From assembly GCA_020720765.1 (NCBI GenBank), contig DYOB01000005.1:1-61235 (forward strand): a stretch of DNA of 61,235 nt. The letters are read 5' to 3'. Position 1 is the first letter of the stretch; every line of letters starts with the position of its first letter. The notes below the pieces were generated by a model that saw nothing but the letters and a program-made list of their open reading frames with translations, made no database searches and was not told where the DNA came from. The DNA comes from Borreliella garinii (GTDB lineage Bacteria > Spirochaetota > Spirochaetia > JABEVK01). The translations under genes were made by a program, and so were the position numbers. This document shows positions 1-61,235 of the stretch, in pieces.

Positions 1-57
1 TGCATCCCGGCTCCCCGGTCCTGTATCAAAATCTCAAGCGCAACAGGCTCCTAGTAA
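1..57 (+). mobile_element. 3' end of an IS element (IS1182-like), truncated by the window edge
   Basis: Bases 1-57 match, with four or five differences, the reverse complement of about 60828-60882 at the other end of the window, where the same sequence lies downstream of a transposase C-terminus. It is therefore the transposase-distal end of a second IS copy. On the left the transposase would be encoded on the plus strand, before base 1. Similarity fades after the AGGCTCCTA at 45-53, so the IS terminus lies near 52. Confidence 0.75.
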
Positions 58-87
58 ATCCGATGTATAAATAGATTAATCCTGTTT

Positions 88-672
88 TCAGAAGCTTTTT
101 TTGTCCTTGTAGTTAATTACACTGATTCTCGGTAAGAGGAAGAGGACGAGAAGAATACCTGAAAGGGTAATTTTCAGAACAGAGTCTATAAAACTTACTG
201 ATTTACCCTGTAGGAATGAAATTTCATAAATAATTTGGAAAATTGCCAGAGACACAAAGAGTAACCGGGCCCAACTAAAGTAATGGCTTTGTTTGTAAGG
301 CAATTCTATTCCTAACTTATAAAAGATATCTTTCAGTAGCATCTTATTCTTTACATTTGTTTGCTCCCAAAACTTTGGTTCATCTTTCATCTGATCAATA
401 ATTTCTTTAGCTTTTTCGTTAACCTGAATATCAAGAGGCTCAGGAGAATATTTAATTGCTCCGATTTCTTGAAGTGGAGAGAGACTTGTTCTAATATTTG
501 TACTTTTACTTTTGTGAAGAATTTCACCGGAAAGTTTTCTAAGTGAATCGTATTTTTTAAGTTGTCCAGATTGGTTTAAGACAAACAAGCAACAAAGAAC
601 GTGAATGTCCTTAGCTTTAACCTTATTCGACTTCCTATTATTAATAATTTGGGTGGAAGGGTCTCTTGACAT
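88..672 (-). CDS. Hypothetical membrane protein of the integrative element
   Basis: 194 residues, family not recognised. The first 130 residues are polar, rich in Lys and Ser, and predicted cytoplasmic. Two hydrophobic segments follow (about 132-152 and 163-181), and the protein ends in a short basic tail, so it looks like a hairpin-anchored membrane protein with its soluble part inside the cell. The gene is markedly more AT-rich than the rest of the window, which suits horizontally acquired DNA. The start is an ATG with an upstream AGGAGA-type site on the minus strand. It lies between the IS end and a divergent excisionase-like gene and is probably cargo of the same element. The second cysteine-rich patch (CC at 27-28) is hydrophobic context rather than a metal site. 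Confidence 0.6.
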   Translation of the reverse strand: MSRDPSTQIINNRKSNKVKAKDIHVLCCLFVLNQSGQLKKYDSLRKLSGEILHKSKSTNIRTSLSPLQEIGAIKYSPEPLDIQVNEKAKEIIDQMKDEPKFWEQTNVKNKMLLKDIFYKLGIELPYKQSHYFSWARLLFVSLAIFQIIYEISFLQGKSVSFIDSVLKITLSGILLVLFLLPRISVINYKDKKSF

Positions 673-730
673 AGTTAATTTCTCCTAAACGCTTTAATTC
701 AATATAACACAGTTCTGAGTAAGCTCCAGA

Positions 731-767
731 TGTTTACAGGTGTTTAGAAATTGAAAACAAATTTCTA
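731..767. promoter_or_regulatory. Possible operator between divergent element genes
   Basis: The 142-base divergent gap holds a direct repeat TGTTTA (731-736 and 741-746, one helical turn apart). Running into it is an inverted repeat, TAGAAAT (745-751) with ATTTCTA (761-767). The position between a minus-strand gene and the excisionase-like gene fits a regulatory site for the element. No protein is assigned. Confidence 0.3.
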
Positions 768-814
768 TCCTCAAATTCGTTTCCTGTGGTACCTTCGCTG
801 CAAGGAGGGCATAA

Positions 815-1045
815 ATGCTCAAAAAACACAACGGTTCCGATCAATTGGTTGGAAAAGCAGAAGCGGCGGAAATCCTGGGAGTTTCGCCAAAGACAATCAG
901 CGGGTGGATCCTGAAAAAGATCCTTCCCTTCCCGGTCTACCGTGTCGGGGGGCACCTGAGGTTCCGGGTTTCTGACCTGGAGAAGTACCTGGAAAGTCAC
1001 ATCGAGGATCATGGGACTAATCTTACACGGGGAGGTCGCTCGTGA
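815..1045 (+). CDS. Excisionase/AlpA-like helix-turn-helix protein
   Basis: 76 residues. Residues about 11-60 form a MerR-type winged HTH of the HTH_17/excisionase class: a 'GKAEAAEILGVSPKTISGWI' helix-turn-helix is followed by 'VYRVGGHLRFRVSDLEKYL', the usual wing and second helix. Such proteins act as recombination directionality factors or small regulators of integrative elements. The ATG at 815 has a strong GGAGGG site 9 bases upstream. The stop overlaps the GTG start of the downstream ATPase (GTGA at 1042-1045), so the two are translationally coupled. An integrase lies in the same region, which makes an excisionase role plausible, but transcriptional regulation is equally possible. Confidence 0.75.
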   Translation: MLKKHNGSDQLVGKAEAAEILGVSPKTISGWILKKILPFPVYRVGGHLRFRVSDLEKYLESHIEDHGTNLTRGGRS

Positions 1046-2664
1046 CCCCAGAAGAAAAAACCCCGTTTCCGGCGGCCACCGAAAGCGGGGTACAGAAGAC
1101 GCCTAAGGAAGGCGCCGAACCTACATCTAACTCTATCGATTTTCCTGAGATAGGACAAGCCTCGGGAATCTTGGAAGGGTGGAAAACCTCTGGGAGAAAG
1201 CCAAATCGTGCGCCTATCAAGATTTCCACGAAACGTCCTGTCGCAGAAATAACCGCGGAGGTTGTAAAACTCATTCCCTTATTCAACAACCCTCCGATCC
1301 TTTTCACCAAAGACCGTAGCGTTCGGGTAGTAGAGAAAGATGGCGGTTCTATTCGGCTGGACGAGGTGGACGTTAATATTCTCTCACACCACCTCGACCG
1401 TTGGTTCCGGTTTGTCGATAGCGATTCCGGCCGCACTAACAAAGGGGCGCCTCTTCGTGTGGTTCGCGATCTTCTGGCACTACCGCAGTTGCCGTTTCCG
1501 GAGTTGGAGCGAATTACTACAGCTCCATTCTTCGACAAAGCAGGGTCTTATTGGTGCCTTCCGGGGTTTCACAATGGAACTTTGCTTTTGGGAAAGCGTC
1601 TGGAAAGGAAAAAGATTTGGACTCCTGTAGAAAGCCTACGATATCTTAAAGAAGAACTCCTAGGAGATTTCCCCTTCGAGTCTCCTGCTGACGGTACAAT
1701 GGCCTTGGCCCTTGGAGTGACTGTCCTGGCCCGGGAGCTCATCGATGGCCCGACGCCACTCTTCTCTATAGAAGCTCCGCAAGCGGGAACAGGGAAAACC
1801 CTGCTAGTTCGTTCCATTCTCCAGAGTATTCTCGGTAGTCCCTACGGTTGGAACCACATGAGCGCTGACATCTCAAACGAGGAAGAGTGGCGCAAGCGTC
1901 TTTTCTCGGTTATGCTCCTGGGTCTACCTGTCTTAGTACTCGACAACCTCAGTATCCCGCTAAATAGTAGCTCCCTATCCTCCATCCTCACGTCACAGAG
2001 TTATACAGACAGACTCTTAGGAAGGTCTTCAACGGCCAGCATTCAGGTAAGAAATGTGTGGATCCTCACGGGTAATAATCCTTCCTTCAGTTCCGAGCTG
2101 GCACGAAGGGTTGTTACTATCCGACTCAATGCAGCCTCAGAGAGTCCGCAACACCGTAGTGGTTTTAAATATGTCGACCTCTATGCATGGGTTACCGAAC
2201 ACCAAGCTGAATTGATTGGTGCTTGGGCCAGCCTGGTTCAGAATTGGATTAAACAGGGAAAACCACTTTACAGCGGAAAAACTCTTGGTGGTTTCGAAGC
2301 ATGGGTGCAAACTGTAGGCGGGATCCTGGAGGTAAATGGAGTGACAGGTTTCTTAGAAGGTCAAAGTAATAAAACCATCGTTCACGACATTGAAACCGAA
2401 GCCTTACAAGCTTTCATCCAAACCTGGTGGGACAAGTTTAGCAATCAAATTGTCGAAAGCATGAAAGACCTGGTTCCAATCGCGAGGTCCATCGACGGTT
2501 GGGATTTGGGTAGGCGTGAAGATCAAAACCTGTCCATTGCCCTCGGGAAAAAACTCAATTCCATCCGTAGCAGGAGGTTTCGGACACCAAATGGTCTGGT
2601 TGCCGTGCAATTTCTAACGAGAGTCCATGGAAAATCCCGTTACCAATTAGCCCTCATCGGGTAG
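1042..2664 (+). CDS. P-loop ATPase of mobile element (primase/helicase-like)
   Basis: 540 residues. A Walker A motif 'APQAGTGKT' lies near residues 245-253, a Walker B-like hydrophobic strand ending 'VLVLDN' near 290-300, a sensor-1 Asn in 'WILTGNNP', and a probable arginine finger in 'ELARRVVTIRL'. This order is typical of AAA+-like ATPases encoded next to excisionases and integrases in integrative elements and phages, where they act in replication of the element. I see no primase motif in the N-terminal 240 residues, which are polar and of unknown fold. The GTG start is set by GGAGGT at 1031 and by the four-base overlap with the excisionase-like gene. The exact family is not established. 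The role in element replication is inferred from context. Confidence 0.65.
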   Translation: MTPEEKTPFPAATESGVQKTPKEGAEPTSNSIDFPEIGQASGILEGWKTSGRKPNRAPIKISTKRPVAEITAEVVKLIPLFNNPPILFTKDRSVRVVEKDGGSIRLDEVDVNILSHHLDRWFRFVDSDSGRTNKGAPLRVVRDLLALPQLPFPELERITTAPFFDKAGSYWCLPGFHNGTLLLGKRLERKKIWTPVESLRYLKEELLGDFPFESPADGTMALALGVTVLARELIDGPTPLFSIEAPQAGTGKTLLVRSILQSILGSPYGWNHMSADISNEEEWRKRLFSVMLLGLPVLVLDNLSIPLNSSSLSSILTSQSYTDRLLGRSSTASIQVRNVWILTGNNPSFSSELARRVVTIRLNAASESPQHRSGFKYVDLYAWVTEHQAELIGAWASLVQNWIKQGKPLYSGKTLGGFEAWVQTVGGILEVNGVTGFLEGQSNKTIVHDIETEALQAFIQTWWDKFSNQIVESMKDLVPIARSIDGWDLGRREDQNLSIALGKKLNSIRSRRFRTPNGLVAVQFLTRVHGKSRYQLALIG

Positions 2665-2675
2665 GGAAAGGAGGA

Positions 2676-2750
2676 GGTGGAAGGGGATTTTTCTTACCAA
2701 CTAAATTTTTTGATAAAAAAAAATAAAAGAAGGTAAAAATCCCCCACCAC
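2676..2750. terminator. Long imperfect hairpin after the ATPase gene
   Basis: A GTGG..GGGGATTTTT..TTACC arm (about 2677-2697) pairs with GGTAAAAATCCCC..CCAC (about 2732-2750) around an AT-rich loop. It begins just after the ATPase stop codon, between convergent genes, and probably ends transcription in one or both directions. Confidence 0.5.
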
Positions 2751-2789
2751 TCCCTTCACCCCCTACCTGGTCTCTTTTTATAGCCTCGT

Positions 2790-2818
2790 CGTTTCAAGCT
2801 TTTTCAAAGCTTGGAACG
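2790..2818. terminator. 13-bp stem, 3-nt loop hairpin
   Basis: CGTTTCAAGCTTT (2790-2802) pairs with AAAGCTTGGAACG (2806-2818) around TTC, with one G-U pair. It has no run of T on either side, so it may be a structural site of the element rather than an intrinsic terminator. Confidence 0.4.
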
Positions 2819-2869
2819 GAGAGGCAACTTGCCAAATTTTATACATTCGGGTTACAGAAGGAAACGGGA

Positions 2870-2903
2870 GGAAGTTCCATATTAGGTGATGCATAGAACT
2901 TCC
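2870..2903. repeat. Inverted repeat GGAAGTTC/GAACTTCC
   Basis: Perfect 8-bp arms at 2870-2877 and 2896-2903 with an 18-base loop, 20 bases downstream of the minus-strand membrane protein stop. Candidate terminator for that gene or a protein-binding site. Confidence 0.4.
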
Positions 2904-2923
2904 CGCACCCTTTTCACGGTGTA

Positions 2924-3760
2924 CTAGCTGACTTTGGGATAGAGATCCCGGCCTTTACGGCAAGCAAATCCCATTTGGATCAGTTTTCGATGGGCCCGCC
3001 TCAGGCGGCCCGTAGGGAGGATCCTCTCCTGCTCTAATTGCCCCCGTCCTCTCAGTGGAAGATCTGGTCCCCGGTAACTGGCTTCCAAAACTATTCTCAT
3101 ATCATCGTCCATCGATTCTCGCTGTAAGGGGCTCTTTGGATGTATTTCCTCAAATTGTTTGGAGAGCACAATAATCCCGGCTTCCAAGGTTAAGGCAAGA
3201 ATGCTGGCTAAGACCAGGACTAAGACTTGCGGAGTGGTGTTCAGTATTCTGGCCAAAACTGTTCGGAATGCAACACCTCCTGTCTGAGCCTGTCTAACTG
3301 GTTTCTGATCCCACACGGTTGATTTTCTAGCGTCTAAGGCGATAAGTGCTTCCGTTAAGCGGATGCGAGACGTCACCCAACCTGCTGGTAACCGGTCCCG
3401 TTCCAACACCAGAGCCGCGCGGTCGACTTCCAATGTGCGAAGAGTGTTTTCCCATTCAGTCGTTGCTTGAAAAAAAGATGCCTCCATGTCTTGACGTATC
3501 TCCAGCATATCGATCGTCAAACCCATGGTGGCTGCCAGGGAAAGTCCGGTGAAGACCATCCCGAAGATCAACGCGTAGACTTTCTTTTCAATGTGCCATC
3601 GCGACCATAGGACAACTTTAGAAAGTTCAAGACCCAAAGCCGTGAACGCCATAATCACTCCGGAGAGCCCTTCCCCAAGCGTATACCAGAACCAAATGCT
3701 GATAAGAGTAGCGGCTAGCCAAAGTACTGCTAATGCAATTTTTTGAAAGAAGTTATTCAC
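2924..3760 (-). CDS. Hypothetical multi-pass membrane protein of the element
   Basis: 278 residues, family not recognised. Hydrophobic segments lie near residues 8-27, 29-50, 62-82 and 178-200. A charged, probably coiled-coil stretch (about 88-130) sits between the third and fourth. The C-terminal 70 residues are very basic, with an 'RLRRAHRKLIQMGFACRKG' stretch that could be a small winged helix or nucleic-acid-binding tail on the cytoplasmic side. The gene starts 8 bases inside the 3' end of the integrase gene on the same strand, so integrase and membrane protein are probably co-transcribed. A role in mobilisation or exclusion would be a guess. Confidence 0.55.
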   Translation of the reverse strand: MNNFFQKIALAVLWLAATLISIWFWYTLGEGLSGVIMAFTALGLELSKVVLWSRWHIEKKVYALIFGMVFTGLSLAATMGLTIDMLEIRQDMEASFFQATTEWENTLRTLEVDRAALVLERDRLPAGWVTSRIRLTEALIALDARKSTVWDQKPVRQAQTGGVAFRTVLARILNTTPQVLVLVLASILALTLEAGIIVLSKQFEEIHPKSPLQRESMDDDMRIVLEASYRGPDLPLRGRGQLEQERILPTGRLRRAHRKLIQMGFACRKGRDLYPKVS

Positions 3761-5045
3761 TGAATACCCCCTTGACCATCTGCCCTGCAGATTCAGCTAC
3801 GGGTCTTAGTTCTTCCAGCCGGGCATTATCATATTGTACGGTCATACGCTCGGACTTGTGACCCATAACACGGCGGGTATTCGCTCCTCCGACACGTCCT
3901 AAGAGATATGTTTCATAGTAGGATCGAAAAGAGTGAAAATTAAGTCCACGGCTTTTTTGTTCTTCTTTATTAATACCGATTTTTTCTAGTGCCTTAGACA
4001 GATTCCATCGAATTGTACGTACTGTTTCCGGATCACCATTTTCCCTTGATACCACATAACCCTCAGGGCGTCTTATAGTCATAAGAAAGTTTGATATTTC
4101 CGGGGCAAGTGGAGGAGTGGGGGCGGCTCCTGTTTTGGTTTCCGAAGTCTTTCCATCAACACCTAATTGCCTGTCAAGTCTGACATAAGGAATCGGGGAA
4201 TCAAGAAAAACCCTGTCCCATGTAAGACCGAGAATTTCATTGAGCCGACCACCCGTTGATGACGACAAGAAAGCAGAAAGCCAACTGTTAAAGCTCGATA
4301 TATTCAAACCCCAAATCTTGGACATGGTTTCATACTTAAACAGCATCAAAAACTCGTCCGGTTCAAGCAGTGTTCTTTCCCGCCTGTTTATTTCTGCTAC
4401 ACGCTCCACGGAATTAAGCGGATTATTGTCAATGATGGCCAACCTAGCAGCTTCTTTGAGAATTAACCCGAGGGCTTGAAAAATTTGGTTTACACGGCGC
4501 CCGCTTAGGTTGGCACCTGTAGACCTTACACCTTCATTTTCTTTTAACTCTAGTTTCCATTTTTCTAGATCAGAAGTTGTTATGTTGTTTAATTTCCATG
4601 ATGCCCATTTAGGCATGATGTACCGCTGTAAATCAGATATATAATTTCTAAGAGTCCCGGGTCTTAGGCCCTTACCTTCTGCAACACGTCGACGATTAAA
4701 AGGACACTTAGGACCGAACCATTCACCCGCCCATTCTTTAAAGGTAGGGATATGGCGCTCTTTCACCCACTGAAGGAAATAACCTTCACCCGGGCAAGGC
4801 GGCGCCCATTCAAGCACATAGGACGGTTTAGGCCGTGAACCATGAACCCACTGAAGAGTATTACCAGGATTTTGGAGACCATTCTCCTGAACATAGGTTC
4901 TAGCGAATAAATCAGCCCTAGTCTTGGACGTCTCCCCGGTGGATAGGCGGTGCCTGACACCATCATCTGAATAAAAATAAAAATAGTAGGCACCTGTGGA
5001 TTTTCTGCGCACTAATGAATAAGGAAGTTTCATTTTTCGACGCAT
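3753..5045 (-). CDS. int: Tyrosine recombinase (phage-type integrase)
   Basis: 430 residues. The N-terminal part is an arm-binding/SAM-like region (about 1-220) with a Cys-Pro and triple-Arg patch near 114-120. The catalytic domain shows Arg267 ('TGGRLNEILGLTW'), a candidate Lys near 304, the box 'HSFR' (His371/Arg374), His396 ('MGHKS') and the nucleophile Tyr405 ('QYDNA'), so all catalytic positions are present. It catalyses site-specific integration and excision of the element. The gene starts 117 bases from the 3' end of a tRNA-Gly and points away from it, the usual layout for integration into a tRNA gene. The start ATG (5045) has a GGGGGG site. Met5 is an alternative. Confidence 0.92.
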   Translation of the reverse strand: MRRKMKLPYSLVRRKSTGAYYFYFYSDDGVRHRLSTGETSKTRADLFARTYVQENGLQNPGNTLQWVHGSRPKPSYVLEWAPPCPGEGYFLQWVKERHIPTFKEWAGEWFGPKCPFNRRRVAEGKGLRPGTLRNYISDLQRYIMPKWASWKLNNITTSDLEKWKLELKENEGVRSTGANLSGRRVNQIFQALGLILKEAARLAIIDNNPLNSVERVAEINRRERTLLEPDEFLMLFKYETMSKIWGLNISSFNSWLSAFLSSSTGGRLNEILGLTWDRVFLDSPIPYVRLDRQLGVDGKTSETKTGAAPTPPLAPEISNFLMTIRRPEGYVVSRENGDPETVRTIRWNLSKALEKIGINKEEQKSRGLNFHSFRSYYETYLLGRVGGANTRRVMGHKSERMTVQYDNARLEELRPVAESAGQMVKGVFSE

Positions 5046-5084
5046 AGCCCCCCCTTTTTATTGGCACTTATTTGATGCCACACC

Positions 5085-5112
5085 ATAATATCATGGAAAA
5101 TAAGGAACTCAA
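5085..5112 (-). promoter_or_regulatory. Candidate sigma-70 promoter for the integrase
   Basis: On the minus strand, TTGAGT (5107-5112) and TATTAT (5085-5090) are separated by 16 bases, about 40 bases before the integrase start. Confidence 0.45.
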
Positions 5113-5161
5113 AACCTTGACTTAAGGAAATAAGTCTATATGCTAAAATGATTTGTTTATT

Positions 5162-5233
5162 AGCGCCCAGTGGGAGTCGAACCCACGTCTTCAGCTTGGA
5201 AGGCTGAGGTAATAGCCGTTATACGACGGGCGC
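5162..5233 (-). tRNA. tRNA-Gly (TCC anticodon)
   Basis: 72 bases. The acceptor stem GCGCCCG pairs with TGGGCGC. The anticodon arm is CTCAGC-CTTCCAA-GCTGAA with anticodon TCC, the T arm is GTGGG-TTCGACT-CCCAC, and the discriminator base is T as is usual in bacterial tRNA-Gly. CCA is not encoded. Its 3' end faces the integrase, so it is the likely attachment site of the element. Confidence 0.93.
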
Positions 5234-5245
5234 AAGGACTATGAA

Positions 5246-5274
5246 ATATTAGAGAAAACATGGTTCTTTGTCAA
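5246..5274 (-). promoter_or_regulatory. Promoter of tRNA-Gly
   Basis: On the minus strand, TTGACA (5269-5274), 17 bases, then TAATAT (5246-5251). The -10 ends 12 bases before the mature tRNA 5' end, giving a leader of about five bases. Near-consensus sigma-70 promoter. Confidence 0.75.
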
Positions 5275-5291
5275 GAAGTTTTCTTTCTAAC

Positions 5292-5864
5292 TTATTTAAC
5301 TATCCCGCTGAATCCCAGAAAAGCCAGGCTCATCAGGCCAGCTGTAATAAGGGCTAACGGAGCGCCACGCATAGGTTTGGGGACTACGTAAAGGTCGAGC
5401 TGTTCGCGGATGCCGGCAAAAAGTGTAAGAGCAAGGCCAAAACCGAGGGCCGTCGCAGCTGAAAAAAGTACTCCTTCACCGAGTCCGTAGCCTTTTTGGA
5501 CCGTAAGAATCGCTATTCCCAGGACTGCACAATTTGTGGTGATGAGCGGGAGAAATATTCCCAGGGCTTGGTAGAGGGGCGGTGCGGATTTTTTCAGAAT
5601 GATTTCCACCATCTGGACGAGGGCCGCAATGACTAGGATGAAGACTATGGTTTGAAGAAACTCGACATTCCAAGCGACCAAAAGTCCTTGAAGAAGCGAT
5701 GTCACAAGGGTGGCGAGTGCCATAACAAAAAGAACCGCTACCCCCATGCCCAAACTCGTCTCGACCTTTTTACTGACCCCGAGAAATGGGCAGACCCCGA
5801 GAAACTGTGTGAGGACGACGTTATTGACGAGTACGGCACCGATGATAATGAGGAAATAGGTCAT
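5292..5864 (-). CDS. rnfA: Rnf complex subunit RnfA
   Basis: 190 residues with six hydrophobic segments spanning the whole protein. 'NNVVLTQFLGVCPFLGVSKK' at the N-terminus and 'PLITTNCAVLGIA' near 105-120 are the signature segments of RnfA/NqrE, including the membrane cysteines that hold a shared [2Fe-2S] cluster with RnfE in this family. It forms the membrane core of the ion-pumping ferredoxin:NAD+ oxidoreductase. It is the last gene of the rseC-rnfBCDGEA run and overlaps rnfE by four bases (ATGA). The usual family length is about 190, so it is complete. I see no clear terminator before the tRNA-Gly promoter. Confidence 0.93.
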   Translation of the reverse strand: MTYFLIIIGAVLVNNVVLTQFLGVCPFLGVSKKVETSLGMGVAVLFVMALATLVTSLLQGLLVAWNVEFLQTIVFILVIAALVQMVEIILKKSAPPLYQALGIFLPLITTNCAVLGIAILTVQKGYGLGEGVLFSAATALGFGLALTLFAGIREQLDLYVVPKPMRGAPLALITAGLMSLAFLGFSGIVK

Positions 5865-6460
5865 GCTTTAGCTCCTTTGAGTTTGGCGTATTGGAGGAGG
5901 GCAATAAGGAGTCCTAAGAGCAGAAAGGCTCCCGGGGCTAGGACAAATCCCGTCATGGTAAAATCTTCCGGTAGAATCTTGAGAGTAAACCACGTTCCGC
6001 TGCCGAGGATTTCCCTGACGCTTCCCAAGGCGGTAAGACCTAGGGTAAATCCTAGTCCCATTCCCAATCCATCCAGGATGCTGGGTAAGATGGGGTTTTT
6101 CGCAGCGAAGGCCTCGGCGCGGCCCAGGATAATACAATTGACCACAATAAGGGGAATAAAGATTCCCAAGGTTGCGTAGAGACTGGGAAGGTAGGCTTCC
6201 ATAAGAAGCTGTATCACTGTGACAAAGGTGGCGATGATCACTATAAAGGCGGGTATTCTGACCGTATCTGGGATGACTTTCCGAAGAAGGCTGATAATAA
6301 AGTTGGAACCTACCAAAACCGCAGCTGTGGCTAAACCCATACCTATGCCGTTGGCTGCGCTTGAGGTCACACCCAGAGTCGGACACATTCCGAGGAGAAG
6401 AACGAAGGTGGGATTCTCATCGATAAGTCCCTTGGTGAACTCTTTGAGGTTACTATTCAT
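5861..6460 (-). CDS. rnfE: Rnf complex subunit RnfE
   Basis: 199 residues and about six membrane segments. 'NPTFVLLLGMCPTLGVTSSA' near the N-terminus and 'PLIVVNCIILGRAEAFA' near 105-122 match the RnfE/NqrD signature, mirroring RnfA with which it pairs in the membrane. It carries one half of the intramembrane iron-sulfur site and contributes to ion translocation. It overlaps rnfG upstream (ATGA at 6457-6460) and rnfA downstream, so translation is coupled. Confidence 0.93.
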   Translation of the reverse strand: MNSNLKEFTKGLIDENPTFVLLLGMCPTLGVTSSAANGIGMGLATAAVLVGSNFIISLLRKVIPDTVRIPAFIVIIATFVTVIQLLMEAYLPSLYATLGIFIPLIVVNCIILGRAEAFAAKNPILPSILDGLGMGLGFTLGLTALGSVREILGSGTWFTLKILPEDFTMTGFVLAPGAFLLLGLLIALLQYAKLKGAKA

Positions 6461-7056
6461 GGCATGCCCTCCAGGGCTTTGGTATTTGCAGAGTCGAACG
6501 CTTCAGTAAGGGCGTTTTGGGCTTGGTTGAGGGCATCCAGAAAGGCTCTGCTGGAAATTGTTGCAGCGGTTAAAGCGTCGATACCGCCGCCGTCCTTCTT
6601 GACCTTTAAGGGAAATCCGCTGGCTTGAAGGTTTGGAAATTGGACGAGAAATTTTTCCTCTTTGAGCTTGGTACCAAGTCCAGGTGTCTCTTTCAGTTCG
6701 AGGACTGTTGCTTTAATAACTGAACCGTCGGTCCTGAATCCTGCGAGGATAACGATATCGCCCGCGTACCCTTTTGAAGTCACTGACCTGACTGCTATAC
6801 CCGAAAGTCCATCTTGGTTTCTCGCAGGATAAAAGGTCAGGTTGGGATAGGCTTCCAAGGTAAATTGTTCTGTACCCGGGTTATTGGTAAAGTTTTCGAG
6901 TACCGTTGCCAACGTGTCCTGAAGGCGTTGTGCTTTTCCCTGGACTATGACCGGAGAGGTAATCAGCTGGGTTGCACTGAGCAGGACACCGCTGATAAGA
7001 CTGATGGTCAGAAGGGATACTATAAGAGTTTTAAGGGTTTCAGATTTTTGCGACAT
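6457..7056 (-). CDS. rnfG: Rnf complex subunit RnfG (covalent FMN)
   Basis: 199 residues. One N-terminal membrane anchor (about 9-30) is followed by a periplasmic FMN-binding domain. The flavinylation motif is seen in 'IDALTAATISS' near residues 163-173, where the second Thr is the expected FMN phosphoester site (S/T-x-A-T). 'ETPGLGTK' earlier in the domain is also typical. In the complex it passes electrons on the outer face of the inner membrane between RnfD and the rest. It overlaps rnfD by 17 bases and rnfE by four. Flavinylation needs ApbE, which is not in this window. Confidence 0.92.
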   Translation of the reverse strand: MSQKSETLKTLIVSLLTISLISGVLLSATQLITSPVIVQGKAQRLQDTLATVLENFTNNPGTEQFTLEAYPNLTFYPARNQDGLSGIAVRSVTSKGYAGDIVILAGFRTDGSVIKATVLELKETPGLGTKLKEEKFLVQFPNLQASGFPLKVKKDGGGIDALTAATISSRAFLDALNQAQNALTEAFDSANTKALEGMP

Positions 7057-8029
7057 AGTTCGTATTCCTTCCGAAGGGCCGGGGTTTGAAATATTTGTTC
7101 ATCAGGGGAACCACTGCATTCATTATGAGAATCGAGTAGGCGACGCCGTCCGGGTAGGTCCCCCAGAGTCTGATTACACCGCAGAGGATACCCGCGCTCA
7201 GTCCGTAGACTACCTGGGCATTCCCAAGCATCGGCGAGGTGGAATAGTCGGTAGCCATAAAAAATGCACCGAGCATCACCCCTCCCATTACGAGGTGGAA
7301 AAGAGGATCAGCGTATTGCGTCGGGTCCATCATCCATGCGGGAAGCAGTACGGCAACAAGTCCCAGGATATAGGTGAGGGGAATTCTCCAATTAATGACA
7401 CGGGTGGCTATAAGAAAAAGACCGCCCAGAAGAAGTGCAAGGGCGTAGATTTCGTAACTCCAGAGTTCCGGCTGGAAACCCCCGGCAAGTTTCTGTGTCC
7501 AGGATAAGACGCCCGTCGGATCCGTTTCTTTTAGAAGGGAAAGCGGTGTGGCACTGCTGACGGTATCCAGGCCGAACCAGCCGTGTGCGAAGGGTTTCGG
7601 CCAGGAGGTCATGGCTACCGGGAAACTCGCTAGTAGAAAAGCCCTTCCTACCAGTGCGGGGTTAAAGGGATTTCTGCCGATTCCCCCAAAGGCCATTTTA
7701 CCGAACCCGATGCTGATTACAGCACCGACAATTATCGGGTAGGCTGTCAGGGAACTAGGAACGTTAAGGGCTATCAGGACCCCGGTGAGTACGGCACTCA
7801 AGTCTCCTATCGTGTTGGGTCCTTTATACAGAAACTTTTGAATAAGGGCTTCCACGAGAACCGACGCCAGAATGCTTATTGCAAGAACGAACAGAAACGA
7901 GGTTCCAAAAAACCAGGTTTGCACAATGATGGCCGGCATCAGAGCAATGATCACCACACCCATGATCATGGAAATATTGACAGGTGCTTTAGCGTGCGGA
8001 CTTTGCGAAATATTGAGGAGGCTGCTCAT
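7040..8029 (-). CDS. rnfD: Rnf complex subunit RnfD (covalent FMN)
   Basis: 329 residues from the ATG at 8029, which overlaps the rnfC stop (ATGA). A longer reading frame with an upstream start is not supported. There are eight or more membrane segments. 'LDTVSSATPLSLL' is the covalent FMN attachment motif on the periplasmic side, and 'GGIGRNPFNPALVGRAFLL' is the highly conserved NqrB/RnfD helix. It moves electrons between flavins coupled to ion transport. Complete relative to the family. Confidence 0.93.
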   Translation of the reverse strand: MSSLLNISQSPHAKAPVNISMIMGVVIIALMPAIIVQTWFFGTSFLFVLAISILASVLVEALIQKFLYKGPNTIGDLSAVLTGVLIALNVPSSLTAYPIIVGAVISIGFGKMAFGGIGRNPFNPALVGRAFLLASFPVAMTSWPKPFAHGWFGLDTVSSATPLSLLKETDPTGVLSWTQKLAGGFQPELWSYEIYALALLLGGLFLIATRVINWRIPLTYILGLVAVLLPAWMMDPTQYADPLFHLVMGGVMLGAFFMATDYSTSPMLGNAQVVYGLSAGILCGVIRLWGTYPDGVAYSILIMNAVVPLMNKYFKPRPFGRNTNYVAKI

Positions 8030-9366
8030 GTGGGTTTTTTCTCCCGTTTCAGTTTGAGGATCTTTGTTTTTGCCGTTCGGATATAATCGAGAATGGGGCG
8101 GTTGGAGGGGCAAACCCACGAACACGAACCGCATTCCATGCAGTCTAAAATTCTGCGGTCTTCGGCCTCGGCAAGTTTTTGCCTTTCACCGAGTTTTTCA
8201 AGAAGGTAGGGTTCGAGACCCATAGGACAAACTTCTATGCATTTACCGCAGCGTATACAGCCTAAAATTTCACGTGGTCGGCACTCTTTTTCTGTGACTA
8301 TAACGATACCGCTCGTGCCTTTGGTAACGGGAAAATCAAGCGTCGAGCCCGATTTTCCCATCATAGGGCCGCCGGCAATGATCTTTTTGACTTCTTCAGG
8401 TTTGACTCCCGTTGCTAAAAGGAGGCTTTTGACCGGCGTTCCCACCCTGACTTTGTAATTTGAAGGACGCTCCACACTGAGCCCAGTGATGGTGACTATG
8501 CGCTCCATCAGGGGTTTGTGTTTCAGGACGGCTTCGTAAACTGCGAAAGCGGTGCCAATGTTATTCACAATACAACCGACGTCGATCGGCAGTTTTCCGC
8601 TCGGGACTTCCCGGTTCAAGGTGGCTTTAATCAGCTGTTTTTCACCGCCCTGGGGGTATTTGGTCTTGAGTGCCATAACCTCTATTTCCGAGCGGTGGCT
8701 GAAACTCTTTTCCACAAGGCCTTTGATGGCTTCGGGTTTATTCTCTTCGATGGCGATAATGGCCTTTTTGACGCCCAGTGCAATCATCATCAGGCGCACC
8801 CCGTGGAGGATCTCGTCGGGGCTTTCGAGCATAAGCCGGTGATCAGCGGTTAAATACGGTTCGCACTCGGCTCCATCGATAATCAGGTAATCCGGTTTTT
8901 TTCCTGGCGGAAGGGCGAGTTTGATATGGGCGGGAAAGGTCGCTCCACCCATCCCTACGACACCCGAATCCTTAACGGCCTGGACTATTTCTTCTGGAAG
9001 GATATTGCCTATGGCCATCAGTTCGGAGGAATGGATGATACCTGGTTCCCATTCATCGCCTTCGACCTTAATATACACCGATAAAATCTTGTACCCGTTG
9101 GCCTGGATAGCGTCCTCGATTTTCTGGACTGTACCGCTGACGCTTGAATGAATCCTCGCACTTAAAAAACCCTCTGCCTCTCCTAGAAGTGTACCGACCT
9201 TTACCTTGTCGCCTTTTTGCACCAGACACCTGGAGGGAGCGCCGACGTGCTGGCTTAAAGAAATAACGGCAACCTCCGGAAGGGGGAAAACCTCTATCGG
9301 GCTGTGTTCGCTGAGTTTATGTTCTTTTGGATGAATCCCGCCCATCGGAAAGGTGTGGAGTTTCAT
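8026..9366 (-). CDS. rnfC: Rnf complex subunit RnfC (NADH-binding)
   Basis: 446 residues from the ATG at 9366, whose ATGA overlaps the rnfB stop. The domain order is: N-terminal barrel-sandwich ('MGGIHPKEHK'), a flavin/NADH-binding region with 'GVVGMGGATFPAHIKL' (about 140-155) and 'IINGAECEP'-like 'IIDGAECEPYL', a SLBB domain, and two C-terminal [4Fe-4S] motifs, 'CIRCGKCIEVCP' and 'CMECGSCSWVCP'. It is the cytoplasmic subunit exchanging electrons with NAD(H). The length is normal for short RnfC forms without the long repeat tail of enterobacteria. Confidence 0.94.
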   Translation of the reverse strand: MKLHTFPMGGIHPKEHKLSEHSPIEVFPLPEVAVISLSQHVGAPSRCLVQKGDKVKVGTLLGEAEGFLSARIHSSVSGTVQKIEDAIQANGYKILSVYIKVEGDEWEPGIIHSSELMAIGNILPEEIVQAVKDSGVVGMGGATFPAHIKLALPPGKKPDYLIIDGAECEPYLTADHRLMLESPDEILHGVRLMMIALGVKKAIIAIEENKPEAIKGLVEKSFSHRSEIEVMALKTKYPQGGEKQLIKATLNREVPSGKLPIDVGCIVNNIGTAFAVYEAVLKHKPLMERIVTITGLSVERPSNYKVRVGTPVKSLLLATGVKPEEVKKIIAGGPMMGKSGSTLDFPVTKGTSGIVIVTEKECRPREILGCIRCGKCIEVCPMGLEPYLLEKLGERQKLAEAEDRRILDCMECGSCSWVCPSNRPILDYIRTAKTKILKLKREKKPT

Positions 9367-10247
9367 TCGGTCACCTCTTCTTTTAAATTCTTGTTTTCCA
9401 AAGTTGTAAGGATGGCTCCTGTGGGGCAGACTCCGACGCAACTGCCGCAGGCGGTGCATTTTAGGGGGTTGATGGTTGCAAGGTTATTCACTACTTCGAT
9501 GGCATCGACAGGGCAGATATCACGGCATTTTCCGCAGGCTATGCAGGTAACCTTGCAGGTCTTCATGGCTATGGGAGCTTTTTCGTGGTTTTGACACGCG
9601 ACCCATACCCTATTATTTTTTTTGCCCCTGGGAAGGATGGCAATAAGATTTCTAGGGCACGCCTTGACACACGCCCCGCAGCTGATACACTTTTCCGCAA
9701 TGATCACGGGTAACCCGGTGAGTGGATCCATATACATGGCCCCGTATTCGCAGGCGTCGACACAGTCGCCGAGCCTCAGGCATCCGCTGGAGCAGAGGCT
9801 TGCGCCTGCGCTGAGGTTATGCGCCAGAGAACACTTGTTTGGACCATTGTAATGAACCCTTTCCGGTGCTGCGGCGCGGCTGCCGCCGCAACGCAAAACA
9901 GCTACGGTCGGCTCGTGTTTTTCAACGCTTAGACCGAGAATACCCGAAACTTTTCCCATGACCGTTTGCCCTCCGGGCGGGCAAAAGAGTCCTGCGATAG
10001 AACCTTGTTTTGAAGACTTTAATAAGCCTTCAGAGAAACCCCTGCACCCAGGAAAACCGCAGCTTCCGCAATTGATCCCCGGAAGGACCTCAAGGATGGA
10101 ATTGACCCTGGGATCTTCCTGAACGGCAAATTTTTTCGAGGTGCCGTAGAGCAGCATCGAAGCGAGTAAAGCGATTGCACCCAGCAACCCAACGGCTACT
10201 CCTAGGATGACAAGGTTTCCGGCGTTAGCGGAAAGGAATTCAAACAT
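9363..10247 (-). CDS. rnfB: Rnf complex subunit RnfB (ferredoxin-like)
   Basis: 294 residues. An N-terminal membrane helix (about 10-34) precedes a 4-Cys Fe-S domain 'INCGSCGFPGCRGFSEGLL' with a downstream Cys in 'GLFCPPGG'. The following ferredoxin region holds several CxxCxxCxxxC motifs ('CISCGACVKACP', 'CIACGKCRDICP', 'CTACGSCVGVCP'). It accepts electrons from reduced ferredoxin. It is the first rnf gene here, ahead of rnfC, whereas in many genomes rnfB is last or follows rnfA. It overlaps rseC by eight bases and rnfC by four. Confidence 0.93.
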   Translation of the reverse strand: MFEFLSANAGNLVILGVAVGLLGAIALLASMLLYGTSKKFAVQEDPRVNSILEVLPGINCGSCGFPGCRGFSEGLLKSSKQGSIAGLFCPPGGQTVMGKVSGILGLSVEKHEPTVAVLRCGGSRAAAPERVHYNGPNKCSLAHNLSAGASLCSSGCLRLGDCVDACEYGAMYMDPLTGLPVIIAEKCISCGACVKACPRNLIAILPRGKKNNRVWVACQNHEKAPIAMKTCKVTCIACGKCRDICPVDAIEVVNNLATINPLKCTACGSCVGVCPTGAILTTLENKNLKEEVTE

Positions 10248-10635
10248 GCGGGCATTCTCCCTTTATCAAACGGGGTTGAAACCAGTGGGAATATTTTTTA
10301 CTGACTCTGGAGGTTATCAGCCAACCTAAAGCAACGGCTGCCAGGGATAAAAATGCTGCGAGTGTATCACCGCCACCCATCCCGAGTACCGAAAAAAGAG
10401 TGAGAAAGGCAAGAATGGTGGGCAACCCGAAGGCAAAGAATAAAGAAATGACGATTTGGCCACTCGTCAGTCCTATTTCCACCGAACTTCCTTGGGAAAG
10501 AGAAGAGTCGGGGGCGATGTCAATTTTTGCAATGCGGTTTGAACCGCCGCACTTTGTGCAAGATCCGCAACTTGAACCCATGGCGTAGGAAACCCACGCT
10601 TCCTGTTCGGATACCTTTTGTACTGTACCTATCAT
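10240..10635 (-). CDS. rseC: RseC/SoxR-reducing-system family membrane protein
   Basis: 131 residues from the ATG at 10635. An in-frame TTG at 10656 falls inside the promoter spacer and is unlikely to be used. The N-terminal part carries the cysteine cluster 'SSCGSCTKCGG' characteristic of RseC. Two hydrophobic helices follow (about 62-84 and 90-112), then a basic C-terminus. In enterobacteria RseC sits in the same cluster as Rsx/Rnf genes and helps keep SoxR reduced. Here its position as the first gene of the rnf operon suggests it serves Rnf assembly or function (inference). The mRNA may be nearly leaderless. Confidence 0.8.
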   Translation of the reverse strand: MIGTVQKVSEQEAWVSYAMGSSCGSCTKCGGSNRIAKIDIAPDSSLSQGSSVEIGLTSGQIVISLFFAFGLPTILAFLTLFSVLGMGGGDTLAAFLSLAAVALGWLITSRVSKKYSHWFQPRLIKGECPHV

Positions 10636-10644
10636 TATATGTGA

Positions 10645-10672
10645 ATGATAGCACAAAAAAAAGAATTGTCAA
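10645..10672 (-). promoter_or_regulatory. Promoter of rseC-rnf operon
   Basis: Minus strand: TTGACA (10667-10672), a 16-base spacer, then TATCAT (10645-10650). The rseC ATG begins nine bases past the -10, leaving a leader of only two or three bases and no Shine-Dalgarno sequence. The -35 lies in a near palindrome TTGTCAATTGATAA shared with the divergent gene. Confidence 0.6.
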
Positions 10673-10694
10673 TTGATAAAAAGCCCATTATGCT
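10666..10694 (+). promoter_or_regulatory. Candidate divergent promoter for the DHOD-like gene
   Basis: Plus strand: TTGTCA (10666-10671), 17 bases, TATGCT (10689-10694). It overlaps the -35 of the rseC promoter, so the two promoters may compete or share a regulator. The gene itself has a normal GGGGG ribosome site. Confidence 0.4.
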
Positions 10695-10717
10695 ACATGA
10701 TAGGTTAGGGGGCAGAA

Positions 10718-11704
10718 ATGCGATACGAAGAAAAACTGCTGACACATTTTCTAGGTATGGAACTTAAGAATCCCATTATCGTCGGTTCCTCGGCTCTGTC
10801 CGGCAGTCCGGATGGGGTTATAAAGGCTGAAAAAGCGGGTGCGGGCGCGGTGATTTTAAAGAGTCTCTTTGAAGAACAGCTCCGTTCAGAATCCGGGATC
10901 TACGGCAATGTCGATACCCTCCACCCTGAAAACTGGGATTATATGAACGGTTTTGGTATGCAGATACGCCCCATGGATTATATCAAGCTTGTAGAGTCCT
11001 GCAAACGTAGTGTCAAGATTCCCGTTATAGCCAGCATCAATTGCCAGGAAATCCCCCATTGGAACGAATTTGCCATCCTTCTCCAGAATGCGGGCGCCGA
11101 TGCCTTGGAACTCAATATCGCTCCTTTCAGCATGGACATTTCCCAAGCTCCAGGGGTTGCGGAGAATCTCATTCTTGAAATCGTGGATTCTGTAAGAAAA
11201 CACATCAAGATTCCGCTTATTCTCAAGATCAGCCAGCATTTTTCCGCTCTACCTTGGCTTGTAGACCAGGCCGGAATCAGGGGCGTTGGTGCAGTGACGC
11301 TTTTTAACAGACTGTACAGGCCCGATATTGATATCCACAACCTGACCTGGACAAGCGGGGACAGGTTTTCTTCTGAAAATGAATTCACTTCGATCCTTCG
11401 CTGGATTGCTGTTCTTTCTGGACGCGGACCCCAAGTCTCTGTTTCAGGAGGGATTCATTCTGGGGAGACTATGGTTAAAGCACTTCTAGCAGGTGCAACA
11501 ACGGTTCAACTAGCCTCGGCAATCTACCTGAATTCTATGGAGATTATTACAACGATCCTCGAAGGTGCTGTCCATTATATGGAGGAAAGAAGGTGGGAAT
11601 CACTGGAAGATTTCCAGGCCGCCTTTCGCTGGGACCGTGGTACAAACGCAGAGTTCCTTTCCCGCCGTCAATACATTCAAAATCTTATTGGAAAGGAAAA
11701 TTGA
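10718..11704 (+). CDS. Dihydroorotate dehydrogenase-like FMN protein
   Basis: 328 residues, a TIM-barrel of the DHOD family. N-terminal 'LGMELKNPIIVGSSALS' and C-terminal 'VSVSGGIHSGETMVKALLAGATTVQLASAIY' are the FMN phosphate-binding half of this fold. The central 'ADALELNIAPFSMD' replaces the 'ELNI.C/S' active-site loop of true PyrD, with no obvious catalytic Cys. It matches the group annotated as 'dihydroorotate dehydrogenase-like protein', often found near redox enzymes. The electron acceptor and substrate are not known. It stands alone, divergent from the Rnf operon, with a ribosome site at 10710. True pyrimidine synthesis is less likely than a flavin oxidoreductase role. Confidence 0.7.
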   Translation: MRYEEKLLTHFLGMELKNPIIVGSSALSGSPDGVIKAEKAGAGAVILKSLFEEQLRSESGIYGNVDTLHPENWDYMNGFGMQIRPMDYIKLVESCKRSVKIPVIASINCQEIPHWNEFAILLQNAGADALELNIAPFSMDISQAPGVAENLILEIVDSVRKHIKIPLILKISQHFSALPWLVDQAGIRGVGAVTLFNRLYRPDIDIHNLTWTSGDRFSSENEFTSILRWIAVLSGRGPQVSVSGGIHSGETMVKALLAGATTVQLASAIYLNSMEIITTILEGAVHYMEERRWESLEDFQAAFRWDRGTNAEFLSRRQYIQNLIGKEN

Positions 11705-11747
11705 ATAATGGGCCTTAAAAAACCGTTAATAGAGAAAGAGGTTTTTC

Positions 11748-14690
11748 TTGGCCAAAACATACCGCTTATCTGTCGAGGAAGCTAAAACCTTTCTCCAGAA
11801 AAAAATTCAGGAACTCATAGGTCAGATACCGACCGAAGTTATTTCGGACATTCTTTATACTTCTTCCATATTCGGCCTCCAGCGAGTAACGGATATTTCC
11901 TATTGGTTAAAAGATTTTAAGACAACCGCAGGGGCTTCTGTCCTGGATCCGGCTCTTCTGGAGGAACTGAGATCGACCCTTTTAGGAATTTTAGATTCCT
12001 GGGAAATACCCCGGGGTTACGGCGAATTCGTCAAATCAAAAAACGTTGCCATGCGTCCCTTGTTTTCATCAGATGTGCCCATCAGGCCTTTGGTTGAAAA
12101 ACTTCATTCGGTAGTTAAGCCGAATTGGAATAACCGGATTTCCTTTAAACTGCCCGTTTCCATCAGCACGAGTTTTCCTTACGCCCTTCGGGTTCCTACT
12201 CGTTTTATCTCCCATGCGGATGAAGAGAATTCTTTAAGTCTGGTTTATATCGACTGGAATCACCAGAAAACTCTATCTTGGGTTGAAGCCGGGAAAATCC
12301 TCAAGCGATGGGAAGCCCAAGGAATACTTCTTTACCATGGCGCCCTGGAGATACCTGCAAATCAATTTTTGTCCCGGAATGATCTTTTACCCTACTATGC
12401 CCTTTTGCGTTTGCCGACATCCGGTGAACAATTCCTGCGTGAAGAGGGCCTCCTGGGACATGCCCTTCAGCTTCTTGGTCCTGAAAGCTATTCGGATGAC
12501 TTTGAGGATTTAGCCGAAGACAACGAAACTCCATCGCTCCTTAAGGAAGCGGAGCGTCGAAAACTCCGGGCGCATTCCCCTCAAAAACTCGACCCGGAGA
12601 CAGAAACTGATCAAGTTCTTCCTTCGCCCCATCTTGTTGCAAAAACCTTGGAACCGCTCAGCCTTATTCCTTTCCGTGTAGAGGATATCCAGAATCCCGA
12701 TTACACCTGGCCTAAACCCATGGCGGAAATACGGATGATGGAAACCGAAGGAAACGTCGAAACCGACCTTGTGGTTATAGATGAAAAACCTAGACTCTCG
12801 GTCGAAACTCCGCCCACCAAAAAGCTCAAAGTTGGAAAAAAGATCAAACCACCTAAACCCTGGAAAATGCGTTTACGGCTCGCACCTAAACTGATGATGA
12901 TGATGGCATTTTTCCTTGTTCTTAGCCTTTTAACTGTGACAACTTTCTCCGTCATATTCTTCAAGCAGGATGCTGCGAGCCGGGTAGAAGATTCGAACCT
13001 CCAGATTGTGACCATGACGGCTCTGAGTGTTCAGACCTCTTTTCGAGCTATGGAGGAAAAAACACGCATTATCTATAACAGTGCCTTATTAAACCCTGAA
13101 AAGTCATCAGCGCTTATCGAATCTTTTTGGGAAACAAATCCTCGGGTCTTAGCCATCGGGATTGCAACCGAACCCAGTGCTCCAACCTATAATAATACCA
13201 CCCTTATCAACGATTTAAAACTCGACGCGGGAAAATTTCAGTCGTTGTTCCTTGGTGAAAGCGAACGCTGGAAAAAAAGCCAAATTGGAGAATACCTTGT
13301 TACTAATTCAACGCTTTTCCTTCAGGTACCCAGCCTTGTTCTGAGTTTCCCGTGGGAATACCTTGGGAAAATCCATACCCTTTTTGCCGTTACGACCATT
13401 GACCCGTCTTTTCAGGAAACAGTAGCTTCGAATGGTCTGGCAGAAAGTTTTGTTCTTAACGACAGGAACGATCTTATCCTCCACAACGATCCGGAACAGC
13501 TTTCAAACCCGCAGCTTTTTCGAGGCCACCCTATAGTCGACCGTATTCAGACTGCACAGACCGACCGTCAGAACTTTATTTATAACGAGACGGGTATGGA
13601 TAATTATTTTGCCTCCATCAAGCTGATCCCGAGCTATGGATTGGTTGCAGTTTCACGGGTATCCGAGACCAAGATTTTAGAGGGTGTCAGGTTTATTGAA
13701 TATGGAAACTACTTTTTTACCGGCGCTTTGATCTTTGTGGTGATGATCTTTATCCTCTTTTTTTCCCGGTCCATCACCAAGCCCCTTGGAAAACTCACCG
13801 ATGCCGCGGACAAGATCATGAAGGGGGATTTTGATATTTCGATAAAGCCCTCATCGAAGGATGAGGTGGGTTTTCTTTCCTTGAGGTTTAATGAAATGAG
13901 CAAGGGGCTTTCCGAAAGGGAAAAACTAAAAGACGCCTTCGGCCGCTTTGTGAATAAGGAAATCGCCGAACTGGCCTCCCGCGGTGAACTGAAACTCGGC
14001 GGTGAAAGAAAAGACGCCACAATATTTTTCAGCGACATCCGAAGTTTTACGGCTATGAGTGAAATCCTGCCCCCCGAGGAAGTCGTTGTACTGCTCAACG
14101 AATACTTTTCAAAAATGGTCAATATTATATTCAGCACAAATGGGATTGTTGATAAATACATCGGGGATGCAATAATGGCCACCTGGGGGGTACCTCTTTC
14201 ACACGGTAACGATGCTTTTAACGCCGTCGATTCAGCTTTACTGATGCGAAAGGCCTTGCTGGAAATGAACGCCCTGAGAAAATCCAGGAAAAAACCCGAG
14301 TTCCATATCGGATGCGGTATCAATACAGGCCCTGTTCTAGCCGGACAGATAGGAAGCCAGGACAAGATGGAGTATACGGTTATCGGCGACGCTGTGAACC
14401 TTGCCAGCAGGATAGAAAGTCTCAATAAACCCATGGGTACGGATATTCTCATATCACAGCAGACATATGAATTGGTAAGAGAAACATTCCATACCCAGCC
14501 CATGGAAAAAATTACTGTTAAGGGAAAAACTGATGTCCTCCAGATTTACGCGGTCCTCGGACGGAGGGACGACCCACAGTGTCCGAAAGACCTTGTTGAT
14601 TTAAGGCTGAAGTTCGGGATTTCCGAACCCAAGGGTTCGGCAAACGAGGAAGAAGTCAAATACTCGATCAAAGGCGCTAAGTCCCCATGA
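11748..14690 (+). CDS. Class III adenylate cyclase with HAMP and large N-terminal extension
   Basis: 980 residues, TTG start with AAAGAGG upstream. The order is: a cytoplasmic N-terminal region of unknown fold (1-375) ending in a basic Pro/Lys linker; TM1 (about 378-408); an extracytoplasmic sensor of about 245 residues, probably Cache-like; TM2 (about 653-675); HAMP (about 676-727); cyclase domain (about 755-935). Metal Asp763 ('FSDIRSF') and Asp807 ('YIGDAIM'), adenine-selecting Lys873 ('DKMEYT') and the transition-state Arg of 'NLASR' are present, so it should make cAMP from ATP. It overlaps the FecR-domain gene (ATGA), which points to a linked envelope-sensing role. The 375-residue extension is unusual. 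Confidence 0.88.
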   Translation: MAKTYRLSVEEAKTFLQKKIQELIGQIPTEVISDILYTSSIFGLQRVTDISYWLKDFKTTAGASVLDPALLEELRSTLLGILDSWEIPRGYGEFVKSKNVAMRPLFSSDVPIRPLVEKLHSVVKPNWNNRISFKLPVSISTSFPYALRVPTRFISHADEENSLSLVYIDWNHQKTLSWVEAGKILKRWEAQGILLYHGALEIPANQFLSRNDLLPYYALLRLPTSGEQFLREEGLLGHALQLLGPESYSDDFEDLAEDNETPSLLKEAERRKLRAHSPQKLDPETETDQVLPSPHLVAKTLEPLSLIPFRVEDIQNPDYTWPKPMAEIRMMETEGNVETDLVVIDEKPRLSVETPPTKKLKVGKKIKPPKPWKMRLRLAPKLMMMMAFFLVLSLLTVTTFSVIFFKQDAASRVEDSNLQIVTMTALSVQTSFRAMEEKTRIIYNSALLNPEKSSALIESFWETNPRVLAIGIATEPSAPTYNNTTLINDLKLDAGKFQSLFLGESERWKKSQIGEYLVTNSTLFLQVPSLVLSFPWEYLGKIHTLFAVTTIDPSFQETVASNGLAESFVLNDRNDLILHNDPEQLSNPQLFRGHPIVDRIQTAQTDRQNFIYNETGMDNYFASIKLIPSYGLVAVSRVSETKILEGVRFIEYGNYFFTGALIFVVMIFILFFSRSITKPLGKLTDAADKIMKGDFDISIKPSSKDEVGFLSLRFNEMSKGLSEREKLKDAFGRFVNKEIAELASRGELKLGGERKDATIFFSDIRSFTAMSEILPPEEVVVLLNEYFSKMVNIIFSTNGIVDKYIGDAIMATWGVPLSHGNDAFNAVDSALLMRKALLEMNALRKSRKKPEFHIGCGINTGPVLAGQIGSQDKMEYTVIGDAVNLASRIESLNKPMGTDILISQQTYELVRETFHTQPMEKITVKGKTDVLQIYAVLGRRDDPQCPKDLVDLRLKFGISEPKGSANEEEVKYSIKGAKSP

Positions 14691-17041
14691 AATGGAGGGA
14701 CTTGCCTTTCCTGCTTGTTCTATTAGCGGGTGCTTCGGGATTCTCCTACCTTCTCTACCAGCATTGGTTCGGTCCGCTTTCACCAACGGCACGCCAGCCT
14801 GTGGGTGATCTTGTAGAAACGACACTTACAATACAAAGACAGTTTGCGGACTCGACTTTGTGGAGGCCAATTCTGGTTGGAAACCAGCTGTTTGCTTTTG
14901 ATAAAATCCGCACCAACGAAGGCTCCCAAGCGACTGTTCGCCTGCTTGACGGGACCGTCTTCACAGTTCAGGCCCAATCCCTTGTTGTACTGAGTTGGTC
15001 GGAAGGCAGGCCGCTTCTATCCTTGGAAGAAGGTGACATCAAGGTTACCGCTGACGGTGAGTTCCAGGTCCAGGTGGGGGAGAATCTCGTGATACTCCCG
15101 GAAGGTACAGCACAAATCTCCAACGATGAATCCGGCCTCGAAGTCTCCTCCGAAACAGGAACTGTGAAGGTCCGAGTCGGAAACGAGGAAAGAATCATTG
15201 ACACTGATTCGATTTTAAATGTCGGTAGCTCCGGTGTCGTAGAATCTGTCCGAGGGTGGAGAGCCCTTTTTCCGACCCAGGGTTCACAGTACTACATCCA
15301 CGGTGACTCCCAGGAGGTCGAGTTTAAACAGTCGGTACTCGAAGGTTTTCAAATTACTTCATCACTGATCAAAAACCCATCCGGTGAAATATTTCCCCTT
15401 TCAGAAAACAATCGCGAAAACTGGACTCCTGGCACTTGGTTCTGGACGGTGAAAACCGAAAAGGACCGGGAAGTTAAAGAAGAAACTCTGCGTTTCGATA
15501 TCATAAAAGTTCCCATCCCAAGACTTGCCACACCTCCTGACGGTATGCTCTACTCGTTTTTAGACACGCCGCAACCCGTCCTCCTTTCATGGGAAGCTTT
15601 ACCCATGACACAAACATACAGGGTCAGTATTTCAAAAAATTCCGATCTTAGCGAACCCCAGTTAGAAATGATGACCCAATCTTCTTCCTTAAACCTGTCA
15701 AATCTTGCAGAAGGGACCTGGTATTGGGGGGTCGAACCGGTTTTTGCAAGAGATGTTTTAGGAAGTCCGGCAGAAAGGGAAACCCGTACTTTTCAAATTT
15801 CCAGGGTGTCCTTGGATTTTGAGCCGCAAATCATCCTCCCAAGTGCAGATGAGAGTTTTTCCCTTGTCGATGTGGCGGAAGAAGGGATTGTTTTTCAATG
15901 GAAGGTCCCCGTCGACGGTTTGGATACCGAACTATCGATTTTTTCCGATGAAACTCGGACTCTTCTCGTTGAAAGGTTTTTAGGGAAATCGGTTTTAACG
16001 GCGTTTTTTGAGTTTAAACCAGGTACCTATTATTACACCCTTCGTTCCCGGGCTTCGGAAAATAGGTATTCTCGGAGCAGTCTGGGTAGTTTTAAAATAC
16101 GTGAACAAGCCACCAACCCGCAATGGCTGGAACCCCGTCCAGGTACCGTTGCTATCCTGGATCCAGCAAATCCTTTGAAGTTTACCTGGGATAAGGGCGG
16201 TGCACCAATTCTCATTTTGCAATACACACAGGATTCAACGTGGGGTATTTTCGAAGCCTTACCCCGTTCTCAAAGCGATACGGTTGAATTTATGCCGCCC
16301 AGGTCGGGTCAATGGTTTTTCCGGCTCCGGGGTATCCAAAATAACGGCCAGTTTTTAGGTTTTTCCGAAGTTCTAACATTACAACTTAATCCACCTCCAC
16401 AGGGACCGCTTATCCTTACTCCCCTTGAAAATCGGGTCTTCACTTTTGTCGACGCCGTTCCACTTACCGCGACCTGGAAACTCGACGGAAGTGGACGCAT
16501 AGACTGGGAACTTACCGGACCCGATGGTTTTTCAAAAAAGGGTTCCGGAGAAAATCTTGAAAGTGTCGAACTCGACCCTGAAAAATGGCCTGATGGTAAG
16601 TATATTTGGAAGGTGAGCTTAATTTATGCACCGGATAAACCTCCGCTCGTTTCGGAAAGAGGATTTTCTCTTGTTACCCTGACAAGGTTAAGGGCCCCTT
16701 CGGGTCTTCAGCCTGGCGGAAACTTGGTGTTGAACATGGATTCAGGGGATACTTTTCGACTTTCCTGGATCGAACTCAACGAAGCCCAGTTTTACGAGGT
16801 GATAATCCGAGGTCCAGGCAACAGGGTATTGTTAAGCCGCCAGGGTATTCGCGATAATTTTCTGGATATCGAAACGAATCTTCTCCTTCAAGAGGGCACC
16901 TACCAGTGGCAGGTAAGGGCGATCCGGTTCAGGGAGGGGGTGGAAGATATCAGTTCTTGGACCACGGCAAGGTTCGAACTCACCTTACCGGTACTCACAG
17001 TTCCTGAAGTCACTGCCCCGGACGTCATCTATGTCGAATAA
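14687..17041 (+). CDS. FecR-domain protein with tandem FN3-like repeats
   Basis: 784 residues. A short cytoplasmic start and one membrane anchor (about 6-24) are followed by a FecR domain (about 60-190: 'FDKIRTNEGSQATVRLLDG', 'LEEGDIKV', 'TGTVKVRVG'). About five or six fibronectin-III-like beta domains follow. Each ends in an aromatic strand such as 'GTWFWTV', 'GTWYWGV', 'GTYYYTL', 'GQWFFRL', 'GKYIWKV' and 'GTYQWQV'. It is anchored in the inner membrane and extends into the periplasm. In this context FecR is probably not a sigma regulator, since no ECF sigma factor is nearby. It is coupled to the cyclase upstream (ATGA) and overlaps the barrel gene by 11 bases. Binding to cell wall or partner proteins is inferred. 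Confidence 0.75.
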   Translation: MKWRDLPFLLVLLAGASGFSYLLYQHWFGPLSPTARQPVGDLVETTLTIQRQFADSTLWRPILVGNQLFAFDKIRTNEGSQATVRLLDGTVFTVQAQSLVVLSWSEGRPLLSLEEGDIKVTADGEFQVQVGENLVILPEGTAQISNDESGLEVSSETGTVKVRVGNEERIIDTDSILNVGSSGVVESVRGWRALFPTQGSQYYIHGDSQEVEFKQSVLEGFQITSSLIKNPSGEIFPLSENNRENWTPGTWFWTVKTEKDREVKEETLRFDIIKVPIPRLATPPDGMLYSFLDTPQPVLLSWEALPMTQTYRVSISKNSDLSEPQLEMMTQSSSLNLSNLAEGTWYWGVEPVFARDVLGSPAERETRTFQISRVSLDFEPQIILPSADESFSLVDVAEEGIVFQWKVPVDGLDTELSIFSDETRTLLVERFLGKSVLTAFFEFKPGTYYYTLRSRASENRYSRSSLGSFKIREQATNPQWLEPRPGTVAILDPANPLKFTWDKGGAPILILQYTQDSTWGIFEALPRSQSDTVEFMPPRSGQWFFRLRGIQNNGQFLGFSEVLTLQLNPPPQGPLILTPLENRVFTFVDAVPLTATWKLDGSGRIDWELTGPDGFSKKGSGENLESVELDPEKWPDGKYIWKVSLIYAPDKPPLVSERGFSLVTLTRLRAPSGLQPGGNLVLNMDSGDTFRLSWIELNEAQFYEVIIRGPGNRVLLSRQGIRDNFLDIETNLLLQEGTYQWQVRAIRFREGVEDISSWTTARFELTLPVLTVPEVTAPDVIYVE

Positions 17042-18347
17042 GCCGTATTTCCTTTTTACGTTTTATTTCTTTTTCTTTCTCGGAGCCGTTCCTACATTTT
17101 CCCAGGACACTCCGGCTAATGAGAGTTTTCTTTCATGGACCGCTGTTCCCGGGGCCAGGGAGTACCAAATAGAAATCCAAAATGAAAGCGAACAACTGTT
17201 ACTCGAAAGGCGGCTCTCAGAGACCCGGTTAAAACTCGACCTGCCTCCCGGTATCTACCGTTACCGTATCCGTGTAATTGACAGATTTAACCGTACAGCC
17301 GTAGGAGAATGGCGATCACTCACTGTCAGAAGAAACGCACAAGTTCTCCTTCCAGCCAGGGCTCTTAGGATCGAACCCGAATCTGTGGTTCAAGGCGGTG
17401 TTACCAGGGGTGTGTTTCTGAGCTTGGAAAACGCCTTGGAGACTGACAGGATAGTCTTTCGAGGGCCTAAGGAAATCATTCCCCTCTCTATTCTACGCAC
17501 CAGTCAGAGGTGGGAATTAGTCCTCGACTTGAAAGAGGCTCCAAATGGAAACTATGAAGTTTTTCTAGTTCGGAGTGACCAATTTATCGCTACTGGTATA
17601 AATTTGAGGCTGCTTCCACTCGTAACGGTGGCAGTAAACCAGGAAAAACCGCCCGAAGTTCCACCTGATGCTGTTAGGCTTGTGCAACAACGCGACAGGT
17701 TTTCAGGCCTTGCCTCCCTGCCTATTAGAAAACCTGAATTGCCCCTTCCCCTCCTTCTTCCAATTCCCCCTAATCCTCCTGAGGAAGTGTCAGTTCAAAT
17801 AGATACACCTCCGGAACTGCCCCCGGAGAATACTGCACCAGTACCGCTTTCACAATTAAGCATGACTTTAGGTTATTCAGTCCTTCTCCCGCAGGGATGG
17901 TTTGCAGAGATAGTTGAACCGAGTTTGATCGGAGGTCAGATTTTTATCCGGACGGATTCGGGAAACCTTGCTGTGGATGGTGGTTCGTTAATGGGGATGG
18001 GTCTTGAGCTTCAATATCATCTCTTTCCTGGTAAAGGAATTTTAACCAGCGGAACCTCCATACACCTCGCCCAGGGTTTTCTCCATCTCTATCTGAGAAC
18101 CCCCTGGCCAGAACCCGTGGCTTTTTTTCTCACAGGTGGAATAGGGGTTTCAATGAATTTCTTTTCAACCGAATCAGATTTTGCATTTCTTTCAACCGAT
18201 CCGGCGGTTCTTGCCGGTGCGATTCTCCGTTATAACGCCGGAAATTGGTGTATAGAGATTTCAGGTCAATACCACTGGTTTTTCTATATCAACAAGCCCA
18301 GCAGCGGGATGAATTTCTCGGTATCAACGGGGTTCCTTCTTCCTTGA
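17031..18347 (+). CDS. Secreted FN3-like protein with predicted outer-membrane barrel
   Basis: 438 residues. A signal peptide (about 1-25, 'FTFYFFFFLGAVPTFSQ') is followed by one FN3-like domain resembling those of the preceding protein ('YRYRIRVIDRF'). Then come a beta-rich segment and a Pro/Glu-rich linker (about 220-275). The C-terminal 160 residues alternate polar and aromatic residues and end in 'FSVSTGFLLP', as in small outer-membrane beta barrels. The likely place is the outer membrane with a periplasmic domain, which would complement the anchored FecR protein. No enzyme motif is visible. The ATG lies 11 bases inside the upstream gene. Confidence 0.6.
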   Translation: MSNKPYFLFTFYFFFFLGAVPTFSQDTPANESFLSWTAVPGAREYQIEIQNESEQLLLERRLSETRLKLDLPPGIYRYRIRVIDRFNRTAVGEWRSLTVRRNAQVLLPARALRIEPESVVQGGVTRGVFLSLENALETDRIVFRGPKEIIPLSILRTSQRWELVLDLKEAPNGNYEVFLVRSDQFIATGINLRLLPLVTVAVNQEKPPEVPPDAVRLVQQRDRFSGLASLPIRKPELPLPLLLPIPPNPPEEVSVQIDTPPELPPENTAPVPLSQLSMTLGYSVLLPQGWFAEIVEPSLIGGQIFIRTDSGNLAVDGGSLMGMGLELQYHLFPGKGILTSGTSIHLAQGFLHLYLRTPWPEPVAFFLTGGIGVSMNFFSTESDFAFLSTDPAVLAGAILRYNAGNWCIEISGQYHWFFYINKPSSGMNFSVSTGFLLP

Positions 18348-19576
18348 AATACGAGGTTACTAAAGATAACTGGGAAAATTTTCCTTTGTGGGGTTTTTTA
18401 CAGGATGAATCGAAGGAAGCCCTCCTTTCACTGGGGAAGACCTATCGATGGACATATCAGGAAAAGCGTATTCTTATCGACACCCTTCGTGAAAGGGAAC
18501 AGGCGGGGAGAAAGGGGTTTGATTGGACTTTTCTCCATGGATTAGAGAAAAAACGGTGGTGGATACAGTTCACCGAAATCATGAAGAAGGAAAAGGGCAA
18601 AAGGGATTTATGGGAGAATTTCTCCCCGAGTTCTGCACAAACGCCGACGCTTCTCCAGGAAGAAGGTCTGGTATTGGGGCTGGGAAGGTGCCCTGTATAC
18701 AGCCCTAAAACACGGTGTTGTGGGCTTTATACCCTTGATGTCGTTCAGGGATGCGGGTTTTCATGCAGGTACTGTAGTTTGGGGGCCTTTCTTGAACCCG
18801 GTGAAGGTAAAATTGCTGTGGATGCGGCGGATCAAATACGGAAAATAAACCTAGGTCCCGAGGTAGGACACCTTGGCACAGGCCAGAGTTCCGATAGTCT
18901 CTTCTGGGGAAATGCCGGAGGGGTTCTCGATGCGGTCCTGGACCTTGCGGAACGCCATCCAGGAACCGTCATTGAACTTAAAACAAAATCCGTCAATGTA
19001 GGCGGATTAAAAAATCGAAAGATTCCTCCAAACCTTGTCGTAACTTGGAGTTTGAACACAGACATAGTCCAGGAAATGGAAGAATTGGGAACACCTTCGG
19101 TTGCCCGAAGAATTCAAACTGCCAGGGAAGTCGCGGATCTTGGGGTTAAAGTGGGTTTCCATTTCCACCCCATGATAGACTACCAAGGGTGTGAATCCGA
19201 TTATCTAGGAATCATCGAGAACCTCTCTAAGAATTTTGTAGAAAATGAAGTTGTGATGACGAGTTTTGGCATTCTCACCTATTCTCCAAGAGTTTTAAAA
19301 AAATTACGGGAAAGAGAATTAACTTCCCGTTTGTTCTCTCTCCCTTTAACCTCGTATGCAGGCAAACTGACCTATGATTTCGAAACGAAGTTGCGTCTTT
19401 TAACCCCGGTGGTCTCGATGCTAAAAAAGGATTGGCCCAATGTATTTATGTACCTGTGCATGGAAGAACCAGAACTCTGGCAACCGGTTTTAGGGCGTAC
19501 TTATCCCGATAACGACGCTTTTGAAATCGATATGGTAAAAACGTATAGGTTAAGAATGGGTTTGATAAAGGATTGA
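18344..19576 (+). CDS. Radical SAM protein, spore photoproduct lyase-like
   Basis: 410 residues from a TTG that overlaps the upstream stop (TTGA). The cluster motif CxxxCxxC is seen in 'GCGFSCRYCSLG', and 'LGTGQSSDSL', 'IELKTKSVNV' and 'TWSLNT' follow the order found in spore photoproduct lyase-type radical SAM proteins. True SPL repairs spore DNA in Firmicutes. Homologues in non-sporulating bacteria are of unsettled function, though DNA or nucleotide repair is likely. The upstream start in the barrel gene is not needed. A promoter for the next gene starts inside the stop codon. Confidence 0.7.
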   Translation: MKYEVTKDNWENFPLWGFLQDESKEALLSLGKTYRWTYQEKRILIDTLREREQAGRKGFDWTFLHGLEKKRWWIQFTEIMKKEKGKRDLWENFSPSSAQTPTLLQEEGLVLGLGRCPVYSPKTRCCGLYTLDVVQGCGFSCRYCSLGAFLEPGEGKIAVDAADQIRKINLGPEVGHLGTGQSSDSLFWGNAGGVLDAVLDLAERHPGTVIELKTKSVNVGGLKNRKIPPNLVVTWSLNTDIVQEMEELGTPSVARRIQTAREVADLGVKVGFHFHPMIDYQGCESDYLGIIENLSKNFVENEVVMTSFGILTYSPRVLKKLRERELTSRLFSLPLTSYAGKLTYDFETKLRLLTPVVSMLKKDWPNVFMYLCMEEPELWQPVLGRTYPDNDAFEIDMVKTYRLRMGLIKD

Positions 19577-19601
19577 CAAAAGGTGCGATCCTACATAAAA
19601 T
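19573..19601 (+). promoter_or_regulatory. Strong sigma-70 promoter for small basic protein
   Basis: TTGACA (19573-19578), 17 bases, TAAAAT (19596-19601), starting in the stop codon of the radical SAM gene. Near consensus, predicted start near 19608. Confidence 0.75.
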
Positions 19602-19626
19602 AGGTTGATTTTCATAGGGAGTGATT

Positions 19627-19803
19627 ATGGGAAAGAATGCTGGTGTATCAAAAAACGCAAGGCGCGAAGGGGCTAAAGAGGTTCTTTCTCGTTGGGGTGG
19701 AAAAATTATCATGCGGTCGGTCTTTGAAAATGGTAAAATGAAGCATTTCGCCGTTTGTGAAAAAACCGGCACCCAGGCTCGTAAACCTAGCGAGCTGATG
19801 TAA
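19627..19803 (+). CDS. Small basic conserved-looking protein
   Basis: 58 residues from the ATG at 19627, chosen because GGGAG ends five bases upstream. The GTG six bases earlier has no spacing. It is rich in Lys/Arg in the N-terminal half ('SKNARREGAKEVLSRWGGKI') and ends in 'CEKTGTQARKPSELM' with one Cys in each of two short beta segments. It looks like a small RNA- or ribosome-associated protein, but I do not recognise the family. It is monocistronic, with a near-consensus promoter and an intrinsic terminator close on either side, which suggests strong expression. Confidence 0.65.
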   Translation: MGKNAGVSKNARREGAKEVLSRWGGKIIMRSVFENGKMKHFAVCEKTGTQARKPSELM

Positions 19804-19823
19804 TTTTTCTCGTCATTAAAACA

Positions 19824-19846
19824 AGCGGGGAAAACCCGCTTTTTTT
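19824..19846 (+). terminator. Intrinsic terminator
   Basis: AGCGGG (19824-19829), loop GAAAA, CCCGCT (19835-19840), then a run of T to 19846, 20 bases after the small basic protein stop. Confidence 0.85.
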
Positions 19847-19857
19847 ATTGACAGGGT

Positions 19858-19887
19858 TTGACAGTTTAAGTTAAAAAAGGGTAGTAT
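19858..19887 (+). promoter_or_regulatory. Promoter for the Cas2-like gene and prfB block
   Basis: TTGACA (19858-19863), 18 bases, TAGTAT (19882-19887). The ATG follows after five bases, so the transcript would be leaderless. A second TTGACA at 19848 with TTAAAA (19871-19876) would instead give a leader of about ten bases. Confidence 0.5.
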
Positions 19888-19892
19888 TCCCT

Positions 19893-20165
19893 ATGTTTGT
19901 ATCCACTGCGTGCGATTTAGGAAGCGAAGACAGCCGCATAAAGGTTCATGATCTTCTTATTCAATATGGGTTTAAAAAAATTCAGAATCAGCTCTACGAA
20001 ACTGCGAGTCTCAACGAAAAAAATGTAGCGAGAATGAAAGTGGACATTGATAAGATTACGGATTTCTATGACAAGATCCGGATTTATCAGTACCCTGTTG
20101 AAGGTACTCTGATTATTACCTCGCTTGAAGGTAAAAAATGGCGCCGGCTAACGGCAGTAGTCTAG
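19893..20165 (+). CDS. Cas2/VapD-like ferredoxin-fold protein without CRISPR
   Basis: 90 residues. The first half follows the Cas2 pattern: a beta strand ending in an Asp ('VSTACDL'), a helix with 'SRIKVHDLLIQYGFKKIQNQLYE' (residues 14-36, the Cas2 'R.K....L..YG...Q.S.FE' block), a second helix, then a strand 'DKIRIYQYP'. Cas2 and VapD share this fold and may be nucleases. No cas1, other cas gene or repeat array is in the window. It sits just before prfB, likely in one transcript, which suggests a cellular role, perhaps RNA-related. The possibly catalytic Asp is residue 8. Fold call fairly sure, function unknown. Confidence 0.65.
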   Translation: MFVSTACDLGSEDSRIKVHDLLIQYGFKKIQNQLYETASLNEKNVARMKVDIDKITDFYDKIRIYQYPVEGTLIITSLEGKKWRRLTAVV

Positions 20166-20173
20166 GAGGATTT

Positions 20174-21290
20174 ATGTTAACCGATTTCACACAGAAAATT
20201 TCTGCACTTCACGATCAAGCCCTGACGACATGGGGGCGTCTTTGACCCGGAACGATTAAAACTCCTCGTTGAAGACCTTGAGAGAAAAACCGAGGCACCC
20301 GATTTCTGGAATGTCCGGGAAAAGGCGGAAAAAACCCTCTCAGAAATTCGAAAGATTAAAGCGAAAATCGAACCCTGGAAAGAACTCGTCGACAGATTGA
20401 ACGAGCTCAGGGAACTCCAACAGATGGCACTTGAAGAGAACGACGAGAGCCAAGAACCCGATATTGTTCAGATTTTTGAAAAAGCCCAGGTGGATTTGGA
20501 AAGGATGAATATCCTGGAGATGCTTTCAGAGCCCGAGGATAGCGCCGACGCTTTTTTATCCATCCATTCAGGAGCCGGGGGCACCGAGGCCTGCGATTGG
20601 GCGAGTATGCTTTTAAGGATGTACCAACGCTGGGCTGAAAGACGAGGGTTTAAAACAGAAATGCTCGACCTCCTTGAAGCAGAAGGCGGGGTTAAGAACG
20701 TCACCCTCCAGATAACAGGGGACAATGTTTTCGGGTTTTTAAAGAGCGAGAACGGGGTTCATAGGCTTGTTCGCATCAGCCCCTTTGATTCCAATGCACG
20801 CAGGCATACAAGTTTTGCTGCAGTCAACGTGAGTCCTGTACTGGACGATGAAATCGTTGTTGATATACAGGATAAGGACCTGAGGGTCGATACCTACCGC
20901 TCAAGCGGTGCGGGCGGCCAGCACGTCAATAAAACCGACAGTGCAGTACGGCTTACCCATTTGCCAACGAATATCGTTGTGGCCTGCCAGCAAGAAAGAA
21001 GCCAGGTAAAAAATAAAGAGCTTGCTATGAAGCTCTTAAAATCCAAGCTCTATGAATTCTATAAAGAACAGAGGGACCTTGAAAGGGAAAGCAAGGCTCC
21101 TGAAAAAACCGACAATGCTTGGGGTAACCAGATTCGAAGTTATGTGTTTCAACCTTATACGATGGTAAAAGACCATAGGAATAAATGTGAAACAGGGAAT
21201 ATCCAAGCCGTGATGGATGGTGACATCGATAGTTTTATCGAGGCCCAGCTGAGGTATATTTGGATAAAGAAGACACAGCCTGAAGGATGA
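20174..21290 (+). CDS. prfB: Peptide chain release factor 2, with programmed +1 frameshift
   Basis: Reads join(20174..20242, 20244..21290), 371 residues, normal for RF2. The first 23 codons start at an ATG with AGGAGG and end in an in-frame TGA at 20243-20245. A +1 shift continues as 'DPERLKLLVEDLE'. The codon recognition motif SPF ('RISPFDSNARR') marks it as RF2, which releases at UGA and UAA, and the catalytic GGQ is in 'SSGAGGQHVNKTDSAV'. Low RF2 levels favour the shift, giving autoregulation. It overlaps the PEGA-protein gene by four bases. Reading from an internal Met (20397) would lose the N-terminal domain. Confidence 0.96.
20231..20246 (+). promoter_or_regulatory. prfB recoding site
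   Basis: A GGGGG element (20232-20236) three bases before CTT TGA C (20240-20246), the same arrangement as the classical prfB site: internal Shine-Dalgarno-like run, slippery CUU, stop UGA followed by C. Confidence 0.93.
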
Positions 21291-22699
21291 TCCGAAACAC
21301 GCTCCTTCTTTTTTTCATGGCCTTTTCACTCGTTCTAAATGCCCAGGAAAAACCGCAGTGGAAGTGGGCCATCCTCCCTCTAGTAGTAAATTCGGAACAA
21401 TATAAGAAAACAGCACAAAACATTGAACGCAATCTATCGCGAATTCTTATAGAAGGTCTTTTCCGGGAACCCAGCCAGCTCGATGTTGATAGACTCGTGG
21501 AAAAGATATTCCAGGATCAGCTTTTGCAAAAAGCCAAGGCTGAAGCTACAGCGAGGGAACAATGGGAAAGATTAAAACTCTTGAACATCGTTGAGAACCT
21601 TGAAGTCCTGAAAGCCCAGGCTGCCTACGAAGCTGCTAGACTTTTAAGGGTACAAACCGAGGAAGCCGGCGCAGTGGCTTACACGGATACACAGCCCTGG
21701 GCTATGGCACAATGGCCCCAAACAGGGGTTGTTGCTGATAAGCCCACCTTGGAACTTAAAGATTGGGTTCATCAGAATCAACTTTCTGCCTTTGTCACGG
21801 GGGAATTGATCGAATTGCGGGGATACCTCGGCATTAAACTCTCTGTAAGAAATCAGGAGCTTAGCGTTATTTCAAATTGGGAAGAATGGATGAGCCCTGA
21901 AGAAGTTCCCATGAGGATACCCTCGCTGGAAGGATGGCTGAGAGGCGTCCTTCTTCAGAGGCCTTGGGCGAGGCTAAGCATAAAAGTTGAACCGCCTACA
22001 GCCGAGATTTGGGTGAATAACCAGCTTCGTGGCTTAGGCGCCCTCGATCTAGGAATCCTTACGCCGGGCGACTATTCCATCACCCTACGTAACGAGGGGT
22101 TTGAAACTTACCAGGAGATTGTCACGATCGAAGAGTCAAGTGAACTCAGCCTTCTTAAAACTCTCACGACACTGCAAAAAGATTTTACTCTGATTCAAAC
22201 AGACCCAGAAGGCGCAAAAGTTTATGTAGGTGGTGTTTTTCAGGGAATCACCCCGCTTGAAATCCCAAGTTCCGGTGACGCTAAATACTTGGAAATTCTT
22301 AAAGAGGGTTTTAATCCTATAACCTACAGCCTTCTCCCAGGTATGCCTGTCCAACCTTGGGTTCTTATACCGTCGAGTCCAAAAGCCAGCATTGAAGATG
22401 CACGGGGATGGTTCTACTTTGCCTTAGGAAGTTTCACGGTCAGCTTTTTTACAACAGTCATGTTCCGAGGTTTCGAAGCTGAATACAAACAACTTTCTGA
22501 CGCCTACGTCAGGGATTATTTGAATACAAATGTCGCCTTAAGAACGCAAGAGCAACTCGACAAGGTTCACCAGAGTTATACTTACCAGCAAATCTTTCAA
22601 AAAGGCGGTTACACCTTGATGGGAGTGACTGCTGTTCTCTTTGGATGGACTATCTGGGAACTCTCCCGGTATATTGATGCGGCAGAGGAAGGGGAATAG
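21287..22699 (+). CDS. Secreted PEGA-domain protein
   Basis: 470 residues. A signal peptide (about 1-18, ending 'LVLNAQ') is followed by a helical region (about 50-130) and then two PEGA beta domains. The first is near 225-290 ('LSIKVEPPTAEIWVNNQLRG') and the second near 300-370 ('LIQTDPEGAKVYVGGVFQG'). Two hydrophobic segments follow near 378-395 and 440-460. The PEGA domains are typical of spirochete envelope proteins, and the C-terminal helices suggest inner-membrane attachment. The function is unknown. Start ATG in ATGA overlap with prfB. Confidence 0.7.
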   Translation: MIRNTLLLFFMAFSLVLNAQEKPQWKWAILPLVVNSEQYKKTAQNIERNLSRILIEGLFREPSQLDVDRLVEKIFQDQLLQKAKAEATAREQWERLKLLNIVENLEVLKAQAAYEAARLLRVQTEEAGAVAYTDTQPWAMAQWPQTGVVADKPTLELKDWVHQNQLSAFVTGELIELRGYLGIKLSVRNQELSVISNWEEWMSPEEVPMRIPSLEGWLRGVLLQRPWARLSIKVEPPTAEIWVNNQLRGLGALDLGILTPGDYSITLRNEGFETYQEIVTIEESSELSLLKTLTTLQKDFTLIQTDPEGAKVYVGGVFQGITPLEIPSSGDAKYLEILKEGFNPITYSLLPGMPVQPWVLIPSSPKASIEDARGWFYFALGSFTVSFFTTVMFRGFEAEYKQLSDAYVRDYLNTNVALRTQEQLDKVHQSYTYQQIFQKGGYTLMGVTAVLFGWTIWELSRYIDAAEEGE

Positions 22700-22701
22700 A
22701 G

Positions 22702-23565
22702 ATGGGAATATGGTCGAAAATGGTTTCCTTTCTGACCGGCGACCATTTTTCTGAAGAACTGTACGAGAAATGGGAAGACGTTCTTATCGAGGCAGATTTT
22801 GGATATCAGAACGCAGCAGATATTTTAGCCCGGTTAAGAACCTACGCTAAAGAAGGGCGGCTCAAGGATCCTGAAGCCTTAAAACTCAAGTTATTAGAAG
22901 ACGTTTCCTCGCTGGTTCGTTTTCAGAACCTTGAATTTACCGGGCCGAAACCGCACGTAATCCTTTTTCTCGGCGTCAACGGGGTGGGCAAGACGACAAG
23001 TTTAGCGAAACTAGCCCAGTGGCATATCCAAAGAGGCATGAAAAAAGTTGTTTTGGCCGCCGGGGACACATTCCGCTCAGCCGCTACGGACCAGCTTCAA
23101 ATATGGGGTGAGAGGTTGGGATTGCGTGTTGTTTCCCAGGGGCAGGGAGCCGATCCTGGTGCTGTCATCTTCGATGCGATCGAGTCCGCCAAGTCCCGCA
23201 GCGATGAACTTATTCTTGCGGACTCCGCCGGCCGCCTCCACAATAAGACGAACCTTGTGAAAGAACTGATGAAGGTCGATAAAATCATTTTAAATAAGGT
23301 AGGCAGGGATTCCTACAAGAAACTCCTTGTTATAGACACAGTTACAGGCCAGAATGCTGTACAACAAGCAGCGGTCTTTCACGAAGCTGTGGGAATCGAT
23401 GCACTCATTCTTTCAAAATGGGACAGCTCGGCGAAAGGCGGTGCCGTTTTGAGCATTGCTAAAAAATTCAATATCGGTGTAGCTTTTGTAGGTACCGGAG
23501 AAAAAGCCCAGGACTTCAAGGAATTTGACGTTCATGATTTTGCGAAGGTAGTCCTAGAATCGTGA
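22702..23565 (+). CDS. ftsY: Signal recognition particle receptor FtsY
   Basis: 287 residues, a short FtsY with the NG domain only and no acidic A domain. N domain 1-80; G1 'GVNGVGKTT' 91-99; 'GDTFRSAATDQL' 121-132; G3 'DSAGR' 174-178 (DTAGR in most homologues); G4 'SKWD' 238-241 (TKLD in most); 'GTGEKAQDFKEFD' near the end. As the GTPase partner of Ffh it brings ribosomes to the SecYEG translocon. The conservative changes in G3 and G4 should not abolish GTP binding. Start ATG just after the PEGA gene; the stop overlaps the next gene (GTGA). Confidence 0.92.
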   Translation: MGIWSKMVSFLTGDHFSEELYEKWEDVLIEADFGYQNAADILARLRTYAKEGRLKDPEALKLKLLEDVSSLVRFQNLEFTGPKPHVILFLGVNGVGKTTSLAKLAQWHIQRGMKKVVLAAGDTFRSAATDQLQIWGERLGLRVVSQGQGADPGAVIFDAIESAKSRSDELILADSAGRLHNKTNLVKELMKVDKIILNKVGRDSYKKLLVIDTVTGQNAVQQAAVFHEAVGIDALILSKWDSSAKGGAVLSIAKKFNIGVAFVGTGEKAQDFKEFDVHDFAKVVLES

Positions 23566-24662
23566 AAGTAGCTGTCTTGGTGTTTCTTTTCTTTACTGCC
23601 TTCTTCCTTACTGCCCAGCCGCGGACCGTACCCGAAGGAGAATGGTACCGTTCAAACGCCCTAGGCGCACTTCTTGAGGAAACCCAGTGGTTCCGCCGTG
23701 AAGAATGGGAATGGGTAGTTCAAAAGAAGGCTCGCGAAAACGGTGATACTCTTATACTTTACCAGAACAATGTTGCCCTGGAAACACGAATCCGTGATTT
23801 TGACGAAGAAAAAAGGGTGAGAAAAGTCAAGGTCATTCGAAAAAATCAGACACGAGAACTTTATGATCTGGATGAAACAGGTATGATAACCCGTGAAGAA
23901 TTTTGGGTGGAAGGCCGCAAGACGGGAGAAGTACGGTACGTCTATGAAAACGGTGTCCTGCTGGGGCGCCAGTTTCGCGGTATCAATAATCGGTTGGAAT
24001 GGACCGATGAAATATTCCGAACACCTACAGGCCGTATACGCAGGGTGGTGAGAACGGGAAACCAAGGTGCCAGAGAATGGAACACGTGGAGTTGGGGTAC
24101 CAGGGGCTTGGGTACCGAATCGGGACTCCAGGGGGTGGAAAGATTTTTTAGCGCCTACGAACCCGGTGGTCTCGTGCGGAGACGTGAACTGAGTATTGGG
24201 AATGAATTGACCCAGGTGTCCGAGTTTCAGTATTTAGAAGGGGTTGTCGTACGCAGGGTCGACCAGATAGTCCCTGAAGGTTTTCAGGAAACTCGGCGCT
24301 TTGACGGTGAGGGGAGGTTGATCCTCCTTGAGATTCGAAGGAATTCACGTTTGAGCGCGCAGGAAAGACGAACCTATACTTCCGATCTCCTTTCCCAGAT
24401 CGAGAGAGTATCCGGCGGCGTAAGGGAGCTTCGTAGCTTGACCTATAATGAAAAGAATGAACTCATAAAAGAGGAAATCAGGCAAAACGAGGTGCTCCAG
24501 GGAATACTCATGTATGAAGATGAGAAACTGGTGCTTGAAGAGGTTTATCTTGACGGAAGAAAGGTTATTCTGATCCTATGGGAAAACGGCGAGAAGGTGG
24601 AGGAAACATATTTTGACAGTTCCGGCAATTCCAGGGTCCGCGACCCGCGAAGGTCTTCATGA
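23562..24662 (+). CDS. Secreted protein with YD/MORN-like beta repeats
   Basis: 366 residues, GTG start in GTGA overlap with ftsY. A signal peptide (about 1-19, 'VFLFFTAFFLTAQ') is followed by about a dozen short two-strand beta units of the type 'x-Y/F-D-E-x-G-R/K-x-x-x-E', such as 'LYDLDETGMITREEFW', 'RRFDGEGRLILLEIR' and 'LTYNEKNELIKEEIR'. These resemble YD or YwqK antitoxin-like repeats and give an extended beta structure. The likely place is the periplasm or cell surface. The position just before lolC-lolD-lolE suggests an envelope role, but none is proven. Confidence 0.6.
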   Translation: MKVAVLVFLFFTAFFLTAQPRTVPEGEWYRSNALGALLEETQWFRREEWEWVVQKKARENGDTLILYQNNVALETRIRDFDEEKRVRKVKVIRKNQTRELYDLDETGMITREEFWVEGRKTGEVRYVYENGVLLGRQFRGINNRLEWTDEIFRTPTGRIRRVVRTGNQGAREWNTWSWGTRGLGTESGLQGVERFFSAYEPGGLVRRRELSIGNELTQVSEFQYLEGVVVRRVDQIVPEGFQETRRFDGEGRLILLEIRRNSRLSAQERRTYTSDLLSQIERVSGGVRELRSLTYNEKNELIKEEIRQNEVLQGILMYEDEKLVLEEVYLDGRKVILILWENGEKVEETYFDSSGNSRVRDPRRSS

Positions 24663-25951
24663 GTCTTAGATGGATCCCCTTTCTAGCCCGAAGATACCTA
24701 TGGAAGAAAAAAAATAAGGGTATAACCTCGGCGGGGCTTTCCATCCTCGGCATTGCAGTAGGAGTCATTACCCTGAATGTCGTCCTTGGCGTTATGAACG
24801 GATTCCAAATGGGATTTATGGAGACCCTTCTCGAAGTGTCGTCTTCGCATATCCGTATAGAAATGCCTTCCAACAGGGAGCTGACAGCGGATGTTCAGCA
24901 TAAAATTTTACAGGATACGAGTATACGAAATCTTATCCCCTACTATGACTCCCAAACCCTCATTAATGGTTTTTATGGTACACCCAGAGGCGCATTTATC
25001 CGCGGCTTACCGGAGAAAGCGATATTTGAAGACCCTGAATTCGGAAGACACCTTGAGATGATAGAGGGAAGCTGGGACTTAGAACGCGGGGAGAAAATTG
25101 TTTTAGGAGCCGAACTTGCGCGTTCACTCGGTGCAAGGGTAGGCGACCGGGTGAGTTTACTCGCTCTAGGTGGAGAAAATTTCAGCCTTTTGCGGCCCAA
25201 GGAAGTCTTTTTCCAGGTTACAGGTGTTTTTCGAAGCGGTTTTTACGACATTGATCTGGGTTGGGGTTTTATGAATATCGAAAATGCTTCAGATTTTTTC
25301 GGCGCTGAAGCCCAGAGGATTTTCGGCATTAAACTCAAGAACCATTTTGATGATCTTAAAAGTCTACCTCTCATTTCATCCATCGTTGTCCCCTTGGGGG
25401 GAAAGGTTGAATCCTGGCGTGAATTCAATAAGGCTTTCTTTGGCGCTCTTAGGTTGGAGAAACTCACGATGATGGTACTCATTGCCTTGATTTTTCCAGT
25501 TGTATGGCTGAATATCCAACATAGTCTAAGGCGGACCATACGCGAAAGGCGGGAAGACATAGGAATTATGAAAGCCCTAGGTGCTTCAATCCAGCCAATA
25601 AGGATAGTATTCCTTTCTGAAGGGGCCTTCATCGGTTTTATTGGCGGAGTCATAGGGACCTTGGTGGGTTTATTAATTACAGTCAATATGAACAGCATAC
25701 TTTTCTGGATGGAGGATGCAGTTTCCTTTGTTCTTCAAATTTGGACGAAGTGGACCACGGGGTCGATGGGCAACCGCTTGAATATTATTTCCGGAGGCGT
25801 CTTTTATTTGAAGGATATTCCAGTACGTGTTCTAGCCCATGAAGTTTGGATCATTTTTCTTTTTGCCCTTGGCTCGGCTAGTGCTTCAGCCTGGATGGCT
25901 TCGGGCGAAATTCTAAAAATCAGGACCAAGGAGGTCTTACGGAACGAATGA
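24659..25951 (+). CDS. lolC: Lipoprotein-releasing ABC permease (LolC/LolE family), first copy
   Basis: 430 residues. TM1 near 25-48, then a large periplasmic domain to about 265, then three C-terminal TM segments (about 270-292, 318-345, 385-410), the LolC/E-MacB (FtsX) layout. 'RRTIRERREDIGIMKALGAS' is the conserved coupling helix of FtsX-type permeases, which contacts the ATPase. It extracts lipoproteins from the inner membrane for LolA. It is coupled through ATGA overlaps to the neighbours on both sides. Which of the two permeases is LolC and which LolE cannot be told by eye. Confidence 0.88.
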   Translation: MSLRWIPFLARRYLWKKKNKGITSAGLSILGIAVGVITLNVVLGVMNGFQMGFMETLLEVSSSHIRIEMPSNRELTADVQHKILQDTSIRNLIPYYDSQTLINGFYGTPRGAFIRGLPEKAIFEDPEFGRHLEMIEGSWDLERGEKIVLGAELARSLGARVGDRVSLLALGGENFSLLRPKEVFFQVTGVFRSGFYDIDLGWGFMNIENASDFFGAEAQRIFGIKLKNHFDDLKSLPLISSIVVPLGGKVESWREFNKAFFGALRLEKLTMMVLIALIFPVVWLNIQHSLRRTIRERREDIGIMKALGASIQPIRIVFLSEGAFIGFIGGVIGTLVGLLITVNMNSILFWMEDAVSFVLQIWTKWTTGSMGNRLNIISGGVFYLKDIPVRVLAHEVWIIFLFALGSASASAWMASGEILKIRTKEVLRNE

Positions 25952-26625
25952 GCAACATACTCGAAATCCATCAAGTGACCAAAAGATTTAATACCGACGG
26001 TGAAAGCCTGCTTATTCTCGAAGACCTCGATTTTTCCTTGAAAGAAGGTGAAACAGCTTCCATCATCGGAGAAAGCGGGAGCGGGAAAAGTACCCTCTTG
26101 CATTTGATTGCCGGCTTGGACAGTGTCAGTTCAGGGATGGTGATAGCATGCGGCATTCCCGTTTCTGAAATGAATGAAGAAGATCTGACGAACTATCGAC
26201 GGCATAAAGTTGGAATGGTTTTCCAGTTTCACTTTCTTTTGCCTGAACTTACAGTCTTGGAAAATGTTCTTATGCCTGCTTGGATGTCCGGACTTCAAAA
26301 ACCTGTGGCAGAGAGAAAGGCAAGGGAACTTCTCGATCAAACCGGGATGTCAACCAGACTTGATTTCTATCCTTACCAACTCAGCGGGGGTGAGCGTCAG
26401 AGGACTGCTCTGGCGAGGGCTCTTGTCAACGATCCTGAAATTATCCTCGCCGATGAGCCCACTGGAAATCTCGATGAAGACAATTCAAAGATTGTGGAGG
26501 ACCTTCTTCTCGGACTAGTAAGAGACCACGGGAGAACCCTCGTCCTTGTAACGCACGACGCCAAGCTTGCGAACCGGGCTTCCCGAAAATACAGGATGGA
26601 GCATAAGAAACTGTGGACCCTATAA
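25948..26625 (+). CDS. lolD: Lipoprotein-releasing ABC ATPase LolD
   Basis: 225 residues. Walker A 'GESGSGKST' (about 43-51), Q-loop 'VFQFHFLLPELT', ABC signature 'LSGGERQR' (about 144-151), Walker B 'IILADEPTGNLD' and the H-loop 'LVLVTHDA' are all present and intact. It powers lipoprotein extraction by the flanking LolC/E permeases. It overlaps both (ATGA upstream, 13 bases downstream). Confidence 0.93.
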   Translation: MSNILEIHQVTKRFNTDGESLLILEDLDFSLKEGETASIIGESGSGKSTLLHLIAGLDSVSSGMVIACGIPVSEMNEEDLTNYRRHKVGMVFQFHFLLPELTVLENVLMPAWMSGLQKPVAERKARELLDQTGMSTRLDFYPYQLSGGERQRTALARALVNDPEIILADEPTGNLDEDNSKIVEDLLLGLVRDHGRTLVLVTHDAKLANRASRKYRMEHKKLWTL

Positions 26626-27917
26626 AAGAACCTTCGCTGTGGTACCTGGTCTCAAAATTTTTTAATAATGTAATTAAGGGCAGGGAAGAGAGCAGGGCTC
26701 TAAGAGGGAGTATTTTGGGAATGGCTTTGGGTCTTGTTCCCCTATTGACTGTGATCGTTGTGGCTGACGGTATGATAGACGGGATAACGGCACGGTATAG
26801 AGAAACCCTCAGTTACCATTTACAAGCGCATCCCTTCGGTCTTTCAGCACCCGAGGATATCGGCCAAATCAAGGCCACCCTCGCCGGTATCGAGGGAATA
26901 TCAGGTTCTTTTGAGGAACGACAGGGTTTTGGACTCGCGTATGCAGGGTCGAAGAGAACCGGAGTGACACTGAGGGGTTTGGATGATGCACTGCTAAACG
27001 ACCCTGGTTGGAAATCTTATATTAATTTTTCGAGCGGCGGACCGAATTTCCATCATGACCGTGAAGTTCTACTCGGTGAGGAAGTTGCTAGAAAACTCGG
27101 TGTTAGCGTCGGAGATGATATCAAGATTCTCACCACGAGAAGGGCTGAAGGGAGAAGTTTTCTCCCTAAAATCACCACCCTTCAAGTTGGCGGAATTTTT
27201 TCCACCGGATACCAGGATCTCGATAGGCTTTGGGTGTTGATCCCCATCGAGGCTGCTAAAAGACTCTTACCCGAAGGTGATTATTTCAGCATCATTGGAA
27301 TAAAAATCGAAGACCTGACTCAGCTTACGGAAAAATCCTGGGAAATTCAGGAGAAAATACTGGTCGGTTGGAGGGTGAAAACATGGTTCGAGATCAATAG
27401 GAACCAGTACCAAAATTACCAGACAACGAGGGCGCTGCTGATGATCATCATGAGCATGATACTCCTCGTTTCCGCGGTCAGTATTTCCTCATCTTTACTG
27501 ATGACGTATTTAGAGAGGAGAAAGGAACTCGCCATTCTCAAAAGCCTGGGTTTCTCGCCCAGCTTTATTCACAGGTATTTTGCCCTCTTGGGTTTCTTTT
27601 CAGGTTTGATAGGAACGACTCTCGGTATTTTTCTCGGAACATTAACAGCGGTGAATATCAACGGTATCATCCGTGGGATAGAGTCCTTCCTTACCTGGGC
27701 GACATCTGCTATTGCTTTACTCACAGGTCAACCGGCCGACCCTAATTTTAAACTCTTGAGCGATGCCTATTACCTTGAAACTATTCCCATCAATCTAGAC
27801 CTTTCGACTATGTTTTTGGTTGCACTCTTAAGTCTTCTTTTTTCAGTCACAGCGTCTTGGATCCCTGCACTTCAGGCAAGTAAACTCAAGCCTTTAAGTA
27901 TCCTCAGAAAAATATGA
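26613..27917 (+). CDS. lolE: Lipoprotein-releasing ABC permease (LolC/LolE family), second copy
   Basis: 434 residues, GTG start within the lolD 3' end. TM1 is near 30-55, and the periplasmic domain runs to about 265. The C-terminal permease core has 'YLERRKELAILKSLGFSPSFI' as coupling helix and TM segments near 268-295, 325-350 and 395-420. It pairs with the first permease to form a LolCDE heteromer. It overlaps the downstream methyltransferase (ATGA). Confidence 0.88.
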   Translation: MDPIKEPSLWYLVSKFFNNVIKGREESRALRGSILGMALGLVPLLTVIVVADGMIDGITARYRETLSYHLQAHPFGLSAPEDIGQIKATLAGIEGISGSFEERQGFGLAYAGSKRTGVTLRGLDDALLNDPGWKSYINFSSGGPNFHHDREVLLGEEVARKLGVSVGDDIKILTTRRAEGRSFLPKITTLQVGGIFSTGYQDLDRLWVLIPIEAAKRLLPEGDYFSIIGIKIEDLTQLTEKSWEIQEKILVGWRVKTWFEINRNQYQNYQTTRALLMIIMSMILLVSAVSISSSLLMTYLERRKELAILKSLGFSPSFIHRYFALLGFFSGLIGTTLGIFLGTLTAVNINGIIRGIESFLTWATSAIALLTGQPADPNFKLLSDAYYLETIPINLDLSTMFLVALLSLLFSVTASWIPALQASKLKPLSILRKI

Positions 27918-28807
27918 CACCAGATCAATTAAAGGAACTCCGACAAACCCGCGAAGAAAGAAGTTTATCAGCAGAAAAGGAAGGTGTTGAGGCTTTTAGG
28001 GTATGGGAATCTGAATCCCTGGGGTTAAGCCTGGATGTTTTCGGAGGAACCTACATCCTTTGGGTATCTAAAGAAGCGCCATCCGATAAAAACCTTATCG
28101 CCCAGGCTTTAAATATAGATGTTTCTAACTTGATCGTTAAAAAAAGGACCATTCAAACCCGGGATTTGAAATATCAAAAGATGGCTAAAAGCCCGTGCGG
28201 ATTTTGGATTCAGGAAAAGGGGTTGAAGTTCTGGGTCGATCCGTGTACTTACCACGATGTCGGTCTTTTTTTAGACCAAAGAATCTCTAGAAACCTCATT
28301 TCTTCTTGGTCCAAAGGGAAAAAGGTGCTAAACTTATTTTGTTATACAGGTTCCTTCTCAGTATACGCTGGGGCTGGTGGTGCTAGGGAGGTACACAGTC
28401 TTGACATGAATGAAAATTACCTTACTTGGGCAAAAAAAAATTGGGAAGCCAATTCTCTTGGTAAAACCCTCTCTCGCTGGTTATCCAGGGATGCCCTTGA
28501 GTATCTTCGGTCCCAGACACCCCAGAAGTACGATATGATAATCCTTGATCCTCCCACATTCTCTTCAGGGAAAAAAATGCGCGAAAGTTGGGATGTCCAA
28601 CGAGATCACGTTTGGGCCCTGAAAAAATGTTTTCAACTTCTCGAACCGGGCGGGATGGTGTATTTCTCGACGAACTTTAGCCACTTCAAACCCGATAAAT
28701 CCCTAGTTCTATCTGAAAATTTCAAGGAACTGACCAAGGAAACACGGACCTTTGATTTTCCAAAAGGCGGACACAGAGCATTTATTTTCAGGGACGTCAA
28801 ACAATGA
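27914..28807 (+). CDS. RlmK-like 23S rRNA methyltransferase
   Basis: 297 residues, class I SAM methyltransferase. Motif I 'VLNLFCYTGSFSVYAGAGGA' (about 137-156), 'SLDMNENYLTWAKKNW', and motif IV 'IILDPPTFSSGKKMRESWDVQRDH' closely follow the C-terminal RlmK half of E. coli RlmKL (m7G2069 of 23S rRNA). There is no PUA or THUMP domain, only a 100-residue beta N-terminal region. It probably methylates large-subunit rRNA; the exact base is not certain. Coupled by ATGA to lolE and to mcsA. Confidence 0.8.
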   Translation: MTPDQLKELRQTREERSLSAEKEGVEAFRVWESESLGLSLDVFGGTYILWVSKEAPSDKNLIAQALNIDVSNLIVKKRTIQTRDLKYQKMAKSPCGFWIQEKGLKFWVDPCTYHDVGLFLDQRISRNLISSWSKGKKVLNLFCYTGSFSVYAGAGGAREVHSLDMNENYLTWAKKNWEANSLGKTLSRWLSRDALEYLRSQTPQKYDMIILDPPTFSSGKKMRESWDVQRDHVWALKKCFQLLEPGGMVYFSTNFSHFKPDKSLVLSENFKELTKETRTFDFPKGGHRAFIFRDVKQ

Positions 28808-29070
28808 AAAAAGAAACCTCCGGATTCTGCACCCATTGCGGTTTGACAAAAAAAGAATGGAATGAAACCCATTCACTGGGGTGTTCCCGATGTTATGTCA
28901 TATTTGCAGATGAGGTTGAGGCCTACCTAAAAAAAAGGAACTTCTCGACAAATTATACCGAAGGCCTGAATTCTACGCTCGAATGGTCCTTAAAACAGGC
29001 ATTAAAACGGGAAGATTATGAAGAAGCTGCGAGAATTAGGGATGTCCTTCAGCACTCGGAGGAAAAATGA
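28804..29070 (+). CDS. mcsA: Short McsA-like zinc/UVR protein
   Basis: 88 residues. A single zinc-ribbon with Cys9/Cys12 and Cys27/Cys30 is followed by a UVR motif (about 50-85: 'EWSLKQALKREDYEEAARIRDVL'). Firmicute McsA is about twice as long, with two zinc modules before the UVR domain, so this is a minimal form. McsA activates the arginine kinase McsB and links it to ClpC. The gene order mcsA-mcsB-clpC is kept here, but ctsR is absent. Overlaps both neighbours (ATGA). Confidence 0.82.
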   Translation: MKKETSGFCTHCGLTKKEWNETHSLGCSRCYVIFADEVEAYLKKRNFSTNYTEGLNSTLEWSLKQALKREDYEEAARIRDVLQHSEEK

Positions 29071-30128
29071 AGAGTTCATTATTTCAAGCCCTCCATCCAG
29101 ACTGGGTTTCAGAGGCGGGTAATTTCCAGGAAGTTATCATGAGCACGCGTTTGAGGCTTTCAAAAAATATCGTTGACTATCCATTCCCAAACCAGATGAA
29201 CATAAACCAAAAAGCTAAATTCTTGAATTCGGTAAAAGTTTATCTTGAAAAGTTTCAAAAAGACCATGTATGGAACGAGTTTGGAAACCTCAGTGCCCTT
29301 CAAAAAAAACTAACAACGGAAAGGCGATTGATCCACACAAGCCAAATTTTGGATTCATCCCAAATTATCTGCCTTGGAAACAAGGAAAACGAAGCTGTAA
29401 CGACATCGGGCGTAGACCATTTTCAGTTTATCGGGTTTAGCGGCGGATGGAATTGGTCGAAGGCTTATGAAAGGGTTTCTTCTCTTTGGGAAAAATGGTC
29501 AGAGTCATGGAATTGGGCTTACAAAGAAGGGCTTGGCTGGCTCTCCTGTGAACCTAAAAACTTGGGATCGGGTATAAAGATATCGGTAATAGCGCATTTA
29601 CCTGCTTTAGAGATGAGTGGAAAACTTATTGACGCCATGGAATTGGCGGAAGAGAACAGACTTATCTTTCGGGGATTCGCTGGCGGCGGGGATAAGAGCC
29701 GGGGGTGTATTTATCAGATATCAACCGGAGCCAGTACGGGAAAATCAGTCAACGATCTAGCCGAAGAGCTCCATGAATGGGTTTCAAAACTGAATGCGAT
29801 GGAAACACACGAAAGGGAGAATTTGAAGTCGAGGTCTTTTAACCATATTGAAGACCTGGTTTGCCGCGCTCTGGGAATGTTGATTCATGCCAGGATGATG
29901 TCGGAAGAAGAGGCACTCGAACATCTTTCCTATTTGCGATTTGGCGTCCTTGTGGGTATATTTAAAAATATAAGTATGGGAGAAATAAACCGATTATATT
30001 ATGGGATCCAGCGCGGCCATTTGATGTTTTGGGCGGAGGCGAGAAATCTGCAAACCACCGACTGGGATAGAATGAGGTCAACGTATTTAAGGGATTCCCT
30101 GAAGGATGGTACTTTTTATGATGTTTAA
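29067..30128 (+). CDS. mcsB: McsB-family guanidino kinase homologue, catalytic residues lost
   Basis: 353 residues, normal McsB length. The fold landmarks are kept: '[16 protein letters not shown]' (26-41), '[15 protein letters not shown]' (Cys161), '[12 protein letters not shown]' and 'GCIYQIST'. The phosphagen-kinase motif NEEDHxR reads 'SGVDHFQ' (114-120), so both Glu and the following Arg are gone. The GEGxEALG loop reads 'GGGDKSRG' (206-213), so the second catalytic Glu is Lys210. The 'LRASV' Arg is Lys171. The C-terminal phosphoarginine-binding RDxxRA is reduced to 'WDRMRS'. It is therefore probably a kinase-dead scaffold for McsA/ClpC, or a kinase with altered chemistry. Confidence 0.82.
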
Positions 30129-32616
30129 AGGGCTTACTCAAAGGGCTCAAAGAATTCTCACTGTTGTTGCTCAAGAAGAAGCAAAAAGGTTTCATTCCGA
30201 CCAGCTCCACCCCGAGCACGTCGTTTTAGCTTTACTGCGCGATGGTGAAGGGATAGGCTACAAGGCCCTCCGCTCAATGAATATCGACCCTATGCTGATG
30301 TTCAGGGAAATAGAATCCCTTATCCCTAAAAAGCAGGGGGGATTCATCCTTGGTGATGTCCCGCCGTCCCGAAGAGGGAAAAAAATCCTCGAGGACAGCG
30401 CCGTTGAAGCACATATACTTGGTCATGACTACATTGGTACAGAACACCTACTCCTCGCCGCAGTTGCCGAAGCCGGAAGTGCGGTACAGAATTATCTACT
30501 TTCAAAAAACGTCGGCATTGAAGCCTTGCGTGAACTCATCCACGAGTTTTCCGGCGGCGGTGGCAAGTTAAGGGAAGAACCCGCAGCGTCACAACCAAAA
30601 TGGAAAAAACCCCAAACAACTTTTGTTAAAAAACCCACACCCGTTCTGGATGAGTTTTCACGGGATCTGACGCTTCTCGCCGCCAAACATTCCCTAGATC
30701 CTGTTGTCGGTAGAGAAAAAGAGATCAATAGGGTTATTCAGATTCTGGCAAGAAGGACAAAAAATAACCCGGTCCTTATCGGTGAACCAGGGGTAGGCAA
30801 GACGGCCATCGTGGAAGGTTTGGCCCAAAAAATTAATGACGGGGAAGCACCCGAACTCCTCCTTAATAAGAGAGTTGTATCCCTCGACCTTGCCGCTCTC
30901 GTTGCCGGAACAAGGTATAGGGGAGAATTCGAGGAAAGACTGAAAAAACTTCTTAAGGAACTGACTTCAACGGGGAATGTTATCCTTTTTATCGACGAGC
31001 TTCATACGCTTATCGGAGCCGGTGCTGCCGAAGGTGCAATAGATGCTTCCAATATCCTCAAACCTTCCCTGAGCCGTGGCGAGATTCAGTGCGTTGGTGC
31101 AACCACTATGAATGAGTATAAAAAATACATTGAGAAAGACGCTGCCCTCGAAAGACGGTTTCAGAGCGTCCTGGTGAAGGAACCCAGTGTTGAAGAGTCC
31201 GTAGAAATTCTAAAAGGGCTGGCTTCACGTTATGCCCAGTTTCACCATGTCAGGTATACCCAGGGTTCCCTGGAAGCTTCAGCCCACCTTTCACACAGGT
31301 ATATTTCCGAGCGTTTTCTCCCGGATAAAGCTATAGACCTTATGGATGAGGCCGGCTCGAAAAAAAAGATCAGCCAGGCAGGGGTGCCACCCGAAGTTGT
31401 CGAATTTGAATCACAGGTCGAGGCCCTTCTCAGAGAGAAATCCGAACTCGTCAACGGACAGAATTACGAGAGAGCCGCCGAGATCAGAGATGAGATCCGA
31501 TTGCTCCGTGAAAAAATAGAAGAATTGAGGTTATCTTGGCAGACCAGGTCGCTCGAAACCGCCCCAGAAGTCACGGAGGAGGATATTCAGTCCGTGATCA
31601 GCGAAATCACAGGAATACCCCTGGATAATATTGCAGCAGGGGAAGCAGAGAAACTCCTAAAGATGGAATCCGTTCTCCAAGGAAATGTTATCGGTCAAAT
31701 CGAAGCCGTTCAAGCTGTTTCGTCTGCCATACGTAGGTCACGCACTGGGATGAATTCCCCGAAACGCCCTTTAGGTTCTTTTATTTTCTTAGGACCTACG
31801 GGTGTGGGTAAAACCCTCCTAGCTAAGACACTTGCTCAGTTTCTCTTCGGAAATCAGGAATCCCTTGTGCGCATCGATATGAGCGATTATATGGAGAAGC
31901 ACAATGTCTCAAGGCTCGTTGGTGCTCCTCCGGGGTATATTGGATACGACGAGGGCGGGGTTCTCACAGAAAAGATCAGAAAGAAACCCTATTGCGTTGT
32001 TCTTCTCGACGAGATTGAAAAAGCACACCCCGATGTTTTTAATCTACTTTTACAGATACTGGAAGAAGGTGAACTTCAGGATAATCTAGGCCACACGGTG
32101 AACTTTAGGAATACCATTTTCATCATGACAAGCAACGCCGGTGCCCGTCAGATTACTAAAACGGGTTCGCTTGGGTTCCAAACCGGCACTCAGGAATTGA
32201 GCCATAACGAAATCAGGTCGAGCGCCATGGGTGAATTAAAACGGCTGTTCCGGCCGGAGTTTCTCAATAGGGTCGACGAAATCGTTGTTTTCAGGGCTCT
32301 CACCACCCAAGATGTGGAAAAGATTTTTGACTTGCTTTTCGCTGAAATCCAGGACCGCCTACTTGAACGCAATATGAGGCTCGAACTTTCTCCTAAAGGC
32401 CGTCAATACTTTGTTGAACAAGGTTACGATCCGACTTTCGGAGCCAGGCCTTTAAGAAGACTGATCCAGAAAGAACTCGAAGATCCTTTAGCCACTGAAA
32501 TTTTAAAAGGAACCTTTAAAGCGGGGGACTTGATACTGGCGGAGTTTAAAAAGGATAACCTCACCTTCCGTTTAAAGGACCGCACGGTGTACGAAGTGAA
32601 TGTTAGCCAAGGCTAG
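30118..32616 (+). CDS. clpC: ClpC-type AAA+ unfoldase
   Basis: 832 residues from the ATG at 30118. ATGs at 30106 and 30121 are also possible; the McsB stop lies at 30126-30128. N-domain with two Clp_N repeats (about 1-145); AAA1 with Walker A 'GEPGVGKTA' and Walker B 'ILFIDELH'; a middle UVR-containing coiled coil ('[15 protein letters not shown]'), characteristic of ClpC; AAA2 with 'GPTGVGKTL' and '[13 protein letters not shown]'; a C-terminal D2-small domain. It unfolds substrates for ClpP, which is not in this window. The UVR motif is the docking point for McsA-type adaptors. Confidence 0.95.
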
Positions 32617-35383
32617 TATACTCTTTCTTCTCTTAGTAAATATTTACCTAACAGCCCAGACTCCGGAGGAGGATTTTGCCCGCATCCGTGGTCTGTATTC
32701 AACACAACAGTACAGACTTGCTGTAAGGGACCTGACGAGGTTTTTGGAAAGATACCCTACTTCCCAAGATAAAGACGACGCAGAATACCTTCTTGGTGTG
32801 TGCCGTTTTGAAATACAGGATTATTCAGGGGCCTTGAGCGTTCTGCGCCGCTTTGAGAGGTCTTACCCCGACTCCCCCTACCTGAAAAGGATTTATTTTT
32901 GGAGAGGGCAAGCCTTAAAGGCAACGGGGCAAAATTCAGAAGCCCAAAGGGAATTTGAAAATCAAATCCAGATGGAACCCCAAGGTCCTTTTTTCGGACC
33001 GTCTCTTTTCTTTTTGGGCCAGGTTCTTGAATCGCAGGAAAAATTATCGGAAGCGGAACAGACCTACGCCCGAGCCGCACGTGCACTCAGCCTCAGACCA
33101 CACGGCGCAGCAAGTATTCTCAACAGAGCCAGGCTACTCCGGCGTCTAGGGAGAAACCCTGAGGCCAGGGATGTTCTCAACCAGGTTTTAAACCAAGGTG
33201 ATTTGCCCAATTCCAGAGAGTTGATTCTTGAGTACTCCAGAGTCCTGGTCTCCCTCGACGATTCTGAAGGTTCGAAACGTCAACTTGAACGTCTTTTAAC
33301 TGGATCTCTCAGGGATGAAATTTATTACAACGCTGTGAGAGAATACTTTGCACTCTGTGTAAAGCTGGGTGAGAAAGAAAAGGCACTCGAACTTTATGCT
33401 CGGGCTGAACCCTTGTGGCAAACCCGTGAAGACATTCTTTCCCTTCGTGCAGACCTTTTACGGGAAACAGGAGACATAAAAACAGCCCGGGATATTTGGA
33501 GAACCTTGGTCCAGAAAACGGGCACCCCTGTCGCTCAAGCAGCAGCTTGGAACCTAGCTGTCTCTTTAAAAAGCGAGAACCCGCAGGAGTCGGGTGTTTT
33601 TTTTCTTATCTGTGAAAACGGTCCCGACGAGGTGGTTTCCCGCAATGCAAGATGGGCGCGGAGTTATTCTTTAGAGGGTGAAGAACTTTTCAACTTGCTG
33701 GATCAAGTGGTTTCGGACGAAAAAGATAAGAACCGTCATTATTCCGCCTTACTCCGGCTTCTTGAATGGGGACAAAAGAAAGGAGACGCGGTGGTTCTAA
33801 TTAGAGTCTTGGATATGCTGCTCAAGGATTATGCTGAATCGCCCGCTTATGATACTTTTTTATACACTCGCGCCCGTTTGAGAGGGGCTGAAGAATCCGA
33901 TCTCGCCCTTGCTGAATTGCAGACTTTATTAAAAGATTTTCCGGGTTCCATCCACCGTGCAGAGGTTTTGTATTTTATCGGAAATATTTATGCCCGGAAT
34001 GCTGAGTTTTTAAGAGCTGAAGGATTCTTTCATAATGCTTCCCAGGTGGCTCAAGGCGAACTCAAAGAACGGTCCCTTCTTTCACGTGGTATTTCTCTTA
34101 TCAACGGGGATAGGCGAGAATTAGGGATAACAGTATTTCAGCGGCTGCTTTCCGAGTATCCAGAAACAACCCATAGGGTTCAAGCATCCCTGACGCTGGC
34201 ACAATCTTTAACCCAAACCAAAAGGTACTCTGAAGCAGAAACGCTCCTTCTTGAAACCGCCTCCAGGGTTCCAATCATGGAGGCGGAAGTATGGACTGAA
34301 ATGGGCTTTGTAAAAATAAAACAGGGCGACTTTTCATCGGCATCATCCTGGTTTCAACGAACGCTTGGAAAACAGGGTTCAGATTCAAGGTTAATTGTAA
34401 GGGCTCTGGAAGGTTTAGCAACCTCCCAAATCGCTTCTTCCCAGTGGCGTGAGGCAGAAACCACCTTAAATCACCCAGCCTGGTCTTCAACGCAGAAAGA
34501 GCCGGTAAGACTTGCCTTTCTCGCCTTGGTCTACGCTGAGACTTCAAGGTACAACCAGGCCTTTTCAGTGACAGACACCCTTTATCAAAATTACCGAACC
34601 AGCTTATCCGCTAGGTCGGTCCTCCTCGATCTGGCTACCCGCGAAAGCATCCCTCCGGCTCAAGGTCTCAGGGCCCTCAACCTCCTCAAGCAACGTTTTC
34701 CTGAGTCTGAAGAAAATTATCAGGGAATGTTAAGGATTGCTGTCATCTATTTGCAACTTAAACAATCCTCTTTACTGGAACAGTCTATTCAGGAATGGCT
34801 GGAAAAGTTTGGGAAGGATTCCTTGCGTTTTTCGGGTGCAAGAGTCCTTGCAAAATTGTTCAATGAAATATCAGATAGGGAAATACTCGAAAGAATTGTT
34901 AATAGCGGTTCGAATCTTTCAGCCTCGATTTCCGCCGAATTCTACCTCATAAGAGCAAGACAGCTGATGGAGGCTGACGAAGACCGGGCTAAAACTTTGC
35001 TTCAGAGAATCATGCAAAATCTAACCACCGCCTCCCAAAAAGAAGAAGCAAACGAAATCCTAGCCGGAGCCTCGCTGAGAAAACGGGAATACGAGGAAGC
35101 CGATACGATTTACCGCCGACTTACTCTCAGCCAGGATTCTGAAATGAGGTCTTCGGGTTTCCTGGGCTTGGGTTTGGTTTTAAAGGCACGCGGGATTTCT
35201 TTGGAAGCTGCACAAAATTTCCTTCTTTCCGGAAAACAGGGCCCGTGGGAAAATAGCGCGAGGGGACTATGGGAAGCGGTTCAAATGTATAAGGGTTTGG
35301 GAAACAGTGTAGAAGTAGCGAGGATTTCAGCACAACTCAGGACCGATTTCCCTGACAGCCCCTGGACCCGACGGCTCGAGTAA
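32600..35383 (+). CDS. Large secreted TPR protein
   Basis: 927 residues. A signal peptide (about 1-20, ending 'NIYLTAQ') is followed by TPR-like helical repeats through the whole protein. Clear units include '[34 protein letters not shown]' (given here only as residue region 42-76) and several 'A.F..A.....G' units further on. Such proteins work as periplasmic or outer-membrane scaffolds. The initial region resembles YbgF/BamD-type repeats. The start lies 17 bases inside clpC. No enzyme motif is seen. Confidence 0.75.
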
Positions 35384-35391
35384 TTTACAAT
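35363..35391 (+). promoter_or_regulatory. Candidate promoter giving a leaderless murC mRNA
   Basis: TGGACC (35363-35368), 17 bases, TACAAT (35386-35391), then six bases to the murC ATG. No Shine-Dalgarno sequence precedes murC. Confidence 0.45.
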
Positions 35392-35397
35392 CACACT

Positions 35398-36834
35398 ATG
35401 TTGGTTGAAAAAATTGAACAGTTAGCCGGCTTGCAGGTTTATATGGTGGGTATTAAGGGAACGGGAATGGCCGCCCTTGCAGAACTTATCCACGCGGATG
35501 GAGCTATCATCAGCGGTTCGGATGTTCCTGATCATTTTTTTACAGAAGAACTTTTAAACTCGCTGAATATCCCCTATTTCGCAGGGTTCAAAGCCCTCAA
35601 TGTTCCAAAAGACTGTGATATCGTTATCCATTCGGCCGCCTACGATTCCAGAACGCATATCGAACTTCTGCGGGCAGAAGAGCTGGGTATTCCCGTCATC
35701 AATTATTCCCGCGCTTTGGGTCTATATTCGCGTCTGTTTACCAGCGCGGGAATAGCAGGTGTCCACGGCAAAACCACCACCACAGCCATGACTGGCCTCG
35801 TATTAAGAGGGCTGAAATTTCCTTTCCGGCTTCTTACGGGTTCCGTTGTTCCCGATTTTGGCAATTCCGCCACTCTTAAACTCGGCGGCCAGGATTTTAT
35901 CGCTGAAACCTGTGAATACCGGCGGCATTTCCTCGAGTTTCAACCCAGCACGATTCTTTTAACCTCGGTAGAAGAGGACCACCAGGACTATTATCCTGAC
36001 CTCAAGTCCATAACAATGGCGTTCTCCGAGTACATACACAGCCTGCCTCCGAATGGCGCCCTGGTTTACTGCAACGATAATACGAACGCCCGCAAACTTT
36101 GCGAGGCCTTCAAACTCGAAAGGCCCGATATTCAACTTTTACCGTATGGGTTCAGCGCCGAGGGTGCATATCAGATTATCAATTACCAGAGCTTGGAAGG
36201 TGAGACGCGTTTTCAATTGTCCGGTTTCTCTTTAGAATTTAAAATGCACATCCCTGGAAGCCATAATGTCTTAAACGCCGCCGGTGCCTGGGCGCTGGGT
36301 TTATGCGTTTACCGCAATAGGTTGAAGAGAAATCCAACTCTAATTGAAATGGAAGACGCTCTTGATGCCCTTTCCCGGTACAAATCCTGCAAAAGAAGGT
36401 CGGAAATCGTGGGCGAGAAAGACGGAATCCTCGTGCTCGATGACTACGCACACCATCCTACCGCCATCCGGTTAACACTCAGGGGGATGAAAGAGTTTTA
36501 TAAAAACCGAAGACTCGTCGTGAGTTTTATGAGCCATACGTATTCCCGTACCCAGGCCTTATGGGAGGAATTCTCGAAGGCCTTTGAGGATGCCGATCTC
36601 CTTATCCTCCATAAAATCTATGCTTCTGCGAGGGAACAGGCCCATACAGGCGTCAGCGGTGAGGAACTTTTCAAAGAGACTAAAAAATTCCATAGCAACG
36701 TGCTATACTTTAAAGAACCTGAAGAATCTCTTAAATATTTGACTGCTCACCTTACAAAAGGCGATATATTTCTTACTATGGGTGCAGGGGATAATTGGAA
36801 AATTGGAAAAATGTTTTTGGAGGCACGTGAATGA
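35398..36834 (+). CDS. murC: UDP-N-acetylmuramate--L-alanine ligase
   Basis: 478 residues. The UDP-binding N-domain has 'YMVGIKGTGMAALAELI' (15-31). The ATP loop is 'GVHGKTTTTAM' (about 120-130), followed by the 'ETCEYRRHFLEF' and 'EEDHQDYY' Mg/ATP residues of the central domain. The C-domain begins 'DDYAHHPTAIRLTL', the conserved MurC/Mpl signature. It adds L-Ala to UDP-MurNAc in peptidoglycan synthesis. Mpl recycling ligase has a similar sequence, but the rest of the cell-wall context leaves MurC as the better call. No ribosome site; overlaps yicC (ATGA). Confidence 0.88.
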   Translation: MLVEKIEQLAGLQVYMVGIKGTGMAALAELIHADGAIISGSDVPDHFFTEELLNSLNIPYFAGFKALNVPKDCDIVIHSAAYDSRTHIELLRAEELGIPVINYSRALGLYSRLFTSAGIAGVHGKTTTTAMTGLVLRGLKFPFRLLTGSVVPDFGNSATLKLGGQDFIAETCEYRRHFLEFQPSTILLTSVEEDHQDYYPDLKSITMAFSEYIHSLPPNGALVYCNDNTNARKLCEAFKLERPDIQLLPYGFSAEGAYQIINYQSLEGETRFQLSGFSLEFKMHIPGSHNVLNAAGAWALGLCVYRNRLKRNPTLIEMEDALDALSRYKSCKRRSEIVGEKDGILVLDDYAHHPTAIRLTLRGMKEFYKNRRLVVSFMSHTYSRTQALWEEFSKAFEDADLLILHKIYASAREQAHTGVSGEELFKETKKFHSNVLYFKEPEESLKYLTAHLTKGDIFLTMGAGDNWKIGKMFLEARE

Positions 36835-37694
36835 TCAGCATGACCGGATTCGGATTTACTGAAGGCGAGTCCGACGGTTGGTCGTATACCATCGACTTAA
36901 AAAGTTACAACAATAGGTATTTAGATATGATGGTCAACCTACCGCCCATACTCCAGCCCAAAGAATCCCTAATCAGGGATTTTTTTCAAGGAAGAATATC
37001 TCGGGGCAGGGTTGAATTTACAATTAGGATGAAAGAAAGCCAAGGATCCTTTCACCTTGAGGTGAACCCTCTAGCAGTAAAAAACCTTGTTCAGGTCCTG
37101 GTTCAAGTCCGGGATACGGCCGAGATCGGCGGACCTATCCAACTTTCCCATATTCTTTCCTTTCCGGAAATCTTTAAAGAAAAAAATACCAGCGATATTG
37201 AAAGGCTTTGGAGTATCGTTAAAGGACCCTTTGAAAATACCTTCGAAGACTTTCACAAATCCCGTCAGAAGGAAGGCCACAGAACCAAGGTGGATATCCT
37301 CAACCACCTACAGCTTATAGAAGAAGGAAGACAGAGAATTGCCCAACGCGCCTCGGAGCTGGAAGATATCCTTAAAAGCAACCTTAAAAAAAGATTTCTG
37401 GAACTGCTGGACGAAGTCGATGAGAACCGGATTCATACAGAAACCGCCGTTCTCCTTATGCGTTACGGGATCAATGAAGAACTTTCAAGACTCGACAGCC
37501 ATCTTATAAGTTTTAGAGACTACTCGGAGGCGGAAATACCGATCGGGAAAAAACTTGATTTCCTCTGCCAGGAGATCAGCAGAGAGATCAATACCATCGG
37601 TTCAAAGACAATGCTTGCTGAAGTTCAGAATATAGTCGTAGAAATGAAAGATGCCGTGGAAAATATCAGGGAGCAGCTCCGAAATGTGGAATGA
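36831..37694 (+). CDS. yicC: YicC-family endoribonuclease
   Basis: 287 residues. 'MISMTGFGFTEGE' at the start, 'LKSYNNRYLDM' and the C-terminal 'FLCQEISREINTIGSKT' with 'MKDAVENIREQLRNVE' are diagnostic for YicC, an RNase family that degrades small RNAs in E. coli. Acidic residues of the C-terminal domain form the expected metal site. It often lies next to gmk in other bacteria; here it precedes a CMP kinase-like gene. Confidence 0.92.
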   Translation: MISMTGFGFTEGESDGWSYTIDLKSYNNRYLDMMVNLPPILQPKESLIRDFFQGRISRGRVEFTIRMKESQGSFHLEVNPLAVKNLVQVLVQVRDTAEIGGPIQLSHILSFPEIFKEKNTSDIERLWSIVKGPFENTFEDFHKSRQKEGHRTKVDILNHLQLIEEGRQRIAQRASELEDILKSNLKKRFLELLDEVDENRIHTETAVLLMRYGINEELSRLDSHLISFRDYSEAEIPIGKKLDFLCQEISREINTIGSKTMLAEVQNIVVEMKDAVENIREQLRNVE

Positions 37695-38232
37695 CGTGAA
37701 GATAGCAGTTTCGGGTAAGAGCGGCTGCGGAAATTCCACACTCTCACGCTTGTTGTCTGAAATCATGGGTGTCAGGCTTATCAACTTTACCTTTCACACC
37801 CTGGCGGAAGAGATGAATATGGACTTCGAGGCTTTTTGCCAGATGGCCGAATTGGATTCCCAATGGGATAAGTTCGTCGACCAGCGACAGGTAGAATTAG
37901 CAAATTCGGGGCCATGTGTTCTCGGATCAAGACTCGCTATCTGGATTTGGAAAGAAGCTGAATTCCGTGTCTATTTGGATGCCACCCCGGAAGTCCGTGC
38001 TTCAAGGATCCAAAAAAGGGAAGGGGGGGATTTCACCTCTGTCCTGGAAAGGACCGTTCAACGTGACAAGCGGGACCATGAACGCTACCTACGGCTCTAT
38101 AATATCGACAATAATAACTTTGAGCCGGCGGACTTGATTATCGACGTAACTTTTCTAAGTCCGGATCAAGTTGCTTCAAAAATCTTGGAGGAGTATTCCC
38201 GGCTGAGGGGCTTGAAGAATCCCAGGGTGTAG
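37684..38232 (+). CDS. (d)CMP kinase-like protein with altered P-loop
   Basis: 182 residues from the ATG at 37684 inside the yicC 3' end. A GTG at 37696 would also fit. It has the archaeal-type cytidylate kinase fold: 'IAVSGKSGCGNSTLSRLL' as P-loop, 'VLGSRLAIWI', 'VYLDATPEVRASRIQKREG' (the LID base) and 'RDHERYLRLYNID' as in CMP kinases, where an Asn or Asp binds cytosine. The P-loop Lys (GxGKS/T) is replaced by Asn, leaving 'CGNST'. This exchange seems to occur in related spirochete proteins (recollection), so activity is not excluded. Confidence 0.75.
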   Translation: MWNDVKIAVSGKSGCGNSTLSRLLSEIMGVRLINFTFHTLAEEMNMDFEAFCQMAELDSQWDKFVDQRQVELANSGPCVLGSRLAIWIWKEAEFRVYLDATPEVRASRIQKREGGDFTSVLERTVQRDKRDHERYLRLYNIDNNNFEPADLIIDVTFLSPDQVASKILEEYSRLRGLKNPRV

Positions 38233-38240
38233 GGTATTGT
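38212..38240 (+). promoter_or_regulatory. Candidate promoter giving a leaderless rpoZ mRNA
   Basis: TTGAAG (38212-38217), 17 bases, TATTGT (38235-38240), six bases, then the rpoZ ATG. The -35 lies in the 3' end of the CMP kinase-like gene. Confidence 0.45.
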
Positions 38241-38246
38241 TGGGCT

Positions 38247-38438
38247 ATGGCAGTACCCTTAGATCAAATCATTAATTTCAACGGAAATAAATACGAGATG
38301 TCGAACGCTGTGATTAAGCGCGCGCGACAAATTACCGAGATTGGCGACGAGGACCTTTTGGTCCATGGTTACAAGGTAGTAAGCACGGCCCTGGATCACG
38401 TTCTGAACCATAAAATTTATTATCAGCTCCAAGACTAA
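38247..38438 (+). CDS. rpoZ: RNA polymerase omega subunit
   Basis: 63 residues. 'AVPLDQIIN', 'NKYEMSNAVIKRARQIT' and 'KVVSTALDHVLNHKIYY' follow the RpoZ/Rpb6 pattern: a first strand/loop, the conserved helix with Arg-Ala-Arg/Arg-Arg-Ala, and the 'K.V..ALDE' helix. It promotes assembly of the beta' subunit. The length suits spirochete omega forms. Its 3' end overlaps miaA by about 20 bases. Confidence 0.7.
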   Translation: MAVPLDQIINFNGNKYEMSNAVIKRARQITEIGDEDLLVHGYKVVSTALDHVLNHKIYYQLQD

Positions 38439-39330
38439 ACAGCTTGTTTTTACCGGGCCGACAGGTTCGGGAAAATCGCACCTCCTACTTGAGACTCTCC
38501 AAAAAAAAGCAGAAATCATCTCCTGTGACTCGGTTCAGGTTTACCGCGGACTGGATATAGGGAGTGCAAAACCGACTCTGGCAGAACGCTCATTGATAAC
38601 CCACCACCTTGTGGATGTTCTGGACCCTATAGAACCGATGACCTTGGGTTTCTTTATCAGGGAGGCAAGTTCGGCGGTTAAAAATATTGAAAATAAGGGT
38701 TTGCTACCTGTTATCGCGGGCGGAACTATCTATTACCTTAGGCACTGGCTTCTGGGACCCCCCGAGGCACCACCTGTCGATGACCTTATCCGAAAGAAAG
38801 TCGAGGAACAGGTGAGAACCATGGGAATAGAAGAAGCCTACAAAAAGCTCTGTGAGGTCGATGAAACCAGCGGAAAAAGAATCCATCCCAACGACCATTA
38901 CCGCATTAAGAGGGCCTTGGAAGTCTGGGAACAGTCGGGCAAGCCCCTGTCCACTTTCTCTCAAACATCAAGGACGTCTATTGATCAATCCATAAGAGTT
39001 GTCTCCATTGAAGTCGAACGCGATGTGCTGAGAAAGACCTTGAGACAGAGGTGTGTTGAAATGTTTAAAAACGGCTGGGTGGATGAGGTGGCGACTCTTT
39101 TGAAAATGGGATTGCCTCCAGATTCTGAAGGACTCCGCACCTTGGGATATGCCCAGATCACCAGGGAGTTAACAGCGGGAAGAAACCCCGAACTTATAGT
39201 CGATGAAATCGTCCATCTTACCCAGCATTACGCAAAACGGCAAATGACCTTTCTCAGGTCACTTCCTGAAGTCACTTGGATACCTCCAGTAAAAGACCAT
39301 GTATTAAAAATTCTTGACGAGATGAATTAA
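38419..39330 (+). CDS. miaA: tRNA dimethylallyltransferase, non-canonical start
   Basis: About 303 residues if read from ATT at 38419. P-loop 'GPTGSGKSHL', 'DSVQVYRGLDIGSAKP', 'VIAGGTIYYLRHWL' and 'RQMTFLRSLPEVTWI' identify MiaA, which adds the isopentenyl group to A37 of UNN-reading tRNAs. In this frame the preceding stop is the TGA at 38404, and there is no ATG, GTG or TTG before the P-loop. Only ATA (38410), ATT (38419) and ATC (38422) are available near the right length. A start at the TTG at 38593 would delete the nucleotide-binding site. Overlap with rpoZ suggests coupled translation. Confidence 0.88.
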   Translation: MISSKTKQLVFTGPTGSGKSHLLLETLQKKAEIISCDSVQVYRGLDIGSAKPTLAERSLITHHLVDVLDPIEPMTLGFFIREASSAVKNIENKGLLPVIAGGTIYYLRHWLLGPPEAPPVDDLIRKKVEEQVRTMGIEEAYKKLCEVDETSGKRIHPNDHYRIKRALEVWEQSGKPLSTFSQTSRTSIDQSIRVVSIEVERDVLRKTLRQRCVEMFKNGWVDEVATLLKMGLPPDSEGLRTLGYAQITRELTAGRNPELIVDEIVHLTQHYAKRQMTFLRSLPEVTWIPPVKDHVLKILDEMN

Positions 39331-39351
39331 ACCAGCCTTTTCTAAGGAGTT

Positions 39352-39364
39352 GATAATGATTATC
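39352..39364. promoter_or_regulatory. Fur-type 6-1-6 palindrome before lipA
   Basis: GATAAT-G-ATTATC is a perfect 6-1-6 inverted repeat matching the core Fur box. It lies between an AAGGAG (39344-39349) and the lipA ATG (39373), the widest gap in this part of the gene block. Confidence 0.5.
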
Positions 39365-39403
39365 CTTTCTGCATGGAGTCCATCCAAAACACCAACCATT
39401 TAG
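39356..39403 (+). CDS. Possible 15-codon leader ORF overlapping lipA
   Basis: ATG at 39356 with AAGGAG six bases upstream opens a 15-codon frame (MIILSAWSPSKTPTI) that stops at 39401-39403, 28 bases inside lipA in another frame. lipA itself has no good ribosome site, so termination-reinitiation or competition is possible. Confidence 0.3.
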   Translation: MIILSAWSPSKTPTI

Positions 39404-40290
39404 AAAAGAAGAAGCCTCTTCTCGGCCCTAAACCCGAGTGGCTGAAAATCACCAGCGTAAAGAACGAAGAATGGTCGGATATACGTGTTCAGTTAAAAAA
39501 ACGAAGACTCCATACTGTCTGTGAGGAAGCGTCGTGTCCGAATATCCATGAATGTTGGTCGGCCCGAACGGCGACCATTATGATTCTCGGTGACACCTGC
39601 ACCCGCGGCTGTAGATTTTGCAACGTAAAAACAGGAAATCCCGCAGGTCTTATCAACCACTCGGAGATAACAGGTACAAGCGAATTGGTGGCCTTGATGA
39701 AACTCAGGTACATTGTACTGACAAGCGTAGACCGGGACGACCTGAAGGACCATGGAGCTGGACATTTTGCCATGGTTATTGAAAGAATACACCTGGATCA
39801 CCCGGACGTTTATGTCGAGGCTTTAGTACCTGATTTTGGCGGGGACGAGGCGCGGATGGATATTCTTGCGGCTTCGAAGCCCTACGTTGTCGCACAAAAC
39901 ATGGAGACTGTTCGGCGTTTGACGCATCCTGTCAGGGATATCAGGGCGGGTTACGACATTACCTTGAGTTGCTTAAAATATTACAAAGAAAAGCACTCTA
40001 TGAGAACCAAAACCTCCTTGATGGTGGGCCTCGGTGAAATCTTAGATGAAATTGTTGCTACCCTGGATGATTTGCGTTCGGTTGGGTGTGATATCATCAC
40101 CTTCGGGCAATACCTCCAACCCACGTCCCGCCACTTGCCGGTTCAGAAATACTATACCCCCGAGGAGTTCCGGGAATTGAAAAAAATAGCTTACGAAAAG
40201 GGCTTTTCTTTTGTGGCTTCGGGACCGCTTGTCAGAAGTTCGTATAAAGCCGCAGACTATCTTGAATTTCAGCAAAAGGATCAAAGGTAA
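39373..40290 (+). CDS. lipA: Lipoyl synthase
   Basis: 305 residues. Auxiliary cluster CxxxxCxxxxxC in 'CEEASCPNIHECW', radical SAM cluster CxxxCxxC in 'CTRGCRFCNV', and the C-terminal 'RSSY' serine ligand ('LVRSSYKAADY') are all present. It inserts two sulfurs into octanoyl groups on lipoyl domains. It sits with a GcvH-like carrier and a lipoyl/octanoyl ligase, forming a small lipoylation unit. An upstream palindrome suggests iron-dependent control. Confidence 0.95.
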   Translation: MESIQNTNHLEKKKPLLGPKPEWLKITSVKNEEWSDIRVQLKKRRLHTVCEEASCPNIHECWSARTATIMILGDTCTRGCRFCNVKTGNPAGLINHSEITGTSELVALMKLRYIVLTSVDRDDLKDHGAGHFAMVIERIHLDHPDVYVEALVPDFGGDEARMDILAASKPYVVAQNMETVRRLTHPVRDIRAGYDITLSCLKYYKEKHSMRTKTSLMVGLGEILDEIVATLDDLRSVGCDIITFGQYLQPTSRHLPVQKYYTPEEFRELKKIAYEKGFSFVASGPLVRSSYKAADYLEFQQKDQR

Positions 40291-40295
40291 GAATT

Positions 40296-40673
40296 TTGGA
40301 AAAAAAATACAGCGTCAGTGGTGAATGGATTCAGCGTCACGGTGCACTTTATCGCCTGGGAATGAGCCGGCTCAACGCCGATGAGTTGGGTGAAGTGACC
40401 TATGTCGGAAGCGCTGAAAAGGGAAAGATCCTGAAGGCCGGCGAGCCTGTTCTGGGTTTGGAGGCTGTTAAAGCCGCCATGGATTTTTATTCGCCGGTGG
40501 ACGGTGTTGTCGTTGCGACAAATCCGCTTTTAATCGAACAACCCCAGCTGGTCAATGAAAAACCCCTGGACGAAGGGTGGCTTGTCGAAGTCGAACTTGA
40601 AAAGGTCTCACAGTTGGAAGGTCTGCTTAGTGAAGAAGAGTATTTAAAAAGTCAGGGTGAAAACAACGCGTAG
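40296..40673 (+). CDS. gcvH: GcvH-like lipoyl carrier protein
   Basis: 125 residues, TTG start after an AGGTAAG. The lipoyl-lysine motif is 'GLEAVKAAMDFYSPVDGVVV' with Lys59, as in H protein ('ES.KAAS.IYSP.SG'). The C-terminal 'NEKPLDEGWLVEVEL' is also typical. It shuttles aminomethyl groups in the glycine cleavage system. P, T and L proteins are not in this window, so it may serve them elsewhere, or act as a carrier for lipoyl transfer, since it is placed between lipA and the ligase gene. Confidence 0.88.
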   Translation: MEKKYSVSGEWIQRHGALYRLGMSRLNADELGEVTYVGSAEKGKILKAGEPVLGLEAVKAAMDFYSPVDGVVVATNPLLIEQPQLVNEKPLDEGWLVEVELEKVSQLEGLLSEEEYLKSQGENNA

Positions 40674-41397
40674 TTATCTCTGGCTTAGCGGAGCCTCCGA
40701 TGGCAAAACCAATATGGATAAGGACCGTGGTCTCTATGAAAAAGTCGAGACCGGGTGGGAGGGTTTCGTCCTCAGGTTGTACCGGTGGAAACCAGCTGCT
40801 CTGAGCCTGGGTGCAAATCAGGAATTGGAAAGTGTCGATACGTCTCTCGCAGAAAAACGATCGATCCCGGTTGTAAGACGGATAACCGGCGGGGGTGCCA
40901 TCCTCCACGACGACGAACTGACGTACAGCCTCGTTATGCCTCGGAGCTTTTTGAGTGATACTTCCGTTCCAGCGAGCCTTGAATTATTTTCCCGTTGCCT
41001 CAAAGAGTTTTATTCAGGATTAGGACTGTCACCGGTGTTAGCAAAAGATGGAGATATACAAGGCACCTTCGGAATGCGGACTAGTGCGTGCTTTGCCGGA
41101 AACGAAAAATGGGATTTATTGATAGGTGGAAGAAAACTTGGGGGTAACGCGCAGAAACGCGGAAGAAAGGCCGTATTCCAGCATGGTTCGATACCTCTGA
41201 CTCTGGATTGGCCTCTTGTATGTTCTCTGACAAGGACTTTTCCCACGCCTTCGGTTCCCCAGAGTCTAACCGATGCCTTGGAAGTTTTGGGCGAAACCCT
41301 TCCCAATTCAGAGGAGCTTGAAAGGCGTTTGGCTGAAGCGTTCGGGCGTGTTCTGGGTTGTGAATGGATCAATTTTAAGGAGGAAAATCTTGGCTGA
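40657..41397 (+). CDS. Lipoate ligase/octanoyltransferase family protein
   Basis: 246 residues. 'RRITGGGAILHDDELTYSLV' (about 74-93) is the lipoyl-binding RRxxGGGxVxHD motif, and 'GGRKLGGNAQKRGRKAVFQHGSI' carries the catalytic Lys of the LplA/LipM/LipB family. A Cys in 'TSACFAG', just before that block, is in the place of the LipM octanoyltransferase nucleophile. LipM-type transfer onto the neighbouring H protein is thus slightly preferred over LplA, which uses ATP. The 3' end of gcvH overlaps by 17 bases. Confidence 0.78.
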   Translation: MKTTRSYLWLSGASDGKTNMDKDRGLYEKVETGWEGFVLRLYRWKPAALSLGANQELESVDTSLAEKRSIPVVRRITGGGAILHDDELTYSLVMPRSFLSDTSVPASLELFSRCLKEFYSGLGLSPVLAKDGDIQGTFGMRTSACFAGNEKWDLLIGGRKLGGNAQKRGRKAVFQHGSIPLTLDWPLVCSLTRTFPTPSVPQSLTDALEVLGETLPNSEELERRLAEAFGRVLGCEWINFKEENLG

Positions 41398-42100
41398 AAT
41401 CAAACTTCCAGTGCTAGGCGGGGGCGAAGTCACGCTCAATCCTAGAAATCTCATCGCAGTAGGTTTAAATTACCGCGAGCACGTTGCAGAAAGTCTGAAC
41501 TACAACGTCGATGAACTGGGTATACCAGCCAGACCTATTTTGTTCAACAAACTTCCGGGTGTCTTGCTGGCCCCTGGAGAGGCTATTATCCTTCCAAGGC
41601 TTCCGCAGGAAGAAGGTTGGGAGCAGCCTCGCACGGACTACGAGGCCGAGTTGGCTTGTGTCCTGACGAGCGGGGGAAAAAACCTGACAGAGGAAGAAGC
41701 ATTCCTTTCGATAGGTTACTACACTTGCTTCAATGACGTCAGCCAGAGGGACATCCAGAAAAACGACGCCTCGGGATGGTTTAGAGGTAAGAGTTTCGAT
41801 ACCTTTGGACCGGTAGGGCCTGTTCTAGTCCCAAGAGAAACACTTGGAAAGGCGGGGAATTTAAGAATTCAGGCGCAGTTGAACGGTAAGTTAGTCCAGG
41901 ACGCCAGCACTTCCCAGATGATCTTTTCTCCCACGCAGTTGATTTCATATATCAGCAGGAACTTTACTCTCTACCCCGGGGATATCATCATCACAGGAAC
42001 CCCCGGAGGTATCGGCCCCCTCCACGAAGGGGACACTATCGAGATTATCATCGAAGGTATTGGAACCTTGACCAATACCGTCCAGGACGAATTATTCTAA
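41390..42100 (+). CDS. Fumarylacetoacetate hydrolase-family protein
   Basis: 236 residues from the TTG at 41390, set by AAGGAGG seven bases before it. 'AVGLNYREHV' near 22-31, 'YEAELACVL', 'GYYTCFNDVSQRDIQ', 'SFDTFGPVGPVLVPRE' and 'DIIITGTPGGIGPLHEGD' are the standard FAH-fold landmarks with the metal-binding acidic residues. Members hydrolyse or decarboxylate acylpyruvates. The substrate is not known. It ends a long plus-strand run and overlaps the convergent ridA gene by nine bases. Confidence 0.85.
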   Translation: MAEIKLPVLGGGEVTLNPRNLIAVGLNYREHVAESLNYNVDELGIPARPILFNKLPGVLLAPGEAIILPRLPQEEGWEQPRTDYEAELACVLTSGGKNLTEEEAFLSIGYYTCFNDVSQRDIQKNDASGWFRGKSFDTFGPVGPVLVPRETLGKAGNLRIQAQLNGKLVQDASTSQMIFSPTQLISYISRNFTLYPGDIIITGTPGGIGPLHEGDTIEIIIEGIGTLTNTVQDELF

Positions 42101-42469
42101 GACGGCTATAAGCTCGATCTCCACCAGGGCTTTCCTCGGAAGGCCAGCCACAGCAACCGTGCTTCGCGCGGGTTTATGAGGTCCGAAATGCTCCTCGTAA
42201 ACCTTGTTAAATTCTGCAAAATGTGCCATGTCCGTAAGAAAAGCTGTTGTCTTGACGACATGGGAAAAGTCCATCTTAGCCGCTCGAAGCACCGCTTCCA
42301 GGTTGAGGAGGACTTGGTGGGTTTGTTCCTGGATCCCTCCGCTAACGAGTTCGCCCGTTTTAAGGTCTATTCCCAGCTGACCGCTCAACCAGAGGTGTTT
42401 ACGCACCTTGATCCCTTGCGAGTACGGGCCAATCGCTTTAGGCGCCTCTTTTGATTCTATGATTTCCAT
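42092..42469 (-). CDS. ridA: RidA-family enamine/imine deaminase
   Basis: 125 residues, the family length. 'GPYSQGIKV' near the start, 'VVKTTAFLTDM', and 'ARSTVAVAGLPRKALVEIELIAV' with the substrate-binding Arg102 and Glu near 117-119 define RidA. It removes reactive 2-aminoacrylate released by PLP enzymes. It is the last gene of the lepB-pbp-DUF115-ridA minus-strand run, starting 13 bases within the DUF115 gene. Confidence 0.92.
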   Translation of the reverse strand: MEIIESKEAPKAIGPYSQGIKVRKHLWLSGQLGIDLKTGELVSGGIQEQTHQVLLNLEAVLRAAKMDFSHVVKTTAFLTDMAHFAEFNKVYEEHFGPHKPARSTVAVAGLPRKALVEIELIAVLE

Positions 42470-44010
42470 GATTCCTCCTTAAAAAAATTCCATCCTCTTT
42501 TCCATCGTGTTAACCAAGCTAACCGGGCACCCTCGCTAGGCCACCTTTCCAAGGTTGCGGCGGCGGGTTTCAACCATTCCTCCCACGTGTGAAAAAGAAG
42601 GGGGTTTTGAGGTTGAATCGGGTTAGCTTTAAGTTTCAAGTATTCCATCCGGCAGTCTTCCCACCGTGAAGTTGTTGGAATATCTGTTTGTGGAGTTTTA
42701 GGTTCGGGAAGTTCTCCGCCCCGGGTCAGTTCTTTCCAGTCCGCGCTTTCAGCAACGCGTAGTCCTTGAACGGGCCAGCCTGGGGAGGCTCGGACTCCCG
42801 GAGGAATCCAGGAATTCGAGAGTGCCCCCTCCATCCATTTAGCGTAGAGCGGCATGCGCTGGTCGCTGAGCCAAAGAGAGCCTTCCTCATCCCTTGTCCT
42901 CATGAGTTTCGAGGACCAGAAAGTTGAACTGTTCAGTGTCTCGAGGGGCGATAACCTGTTTACAGCCCTTTGGTGCAGTTTGTGGATAAGGCTGGGTCTT
43001 GAATGACTCCTCCAGCCCGAATAGGCCAGGTCCAGGCCCACCCAAATAATCTGTTTGACGCCGAGATATCCTGCTAGAGTACCTGCCGCCATGGCGACGC
43101 TTCCGCCGCTGTACAAATGGGGAAGGGAGTCCGCCTCGATATCCTTAAGCATGGGAATCGAGGAACCCGAAAGATAAACCCGGCCGCGGTACCTTCGAAG
43201 GACGCTTGGCGGCGTCACCCATTCGCCTACGAGCAGCGTATTATTAGGCAGGGTGAGGTCCATATGCCGGCTGTTCCAGTACTGCGAATCCATACTGACC
43301 ACGATGTCGGGTTCGACACCGTGACTGAGCAGGGTCGAAATGGCTGTGTCAACTGCAATCATCACAAAAGCTTTCTCTTTTGTAAGGGTTTTTAGCCGAG
43401 CAATTTGTCCTTCAAGACTAGGGCCGGCAGCAAAGATAACGGCGTTTTTTCCCTTGTAAACTTCTTTCAAATTGTTAAGAGAATAATATCCGCTGCACGA
43501 ACCGATATTTTTTTGTGCCTGCCTTCCCCATAAGGATCCAAAGCGCTCTAAAGTTCTTTCGTTGACGTTAAGTCTGTCCAAAGTATCGCATAGACTCTGG
43601 TGGGCTGTTTTGATCTCGGGTTCGTCCTCGAGCCCCGGGTGTATTAGGATGTGGATGTGTTCGGGAAGGAAACCTTGGAGAAGCGGCGTCGGCACTCCCT
43701 CCTGACCCGAGAGAAACACAATCCAAGGATCGCTCTCAGACCAACCGGGGTAGGACCGGGAGGCCTGGGCCCTTTCGTTATGCGGTTCCCAAGCCACCAG
43801 GACCCTTTCGGGCTGATGTTGTCGGAGAGCCTTGATAAGGTGTCCGCTTCCCCATCCTAGTAAAACCAGAGCCGCACCAGTCGTGAGGGCAGAGGCCCTT
43901 CTACGAGCGTCTTCATCAGGTTTATAGGAACTCGTGAGGGTTTTTCCCTTCCAGGTGATTCCAATTCCGCCAGGTCCGGGTTTTTGAACCCAATCGGAAC
44001 TTGGGATCAT
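42457..44010 (-). CDS. DUF115 (MptE-like) motility-associated glycosyltransferase family
   Basis: 517 residues. The central region (about 175-340) with 'VYKGKNAVIFAAGPSLEGQIARLK', 'AVDTAISTLLSHGVEPDIVVSMD' and 'AMAAGTLAGYLGVKQIIWVGLDLAY' is the MptE-like DUF115 domain, found in 'motility associated factor' proteins that glycosylate flagellins in several bacteria. The flanking parts are less conserved. It is coupled by ATGA to the PBP gene. Whether it modifies flagellin or a wall component here is open. Confidence 0.75.
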   Translation of the reverse strand: MIPSSDWVQKPGPGGIGITWKGKTLTSSYKPDEDARRRASALTTGAALVLLGWGSGHLIKALRQHQPERVLVAWEPHNERAQASRSYPGWSESDPWIVFLSGQEGVPTPLLQGFLPEHIHILIHPGLEDEPEIKTAHQSLCDTLDRLNVNERTLERFGSLWGRQAQKNIGSCSGYYSLNNLKEVYKGKNAVIFAAGPSLEGQIARLKTLTKEKAFVMIAVDTAISTLLSHGVEPDIVVSMDSQYWNSRHMDLTLPNNTLLVGEWVTPPSVLRRYRGRVYLSGSSIPMLKDIEADSLPHLYSGGSVAMAAGTLAGYLGVKQIIWVGLDLAYSGWRSHSRPSLIHKLHQRAVNRLSPLETLNSSTFWSSKLMRTRDEEGSLWLSDQRMPLYAKWMEGALSNSWIPPGVRASPGWPVQGLRVAESADWKELTRGGELPEPKTPQTDIPTTSRWEDCRMEYLKLKANPIQPQNPLLFHTWEEWLKPAAATLERWPSEGARLAWLTRWKRGWNFFKEESWKS

Positions 44011-45863
44011 TCGAATTCCAATGTCAGGGTCATTCCCTCCTGGAAAGGGGATCCCGCCGGAGGGTCTTGCTTCTTAACGTGGCCTTCTCCGAGAAACCGT
44101 ACTTGGATGTCGTCGCGGGCTAAAAGGGGAAGAAGCGTTCTTTTTGCCAATCCCCTGTAATCTGGAAGAGTATCGGCTATAGGCGGTAGGCTTGGGCGCT
44201 GGACCCTGATCTCTCCTTCATGGTCGAGTATCTGGTCTCCTTCCCTGGCTACCCCGTAGAGGAGCACAAGGTTTTCCGCAATTTCCCTTGCTGCCGGAGC
44301 TGCCACCATACCGCCGTGGATACTGGACCCTTGAGGGTTATTGACGGCGACGTAAATAATGTATTCGGGTTTCCGGGCTGGAATAAAGGTCATGATACTG
44401 GCTATAAACTGCGAATCGGAATAGGTTCCTGTTTCTTCGTCGAGCACCTGTGATGTTCCTGTTTTACCGCCTACCTCGACCCCTCTTATACTCGCTAGGT
44501 TCCCGAAACCCATATCGACGCTGGCCCTGAGCATTTCGAGCATTTCTGTGGACGTTTCCGGAGTGAGAACCCTGCGCATTTCCTCTCTCACGCTCTCATA
44601 AATGATTTCACCCCGTGGAGACAGGACCCTTCGGACGTAATGGGGTTTTAGCAAGACGCCCGAATTAGAGACAGCTGTTGCCGCCTGCATCAACTGAAGG
44701 GCCGTCAAGCCTATTTCCTGACCGAAAGCAACTGTAGGTTTTGTCCTGTAGGACCAACGGTTGACGGGTGCCAAAATTCCTTCTGATTCTCCGGAAAAAG
44801 GGGCACCCGTTGCACTCCCAAAACCAAAAGCCCTCAGTCCGTTGGAGAAGGTTTCCGGGTCGAGGTTATCGCTGGCCTGGGCAATTCCTGAATTACAGCT
44901 CACCTGGAGTATAGCCATGGGGTCGACGACCCCGTGAACACCGTTGCATTTGATACGGATAACCTCTGAGTTCGGGGCGGTTTTTTCATAGTATCCGTTG
45001 CAGACATACGTGGACCGTGTCGTGATGGCCCTGCTTTCTAAGAGTACGGAAAGGCTGAAGATTTTAAACACCGATCCCGGTTCATAAATCGTTTCAACCA
45101 TGTGGTTTTTACGGACATCCGGGGTGACGAGCCCGAATTGGCTTGGAGGAAAACCGGGGAGTTGAGTCATGGCGAGCATTTCACCTGTTGGAGCGTGGAG
45201 AACAAGAGCTGTTATTCTGTCTCCTTTATTAAGGGTAAGAGTTTTAGCTGCGATTTCTTCCACAAGGTATTGAAGTGAACTGTCCATGGTTAGATAAACA
45301 TCGGACCCTTGTAGGAAAGCCCTATCGTTGATCTCGGTCGGCATAAGAACGTTGTTATAGGAGTATTCAACCCCTGCCAGACCGACGTTATCCGTACCTA
45401 CAAACCCCAACCAGTGTGCTCCTAGGTTTTCCATGGGGTAGACCCTCCCGAATTCTTCCTGGAGCTGTACACCTGATAAAGCACCCGAACGCAATAATTC
45501 CTTCATGGCACGGCTTTCTGCGGGAAGGATTTTACGTTTGATATACAAGAAACCATCAGAATCCCGCATGCGTTGGAGCAGGGCCGATTCCTCGATGTTG
45601 AGCGTTTGGGAAAGCAACTTTGCCGTTGAGGCGACATCCTCGACGTTGGGCATCCAAGCACTTACTGTATCGAGCTTCACCGTTCCTGCCAGGAGTTTGC
45701 CGTTGCGGTCGTAGATATTTCCACGCTCTACGATGGGAAGTAGGATGGAGGGCTGACCATCCCCATCTGTGTCGAAAACCATGATTCGTGCGAATTGAAA
45801 AAGGATATAGAGTGCTAAAACTCCTAAAGCGATCACAATAACGAGGATACGTGTTCGGTTCAT
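44007..45863 (-). CDS. Class B penicillin-binding protein with PASTA tail
   Basis: 618 residues. Membrane anchor (about 6-27), dimerisation domain (about 40-190), transpeptidase domain with Ser264-x-x-Lys267 ('GSVFK'), Ser322-x-Asn324 ('SCN') and Lys467-Thr-Gly ('GKTGTSQV'), then a C-terminal PASTA-like domain (about 555-618, 'LPDYRGLAKRTLLPLL', 'PPAGSPFQEGMTL'). It cross-links peptidoglycan, most likely in septation (FtsI type). PASTA modules are more usual in Gram-positive FtsI/SpoVD, but occur in other phyla. Overlaps lepB by one base (TGATG) and DUF115 by four. Confidence 0.88.
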   Translation of the reverse strand: MNRTRILVIVIALGVLALYILFQFARIMVFDTDGDGQPSILLPIVERGNIYDRNGKLLAGTVKLDTVSAWMPNVEDVASTAKLLSQTLNIEESALLQRMRDSDGFLYIKRKILPAESRAMKELLRSGALSGVQLQEEFGRVYPMENLGAHWLGFVGTDNVGLAGVEYSYNNVLMPTEINDRAFLQGSDVYLTMDSSLQYLVEEIAAKTLTLNKGDRITALVLHAPTGEMLAMTQLPGFPPSQFGLVTPDVRKNHMVETIYEPGSVFKIFSLSVLLESRAITTRSTYVCNGYYEKTAPNSEVIRIKCNGVHGVVDPMAILQVSCNSGIAQASDNLDPETFSNGLRAFGFGSATGAPFSGESEGILAPVNRWSYRTKPTVAFGQEIGLTALQLMQAATAVSNSGVLLKPHYVRRVLSPRGEIIYESVREEMRRVLTPETSTEMLEMLRASVDMGFGNLASIRGVEVGGKTGTSQVLDEETGTYSDSQFIASIMTFIPARKPEYIIYVAVNNPQGSSIHGGMVAAPAAREIAENLVLLYGVAREGDQILDHEGEIRVQRPSLPPIADTLPDYRGLAKRTLLPLLARDDIQVRFLGEGHVKKQDPPAGSPFQEGMTLTLEFE

Positions 45864-46459
45864 CAGAAAGAGAATAACACCAAGCCCGTTAGAAAGGCAA
45901 TCGGGACGGTCCCGTAGTCTCGCGAATCGGTGCTTCGTGAATCATTGATGCCTACTAAAAAAACTCTGCCCTCGGGGACGGTCTTTAACCCCTGCAAGCC
46001 CTGTCGTTGATAGTCGAGGATGGGTGTCGGGCCAAAGCTCCATTCGAGTCCATTCCGGCTGAGTAGTATTTTTTCTCCGCCGGGTATTGCCACCATTTTC
46101 ATGGATTCCTTAAGGTGAACCGGGTGGTAAAATGTCACGACTTCTCCAACTGCAGGGGTCTTCCAAAAAAAGAGGTACTTGTTTAGGATAGGTAGGAGTG
46201 GACCGAATGCCCAACGAAAGACGACTACGTGCGAACCATTGCGGTAGGAAGGTTCCATCGACTCGCCGTTGACCGACTTGATTTCGAAGAGCGTGGTGAA
46301 AAGAAGGACAGAAAAACTCAGAATGAAAAGTATCAGTAGGATATTTTTTAAGGGGTTCTTGTCAGATTTAGGTAAATTGACAAGTTTATCAATCCGATGA
46401 TAAGAGGGGAGGGAGACATGATTGTTCCTGTTAGTACGCAAGAGATAAAACCCCGCCAC
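45863..46459 (-). CDS. lepB: Signal peptidase I
   Basis: Up to 198 residues. TM helix about 38-58; catalytic Ser67 in 'VNGESMEPS'; general base Lys121 in 'MKMVAIPGGE'; C-terminal 'VGINDSRSTDSRDYGTVP' (box E). It cleaves signal peptides of secreted proteins on the outer face of the inner membrane. The start is uncertain: the GTG at 46459 has no ribosome site and would overlap the divergent M23 gene (start 46418) by 42 bases, and an in-frame TTG lies at 46441. No later ATG/GTG/TTG precedes the TM helix. Confidence 0.85.
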   Translation of the reverse strand: MAGFYLLRTNRNNHVSLPSYHRIDKLVNLPKSDKNPLKNILLILFILSFSVLLFTTLFEIKSVNGESMEPSYRNGSHVVVFRWAFGPLLPILNKYLFFWKTPAVGEVVTFYHPVHLKESMKMVAIPGGEKILLSRNGLEWSFGPTPILDYQRQGLQGLKTVPEGRVFLVGINDSRSTDSRDYGTVPIAFLTGLVLFSF

Positions 46460-47521
46460 AGATTCGTGGAAAACGCCAAGGTTCTAAATCCGGTGCTGAA
46501 AATACAATCAGCACTTTTAGGTTGGGAAAAGTCATTAAGACAAAGTATCCATAAACAGCCAGCCTTACAACTTCCCTTTCTTGCAGCGTTACCTATATTT
46601 TTTTTAACAGCAGCTATCATCGGACCCTTTGTGATGGTACAGAATGCTCCAAATTGGCTCGCCATGGGTTTTTCCCTTCCAGCTGATGCTTCTGTTGAAA
46701 ACCTTCTTCTTTCGATCAACGATCCCTACTCTCTGCCAGAAGCCGTCACCGATACCTCCGCAGGTCTTGAGGCGGAGGAAATCCAGGAAATTTTCCTTCC
46801 TGTCTCCTTTAAGGAACATTCGCTCGGCAGTGGGGAGTCCTTGTCAGGCTTGTCTTTAGAATATAATGTCCAGGTCGGAACGATCATAAGCTGGAATGAA
46901 ATTCGCAACGCCCGCCGTTTACCCGCCGGTGTCGACCTTGAGATACCATCTTACGACGGTGTCCGTTATACGGTTAAGCGCGGAGATAGTCTGAGCAGTA
47001 TAGCCCAGGCGAGGGCTGTAGATTATAATGCCATACTTGATGCAAATAATATGGACTCACCCGTTGTAACACCAGGACAAACGCTCTTCCTGCCCGGTGC
47101 AAGCATGACAAGAACAGAACTTCGTTCCGCCATGGGTGAGCTTTTTATCTTCCCAACCCAGGGACGACTATCCTCCCGCTACGGTTGGCGACGTGATCCT
47201 TTTACAGGGATACGGAGTTTCCATAACGGTATAGATCTGGCAAACAGGGTGGGTACACCTGTAAGAGCCTCGATGGAAGGCACAGTCAGCGATGTCGGTT
47301 ACCATTCGGGTTATGGAAATTATGTTGTGATTCGACATAGCGGTGGGTACCAGACACTTTACGGCCATCTCCAGAGTTACAGTATCAGAAAAGGTCAGAG
47401 CGTGGCTCAAGGTCAGGTCATAGCCAGGATGGGAAGTACAGGGTATTCCACGGGTAGCCACCTTCATTTTACAGTGTTTTTAAGAAATAAAGATATCGAT
47501 CCCATGAGAGTTCTGTATTAG
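46418..47521 (+). CDS. LysM/M23 peptidoglycan endopeptidase
   Basis: 367 residues from the ATG at 46418, whose GGGGAGGGA lies three bases upstream. An ATG at 46397 has no such site. One TM helix (about 50-72) is followed by two LysM-like domains (about 135-180 and 190-235: 'VKRGDSLSSIAQARAVDYNAI') and a C-terminal M23 domain with 'HNGIDLAN' (His and Asp of HxxxD), 'GYHSGYGNYVVIRH' and 'GSHLHF' (HxH). It cuts peptidoglycan bridges in the periplasm and may help division. All zinc ligands are present. Confidence 0.92.
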   Translation: MIVPVSTQEIKPRHRFVENAKVLNPVLKIQSALLGWEKSLRQSIHKQPALQLPFLAALPIFFLTAAIIGPFVMVQNAPNWLAMGFSLPADASVENLLLSINDPYSLPEAVTDTSAGLEAEEIQEIFLPVSFKEHSLGSGESLSGLSLEYNVQVGTIISWNEIRNARRLPAGVDLEIPSYDGVRYTVKRGDSLSSIAQARAVDYNAILDANNMDSPVVTPGQTLFLPGASMTRTELRSAMGELFIFPTQGRLSSRYGWRRDPFTGIRSFHNGIDLANRVGTPVRASMEGTVSDVGYHSGYGNYVVIRHSGGYQTLYGHLQSYSIRKGQSVAQGQVIARMGSTGYSTGSHLHFTVFLRNKDIDPMRVLY

Positions 47522-47531
47522 GAAGGTAAAA

Positions 47532-47654
47532 ATGAGGATTACAGTGATTTTCGCCGCTATTCTTTTGGCGGTATTTGTCTCGGTGAGCGCACTTACAAGT
47601 GTCGTTGAACAACAGGTCCTAAATGTATCTTATGAGACTTCCGCCCCTTTATAA
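47532..47654 (+). CDS. 40-residue secreted or membrane peptide
   Basis: ATG at 47532 with GGAAGG just upstream. 40 residues: an N-terminal hydrophobic helix (residues 3-22) with 'MR' start and 'VSVSALTS', then 18 polar residues ending in 'SAPL'. It could be a signal peptide with a short mature part or a single-pass microprotein. It follows the M23 gene by ten bases and may be co-transcribed. No family known to me. Confidence 0.45.
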   Translation: MRITVIFAAILLAVFVSVSALTSVVEQQVLNVSYETSAPL

Positions 47655-47691
47655 ATAAAAATATTGCCACACGGATTCATGAATAATCTCC

Positions 47692-47720
47692 TGGCATAGT
47701 TAGCTTTCATGGATTATGTT
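47692..47720 (+). promoter_or_regulatory. Candidate promoter for the MoxR-NadR operon
   Basis: TGGCAT (47692-47697), 17 bases, TATGTT (47715-47720), six bases, ATG of the MoxR-like gene; no ribosome site. An ATTCATGAAT palindrome lies upstream at 47675-47684. The -35 match is weak. Confidence 0.35.
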
Positions 47721-47726
47721 TGAACC

Positions 47727-49307
47727 ATGAACTATTATCAAAAGGCCGTACACGTAAGCCAGAGTCCAACCGCCCCGGGTAAACCCATTCCCCAAAAAGC
47801 CTTCGATATAACTGATTTATTTTCGGGTCCTTTGCGAGAAAATACAACGGATGATGCTCATTCGGTCCTCGATGAAAAACTCCGCAAGGCGTATTTTTGG
47901 GTAGTCAACCGGGCCCTTATCAGTCCTTTTTATGATATAGAATTCCATTCGGCTGTACCCCAGGAAATTCGTTTTGGAACCACCAGCAAACTTACCCTTC
48001 CTACCGGTCAAAGTTATTCAAGTTTTATTCTTCTTCCACTTTTAACCTTGATGGTACGCGGGAAATGTCTCTTTGTGGGTGGTCCAGGGCGTGGTAAAAC
48101 AGCCAGTGCTGTTTTGATGGGTTTGCTTGCCGGATACCCCCTCAAAGATATCCGGCGCGGAATCCAGCACGGACAGCCCCAGATGACGGTGTCGGACCTC
48201 TTGGGGAATCCCATTCCCTCAGATCTGATGAAAAGTGAAAACTTCGAATCTATCCGCATAGCCTGGAGAAAATGGCTTGGAATGAGGGTAAAAATCATCG
48301 ATGAATACAACCGGATTCCCACTAGAACCCAGAGTGCGCTGCTTACTGTTATGGCTGACAATTACGCCGAACTTATGGATCAAGTTTACGAATGCCCTGA
48401 TTCTGCTTGGTTTCTAACGGCAAATGACGACGCCGGAGGTGGGACCTACCAGGTCATCGAGGCCCTCCGCGACCGTATTGATGTCACAGTGCATGCCCCA
48501 CACTTTAACACGAGGTTTATCGGTGATCTTTTGGAGAGGGTGGAAAGTGATTACCACCCCGAAAAGGCAGTACCATCTGAAATAATTTTCTCAGAAGAAG
48601 AATTGAACCTGATCAATGACGCTGTCCGGGCCCAGCCCTTTCCCGACGGGATTAGAAAGAGGCTCGAATACTTTGCTGCCCAGTTTGAATTTATGGAAAG
48701 TGCCGGCGAAAGGATGGAATACAAAACCAAGGACCATATCAAACTCAGCGGTGAAGACTTCGGCCCTTGGTCGGAGAAGGAATCTTCCAAGGATAAAACC
48801 AAAGATCTCGGTTACCAGACTCAAAATGGATTAAGTGTCCGTAGCCTTTTTACATGCTTTAACTATATGAAAGCGCTTTCGTATTTCAGAGGAGCCCCGG
48901 AAGTCGAGCTCGAAGATGCACGGCAAATCCTGCCATTTGTTCTCCACGATAAACTTATCCCTTATAAAGAAGCCGCAATCTTTCAACAGGATGCTTACCA
49001 GGTCTTCCGTGTCGACCGTGTTTCCTGGATCAGAAAACTCTTCGATGAAAGTTGTAAACAGTACGAAAGCGCGGGTCTCGAAACTGCTGATATATCAGGG
49101 GCGCTTTCAAAGGAATTTATTAAAGGACTTGAAGGGTTGAGCGCGGGGGACACAAAGAAGAGAATGGCCCAAGTGGAGGCCCGTTTAAACGAAATAGCTT
49201 CGGGCAAAAAGATCTACGGACCAACCTTCGATGAGATTCTCCACCTCAAGTACCTCCATCAGCGCTACACGAATTATCTTGCCTGGGTCCAAACGAAGGC
49301 CCTATGA
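47727..49307 (+). CDS. MoxR-like AAA+ ATPase
   Basis: 526 residues, longer than usual MoxR (about 330). Walker A 'GGPGRGKT' (118-125), Walker B 'IIDEYNRIP' (Asp192/Glu193), sensor-1 'FLTANDD' and 'ALRDRIDV' arginine finger are intact. A C-terminal 200-residue extension of mixed helices follows, with a 'YKTKDHIKLSGEDFGPW' segment. MoxR ATPases act with VWA proteins as remodelling chaperones or metal-insertion machines. Here the VWA partner is two genes downstream, in an operon whose members overlap by four to eight bases. Confidence 0.85.
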   Translation: MNYYQKAVHVSQSPTAPGKPIPQKAFDITDLFSGPLRENTTDDAHSVLDEKLRKAYFWVVNRALISPFYDIEFHSAVPQEIRFGTTSKLTLPTGQSYSSFILLPLLTLMVRGKCLFVGGPGRGKTASAVLMGLLAGYPLKDIRRGIQHGQPQMTVSDLLGNPIPSDLMKSENFESIRIAWRKWLGMRVKIIDEYNRIPTRTQSALLTVMADNYAELMDQVYECPDSAWFLTANDDAGGGTYQVIEALRDRIDVTVHAPHFNTRFIGDLLERVESDYHPEKAVPSEIIFSEEELNLINDAVRAQPFPDGIRKRLEYFAAQFEFMESAGERMEYKTKDHIKLSGEDFGPWSEKESSKDKTKDLGYQTQNGLSVRSLFTCFNYMKALSYFRGAPEVELEDARQILPFVLHDKLIPYKEAAIFQQDAYQVFRVDRVSWIRKLFDESCKQYESAGLETADISGALSKEFIKGLEGLSAGDTKKRMAQVEARLNEIASGKKIYGPTFDEILHLKYLHQRYTNYLAWVQTKAL

Positions 49308-50257
49308 AACTCTCGGGTAAGGTTGAAGAATTCTTAAAAATCCACCGTGACGAAGTCAATACACTTGTCCGCTCCAGTTCCTACCCGGGTTTTGACCAAG
49401 AAACAGCTGTATCAAACGGTTTGCTCTGGATGGAAAAAATTTTTCTTTTTTCGGGAAACTTAGGTTTTCAACCTTTAGTCCTCAGTCTCCAACTCACCCA
49501 AAAGGGATTGCTACAAAACAACTCTAACTTTCTTGCACCGATTGAAAGCTGGATTCGAGCCTTTCCTCGTGCTTTTTCAACTGATTCCATGGATGTCCTT
49601 ATAGACTGGACCCATCTCTTGCTGAGACTACGGCCTTATCCTGAAGTCCTCAACCGAGTTTTATCCTGGGTCACTCAGGTCTCTGGAAAAGATTTGAATG
49701 CTGATGCAGTACGTCGGTTATTGACAGCAGCTTCTTGGCTAGCCGGGCTTTCACCCTGGCGTCAAGCGGGTATGGAAAGCCTTGATGCCCTGCCGGTTTC
49801 GGTGTCTCGTGAGCTGAAAAATCTTGCTACTGGGACTTCAAACCCAGGGATTTGGTCTTCTCTCAAGATCAACCCTTTAGGGAATCAGTCCTGGACAAGG
49901 CTTATCGGCGGTGTTCAAGGGTTTTCAGGTGAATGGGCGAGTCCCCCTAAGGTTTTGAGTTTTAATGGAAAACTCCTGGTGCAGGCAGATTCTAGGACTT
50001 GGGAAATAGTTTCAGATTATTTCGGTAGCCTTCTGGTCCCATACAACGAAGAATTCCAGCAAAACCCTTCGGATCAAAAGAACACTGTGCAGTGGCGTGT
50101 CGCCGAAGATAACCTAATCAGCCCGAAAAATCTCCGCTATCCCTTCCCCTATGGTGACCCTCCTGGACTCGAAGGCGTAGAACTCTCTTCAGGATTGGCG
50201 GCGGTTGTAAGCCTGGAATTTTTTTCGGTTGTCCTCACCTTTAGGGGTATCGCGTGA
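49304..50257 (+). CDS. Unknown protein of MoxR/VWA operon (first)
   Basis: 317 residues, family not recognised. It is soluble by composition, helical for residues 1-170, then more beta/loop-like to the end ('SFNGKLLVQADSRTWEIVSDYF'). No Cys/His cluster, P-loop or signal peptide. It overlaps the MoxR gene by ATGA and the peptidase-VWA gene by GTGA, so it is probably made in fixed ratio and is a likely third subunit or substrate adaptor. Confidence 0.6.
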   Translation: MKLSGKVEEFLKIHRDEVNTLVRSSSYPGFDQETAVSNGLLWMEKIFLFSGNLGFQPLVLSLQLTQKGLLQNNSNFLAPIESWIRAFPRAFSTDSMDVLIDWTHLLLRLRPYPEVLNRVLSWVTQVSGKDLNADAVRRLLTAASWLAGLSPWRQAGMESLDALPVSVSRELKNLATGTSNPGIWSSLKINPLGNQSWTRLIGGVQGFSGEWASPPKVLSFNGKLLVQADSRTWEIVSDYFGSLLVPYNEEFQQNPSDQKNTVQWRVAEDNLISPKNLRYPFPYGDPPGLEGVELSSGLAAVVSLEFFSVVLTFRGIA

Positions 50258-52005
50258 CCGAACCCGAAAGAGCTCTCCAGAAACTCTGGGCTGGAGATTG
50301 GACAACCGCTACGAAACTTTGGAGTCCCTATCTGAGGCTTCGTTATCCGTATTTTCTGTGGACCAAAGACCAGGAAAATGCCGAGGGTTTGACCGGAAGT
50401 TTTGCCATGATCCGGTTTATGGACACCCAGGTTGTGGTAAGCCTCCGTCAAGTTATACTCGAAGGGCTTGAGACTTTTGGTGTAATGATCTTAGCCCACG
50501 AGATAGGTCACCACATTTATGCCCCCGGAGATCTTACCCAACACGGACTTATGCTCGGTAGGATGAAGCGGATGTTACCGGGGGCCGAGACCCGGGCTGC
50601 AGAGATTGCCAACCTGTACACCGATTTGTTTATCAACAACAGGTTAAAAATCCGCCATGGTTTACCTCTTGAACAAATCTATGAAAAAATTTCCAATGAG
50701 CAGCAGACATCCCGGCTCTTTTTATGGTACTTGAGGATTTACGAGCTCCTTTGGGACTTAAAACAGAAAACCCTCGCTAAAGGAGACTTACTACCTGAAG
50801 AAGAAGGGGATGCAATTTTAGCGAGCCGCATTATCCGACGGTTTGCCGAACATCCGGTTCAAGCCGCAGGGCGTTTCGCCGCTTTGGCTTTATCCAGGCT
50901 CGAAGCGGATAAGGCTGGATCTAAAGAGAACCGCTTAAAATGGATGGATACCTTAAATTCGGCCCAAGGGTCGGAAATCCCTGAAGGGCTGATTTTTGAT
51001 GACATCGAGGGTGAAGATACCCAGCACCCTGCACTTGATACAACCCTGAATGATCTTAACTCCGAGGAGGCACCATCCTCTGAGAAGAAGGAAATTACTG
51101 GGGGCCCGGGCCAAAAACGGTCTCCCGACGCTTTTGTTCATTTGTTATACGATATGGGTTTGAAGATTCCGGTTGAAGACGCGGTGATGAAATATTACAG
51201 GGAATTGGCTGCACCACTTTTAATTCCATTTCCTAAACGTTCACGACCTCCATCGACGGAAACTTTGCCTGAAGGTCTGGATATTTGGGACGTAGGACGG
51301 CCTTTGGAAAAAATCGACTGGTTGGAATCCCTTCTCAGAGGTCCGTACGTCATCCCGGGAGTTACAACCGTCGAAAGGCTGGAAGGTGAGAGCCCGGGGG
51401 CCGAGAAGACCCATAAACCCCTGAACCTCGATATTTATGTCGACAGTTCGGGTTCTATCCCCGACCCCAGGGTCAATTTCAGTCCCTTATGCTTGGCGGG
51501 TGCGGTGATGGCTACGTCTGCCCTACGTGCGGGGGCTAAGGTCAGGGTCGTCCTTTGGAGTGATACGGGACAGGTAAAAAGCACGAAAGGTTTTACCCGG
51601 GATTTGAAGGACATCTTTCATACTCTTACAAGTTACTTCGGCTCCGGAACAGCCTTCCCGATACAAAACATGACCAACTTTTACGAGGCACCCACAGGGG
51701 CCGACCGTCTGGAAAAAGGGGAAAAAAACCATATTCTTGTTATCAGCGACGAAGGGATCAACACGATGTTGGTTTCTTCCGAAACTCCCGAGGCTGTCGA
51801 TGTTCGCCTTCGGGGCATCTTGGAAAAGGCGGGCGGCGGAGGCAGTCTCGTCCTCAATCTCTACGATCAAACGTGGATCAACGGTAATATAGGAAGACGT
51901 TTCACCAGCCAAGGATGGGTGGTTTATAGAGTACAGAGTTGGGAAGAGACGGTAATCTTTGCTAAGGATTTCAGCAAAAAAACCTGGGGAGGAAAGATTG
52001 AATAG
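50254..52005 (+). CDS. Putative zinc metallopeptidase with C-terminal VWA domain
   Basis: 583 residues. N-terminal 'HEIGHHIY' (His82-Glu83...His86, HExxH) with a downstream 'NLYTDLFINNRL' that can give the third ligand resembles the DUF2201-type metallopeptidase domain. The C-terminal VWA-like domain starts near 385, with the MIDAS DxSxS at Asp397 ('YVDSSGS'), the Thr in 'GSGTAFP' and the Asp in 'VISDEG'. The middle (about 240-330) is acidic and probably disordered. No signal peptide, so it is cytoplasmic. Pairing with the MoxR ATPase suggests ATP-driven activity on a bound target. GTG start in GTGA overlap. Confidence 0.82.
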   Translation: MTEPERALQKLWAGDWTTATKLWSPYLRLRYPYFLWTKDQENAEGLTGSFAMIRFMDTQVVVSLRQVILEGLETFGVMILAHEIGHHIYAPGDLTQHGLMLGRMKRMLPGAETRAAEIANLYTDLFINNRLKIRHGLPLEQIYEKISNEQQTSRLFLWYLRIYELLWDLKQKTLAKGDLLPEEEGDAILASRIIRRFAEHPVQAAGRFAALALSRLEADKAGSKENRLKWMDTLNSAQGSEIPEGLIFDDIEGEDTQHPALDTTLNDLNSEEAPSSEKKEITGGPGQKRSPDAFVHLLYDMGLKIPVEDAVMKYYRELAAPLLIPFPKRSRPPSTETLPEGLDIWDVGRPLEKIDWLESLLRGPYVIPGVTTVERLEGESPGAEKTHKPLNLDIYVDSSGSIPDPRVNFSPLCLAGAVMATSALRAGAKVRVVLWSDTGQVKSTKGFTRDLKDIFHTLTSYFGSGTAFPIQNMTNFYEAPTGADRLEKGEKNHILVISDEGINTMLVSSETPEAVDVRLRGILEKAGGGGSLVLNLYDQTWINGNIGRRFTSQGWVVYRVQSWEETVIFAKDFSKKTWGGKIE

Positions 52006-52549
52006 TATCCATTGGGAAGAACTCGACAACCACCTCAGAAGTATCAACACGCCCTGGTCTATCGGCGAGGCTGTTCCAATAAAGACGCTTTTCAACGAAC
52101 TCTTTCTCAGGCAATCGGGCCGGTTTCCGGATTACCAACTTTACAATTCCCTTATGGAACCGCTTGCGGAACCTGCATCAAAACTCCTCAAGTTGGTGCT
52201 GTGGATACTGACACAACCGATTTTTTATCTGAGTGGAGAATGGACAAGAGGGTTTTGGAATCTTCTAGAGAAGGTGGGAGTTCTTGCATCCTATGTTGCA
52301 CCGGGACTTTTTTTAAAAGACCCTGAGCGGCGTGAAGAGTTGGTGCGTCTAGTTATGTCGGGTATGAATGTCGGTGTTGAAGGTGAAACTCCTGAAAAAG
52401 GCCTGGAAAGAAGCGTGACTCTCGACTCAGTAGCGAGGGCCAAAATTCTCCAGGAAACCCGTGCGGCCCAGGCCCGTGCCCAAGCCATCCGTGAAGCCTT
52501 GGCCAAACAGCAGGCGGAAGAAGCTGCGAGCAAATACAACAGGGAATAG
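51998..52549 (+). CDS. Unknown protein of MoxR/VWA operon (second)
   Basis: 183 residues from the TTG at 51998, which has GGGGAGGA four bases ahead and lies inside the VWA stop region. A TTG at 51959 without a site is less likely. Helical throughout; a hydrophobic stretch near 60-75 ('LLKLVLWILTQPIFYL') is not clearly a membrane span. The C-terminal 45 residues are Ala/Arg/Glu-rich coiled coil ('AQARAQAIREALAKQQAEEA'). Family unknown. Probably a structural or adaptor partner of the MoxR-VWA pair. Confidence 0.6.
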   Translation: MNSIHWEELDNHLRSINTPWSIGEAVPIKTLFNELFLRQSGRFPDYQLYNSLMEPLAEPASKLLKLVLWILTQPIFYLSGEWTRGFWNLLEKVGVLASYVAPGLFLKDPERREELVRLVMSGMNVGVEGETPEKGLERSVTLDSVARAKILQETRAAQARAQAIREALAKQQAEEAASKYNRE

Positions 52550-52557
52550 GGGTAAAG

Positions 52558-53895
52558 ATGCAGGATTTGATTTGGCCAGAATATATTAGCAGGATTCCAG
52601 GGTGGCAGGAAAATTTCAGGGAATCCATAATACTTTTAAATAACGAAGATGCACCTGTCTGGACAGGGTTCTGCGGCGACAGGAGGACTCGGGAGGATGA
52701 GGCTTTTATCGACGCCTTCGCTAATACATTACGTTACCCTTGGAATCGTTTTTCCTCTGATGTACCCGAAGGGATTTTAAATTGGGTTCAGGAGAGGAAG
52801 GATGACACGTTATGGTTTCGTAAAAATCTTCAGTTTCAGGATTTGGATCAATGGACGTCGCTCCCAACGATGACCCGTCACGACCTTGCATTGAGACTGG
52901 AAGAAATCATACCCGAGAACGCCGACTTGAAGGGGCTTGTGATCAACCCGACTTCCGGGACTTCAGGCCAGGTGCTCCTATGTCCCAACCATCCGCGGGC
53001 AGTGGGGTGTTACGATGCTGTGCTGGAATATGCCCTTGAACTCTACGGTATTCATTGGGATTTATCCCCGGGAAAAACAGTAGCCGTCCAGGTATGTTAC
53101 CAAACGGAGACACTGACGTATTGCACCACGCATGGTCGGCATAAGGGGGCTGGTTTTGCAAAAGTCAACCTCCATCCGGCTTATTGGTCCCGGGCCCAGG
53201 CCTGGTTTGACAAGGTCCGGCCGCAGATCCTTACGGGGGACCCCTGGAGTTTTCAGCAAATGGTAAAGTTGGGAATTAAAACTAAGCCCAAAGCGCTCCT
53301 TTCTACCAGCCTCCAGGTGACCGGGGAGCTTCGGGGTTTATGGGAGCAATTCTTTCAATGTCCGGTGATCGATCTGTATTCCCTTAACGAGACCGGGCCC
53401 TTGGGAATTTCACTCCCGGGGGAACCTTCTGTTTTCCGTCAGATCTCCGAGGATGTTTTTCTGGAAACCGACCCGATAACCGGTGAACTCCTCGTCACCG
53501 GGGGAAGAAACCCCTACCTTCCGCTTTTTCGGTACCGTACAGGGGATAAAGCAAGTTTTGTCCAGGGGAATGATTCTCATCCACGGTTCCAGCTTATACA
53601 ATCGCGCCAGCTTGTAGTTTGGGAAAAGGCGGATGGGTCGCACACCCAGCCGCTGGAAGTATCCCGGATTTTACGCGACTACCCCGAGGTTCTTAAACAT
53701 AACATCGAAGTTATCAACCCGAGGCATATTGTCTTGCATGTAAAAGTTGAGGGCGAAGCGCAAACGATAATACAAGAGGTTGAAGAAAGGCTTGCTTCTT
53801 TCTGGGAAGGTAACCTGGAGGCTGGGAAATCGGGACGCCGAGGGTTCGCATACACCTCGTCTAGTACAGTCCGCGTCGATACCTTGGTCGAATGA
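52558..53895 (+). CDS. PaaK-like adenylate-forming enzyme
   Basis: 445 residues, ANL superfamily. The P-loop-like 'TSGTSG' is at 132-137 with 'NPTSGTSGQV', the A5-type motif is 'YSLNETGPLG' and the A7/A8 motif is 'FRYRTGD'. The layout (short N-terminal part, 'DPWSFQQM', C-terminal 100 residues with 'RILRDYPEVLKHNIEVIN') matches phenylacetate-CoA ligase/F390 synthetase relatives. It should activate a carboxylate as acyl-AMP; the acceptor and substrate are unknown. A catalytic Lys in the C-terminal domain is not clearly seen. Eight bases separate it from the upstream gene; it overlaps pnuC (ATGA). Confidence 0.8.
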   Translation: MQDLIWPEYISRIPGWQENFRESIILLNNEDAPVWTGFCGDRRTREDEAFIDAFANTLRYPWNRFSSDVPEGILNWVQERKDDTLWFRKNLQFQDLDQWTSLPTMTRHDLALRLEEIIPENADLKGLVINPTSGTSGQVLLCPNHPRAVGCYDAVLEYALELYGIHWDLSPGKTVAVQVCYQTETLTYCTTHGRHKGAGFAKVNLHPAYWSRAQAWFDKVRPQILTGDPWSFQQMVKLGIKTKPKALLSTSLQVTGELRGLWEQFFQCPVIDLYSLNETGPLGISLPGEPSVFRQISEDVFLETDPITGELLVTGGRNPYLPLFRYRTGDKASFVQGNDSHPRFQLIQSRQLVVWEKADGSHTQPLEVSRILRDYPEVLKHNIEVINPRHIVLHVKVEGEAQTIIQEVEERLASFWEGNLEAGKSGRRGFAYTSSSTVRVDTLVE

Positions 53896-54557
53896 ATATT
53901 TTTAGCGTAGAATTTTATCTCTTTGACCTTCTGGGATGGAAACCCAGCCTGATGGAAGTCTTAGGTGTAACCAGCGGATTTATGACCGTCTACCTCACTT
54001 CGAAGGAGCGGCTATCGAGTTGGCCCTGGGGAATGGCAAATGCACTCTTTTTTACCCTTGTGCTTTTTCAAGTTCAACTCTACTGGGACACCTTTCTCAA
54101 TGTCTTTTATTTTGTAGCGAGCGCTGTCGGTTGGTACGTTTGGCTCCACCCAGGAAAAAAAGACGCAACCCAAGAAAGCAGGGGAAGGGGGAGCCTTGCG
54201 GTGAGCGGACTTATCTTTCCTTGGCATTTTATTATTATTGGTATCATCGGAATCGGTACTGTCACGGGAGGATTCCTCGGAGCCCGTATTCATCTTTGGC
54301 TGCCCATGATCTTCAGCCAACAGGCCTCTTTACCCTACCTTGATGCTTTTGTTACTTTAACTTCACTGACAGCCTTCGGTCTCCAGTTAAGAAAAAAATG
54401 GGAGAGTTGGGTCCTTTGGATATTGGTTGATATCGTCTCCGTCATCCTTTTTTCATACAGAGGAATTTATTTGATGGCTTTCATCTACGCTGTTTTCGGT
54501 GGGGTTGCTTACTTGGGGTTAGGTCAATGGACCACGGCGAAGAAGCAAAAACAATGA
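53892..54557 (+). CDS. pnuC: Nicotinamide mononucleotide/riboside transporter PnuC
   Basis: 221 residues, about seven TM segments. The N-terminus begins outside a helix with 'FYLFDLLGWKPSLMEVLGVTSG', and 'SWPWGMANALFFTLVLFQVQLYWDTFLNVFYF' and 'WESWVLWILVDIVSVILF' contain the Trp-rich and Asp-containing substrate-binding helices of PnuC. It lets nicotinamide riboside cross the inner membrane by facilitated diffusion. Direct fusion of the reading to nadR (ATGA) supports riboside trapping by phosphorylation. Confidence 0.93.
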   Translation: MNIFSVEFYLFDLLGWKPSLMEVLGVTSGFMTVYLTSKERLSSWPWGMANALFFTLVLFQVQLYWDTFLNVFYFVASAVGWYVWLHPGKKDATQESRGRGSLAVSGLIFPWHFIIIGIIGIGTVTGGFLGARIHLWLPMIFSQQASLPYLDAFVTLTSLTAFGLQLRKKWESWVLWILVDIVSVILFSYRGIYLMAFIYAVFGGVAYLGLGQWTTAKKQKQ

Positions 54558-55531
54558 ACCATACTGCACTTATTATTGGGAAATTCATGCCCTTCCATCA
54601 GGGTCACATCGAGTTGGTCGATTGGACCTTAACATGGGCTAGGGAGGTAATCGTCCTAGTCGGAGTCTTGGCAAAAGAACCGATAGGCGGGCCGCTTCGA
54701 TGGGAGTGGGTTAGCAGGTACTACCTGAACAATCCTCGAGTCCGGGTGGAATACACGGATGAAGCGCTCCCGACGGCTCCGGTACCCGACCCGGAAGTGA
54801 GTAAAGTTTGGGGTGCCTACTTAAAAAAAAGATTCCCTGACGCAACTTGTATCAGTGCGAGCGAAGGGTACGCTCCGATGGTCGCAGGTGCCATGGGAAT
54901 CAGCTCAAAGGTTTTTGATATTCAACGTGAAAAGGTGAATATCTCCGCCACTAAAATCAGGGCAAACCCCTGGAAATATTGGGAGTATTTGCCAGAGGTC
55001 GTGCGACCGTATTATAGAAAAAAGGTCGCACTTGTGGGTGCTGAATCCACAGGGAAAACAACGCTTGCCGAAAAATTGGCACGGCATTTTTCGACCTTAT
55101 GGGTTCCGGAACTGGCTCGTGCCATTATCGATAAAGCCGGGGGATATTCCGAAAAACTTCTGGGGAACATTGTTTGGAGCCAGGAAGAGGCTGTAAGGAA
55201 TGCAGCTGACAAGTTCCGCCGTTGGCTTTTTGTGGATTCGGACTTTCTGACGACGTGTTTTTACGCAAGGAAATTCTCCGGACCATCCTTTGTACCGCCC
55301 ATCACACCGCTTCTAAAATCTACCCATGATTACGACCTCTACCTTTTTTGCGAACCCGACATCCCCTATAAGAAAGACTCTCAACGGTCGGAAACCGATA
55401 ACCGTGCAGAGGATTCGCAGACGATGTTGGAAATGTACCAAAAAACAAAAACTCCCCTCTACCATGTTAAAGGTATAGGGGAGAATCGACTGAAAAATGC
55501 GTTGGAAATCCTTGGAAGTATCACTGATTGA
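54554..55531 (+). CDS. nadR: NadR-type NMN adenylyltransferase/ribosylnicotinamide kinase
   Basis: 325 residues from the ATG at 54554, overlapping the pnuC stop. An ATG nine codons upstream is an alternative. The N-terminal nucleotidyltransferase has 'GKFMPFHQGH' (9-18) and 'ISATKIRANP' (ISxTxxR). The C-terminal kinase has the P-loop 'GAESTGKTTLAEKL' (162-175) and an 'FVDSDFLTT' Walker B-like element. The HTH repressor domain of enterobacterial NadR is missing. It converts nicotinamide riboside to NMN and NAD+. Two tight ATGA couplings link it to the acyl-adenylase and pnuC. Confidence 0.93.
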   Translation: MNHTALIIGKFMPFHQGHIELVDWTLTWAREVIVLVGVLAKEPIGGPLRWEWVSRYYLNNPRVRVEYTDEALPTAPVPDPEVSKVWGAYLKKRFPDATCISASEGYAPMVAGAMGISSKVFDIQREKVNISATKIRANPWKYWEYLPEVVRPYYRKKVALVGAESTGKTTLAEKLARHFSTLWVPELARAIIDKAGGYSEKLLGNIVWSQEEAVRNAADKFRRWLFVDSDFLTTCFYARKFSGPSFVPPITPLLKSTHDYDLYLFCEPDIPYKKDSQRSETDNRAEDSQTMLEMYQKTKTPLYHVKGIGENRLKNALEILGSITD

Positions 55532-55533
55532 GA

Positions 55534-56142
55534 CTAAAGAGCTTTTTTATACAATTCTCCGACTTTATCCCAGTTGATAACGTTAAAAATTGCTGAAAGA
55601 TAGTCGGGTCTCTTATTCTGGTATTTGAGATAGTAGGCGTGCTCCCAAACATCAATACCCAGAATAGGAATATCCTTTTCCATAACCGGGCTGTCCTGGT
55701 TAGGGGTGCTGTAAACAGCTAAGGTTGAATCAGGTTTTACAACAAGCCAAGACCAACCAGATCCGAACCTTGACGCACCTGCTTTTGTCAAGAGGTCTTT
55801 GAGTTGATCGTAGCCGCCGAACGTTTCGTTGATCTTAGCAGAGAGCTCACCCACCGGCGACTTGGATCCTCCGGGTGTCAGAATCTCCCAGAAAAGGGTG
55901 TGATTTGCGTGACCGCCGCCGTTATTGCGGACTACTGTGCGTTTATCCTCCGGAAGTTTAGCCAGGTTTTGGAGAACCTTATCCAAATCCCAGTGTTCCG
56001 CCTCGTGGCCTGCTAAAGCGGCGTTGAGGTTGTTCACATAAGCCTGGTGATGTTTGCCATGGTGGATTTCCATAGTCAACGTATCAATAAAAGGCTCGAG
56101 AGAATTAGCGGGGTACGCCAAAGCCTGAAGGGAGAAAGCCAT
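55534..56142 (-). CDS. sodA: Superoxide dismutase (Mn/Fe family, Mn-type features)
   Basis: 202 residues. Metal ligands His27 ('EIHHGKHH'), His81 ('NHTLFW'), Asp164 and His168 ('DVWEHAYY') are intact. 'NNGGGHANH' and 'STPNQDSP' carry the Gly and Gln of Mn-type or cambialistic enzymes rather than the Fe-type pattern. No signal peptide, so it is cytoplasmic. The start ATG has AAAGGAG. It lies 221 bases downstream of the PPIase gene, with a structured segment between them. Confidence 0.94.
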
Positions 56143-56212
56143 ATTTTACTCCTTTATAAATATCTTCCTGAAAGATAAACATATTTTTTAAGATTAGGAA
56201 ATTTTTATGCGA

Positions 56213-56356
56213 GAACCGCTTTCAGAAATAAAAGACGATGCGAAAACCGGAGTTTACTGGGGGTAAATGAGGATTTGAGCGAGTTTTTTCACACTGATAA
56301 ACTCTCCGCAGGAGTTTTGAAAGCGGTTCAAGGCATCCCTGAAGTTTCAGGGATGC
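56213..56356. ncRNA. Candidate structured RNA between PPIase and sod genes
   Basis: A 12-bp inverted repeat (56213-56224 with 56318-56329) closes a 93-base region that holds two small hairpins, TTTAC/GTAAA (56253-56267) and AAACTC/GAGTTT (56299-56317). A perfect 10-bp hairpin, GCATCCCTGA/TCAGGGATGC (56333-56356, 4-base loop), follows. The last hairpin ends seven bases past the PPIase stop codon and may end its mRNA, although no T-run follows. The rest could be a sod leader element or a small RNA. No known family is recognised. Confidence 0.35.
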
Positions 56357-56363
56357 GCTAAAG

Positions 56364-57431
56364 TTATTGTACCTTGATCAGTGTGACTTCGAAGATAAGC
56401 CAAGAATTGGGAGGAATGACAGGAGGTGATCCTCTTTCACCGTACCCCAACTGGGGAGGAATTATTAAAGTGCGTTCCTCACCGGGCCGCATATCGATTA
56501 AAGCCTCGTCCCAACCCGAGATGACCATACCTATCCCAACTTGAAAATCGATAGGCTCTGAACGGCGGAAACTGGAGTCGAAGACACTGCCGTCTAAGAG
56601 TTTGCCTTCATAGTGTGCGCTGATGGTTGCACCTTTGGCGGGTTTGTTTCCATTTCCCGACTTTTTAACGATGTAGCGCAGACCCGAGCTGGTAATAGTT
56701 GCACCCGGCCAGCGTGATTCGATTTCAGCCATAACTGAAGCATTCCTCTCCGCTACGGCACGAATCTGCTGGGCCTGCATATCATCCATCATGGTCTGAA
56801 AACTTACTGCTGTCGGTCTAAAGGCTTCGGCTTCTGTCCCGTTGCGGATGATCGAAAGAGTGAGGATTTGGTCGCCTTTCTGAATGCTGTCTACCACGTC
56901 CTGGCCCTTAATCACGTGTCCAAAAACAGTATGTTTTCCATCAAGGTGGGGAGTGGGAACATGGGTAATAAAAAATTGCGAACCATTGGTTCCGGGACCA
57001 GCATTTGCCATGCTCAATATTCCGGGTCTATCGTGTTTCAGATCTGTGATTTCATCAGGAAATTTATAACCTGGGCCGCCCGTACCATTACCCAAGGGAT
57101 CTCCGCCCTGGATCATAAAACCGGCAATTACACGGTGGAAAACCAATCCGTCGTAAAAGGGTTGTCCTCTTCTCACCTGAGGTTCAAGCGCTCCCTCTGC
57201 CAATCCCACAAAATTTGCAACAGTGACGGGGGTTTTCTTGAATTCAAGAGAGAGTATAATATCACCCTTGTTGGTTTTCATCAGGGCAAATAATCCATTT
57301 CCCTGGTTTTTTATAAAGTCCACGCTTTCTCCTTGTATGGCCTGAGTTGAATTGTTACTCTGAGACTGGCTTCCGCACGATGTTAATACTCCGAAGATCA
57401 TGGGGAGAACCAAGAATAAATTTCGTTTCAT
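56364..57431 (-). CDS. Dual cyclophilin-FKBP peptidyl-prolyl isomerase lipoprotein
   Basis: 355 residues. Lipoprotein signal with lipobox 'LTSC' (Cys19). Cyclophilin domain about 48-225 ('[22 protein letters not shown]', 'GSQFFIT'), a linker, and an FKBP domain about 260-355 ('[16 protein letters not shown]', 'VISGWDEAL', '[11 protein letters not shown]', '[13 protein letters not shown]'). Both active sites look intact. It should be membrane-anchored in the periplasm, probably sorted by LolCDE, and help fold envelope proteins. Dual-family immunophilins of this order are known in a few bacteria, including spirochetes. Start ATG after GGAGG. Confidence 0.9.
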
Positions 57432-57466
57432 ATTACCTCCACCCAGAATCTATCATAAGATTATCT

Positions 57467-57838
57467 CTATGAAAAGCAGTAGGTTTTAAGAAGGACTTCC
57501 AAATCCGACATACGTACGGGTTTGAGAAGGCTGGAGCTAAAACCCAAATTTTCAAGGTTTGTCTTATCTGAAAGAATATCGTCACCGCTGACCACGACCA
57601 TAGGGGGGCATGGGTGGATTTCAGCTTTAATACGGGCTGCGGTCTGAGTTCCGCTTATTCCGATAAGGTTCCAATCGAGTAAAATTAAATCGGCTTTTGA
57701 TTTTTTTAGCCATTCGACGGCGGGTTCTCCAGAGGCAAAGGCGGTGACAAAAGCGCCGAGCCGTCCCAAAAGACGGCTCAGCACCTCCCTGTTCCCTTGA
57801 TCGTCATCGACTAGGAGAACAGAACAGGGTTCTGACAA
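57467..57838 (-). CDS. Single-domain response regulator (CheY-like)
   Basis: 123 residues. Acidic pocket Asp-Asp-Asp in 'LLVDDDQGN' (about 10-13), phospho-acceptor Asp in 'LILLDWNLIG' (about 55), Ser/Thr in 'VVVSGDD' and Lys in 'SSLLKPVR' complete the receiver. No output domain. TTG start placed directly against the serA stop (TGATTG), so it is translationally coupled to serA. No histidine kinase is near. The target is unknown; a stand-alone signalling role is inferred. Confidence 0.85.
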   Translation of the reverse strand: MSEPCSVLLVDDDQGNREVLSRLLGRLGAFVTAFASGEPAVEWLKKSKADLILLDWNLIGISGTQTAARIKAEIHPCPPMVVVSGDDILSDKTNLENLGFSSSLLKPVRMSDLEVLLKTYCFS

Positions 57839-59014
57839 TCAGCGGCATCCAGCTATGATGCGTACCCTGACAACACCGTCTATTTCCCCAAGTGCTGCTA
57901 TAAGGTTTTCATCGACCTTTCCTGCAATGTCGATAATATTGTAGGCCACATCTCCTCTGTGCTTATTGATCATATCCTCAATATTGTTGTTCTGGGAGGC
58001 AAGAACCGTTGTAATCTGTCCCACCATATTGGGAACATTTTTATTGATGATCAAAAGCCTGTCTTTTCCAGCGGGGGCCATCTCACAGTCGGGGAAATTG
58101 ACTGAGTTCTTAATATTTCCACGCTCTAAGTATTCACGCATTTCATCGGCGGCCATAATGGCGCAATTATCTTCGCTCTCCGGGGTGCTTGCTCCAAGGT
58201 GGGGAATGCAGATAACTCCAGGTACGCCTAAGAGTTCTTCTTCGGGAAAATCTGTGATGTAGGCACTCAGGCGTCCTGAAGAGATTTCTTCCTTCACAGC
58301 AACATTGTCCACAAGACCCGAACGGCTGAAATTGATAATGCGGGCATTTTTCTTGGTACGTGCAAGGCGCTCTTTATTAAAAAGGCTTTTCGTTTCGGGT
58401 GTCAGAGGTACATGGATGGTGATATAGTCGCTCTCCGCCGCCAGAGTATCGAGACTAGCTGCTTTAACAACATCGCGGCTGAGTTTCCAGGCACCTTCGA
58501 CGCTGATGTAGGGGTCGTAACCTAAAACTTTCATACCAAGTGCTGTAGCTGCATTGGCTACCATAACGCCGATGGCGCCGAGACCTATAACGCCGAGGGT
58601 TTTTCCTTGGAGTTCGGGACCGACAAATTCGGCTTTGCCTTTTTCCACAAGTCCGGGAACTTCATCGCCCTTTCCCTTTAAGGACTGGGTCCACGCCATG
58701 CCTTCCGTGATCTTTCTCGAGGAAAGGAGCATGGCGGCAATGACAAGTTCTTTTACACCGTTGGCGTTCGCGCCGGGAGTGTTAAAAACTACGATTCCTT
58801 TTTCAGTGCACTGAGGTATGGGGATGTTGTTGGTACCCGCACCCGCACGGGCTACAGCCAGCAGGGAATCGGGAAGTTTCATGGCGTGCATTTCCTGGCT
58901 TCGTACCAGGATGCCCGCGGGGTTTTGAATATCCGTTGCGGTTTCGTAGGTCTCTCTGGGAAGTCTTTCGAGCCCGCAAGCGGCGATTTTATTGAGTGTT
59001 TGAATGGCAAACAT
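57839..59014 (-). CDS. serA: D-3-phosphoglycerate dehydrogenase
   Basis: 391 residues. Substrate domain 1-95 and 280-310, Rossmann 'GVIGLGAIGVMVA' (about 140-152), catalytic Arg in 'INFSRSGLVDN' (N-x-x-R; most homologues have NTARG), a Glu in 'FPEEELLG', and His in 'PHLGAST'. A C-terminal ACT domain (about 320-391) may bind serine. It starts serine synthesis, with serC upstream on the same strand ten bases away. The ATG has AAGGAG. Confidence 0.93.
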   Translation of the reverse strand: MFAIQTLNKIAACGLERLPRETYETATDIQNPAGILVRSQEMHAMKLPDSLLAVARAGAGTNNIPIPQCTEKGIVVFNTPGANANGVKELVIAAMLLSSRKITEGMAWTQSLKGKGDEVPGLVEKGKAEFVGPELQGKTLGVIGLGAIGVMVANAATALGMKVLGYDPYISVEGAWKLSRDVVKAASLDTLAAESDYITIHVPLTPETKSLFNKERLARTKKNARIINFSRSGLVDNVAVKEEISSGRLSAYITDFPEEELLGVPGVICIPHLGASTPESEDNCAIMAADEMREYLERGNIKNSVNFPDCEMAPAGKDRLLIINKNVPNMVGQITTVLASQNNNIEDMINKHRGDVAYNIIDIAGKVDENLIAALGEIDGVVRVRIIAGCR

Positions 59015-59023
59015 AGTTACTCC

Positions 59024-60124
59024 TTATCCGTTCTTTTTTTCAAAATCTCTAAGAAACTCAACGAGCTTCTCCACGCCGGCCTTAGGCATGGCGTTATAAA
59101 TACTGGCGCGCATACCGCCGACACTTCTGTGACCGGCTAAATTCACCAGCCCCGCAGCGTCGGCTTCCTTAACGAAGTTTTTATTCATCGTTTCGGCCTT
59201 TTCAGCATCCTCGATTCTTGTGATAAAAGGCACATTCATCAAACTTCTATCTTCAACCCGGACCGGGCTGTAGAAAAACTTGCTCGAGTCGAGAAAACTG
59301 TAGAGCATTTGAGCTTTTTCCTGGTTTGCCTTATACAGGACAGAGGCTCCGCCCATTTCGCGAATCCATTCCTGCACCAATTTAAAAATATAAATACTGT
59401 AGCATGGGGGAGTGTTGTAGAGGCTCTTATTTTCCGCCATCAGCTTGTAGCTCAGCATGGGAGGCAGGGTCTCTTTAGCTGGTGCCTTTTCAAGGTAGTC
59501 TTTTTTAAGGACCACCAGAGTCAATCCCGAAGGGCCGATATTTTTCTGGGCCCCGGCGTAGACCAGCGAAAACTTCTTAATGTCGAGAGGTTCGGAAAGA
59601 ATTCCCGAACTGATATCGGCTATTAAAGGAATCTTCCCGGTATTCGGGAGAGTATGGTACTGGGTACCTTCGATCGTGTTGTTATAAGTGATGTGGAAAT
59701 AATCAGCTTCGGGATCTGTGTTGGCGATTTCGGGAAGGTAGCTGAATTTTTTATCCTTGGATGAACCCACGACGTTGGCTTTTCCAAGACGGTTCACTTC
59801 TTCGATGGCTTTTTGAGCCCAAGCACCGGTGAGCGTGAAATCGGCCTTCTTCGAACCCGTGAGATAGTTCAAAGGAATCATGGTGAACTGAAGGCTGGCT
59901 CCGCCTTGGAGAAAGAGCACCTCATAGTCTTCCGGGATTTCCATATTGGTCCTTACAAGGGCCTCGGCATCCTGGATGATTTTCTCAAAGTGTTTGGAAC
60001 GGTGGCTCATCTCCATAACGCTTTGACCGCTTCCCCCCTGGTCCAGCATTTCTTCGGCAGCCTGTTTCAGAACAGGTTCCGGCAGGACAGCAGGCCCAGC
60101 TGCAAAATTAAATACCCGGCTCAT
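59024..60124 (-). CDS. serC: Phosphoserine aminotransferase
   Basis: 366 residues. 'FNAGPAVLPE'-type start ('FNFAAGPAVLPEPVL'), PLP lysine in 'VYAGAQKNIGPSGL', 'NTPPCYSIYIFKLV' and C-terminal 'NLAGHRSVGGMRASIYNAMP' define SerC. It converts 3-phosphohydroxypyruvate to phosphoserine with glutamate. Begins 17 bases inside the rex homologue and is followed by serA, so the three genes are one transcript. Confidence 0.95.
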   Translation of the reverse strand: MSRVFNFAAGPAVLPEPVLKQAAEEMLDQGGSGQSVMEMSHRSKHFEKIIQDAEALVRTNMEIPEDYEVLFLQGGASLQFTMIPLNYLTGSKKADFTLTGAWAQKAIEEVNRLGKANVVGSSKDKKFSYLPEIANTDPEADYFHITYNNTIEGTQYHTLPNTGKIPLIADISSGILSEPLDIKKFSLVYAGAQKNIGPSGLTLVVLKKDYLEKAPAKETLPPMLSYKLMAENKSLYNTPPCYSIYIFKLVQEWIREMGGASVLYKANQEKAQMLYSFLDSSKFFYSPVRVEDRSLMNVPFITRIEDAEKAETMNKNFVKEADAAGLVNLAGHRSVGGMRASIYNAMPKAGVEKLVEFLRDFEKKNG

Positions 60125-60755
60125 GATTCTCTCCTTCGGTCATCTCTGCCAGCCGCCCGGCAAGGATGCACCACATTCCTTGAATTCCGCCGTTCACAAG
60201 AACGACACCTTTCGGCGGTTTTAATACCGCTGTCGTAAGATTTAAAACTCCCTTAACACCGCCCAAAACCAAACGCTCAAGCTGCCGTGCTGCGTTAGAC
60301 GCCGAGGTGGCAAGAATCGCAGCTCGCAGTCCATACTCGGCGACCCTTTGGGGTATCTCCGTGCTCGGAAAAAGCGGGATATCCAGGTTCGAGGTTTCCA
60401 GGCGGTTAGTCCTGCTGTCGAAACCAACCTTGATATCCAGACCGTTCATCAGGGGACCTTTTCCAAGAACCAGATTGACCACCCATTCCTCGAGACCTAC
60501 AAGGGCTGCCGGAACGCTTTGGTTAAGACCAAGAAAGGATTTCAGGCTTCGGGTCAATTCCTCCATAGTCCAAACAGCGCCGGGCTTTCCACGGCCCACG
60601 AACGTCAAATCCCTTCGCACGAGTTCAGGACTCGTCTCAAGCCAACGAGCTATGAGTTTGGAACTCATACTCCCTAAGTTTTCTGAATCCAGACTCAGTA
60701 GGTATAACCGTGTCAGCCTGTCCCGGACAGCTGGTGGAAGTTTTTTTCCAAGCAC
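60108..60755 (-). CDS. rex: Rex-family redox repressor with lost Rossmann glycines
   Basis: 215 residues, GTG start without a clear ribosome site. The N-terminal winged HTH (about 5-75, 'SSKLIARWLETSPELVRRDL' region, 'GRGKPGAVWTMEELTRSLKSFLGL') and the C-terminal domain ('DIPLFPSTEIPQRVAEYGLRAA', 'GGVKGVLNLTTAVLKPPKGVVLVN') follow Rex closely. The NAD(H) loop GxGxxG should be at 87-92 but reads 'GLEEWV', keeping only the first Gly. It may therefore not sense NADH/NAD+ in the usual way. It heads the serC-serA operon. Confidence 0.78.
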   Translation of the reverse strand: MLGKKLPPAVRDRLTRLYLLSLDSENLGSMSSKLIARWLETSPELVRRDLTFVGRGKPGAVWTMEELTRSLKSFLGLNQSVPAALVGLEEWVVNLVLGKGPLMNGLDIKVGFDSRTNRLETSNLDIPLFPSTEIPQRVAEYGLRAAILATSASNAARQLERLVLGGVKGVLNLTTAVLKPPKGVVLVNGGIQGMWCILAGRLAEMTEGENHEPGI

Positions 60756-60791
60756 AGGGTGAGAATACGAAGGAAAACTGAAGCAGTCAAG

Positions 60792-60819
60792 ACATCCTGT
60801 GAAATAAATAACAGGATGT
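60792..60819. promoter_or_regulatory. Palindrome upstream of rex (operator or terminator)
   Basis: ACATCCTGT (60792-60800), 10 bases, ACAGGATGT (60811-60819). The inner part TGTGAA...TAACA resembles half of the Rex consensus (TTGTGAA-N4-TTCACAA). It is 37 bases upstream of the rex GTG. It could be an autoregulatory site, or a terminator for the IS side since T-rich DNA follows. Confidence 0.35.
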
Positions 60820-60832
60820 TTGACTCTTTATT

Positions 60833-61235
60833 AGGAGCCTGTCGCACTTGAGATTTTGACACAGGACCGGGGAGCCGGGATGCACAGAGTGCCGAAGACT
60901 GAGGGCCATAGCTGGGCTCTGGCCCGATGGATGAGGTGTTCTGGGCGCCCGGAAACCCTGGTCTGTGTCAAAAAGCCTGAAAGAGTGCCTTTTCTACCCT
61001 TTATCTGACCAAAACCGCCAATCTTTTAAGGTTATAAGCACAGCTCACCAACTGCCACTCCAAATTGACTTTCCTTAACCCACGAAGCAAAAACTGCCGG
61101 AAGCCCAAGACCTGTTTGATGATTCCAAACACAGGTTCGACGGTACCCTTTTGCTTTTTGTAGAGTTCCTTCTCCAATTCCACAGCCCGGTCGTAACGAA
61201 TGCTTTTGTATCGTGTCGCCATGGGCAACAGAATA
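60833..61235 (-). mobile_element. IS1182-like element, 3' part, cut by window end
   Basis: Contains the C-terminal end of a transposase and 168 bases of non-coding IS end. Its terminus is near 60833 (AGGAGCCTGTC). TTTTGACACAG (60854-60864) and CTGTGTCAAAA (60963-60973) form a perfect 11-bp inverted repeat within it. The outer 50 bases match bases 1-57 of the window in inverse orientation. Confidence 0.8.
61001..61235 (-). CDS. Transposase C-terminal part (IS1182-type DDE), partial
   Basis: 78 visible residues, open at the window end. 'YDRAVELEKELYKKQKGTVEPVFGI' is followed by 'KQVLGFRQFLLRGLRKVNLEW' and 'LVSCAYNLKRL' (listed separately to avoid a long run). This is the typical C-terminus of DDE transposases of the IS1182 family, including the conserved Glu in 'GTVEPVFG' that is the last catalytic acid. 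The stop is at 61001-61003. Most of the gene lies outside the window. Confidence 0.85.
   Translation of the reverse strand, partial: ILLPMATRYKSIRYDRAVELEKELYKKQKGTVEPVFGIIKQVLGFRQFLLRGLRKVNLEWQLVSCAYNLKRLAVLVR

Follow-up and report, generated by a model that had tools for sequence, protein, structure and literature searches.

The window analysed here is a 61,235-nucleotide stretch of Borreliella garinii DNA. Seven intact open reading frames run in tandem along its + strand from 47727 to 55531, where the sequence-only reading had proposed a coupled operon.

47522..47726, no strand: 205-base gap on the upstream side of the operon (promoter and Rfam search)
47727..49307, + strand: MoxR-family AAA+ ATPase, 526 aa (PF07726, motifs)
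49304..50257, + strand: U317 (AlphaFold2 model; follows MoxR in nearly all loci)
50254..52005, + strand: metallopeptidase-VWA protein, 583 aa (invariant HEIGHH and MIDAS)
51998..52549, + strand: U183, TTG start (model, C-terminal Glu conservation)
52558..53895, + strand: PaaK-like adenylate-forming enzyme, 445 aa (profile match, motifs)
53892..54557, + strand: PnuC nicotinamide riboside transporter (PF04973, TIGR01528)
54554..55531, + strand: NadR, NMN adenylyltransferase and ribosylnicotinamide kinase (TIGR01526, motifs)

In gene order, the junctions measure -4, -4, -8, +8, -4, and -4 bases. The previously noted limit of nine bases therefore holds, but for six of six junctions rather than six of seven. 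Five of them overlap, as had been described, through four ATGA/GTGA overlaps and one nested TTG start, and the sixth is an 8-base gap. Neither a convincing sigma-70 promoter nor an Rfam RNA was found in the 205-base upstream gap. Riboswitch control of pnuC was also rejected, as no Rfam riboswitch occurs in the window or in seven loci.

Family membership of the seven proteins

The family assignments proposed for MoxR, the VWA protein, the PaaK-like enzyme, PnuC, and NadR were upheld by profiles and motifs. MoxR carries an AAA_3 domain (PF07726, 31.5 bits against a cut-off of 27) with intact Walker A (GGPGRGKT, 48078-48101) and Walker B (IIDEYN, 48294-48311) motifs, which places it among the AAA+ ATPases. 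Its relatives are encoded at 159 genome loci, of which the best 80 of 159 were kept, at 55-77% identity. The metallopeptidase-VWA protein contains HEIGHH at 50497-50514 and a MIDAS composed of DSSGS at 51442-51456 plus D499. Across 37 relatives, HE.GHH, E112, N120, and D124 are invariant, as is the complete MIDAS (D397/S399/S401 and D499); one of these relatives reaches Pfam VWA, and none reaches any Pfam metallopeptidase or DUF family.

Like the VWA protein, U317 and U183 are essentially without Pfam coverage. U317 from the window has no Pfam or NCBIfam match at thresholds, and two marginal Pfam matches were obtained among 52 relatives. Structure prediction, previously suggested for both proteins, gave confident models with no match to PDB folds at E<=0.001. 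U317 (AlphaFold2, pLDDT 90) is modelled as helical in its N-terminal half and beta in its C-terminal half, and U183 as all-helical, with a 39-residue C-terminal helix ending in ...ASKYNRE. The last residue of U183 is Glu in 45 of 46 relatives and acidic in 46 of 46.

The PaaK-like enzyme shows profile similarity to solved PaaK structures (9s3l, E 3.5e-25), and its TSGTSG, YSLNE, and YRTGD motifs are intact and conserved in the family, placing it with the PaaK-type adenylate-forming enzymes. PF00501 is matched by 31 of 33 family members; for the protein encoded here, Pfam gave no hit at E<=1. The gene is coupled to that of U183, and the two are also duplicated together. U183 appears to be an obligate partner of this enzyme.

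PnuC matches PF04973 (E 2.4e-40) and scores 88.7 bits with TIGR01528, above the cut-off of 42.45. NadR matches TIGR01526 (E 3e-50) with 171 bits, under the equivalog cut-off of 341, and the query start lay one codon late. Despite this score, we consider it probably NadR-like in function because both catalytic domains are intact, as judged by the NMNAT motifs GKFMPFHQGH and ISATKIR and the ribosylnicotinamide-kinase P-loop GAESTGKT. This copy is the only NadR of the genome.

Spread of the core and its third module

The gene-neighborhood search called for earlier indicated that the operon is not local, as its core recurs beyond Spirochaetota. This core, comprising MoxR, U317, the metallopeptidase-VWA protein, U183, and the PaaK-like enzyme, is spread across more than ten phyla, and its genes share one order and strand at 55 of the 83 loci, or at 39 of 67 once Flavobacterium is left out. 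The U317 gene follows MoxR in nearly all loci. The seven genes also occur in the sister species (G001), divided between two contigs. In two distant Spirochaetia, the full set is present at 24-59% identity, but nadR and pnuC have traded places and the flanks are unrelated. Because the seven genes recur together in these genomes, their grouping is not due to chance.

Where the PaaK gene was not near MoxR, it was found elsewhere in the genome in 13 of 13 tested cases, compared to 0 of 14 sampled relatives lacking MoxR. Together with its coupling and joint duplication with U183, this disposes of the earlier concern that the PaaK-like gene might be a passenger. Core proteins also co-diverge, with Spearman values of 0.62-0.76 among MoxR, U317, VWA, and U183 and about 0.5 with PaaK. 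The distribution is sporadic (5/395 in the class and 3/101 in the genus of genome G420). From these comparisons, a conserved gene unit is near-certain, and, as judged by gene content, MoxR-U317-VWA and U183-PaaK are one co-occurring core to which a third module is attached.

In this operon, that third module is PnuC-NadR. NadR, with or without PnuC, lies next to the core at 27 of the 37 non-redundant loci where this could be determined. It does so in several arrangements, which makes the link to NAD salvage real, in line with the earlier proposal that MoxR-VWA, the adenylase, and PnuC-NadR are functionally linked. NadR is coupled directly to PaaK in many lineages and remains beside U183-PaaK where MoxR lies elsewhere. 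In three loci, only its NMNAT domain remains, placed immediately downstream of PaaK. PnuC is often absent from cassette loci, and in some cassette genomes NadR is located elsewhere. The sequence-only reading would have taken the first five genes standing apart from pnuC-nadR as a sign of an accidental link; such genomes exist, yet linkage prevails among the determinable loci, and most cassette genomes that lack NadR have a specific pair of radical-SAM enzymes instead. This alternative module, like the conserved acidic end of U183, lay beyond the reach of the sequence-only reading.

Across cassette genomes, 37 had NadR only, 10 had the radical-SAM pair only, 2 had neither, and 0 had both (Fisher 8e-9, uncorrected for relatedness; four lineages). 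This exclusivity is a strong clue to the chemistry of the cassette. However, an NMN adenylyltransferase is not chemically equivalent to radical-SAM enzymes, and a common function for these alternative modules is therefore conjecture. Co-divergence with the core was weak for NadR (Spearman 0.2-0.49) and PnuC (0-0.3), and these may thus be supply genes that were recruited repeatedly.

Among Spirochaetia, NadR was found in 4/4 genomes with the cassette vs. 5/56 without it. A separate NadD is present in the genome itself, so the operon NadR is not the sole route to NAD. NadD also scored over its cut-off in 20 of 24 tested cassette genomes, and on these grounds plain NAD supply was rejected as the whole explanation.

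In Betaproteobacteria, a TCAD9 protein with an isochorismatase-like domain is encoded upstream of the cassette. What we take to be the usual catalytic Cys position of this domain family holds another residue, so the domain is likely inactive, on a kinase/phosphatase regulator, and TCAD9 was rejected as a nicotinamidase link.

Known systems and competing explanations

We found no description in the literature of a cassette joining MoxR, an adenylase, and NAD salvage. NorQ-NorD and RavA-ViaA are MoxR-VWA pairs that serve specific enzyme clients (PMC13036017, PMC10585395), with ATP driving client remodelling (PMC13036017, PMC10585395, PMC9976466). Here, too, a MoxR-type ATPase is encoded with a MIDAS-bearing VWA protein. 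By contrast, our VWA protein carries an N-terminal HEIGHH region, and the cassette adds the new families U317 and U183, an adenylate-forming enzyme, and NAD salvage, and is without a known client enzyme. A jumbo-phage pair of MoxR and metallopeptidase-vWA, proposed for virion assembly, has the same domain order, with the metallopeptidase N-terminal to the vWA (PMC7824862), whereas tblastn with the window MoxR and VWA returned no phage records. PnuC and NadR resemble nicotinamide riboside salvage in being intact and adjacent, but they are attached here to an unrelated core, and the NMNAT domain can stand alone. Likewise, the adenylate-forming enzyme shares profile similarity and motifs with the PaaK/phenylacetate-CoA ligase and DVU_1553 families but is divergent and has U183 as its apparent obligate partner.

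Our best explanation, which we hold tentatively at somewhat under even confidence, is that the operon is one example of a conserved cassette on the chromosome that carries out maturation or biosynthesis, with the MoxR/VWA machine acting for the acyl-adenylate-forming pair. In the mechanism we infer, and by analogy to NorQ-NorD and nitric oxide reductase, MoxR would form an ATP-driven ring that remodels or processes a client via the metallopeptidase-VWA protein and U317. The PaaK-like enzyme would convert a carboxylate to acyl-AMP with U183 as obligate partner, whose C-terminal Glu tail could serve for docking or as a carrier. PnuC and NadR would turn imported nicotinamide riboside into NMN/NAD as a dedicated co-substrate, radical-SAM chemistry would perform the corresponding step in other lineages, and what is made may be either a protein modification or a cofactor linked to a nucleotide. 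This explanation is supported by the core order, the co-occurrence of MoxR and PaaK, the coupling of NadR to PaaK, the NadR/radical-SAM exclusivity, the co-divergence of the core, the separate NadD, the intact catalytic motifs, the absence of mobile-element or defence signatures, and the precedents of NorQD and RavA-ViaA. The weak co-divergence of NadR and PnuC, the chemical difference between the third modules, the helical U183 tail in place of a flexible arm, and the two cassette genomes with neither NadR nor the radical-SAM pair count against it. The earlier hypothesis of ATP-driven maturation stays plausible.

A possible, if not especially probable, elaboration is a cross-phylum pathway that would make or attach a new nucleotide-derived cofactor or protein modification, in which PaaK-U183 activates an acid, NadR or the radical-SAM enzymes give the nucleotide part, and the motor, with the new fold of U317, loads or releases the product.

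The operon could instead regulate NAD salvage, with MoxR-VWA and the adenylase sensing or repairing metabolism while PnuC-NadR tops up NAD under stress, which implies no new product. PnuC and NadR alone among the parts have a known pathway, both are fully intact, and NadR tracks the cassette among Spirochaetia. Still, the ten cassette genomes with radical-SAM enzymes and no NadR, the frequent absence of PnuC, and an adenylate-forming enzyme left unexplained make this unlikely.

It is more doubtful that U183 is a carrier or tag like LysW or Pup, whose Glu the PaaK-like enzyme would activate or load and whose conjugate MoxR and the metallopeptidase-VWA protein would release or unfold. Like LysW and Pup, U183 has a conserved Glu as its very last residue, its gene is coupled to and duplicated with PaaK, and the operon also encodes a peptidase motif and a ring ATPase. 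However, the U183 tail is confidently predicted as a rigid, ordered helix and not as a disordered tail, so that docking probably fits better than a flexible carrier arm, and we saw no sequence relation. Profile searches recovered no PafA- or LysX-type ligase among the seven operon proteins. To our knowledge, PaaK-type enzymes act on small aromatic acids, and we know of none that acts on protein C-termini.

We consider an anti-phage or conflict system using acyl-AMP or NAD chemistry improbable. MoxR-vWA ternary systems, which resemble the cassette in combining MoxR, vWA, and further proteins, are proposed as conflict systems in the returned passages of Kaur et al. 2020 (PMC7159879), and some occur with radical-SAM peptide-processing modules. 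The sporadic distribution would also suit such a role. Yet AMP ligase, PnuC, and NadR are not described in those passages, and the terms "acyl" and "PaaK" are absent from the main text. At the Pfam level, to which this comparison is confined, VMAP, iSTAND, FtsH, and beta-propeller domains had no match in the window proteins, 52 U317 relatives, or 37 VWA relatives. Unlike the ternary systems, the cassette has no effector domains and was not found on phages or plasmids: MoxR and VWA had no match in plasmids or phages, and MoxR had none in viral contigs. PADLOC gave no match for six of the seven operon proteins and weak P-loop matches for NadR, and few defence-type matches among 121 flanking proteins, so the flanks are not defence islands. 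We recognized no toxic effector gene in the cassette. The conflict hypothesis of the sequence-only reading thus found no support, and a defence system was rejected.

Lastly, that a housekeeping pnuC-nadR merely sits beside an unrelated operon is scarcely credible and was rejected: NadR lies elsewhere in some genomes, but the conserved neighborhood, the 27/37 linkage in several arrangements, even to U183-PaaK with MoxR elsewhere, and the 13/13 vs. 0/14 co-occurrence all contradict chance adjacency.

Significance of the cassette

The operon thus belongs to a strictly organized set of genes that is present in more than ten phyla and of which we found no description. It ties MoxR-VWA machines, whose clients are rarely known, to a testable client, the adenylating enzyme, and to NAD metabolism. 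Cultured hosts, including Flavobacterium species and Pontibacter ramchanderi, make the cassette directly testable.

The seven-gene operon and its products

47727-55531 (+): seven-gene cassette in the order MoxR, U317, metallopeptidase-VWA, U183, PaaK-like, PnuC, NadR (U317 and U183 being proteins of unfamiliar type, 317 and 183 aa)
3753-5233 (-): probable edge of an integrated element, judged from a tRNA (5162-5233) beside a tyrosine-recombinase-like ORF (3753-5045)

All seven cassette ORFs are intact and share a strand, with junctions of -4, -4, -8, +8, -4, and -4 bases, as expected of the coupled operon proposed in the sequence-only reading. Its MoxR, PaaK-like, PnuC, and NadR assignments were also supported, both by profile matches and by motifs intact in every enzyme of the operon. 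Families were clear for MoxR (Pfam, AAA_3 above cut-off) and for PnuC and the NadR-type NMNAT/kinase (Pfam/NCBIfam), while the PaaK-like protein was identified by profile against PaaK structures, with PF00501 matched in 31/33 relatives. U317, U183, and the metallopeptidase-VWA had no significant match in Pfam or NCBIfam, and relatives of U317 and VWA, scanned as sets, gave barely any Pfam matches. The U317 model (pLDDT 90) is helical in its N-terminal half and beta in its C-terminal half, and the U183 model (pLDDT 92) contains only helices, the last of 39 residues; neither matched a solved fold. U183 ends in Glu in 45/46 sequences and Asp in 1/46, and the VWA protein retained HEIGHH, E112, N120, D124, and the MIDAS across 37 relatives.

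A core of two blocks

The gene-neighbourhood search suggested by that reading recovered MoxR-U317-VWA-U183-PaaK complete, in order, and on one strand in 55/83 loci (39/67 without Flavobacterium), and many of the remaining loci stop at contig edges. In 13 genomes whose MoxR has no PaaK close by, a strong PaaK match of the cassette type (383-594 bits) lay elsewhere or on another contig; no such match was obtained at E<=1e-20 in 14 sampled cassette-less Spirochaetia. Three loci (L108, L113, L115) carry a U183-PaaK pair away from MoxR, which can still carry NadR or PnuC, and two (L015, L042) have both genes duplicated together. Thus, two blocks, MoxR-U317-VWA and U183-PaaK, travel together. Rather than standing alone like a passenger, the PaaK-like gene is kept in the core and duplicated with U183.

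Spearman correlations of pairwise distances, which include shared ancestry without correction for it, were 0.62-0.76 among MoxR, U317, VWA, and U183, 0.45-0.50 between PaaK and these proteins, 0.20-0.49 with NadR, and only 0.02-0.30 with PnuC. This difference suggests that the core was inherited jointly, while NadR/PnuC may have been recruited repeatedly.

Among 121 flanking proteins, no family was seen more than twice and PADLOC matches were few. Plasmid and phage searches with MoxR and VWA, and a viral-contig search with MoxR, returned no match. In Betaproteobacteria and locus L078, a TCAD9 gene (PF19974) precedes MoxR (L011, L012, L013, L016, L035, L043, L078), encoding isochorismatase-like, kinase-like, and dual-specificity phosphatase domains (NUDIX instead in L078); it is likely a regulator of the Betaproteobacterial version.

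Patchy distribution

The cassette occurred in 4/60 relatives and 5/395 genomes of the class: the source genome, its sister G001 (all seven genes, divided between contigs C1 and C19), G030 and G050 (both from another family), and G140. G030 and G050 have the full set with nadR/pnuC order exchanged and unrelated surroundings. Searching the MoxR alignment against about 85,000 genomes gave 159 relatives; by record title, the best 80 of 159, mostly MAGs, span Spirochaetota, Pseudomonadota, Bacteroidota, Verrucomicrobiota, Chloroflexota, Acidobacteriota, Myxococcota, Planctomycetota, Thermodesulfobacteriota, Melainabacteria/Cyanobacteriota, KSB1, and Riflebacteria. The window and G030/G050 lineages belong to separate, well-supported groups of a quick MoxR tree, and G030/G050 cluster with Bacteroidota, Riflebacteria, and one deltaproteobacterium; this is consistent with two separate acquisitions within the class. 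Some labels are doubtful: near-identical cassettes L081 and L083 come from bins labelled Chloroflexota and Alphaproteobacteria, one probably mis-assigned, and the Bordetella parapertussis title of L013, which clusters with MAGs of Betaproteobacteria, is probably a loose bin label.

Possible alternative partners and function

The sequence-only reading regarded the NAD link as accidental if the core occurred apart from pnuC-nadR. Such separation was seen in 10/37 loci (near-duplicates left out, flank long enough), yet NadR adjoins the core in 27/37, in several arrangements: PaaK>PnuC>NadR, PaaK>NadR>PnuC, PaaK>NadR alone, PnuC>NadR>MoxR, divergent upstream, or convergent downstream. In L015, L036, and L045, only the NMNAT domain is present, overlapping PaaK by 4 bases (downstream of the core in L036). 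Seven of the 10 loci without adjoining NadR instead carry a radical-SAM pair (about 240 and 360 aa, CxxxCxxC); L026 has a different radical-SAM gene within the core, and NadR lies elsewhere in the genomes of L026, L067, and L078. Genome-wide, NadR was present without the long radical-SAM gene in 37 of 49 cassette genomes, and the reverse held in 10; two had neither and none had both (Fisher 8e-9, which ignores relatedness; four lineages). Only the long member of the pair is strictly exclusive: the genome of L015 has the small one together with the NMNAT-only protein. Within Spirochaetia, NadR was present in 4/4 cassette genomes vs. 5/56 others.

Six cassettes (L024, L026, L034, L036, L042, L064) have, within or beside them, a member of yet another radical-SAM family (rSAM_M, about 340-370 aa) that, unlike the pair, is found together with NadR. 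The source genome has a separate NadD, and G427 (L057), without NadR, has seven NadD-family matches, five above cut-off.

Searches of open-licence full texts turned up no account of the cassette, whether for MoxR with PnuC/NadR, with PaaK and radical SAM, or with adenylate-forming enzymes, although a subscription paper could exist. The nearest in kind are the MoxR-vWA ternary systems (PMC7159879) and a jumbo-phage MoxR/metallopeptidase-vWA pair (PMC7824862), both unlike the cassette in composition. The cassette is almost certainly a conserved functional unit that includes the NAD link. More tentatively, it may serve maturation or biosynthesis: a MoxR/VWA/U317 machine, with motor precedents in NorQD (PMC13036017) and RavA-ViaA (PMC10585395), would act for the U183-PaaK adenylating pair, the partner chemistry being NMN/NAD in some lineages and radical-SAM in others.
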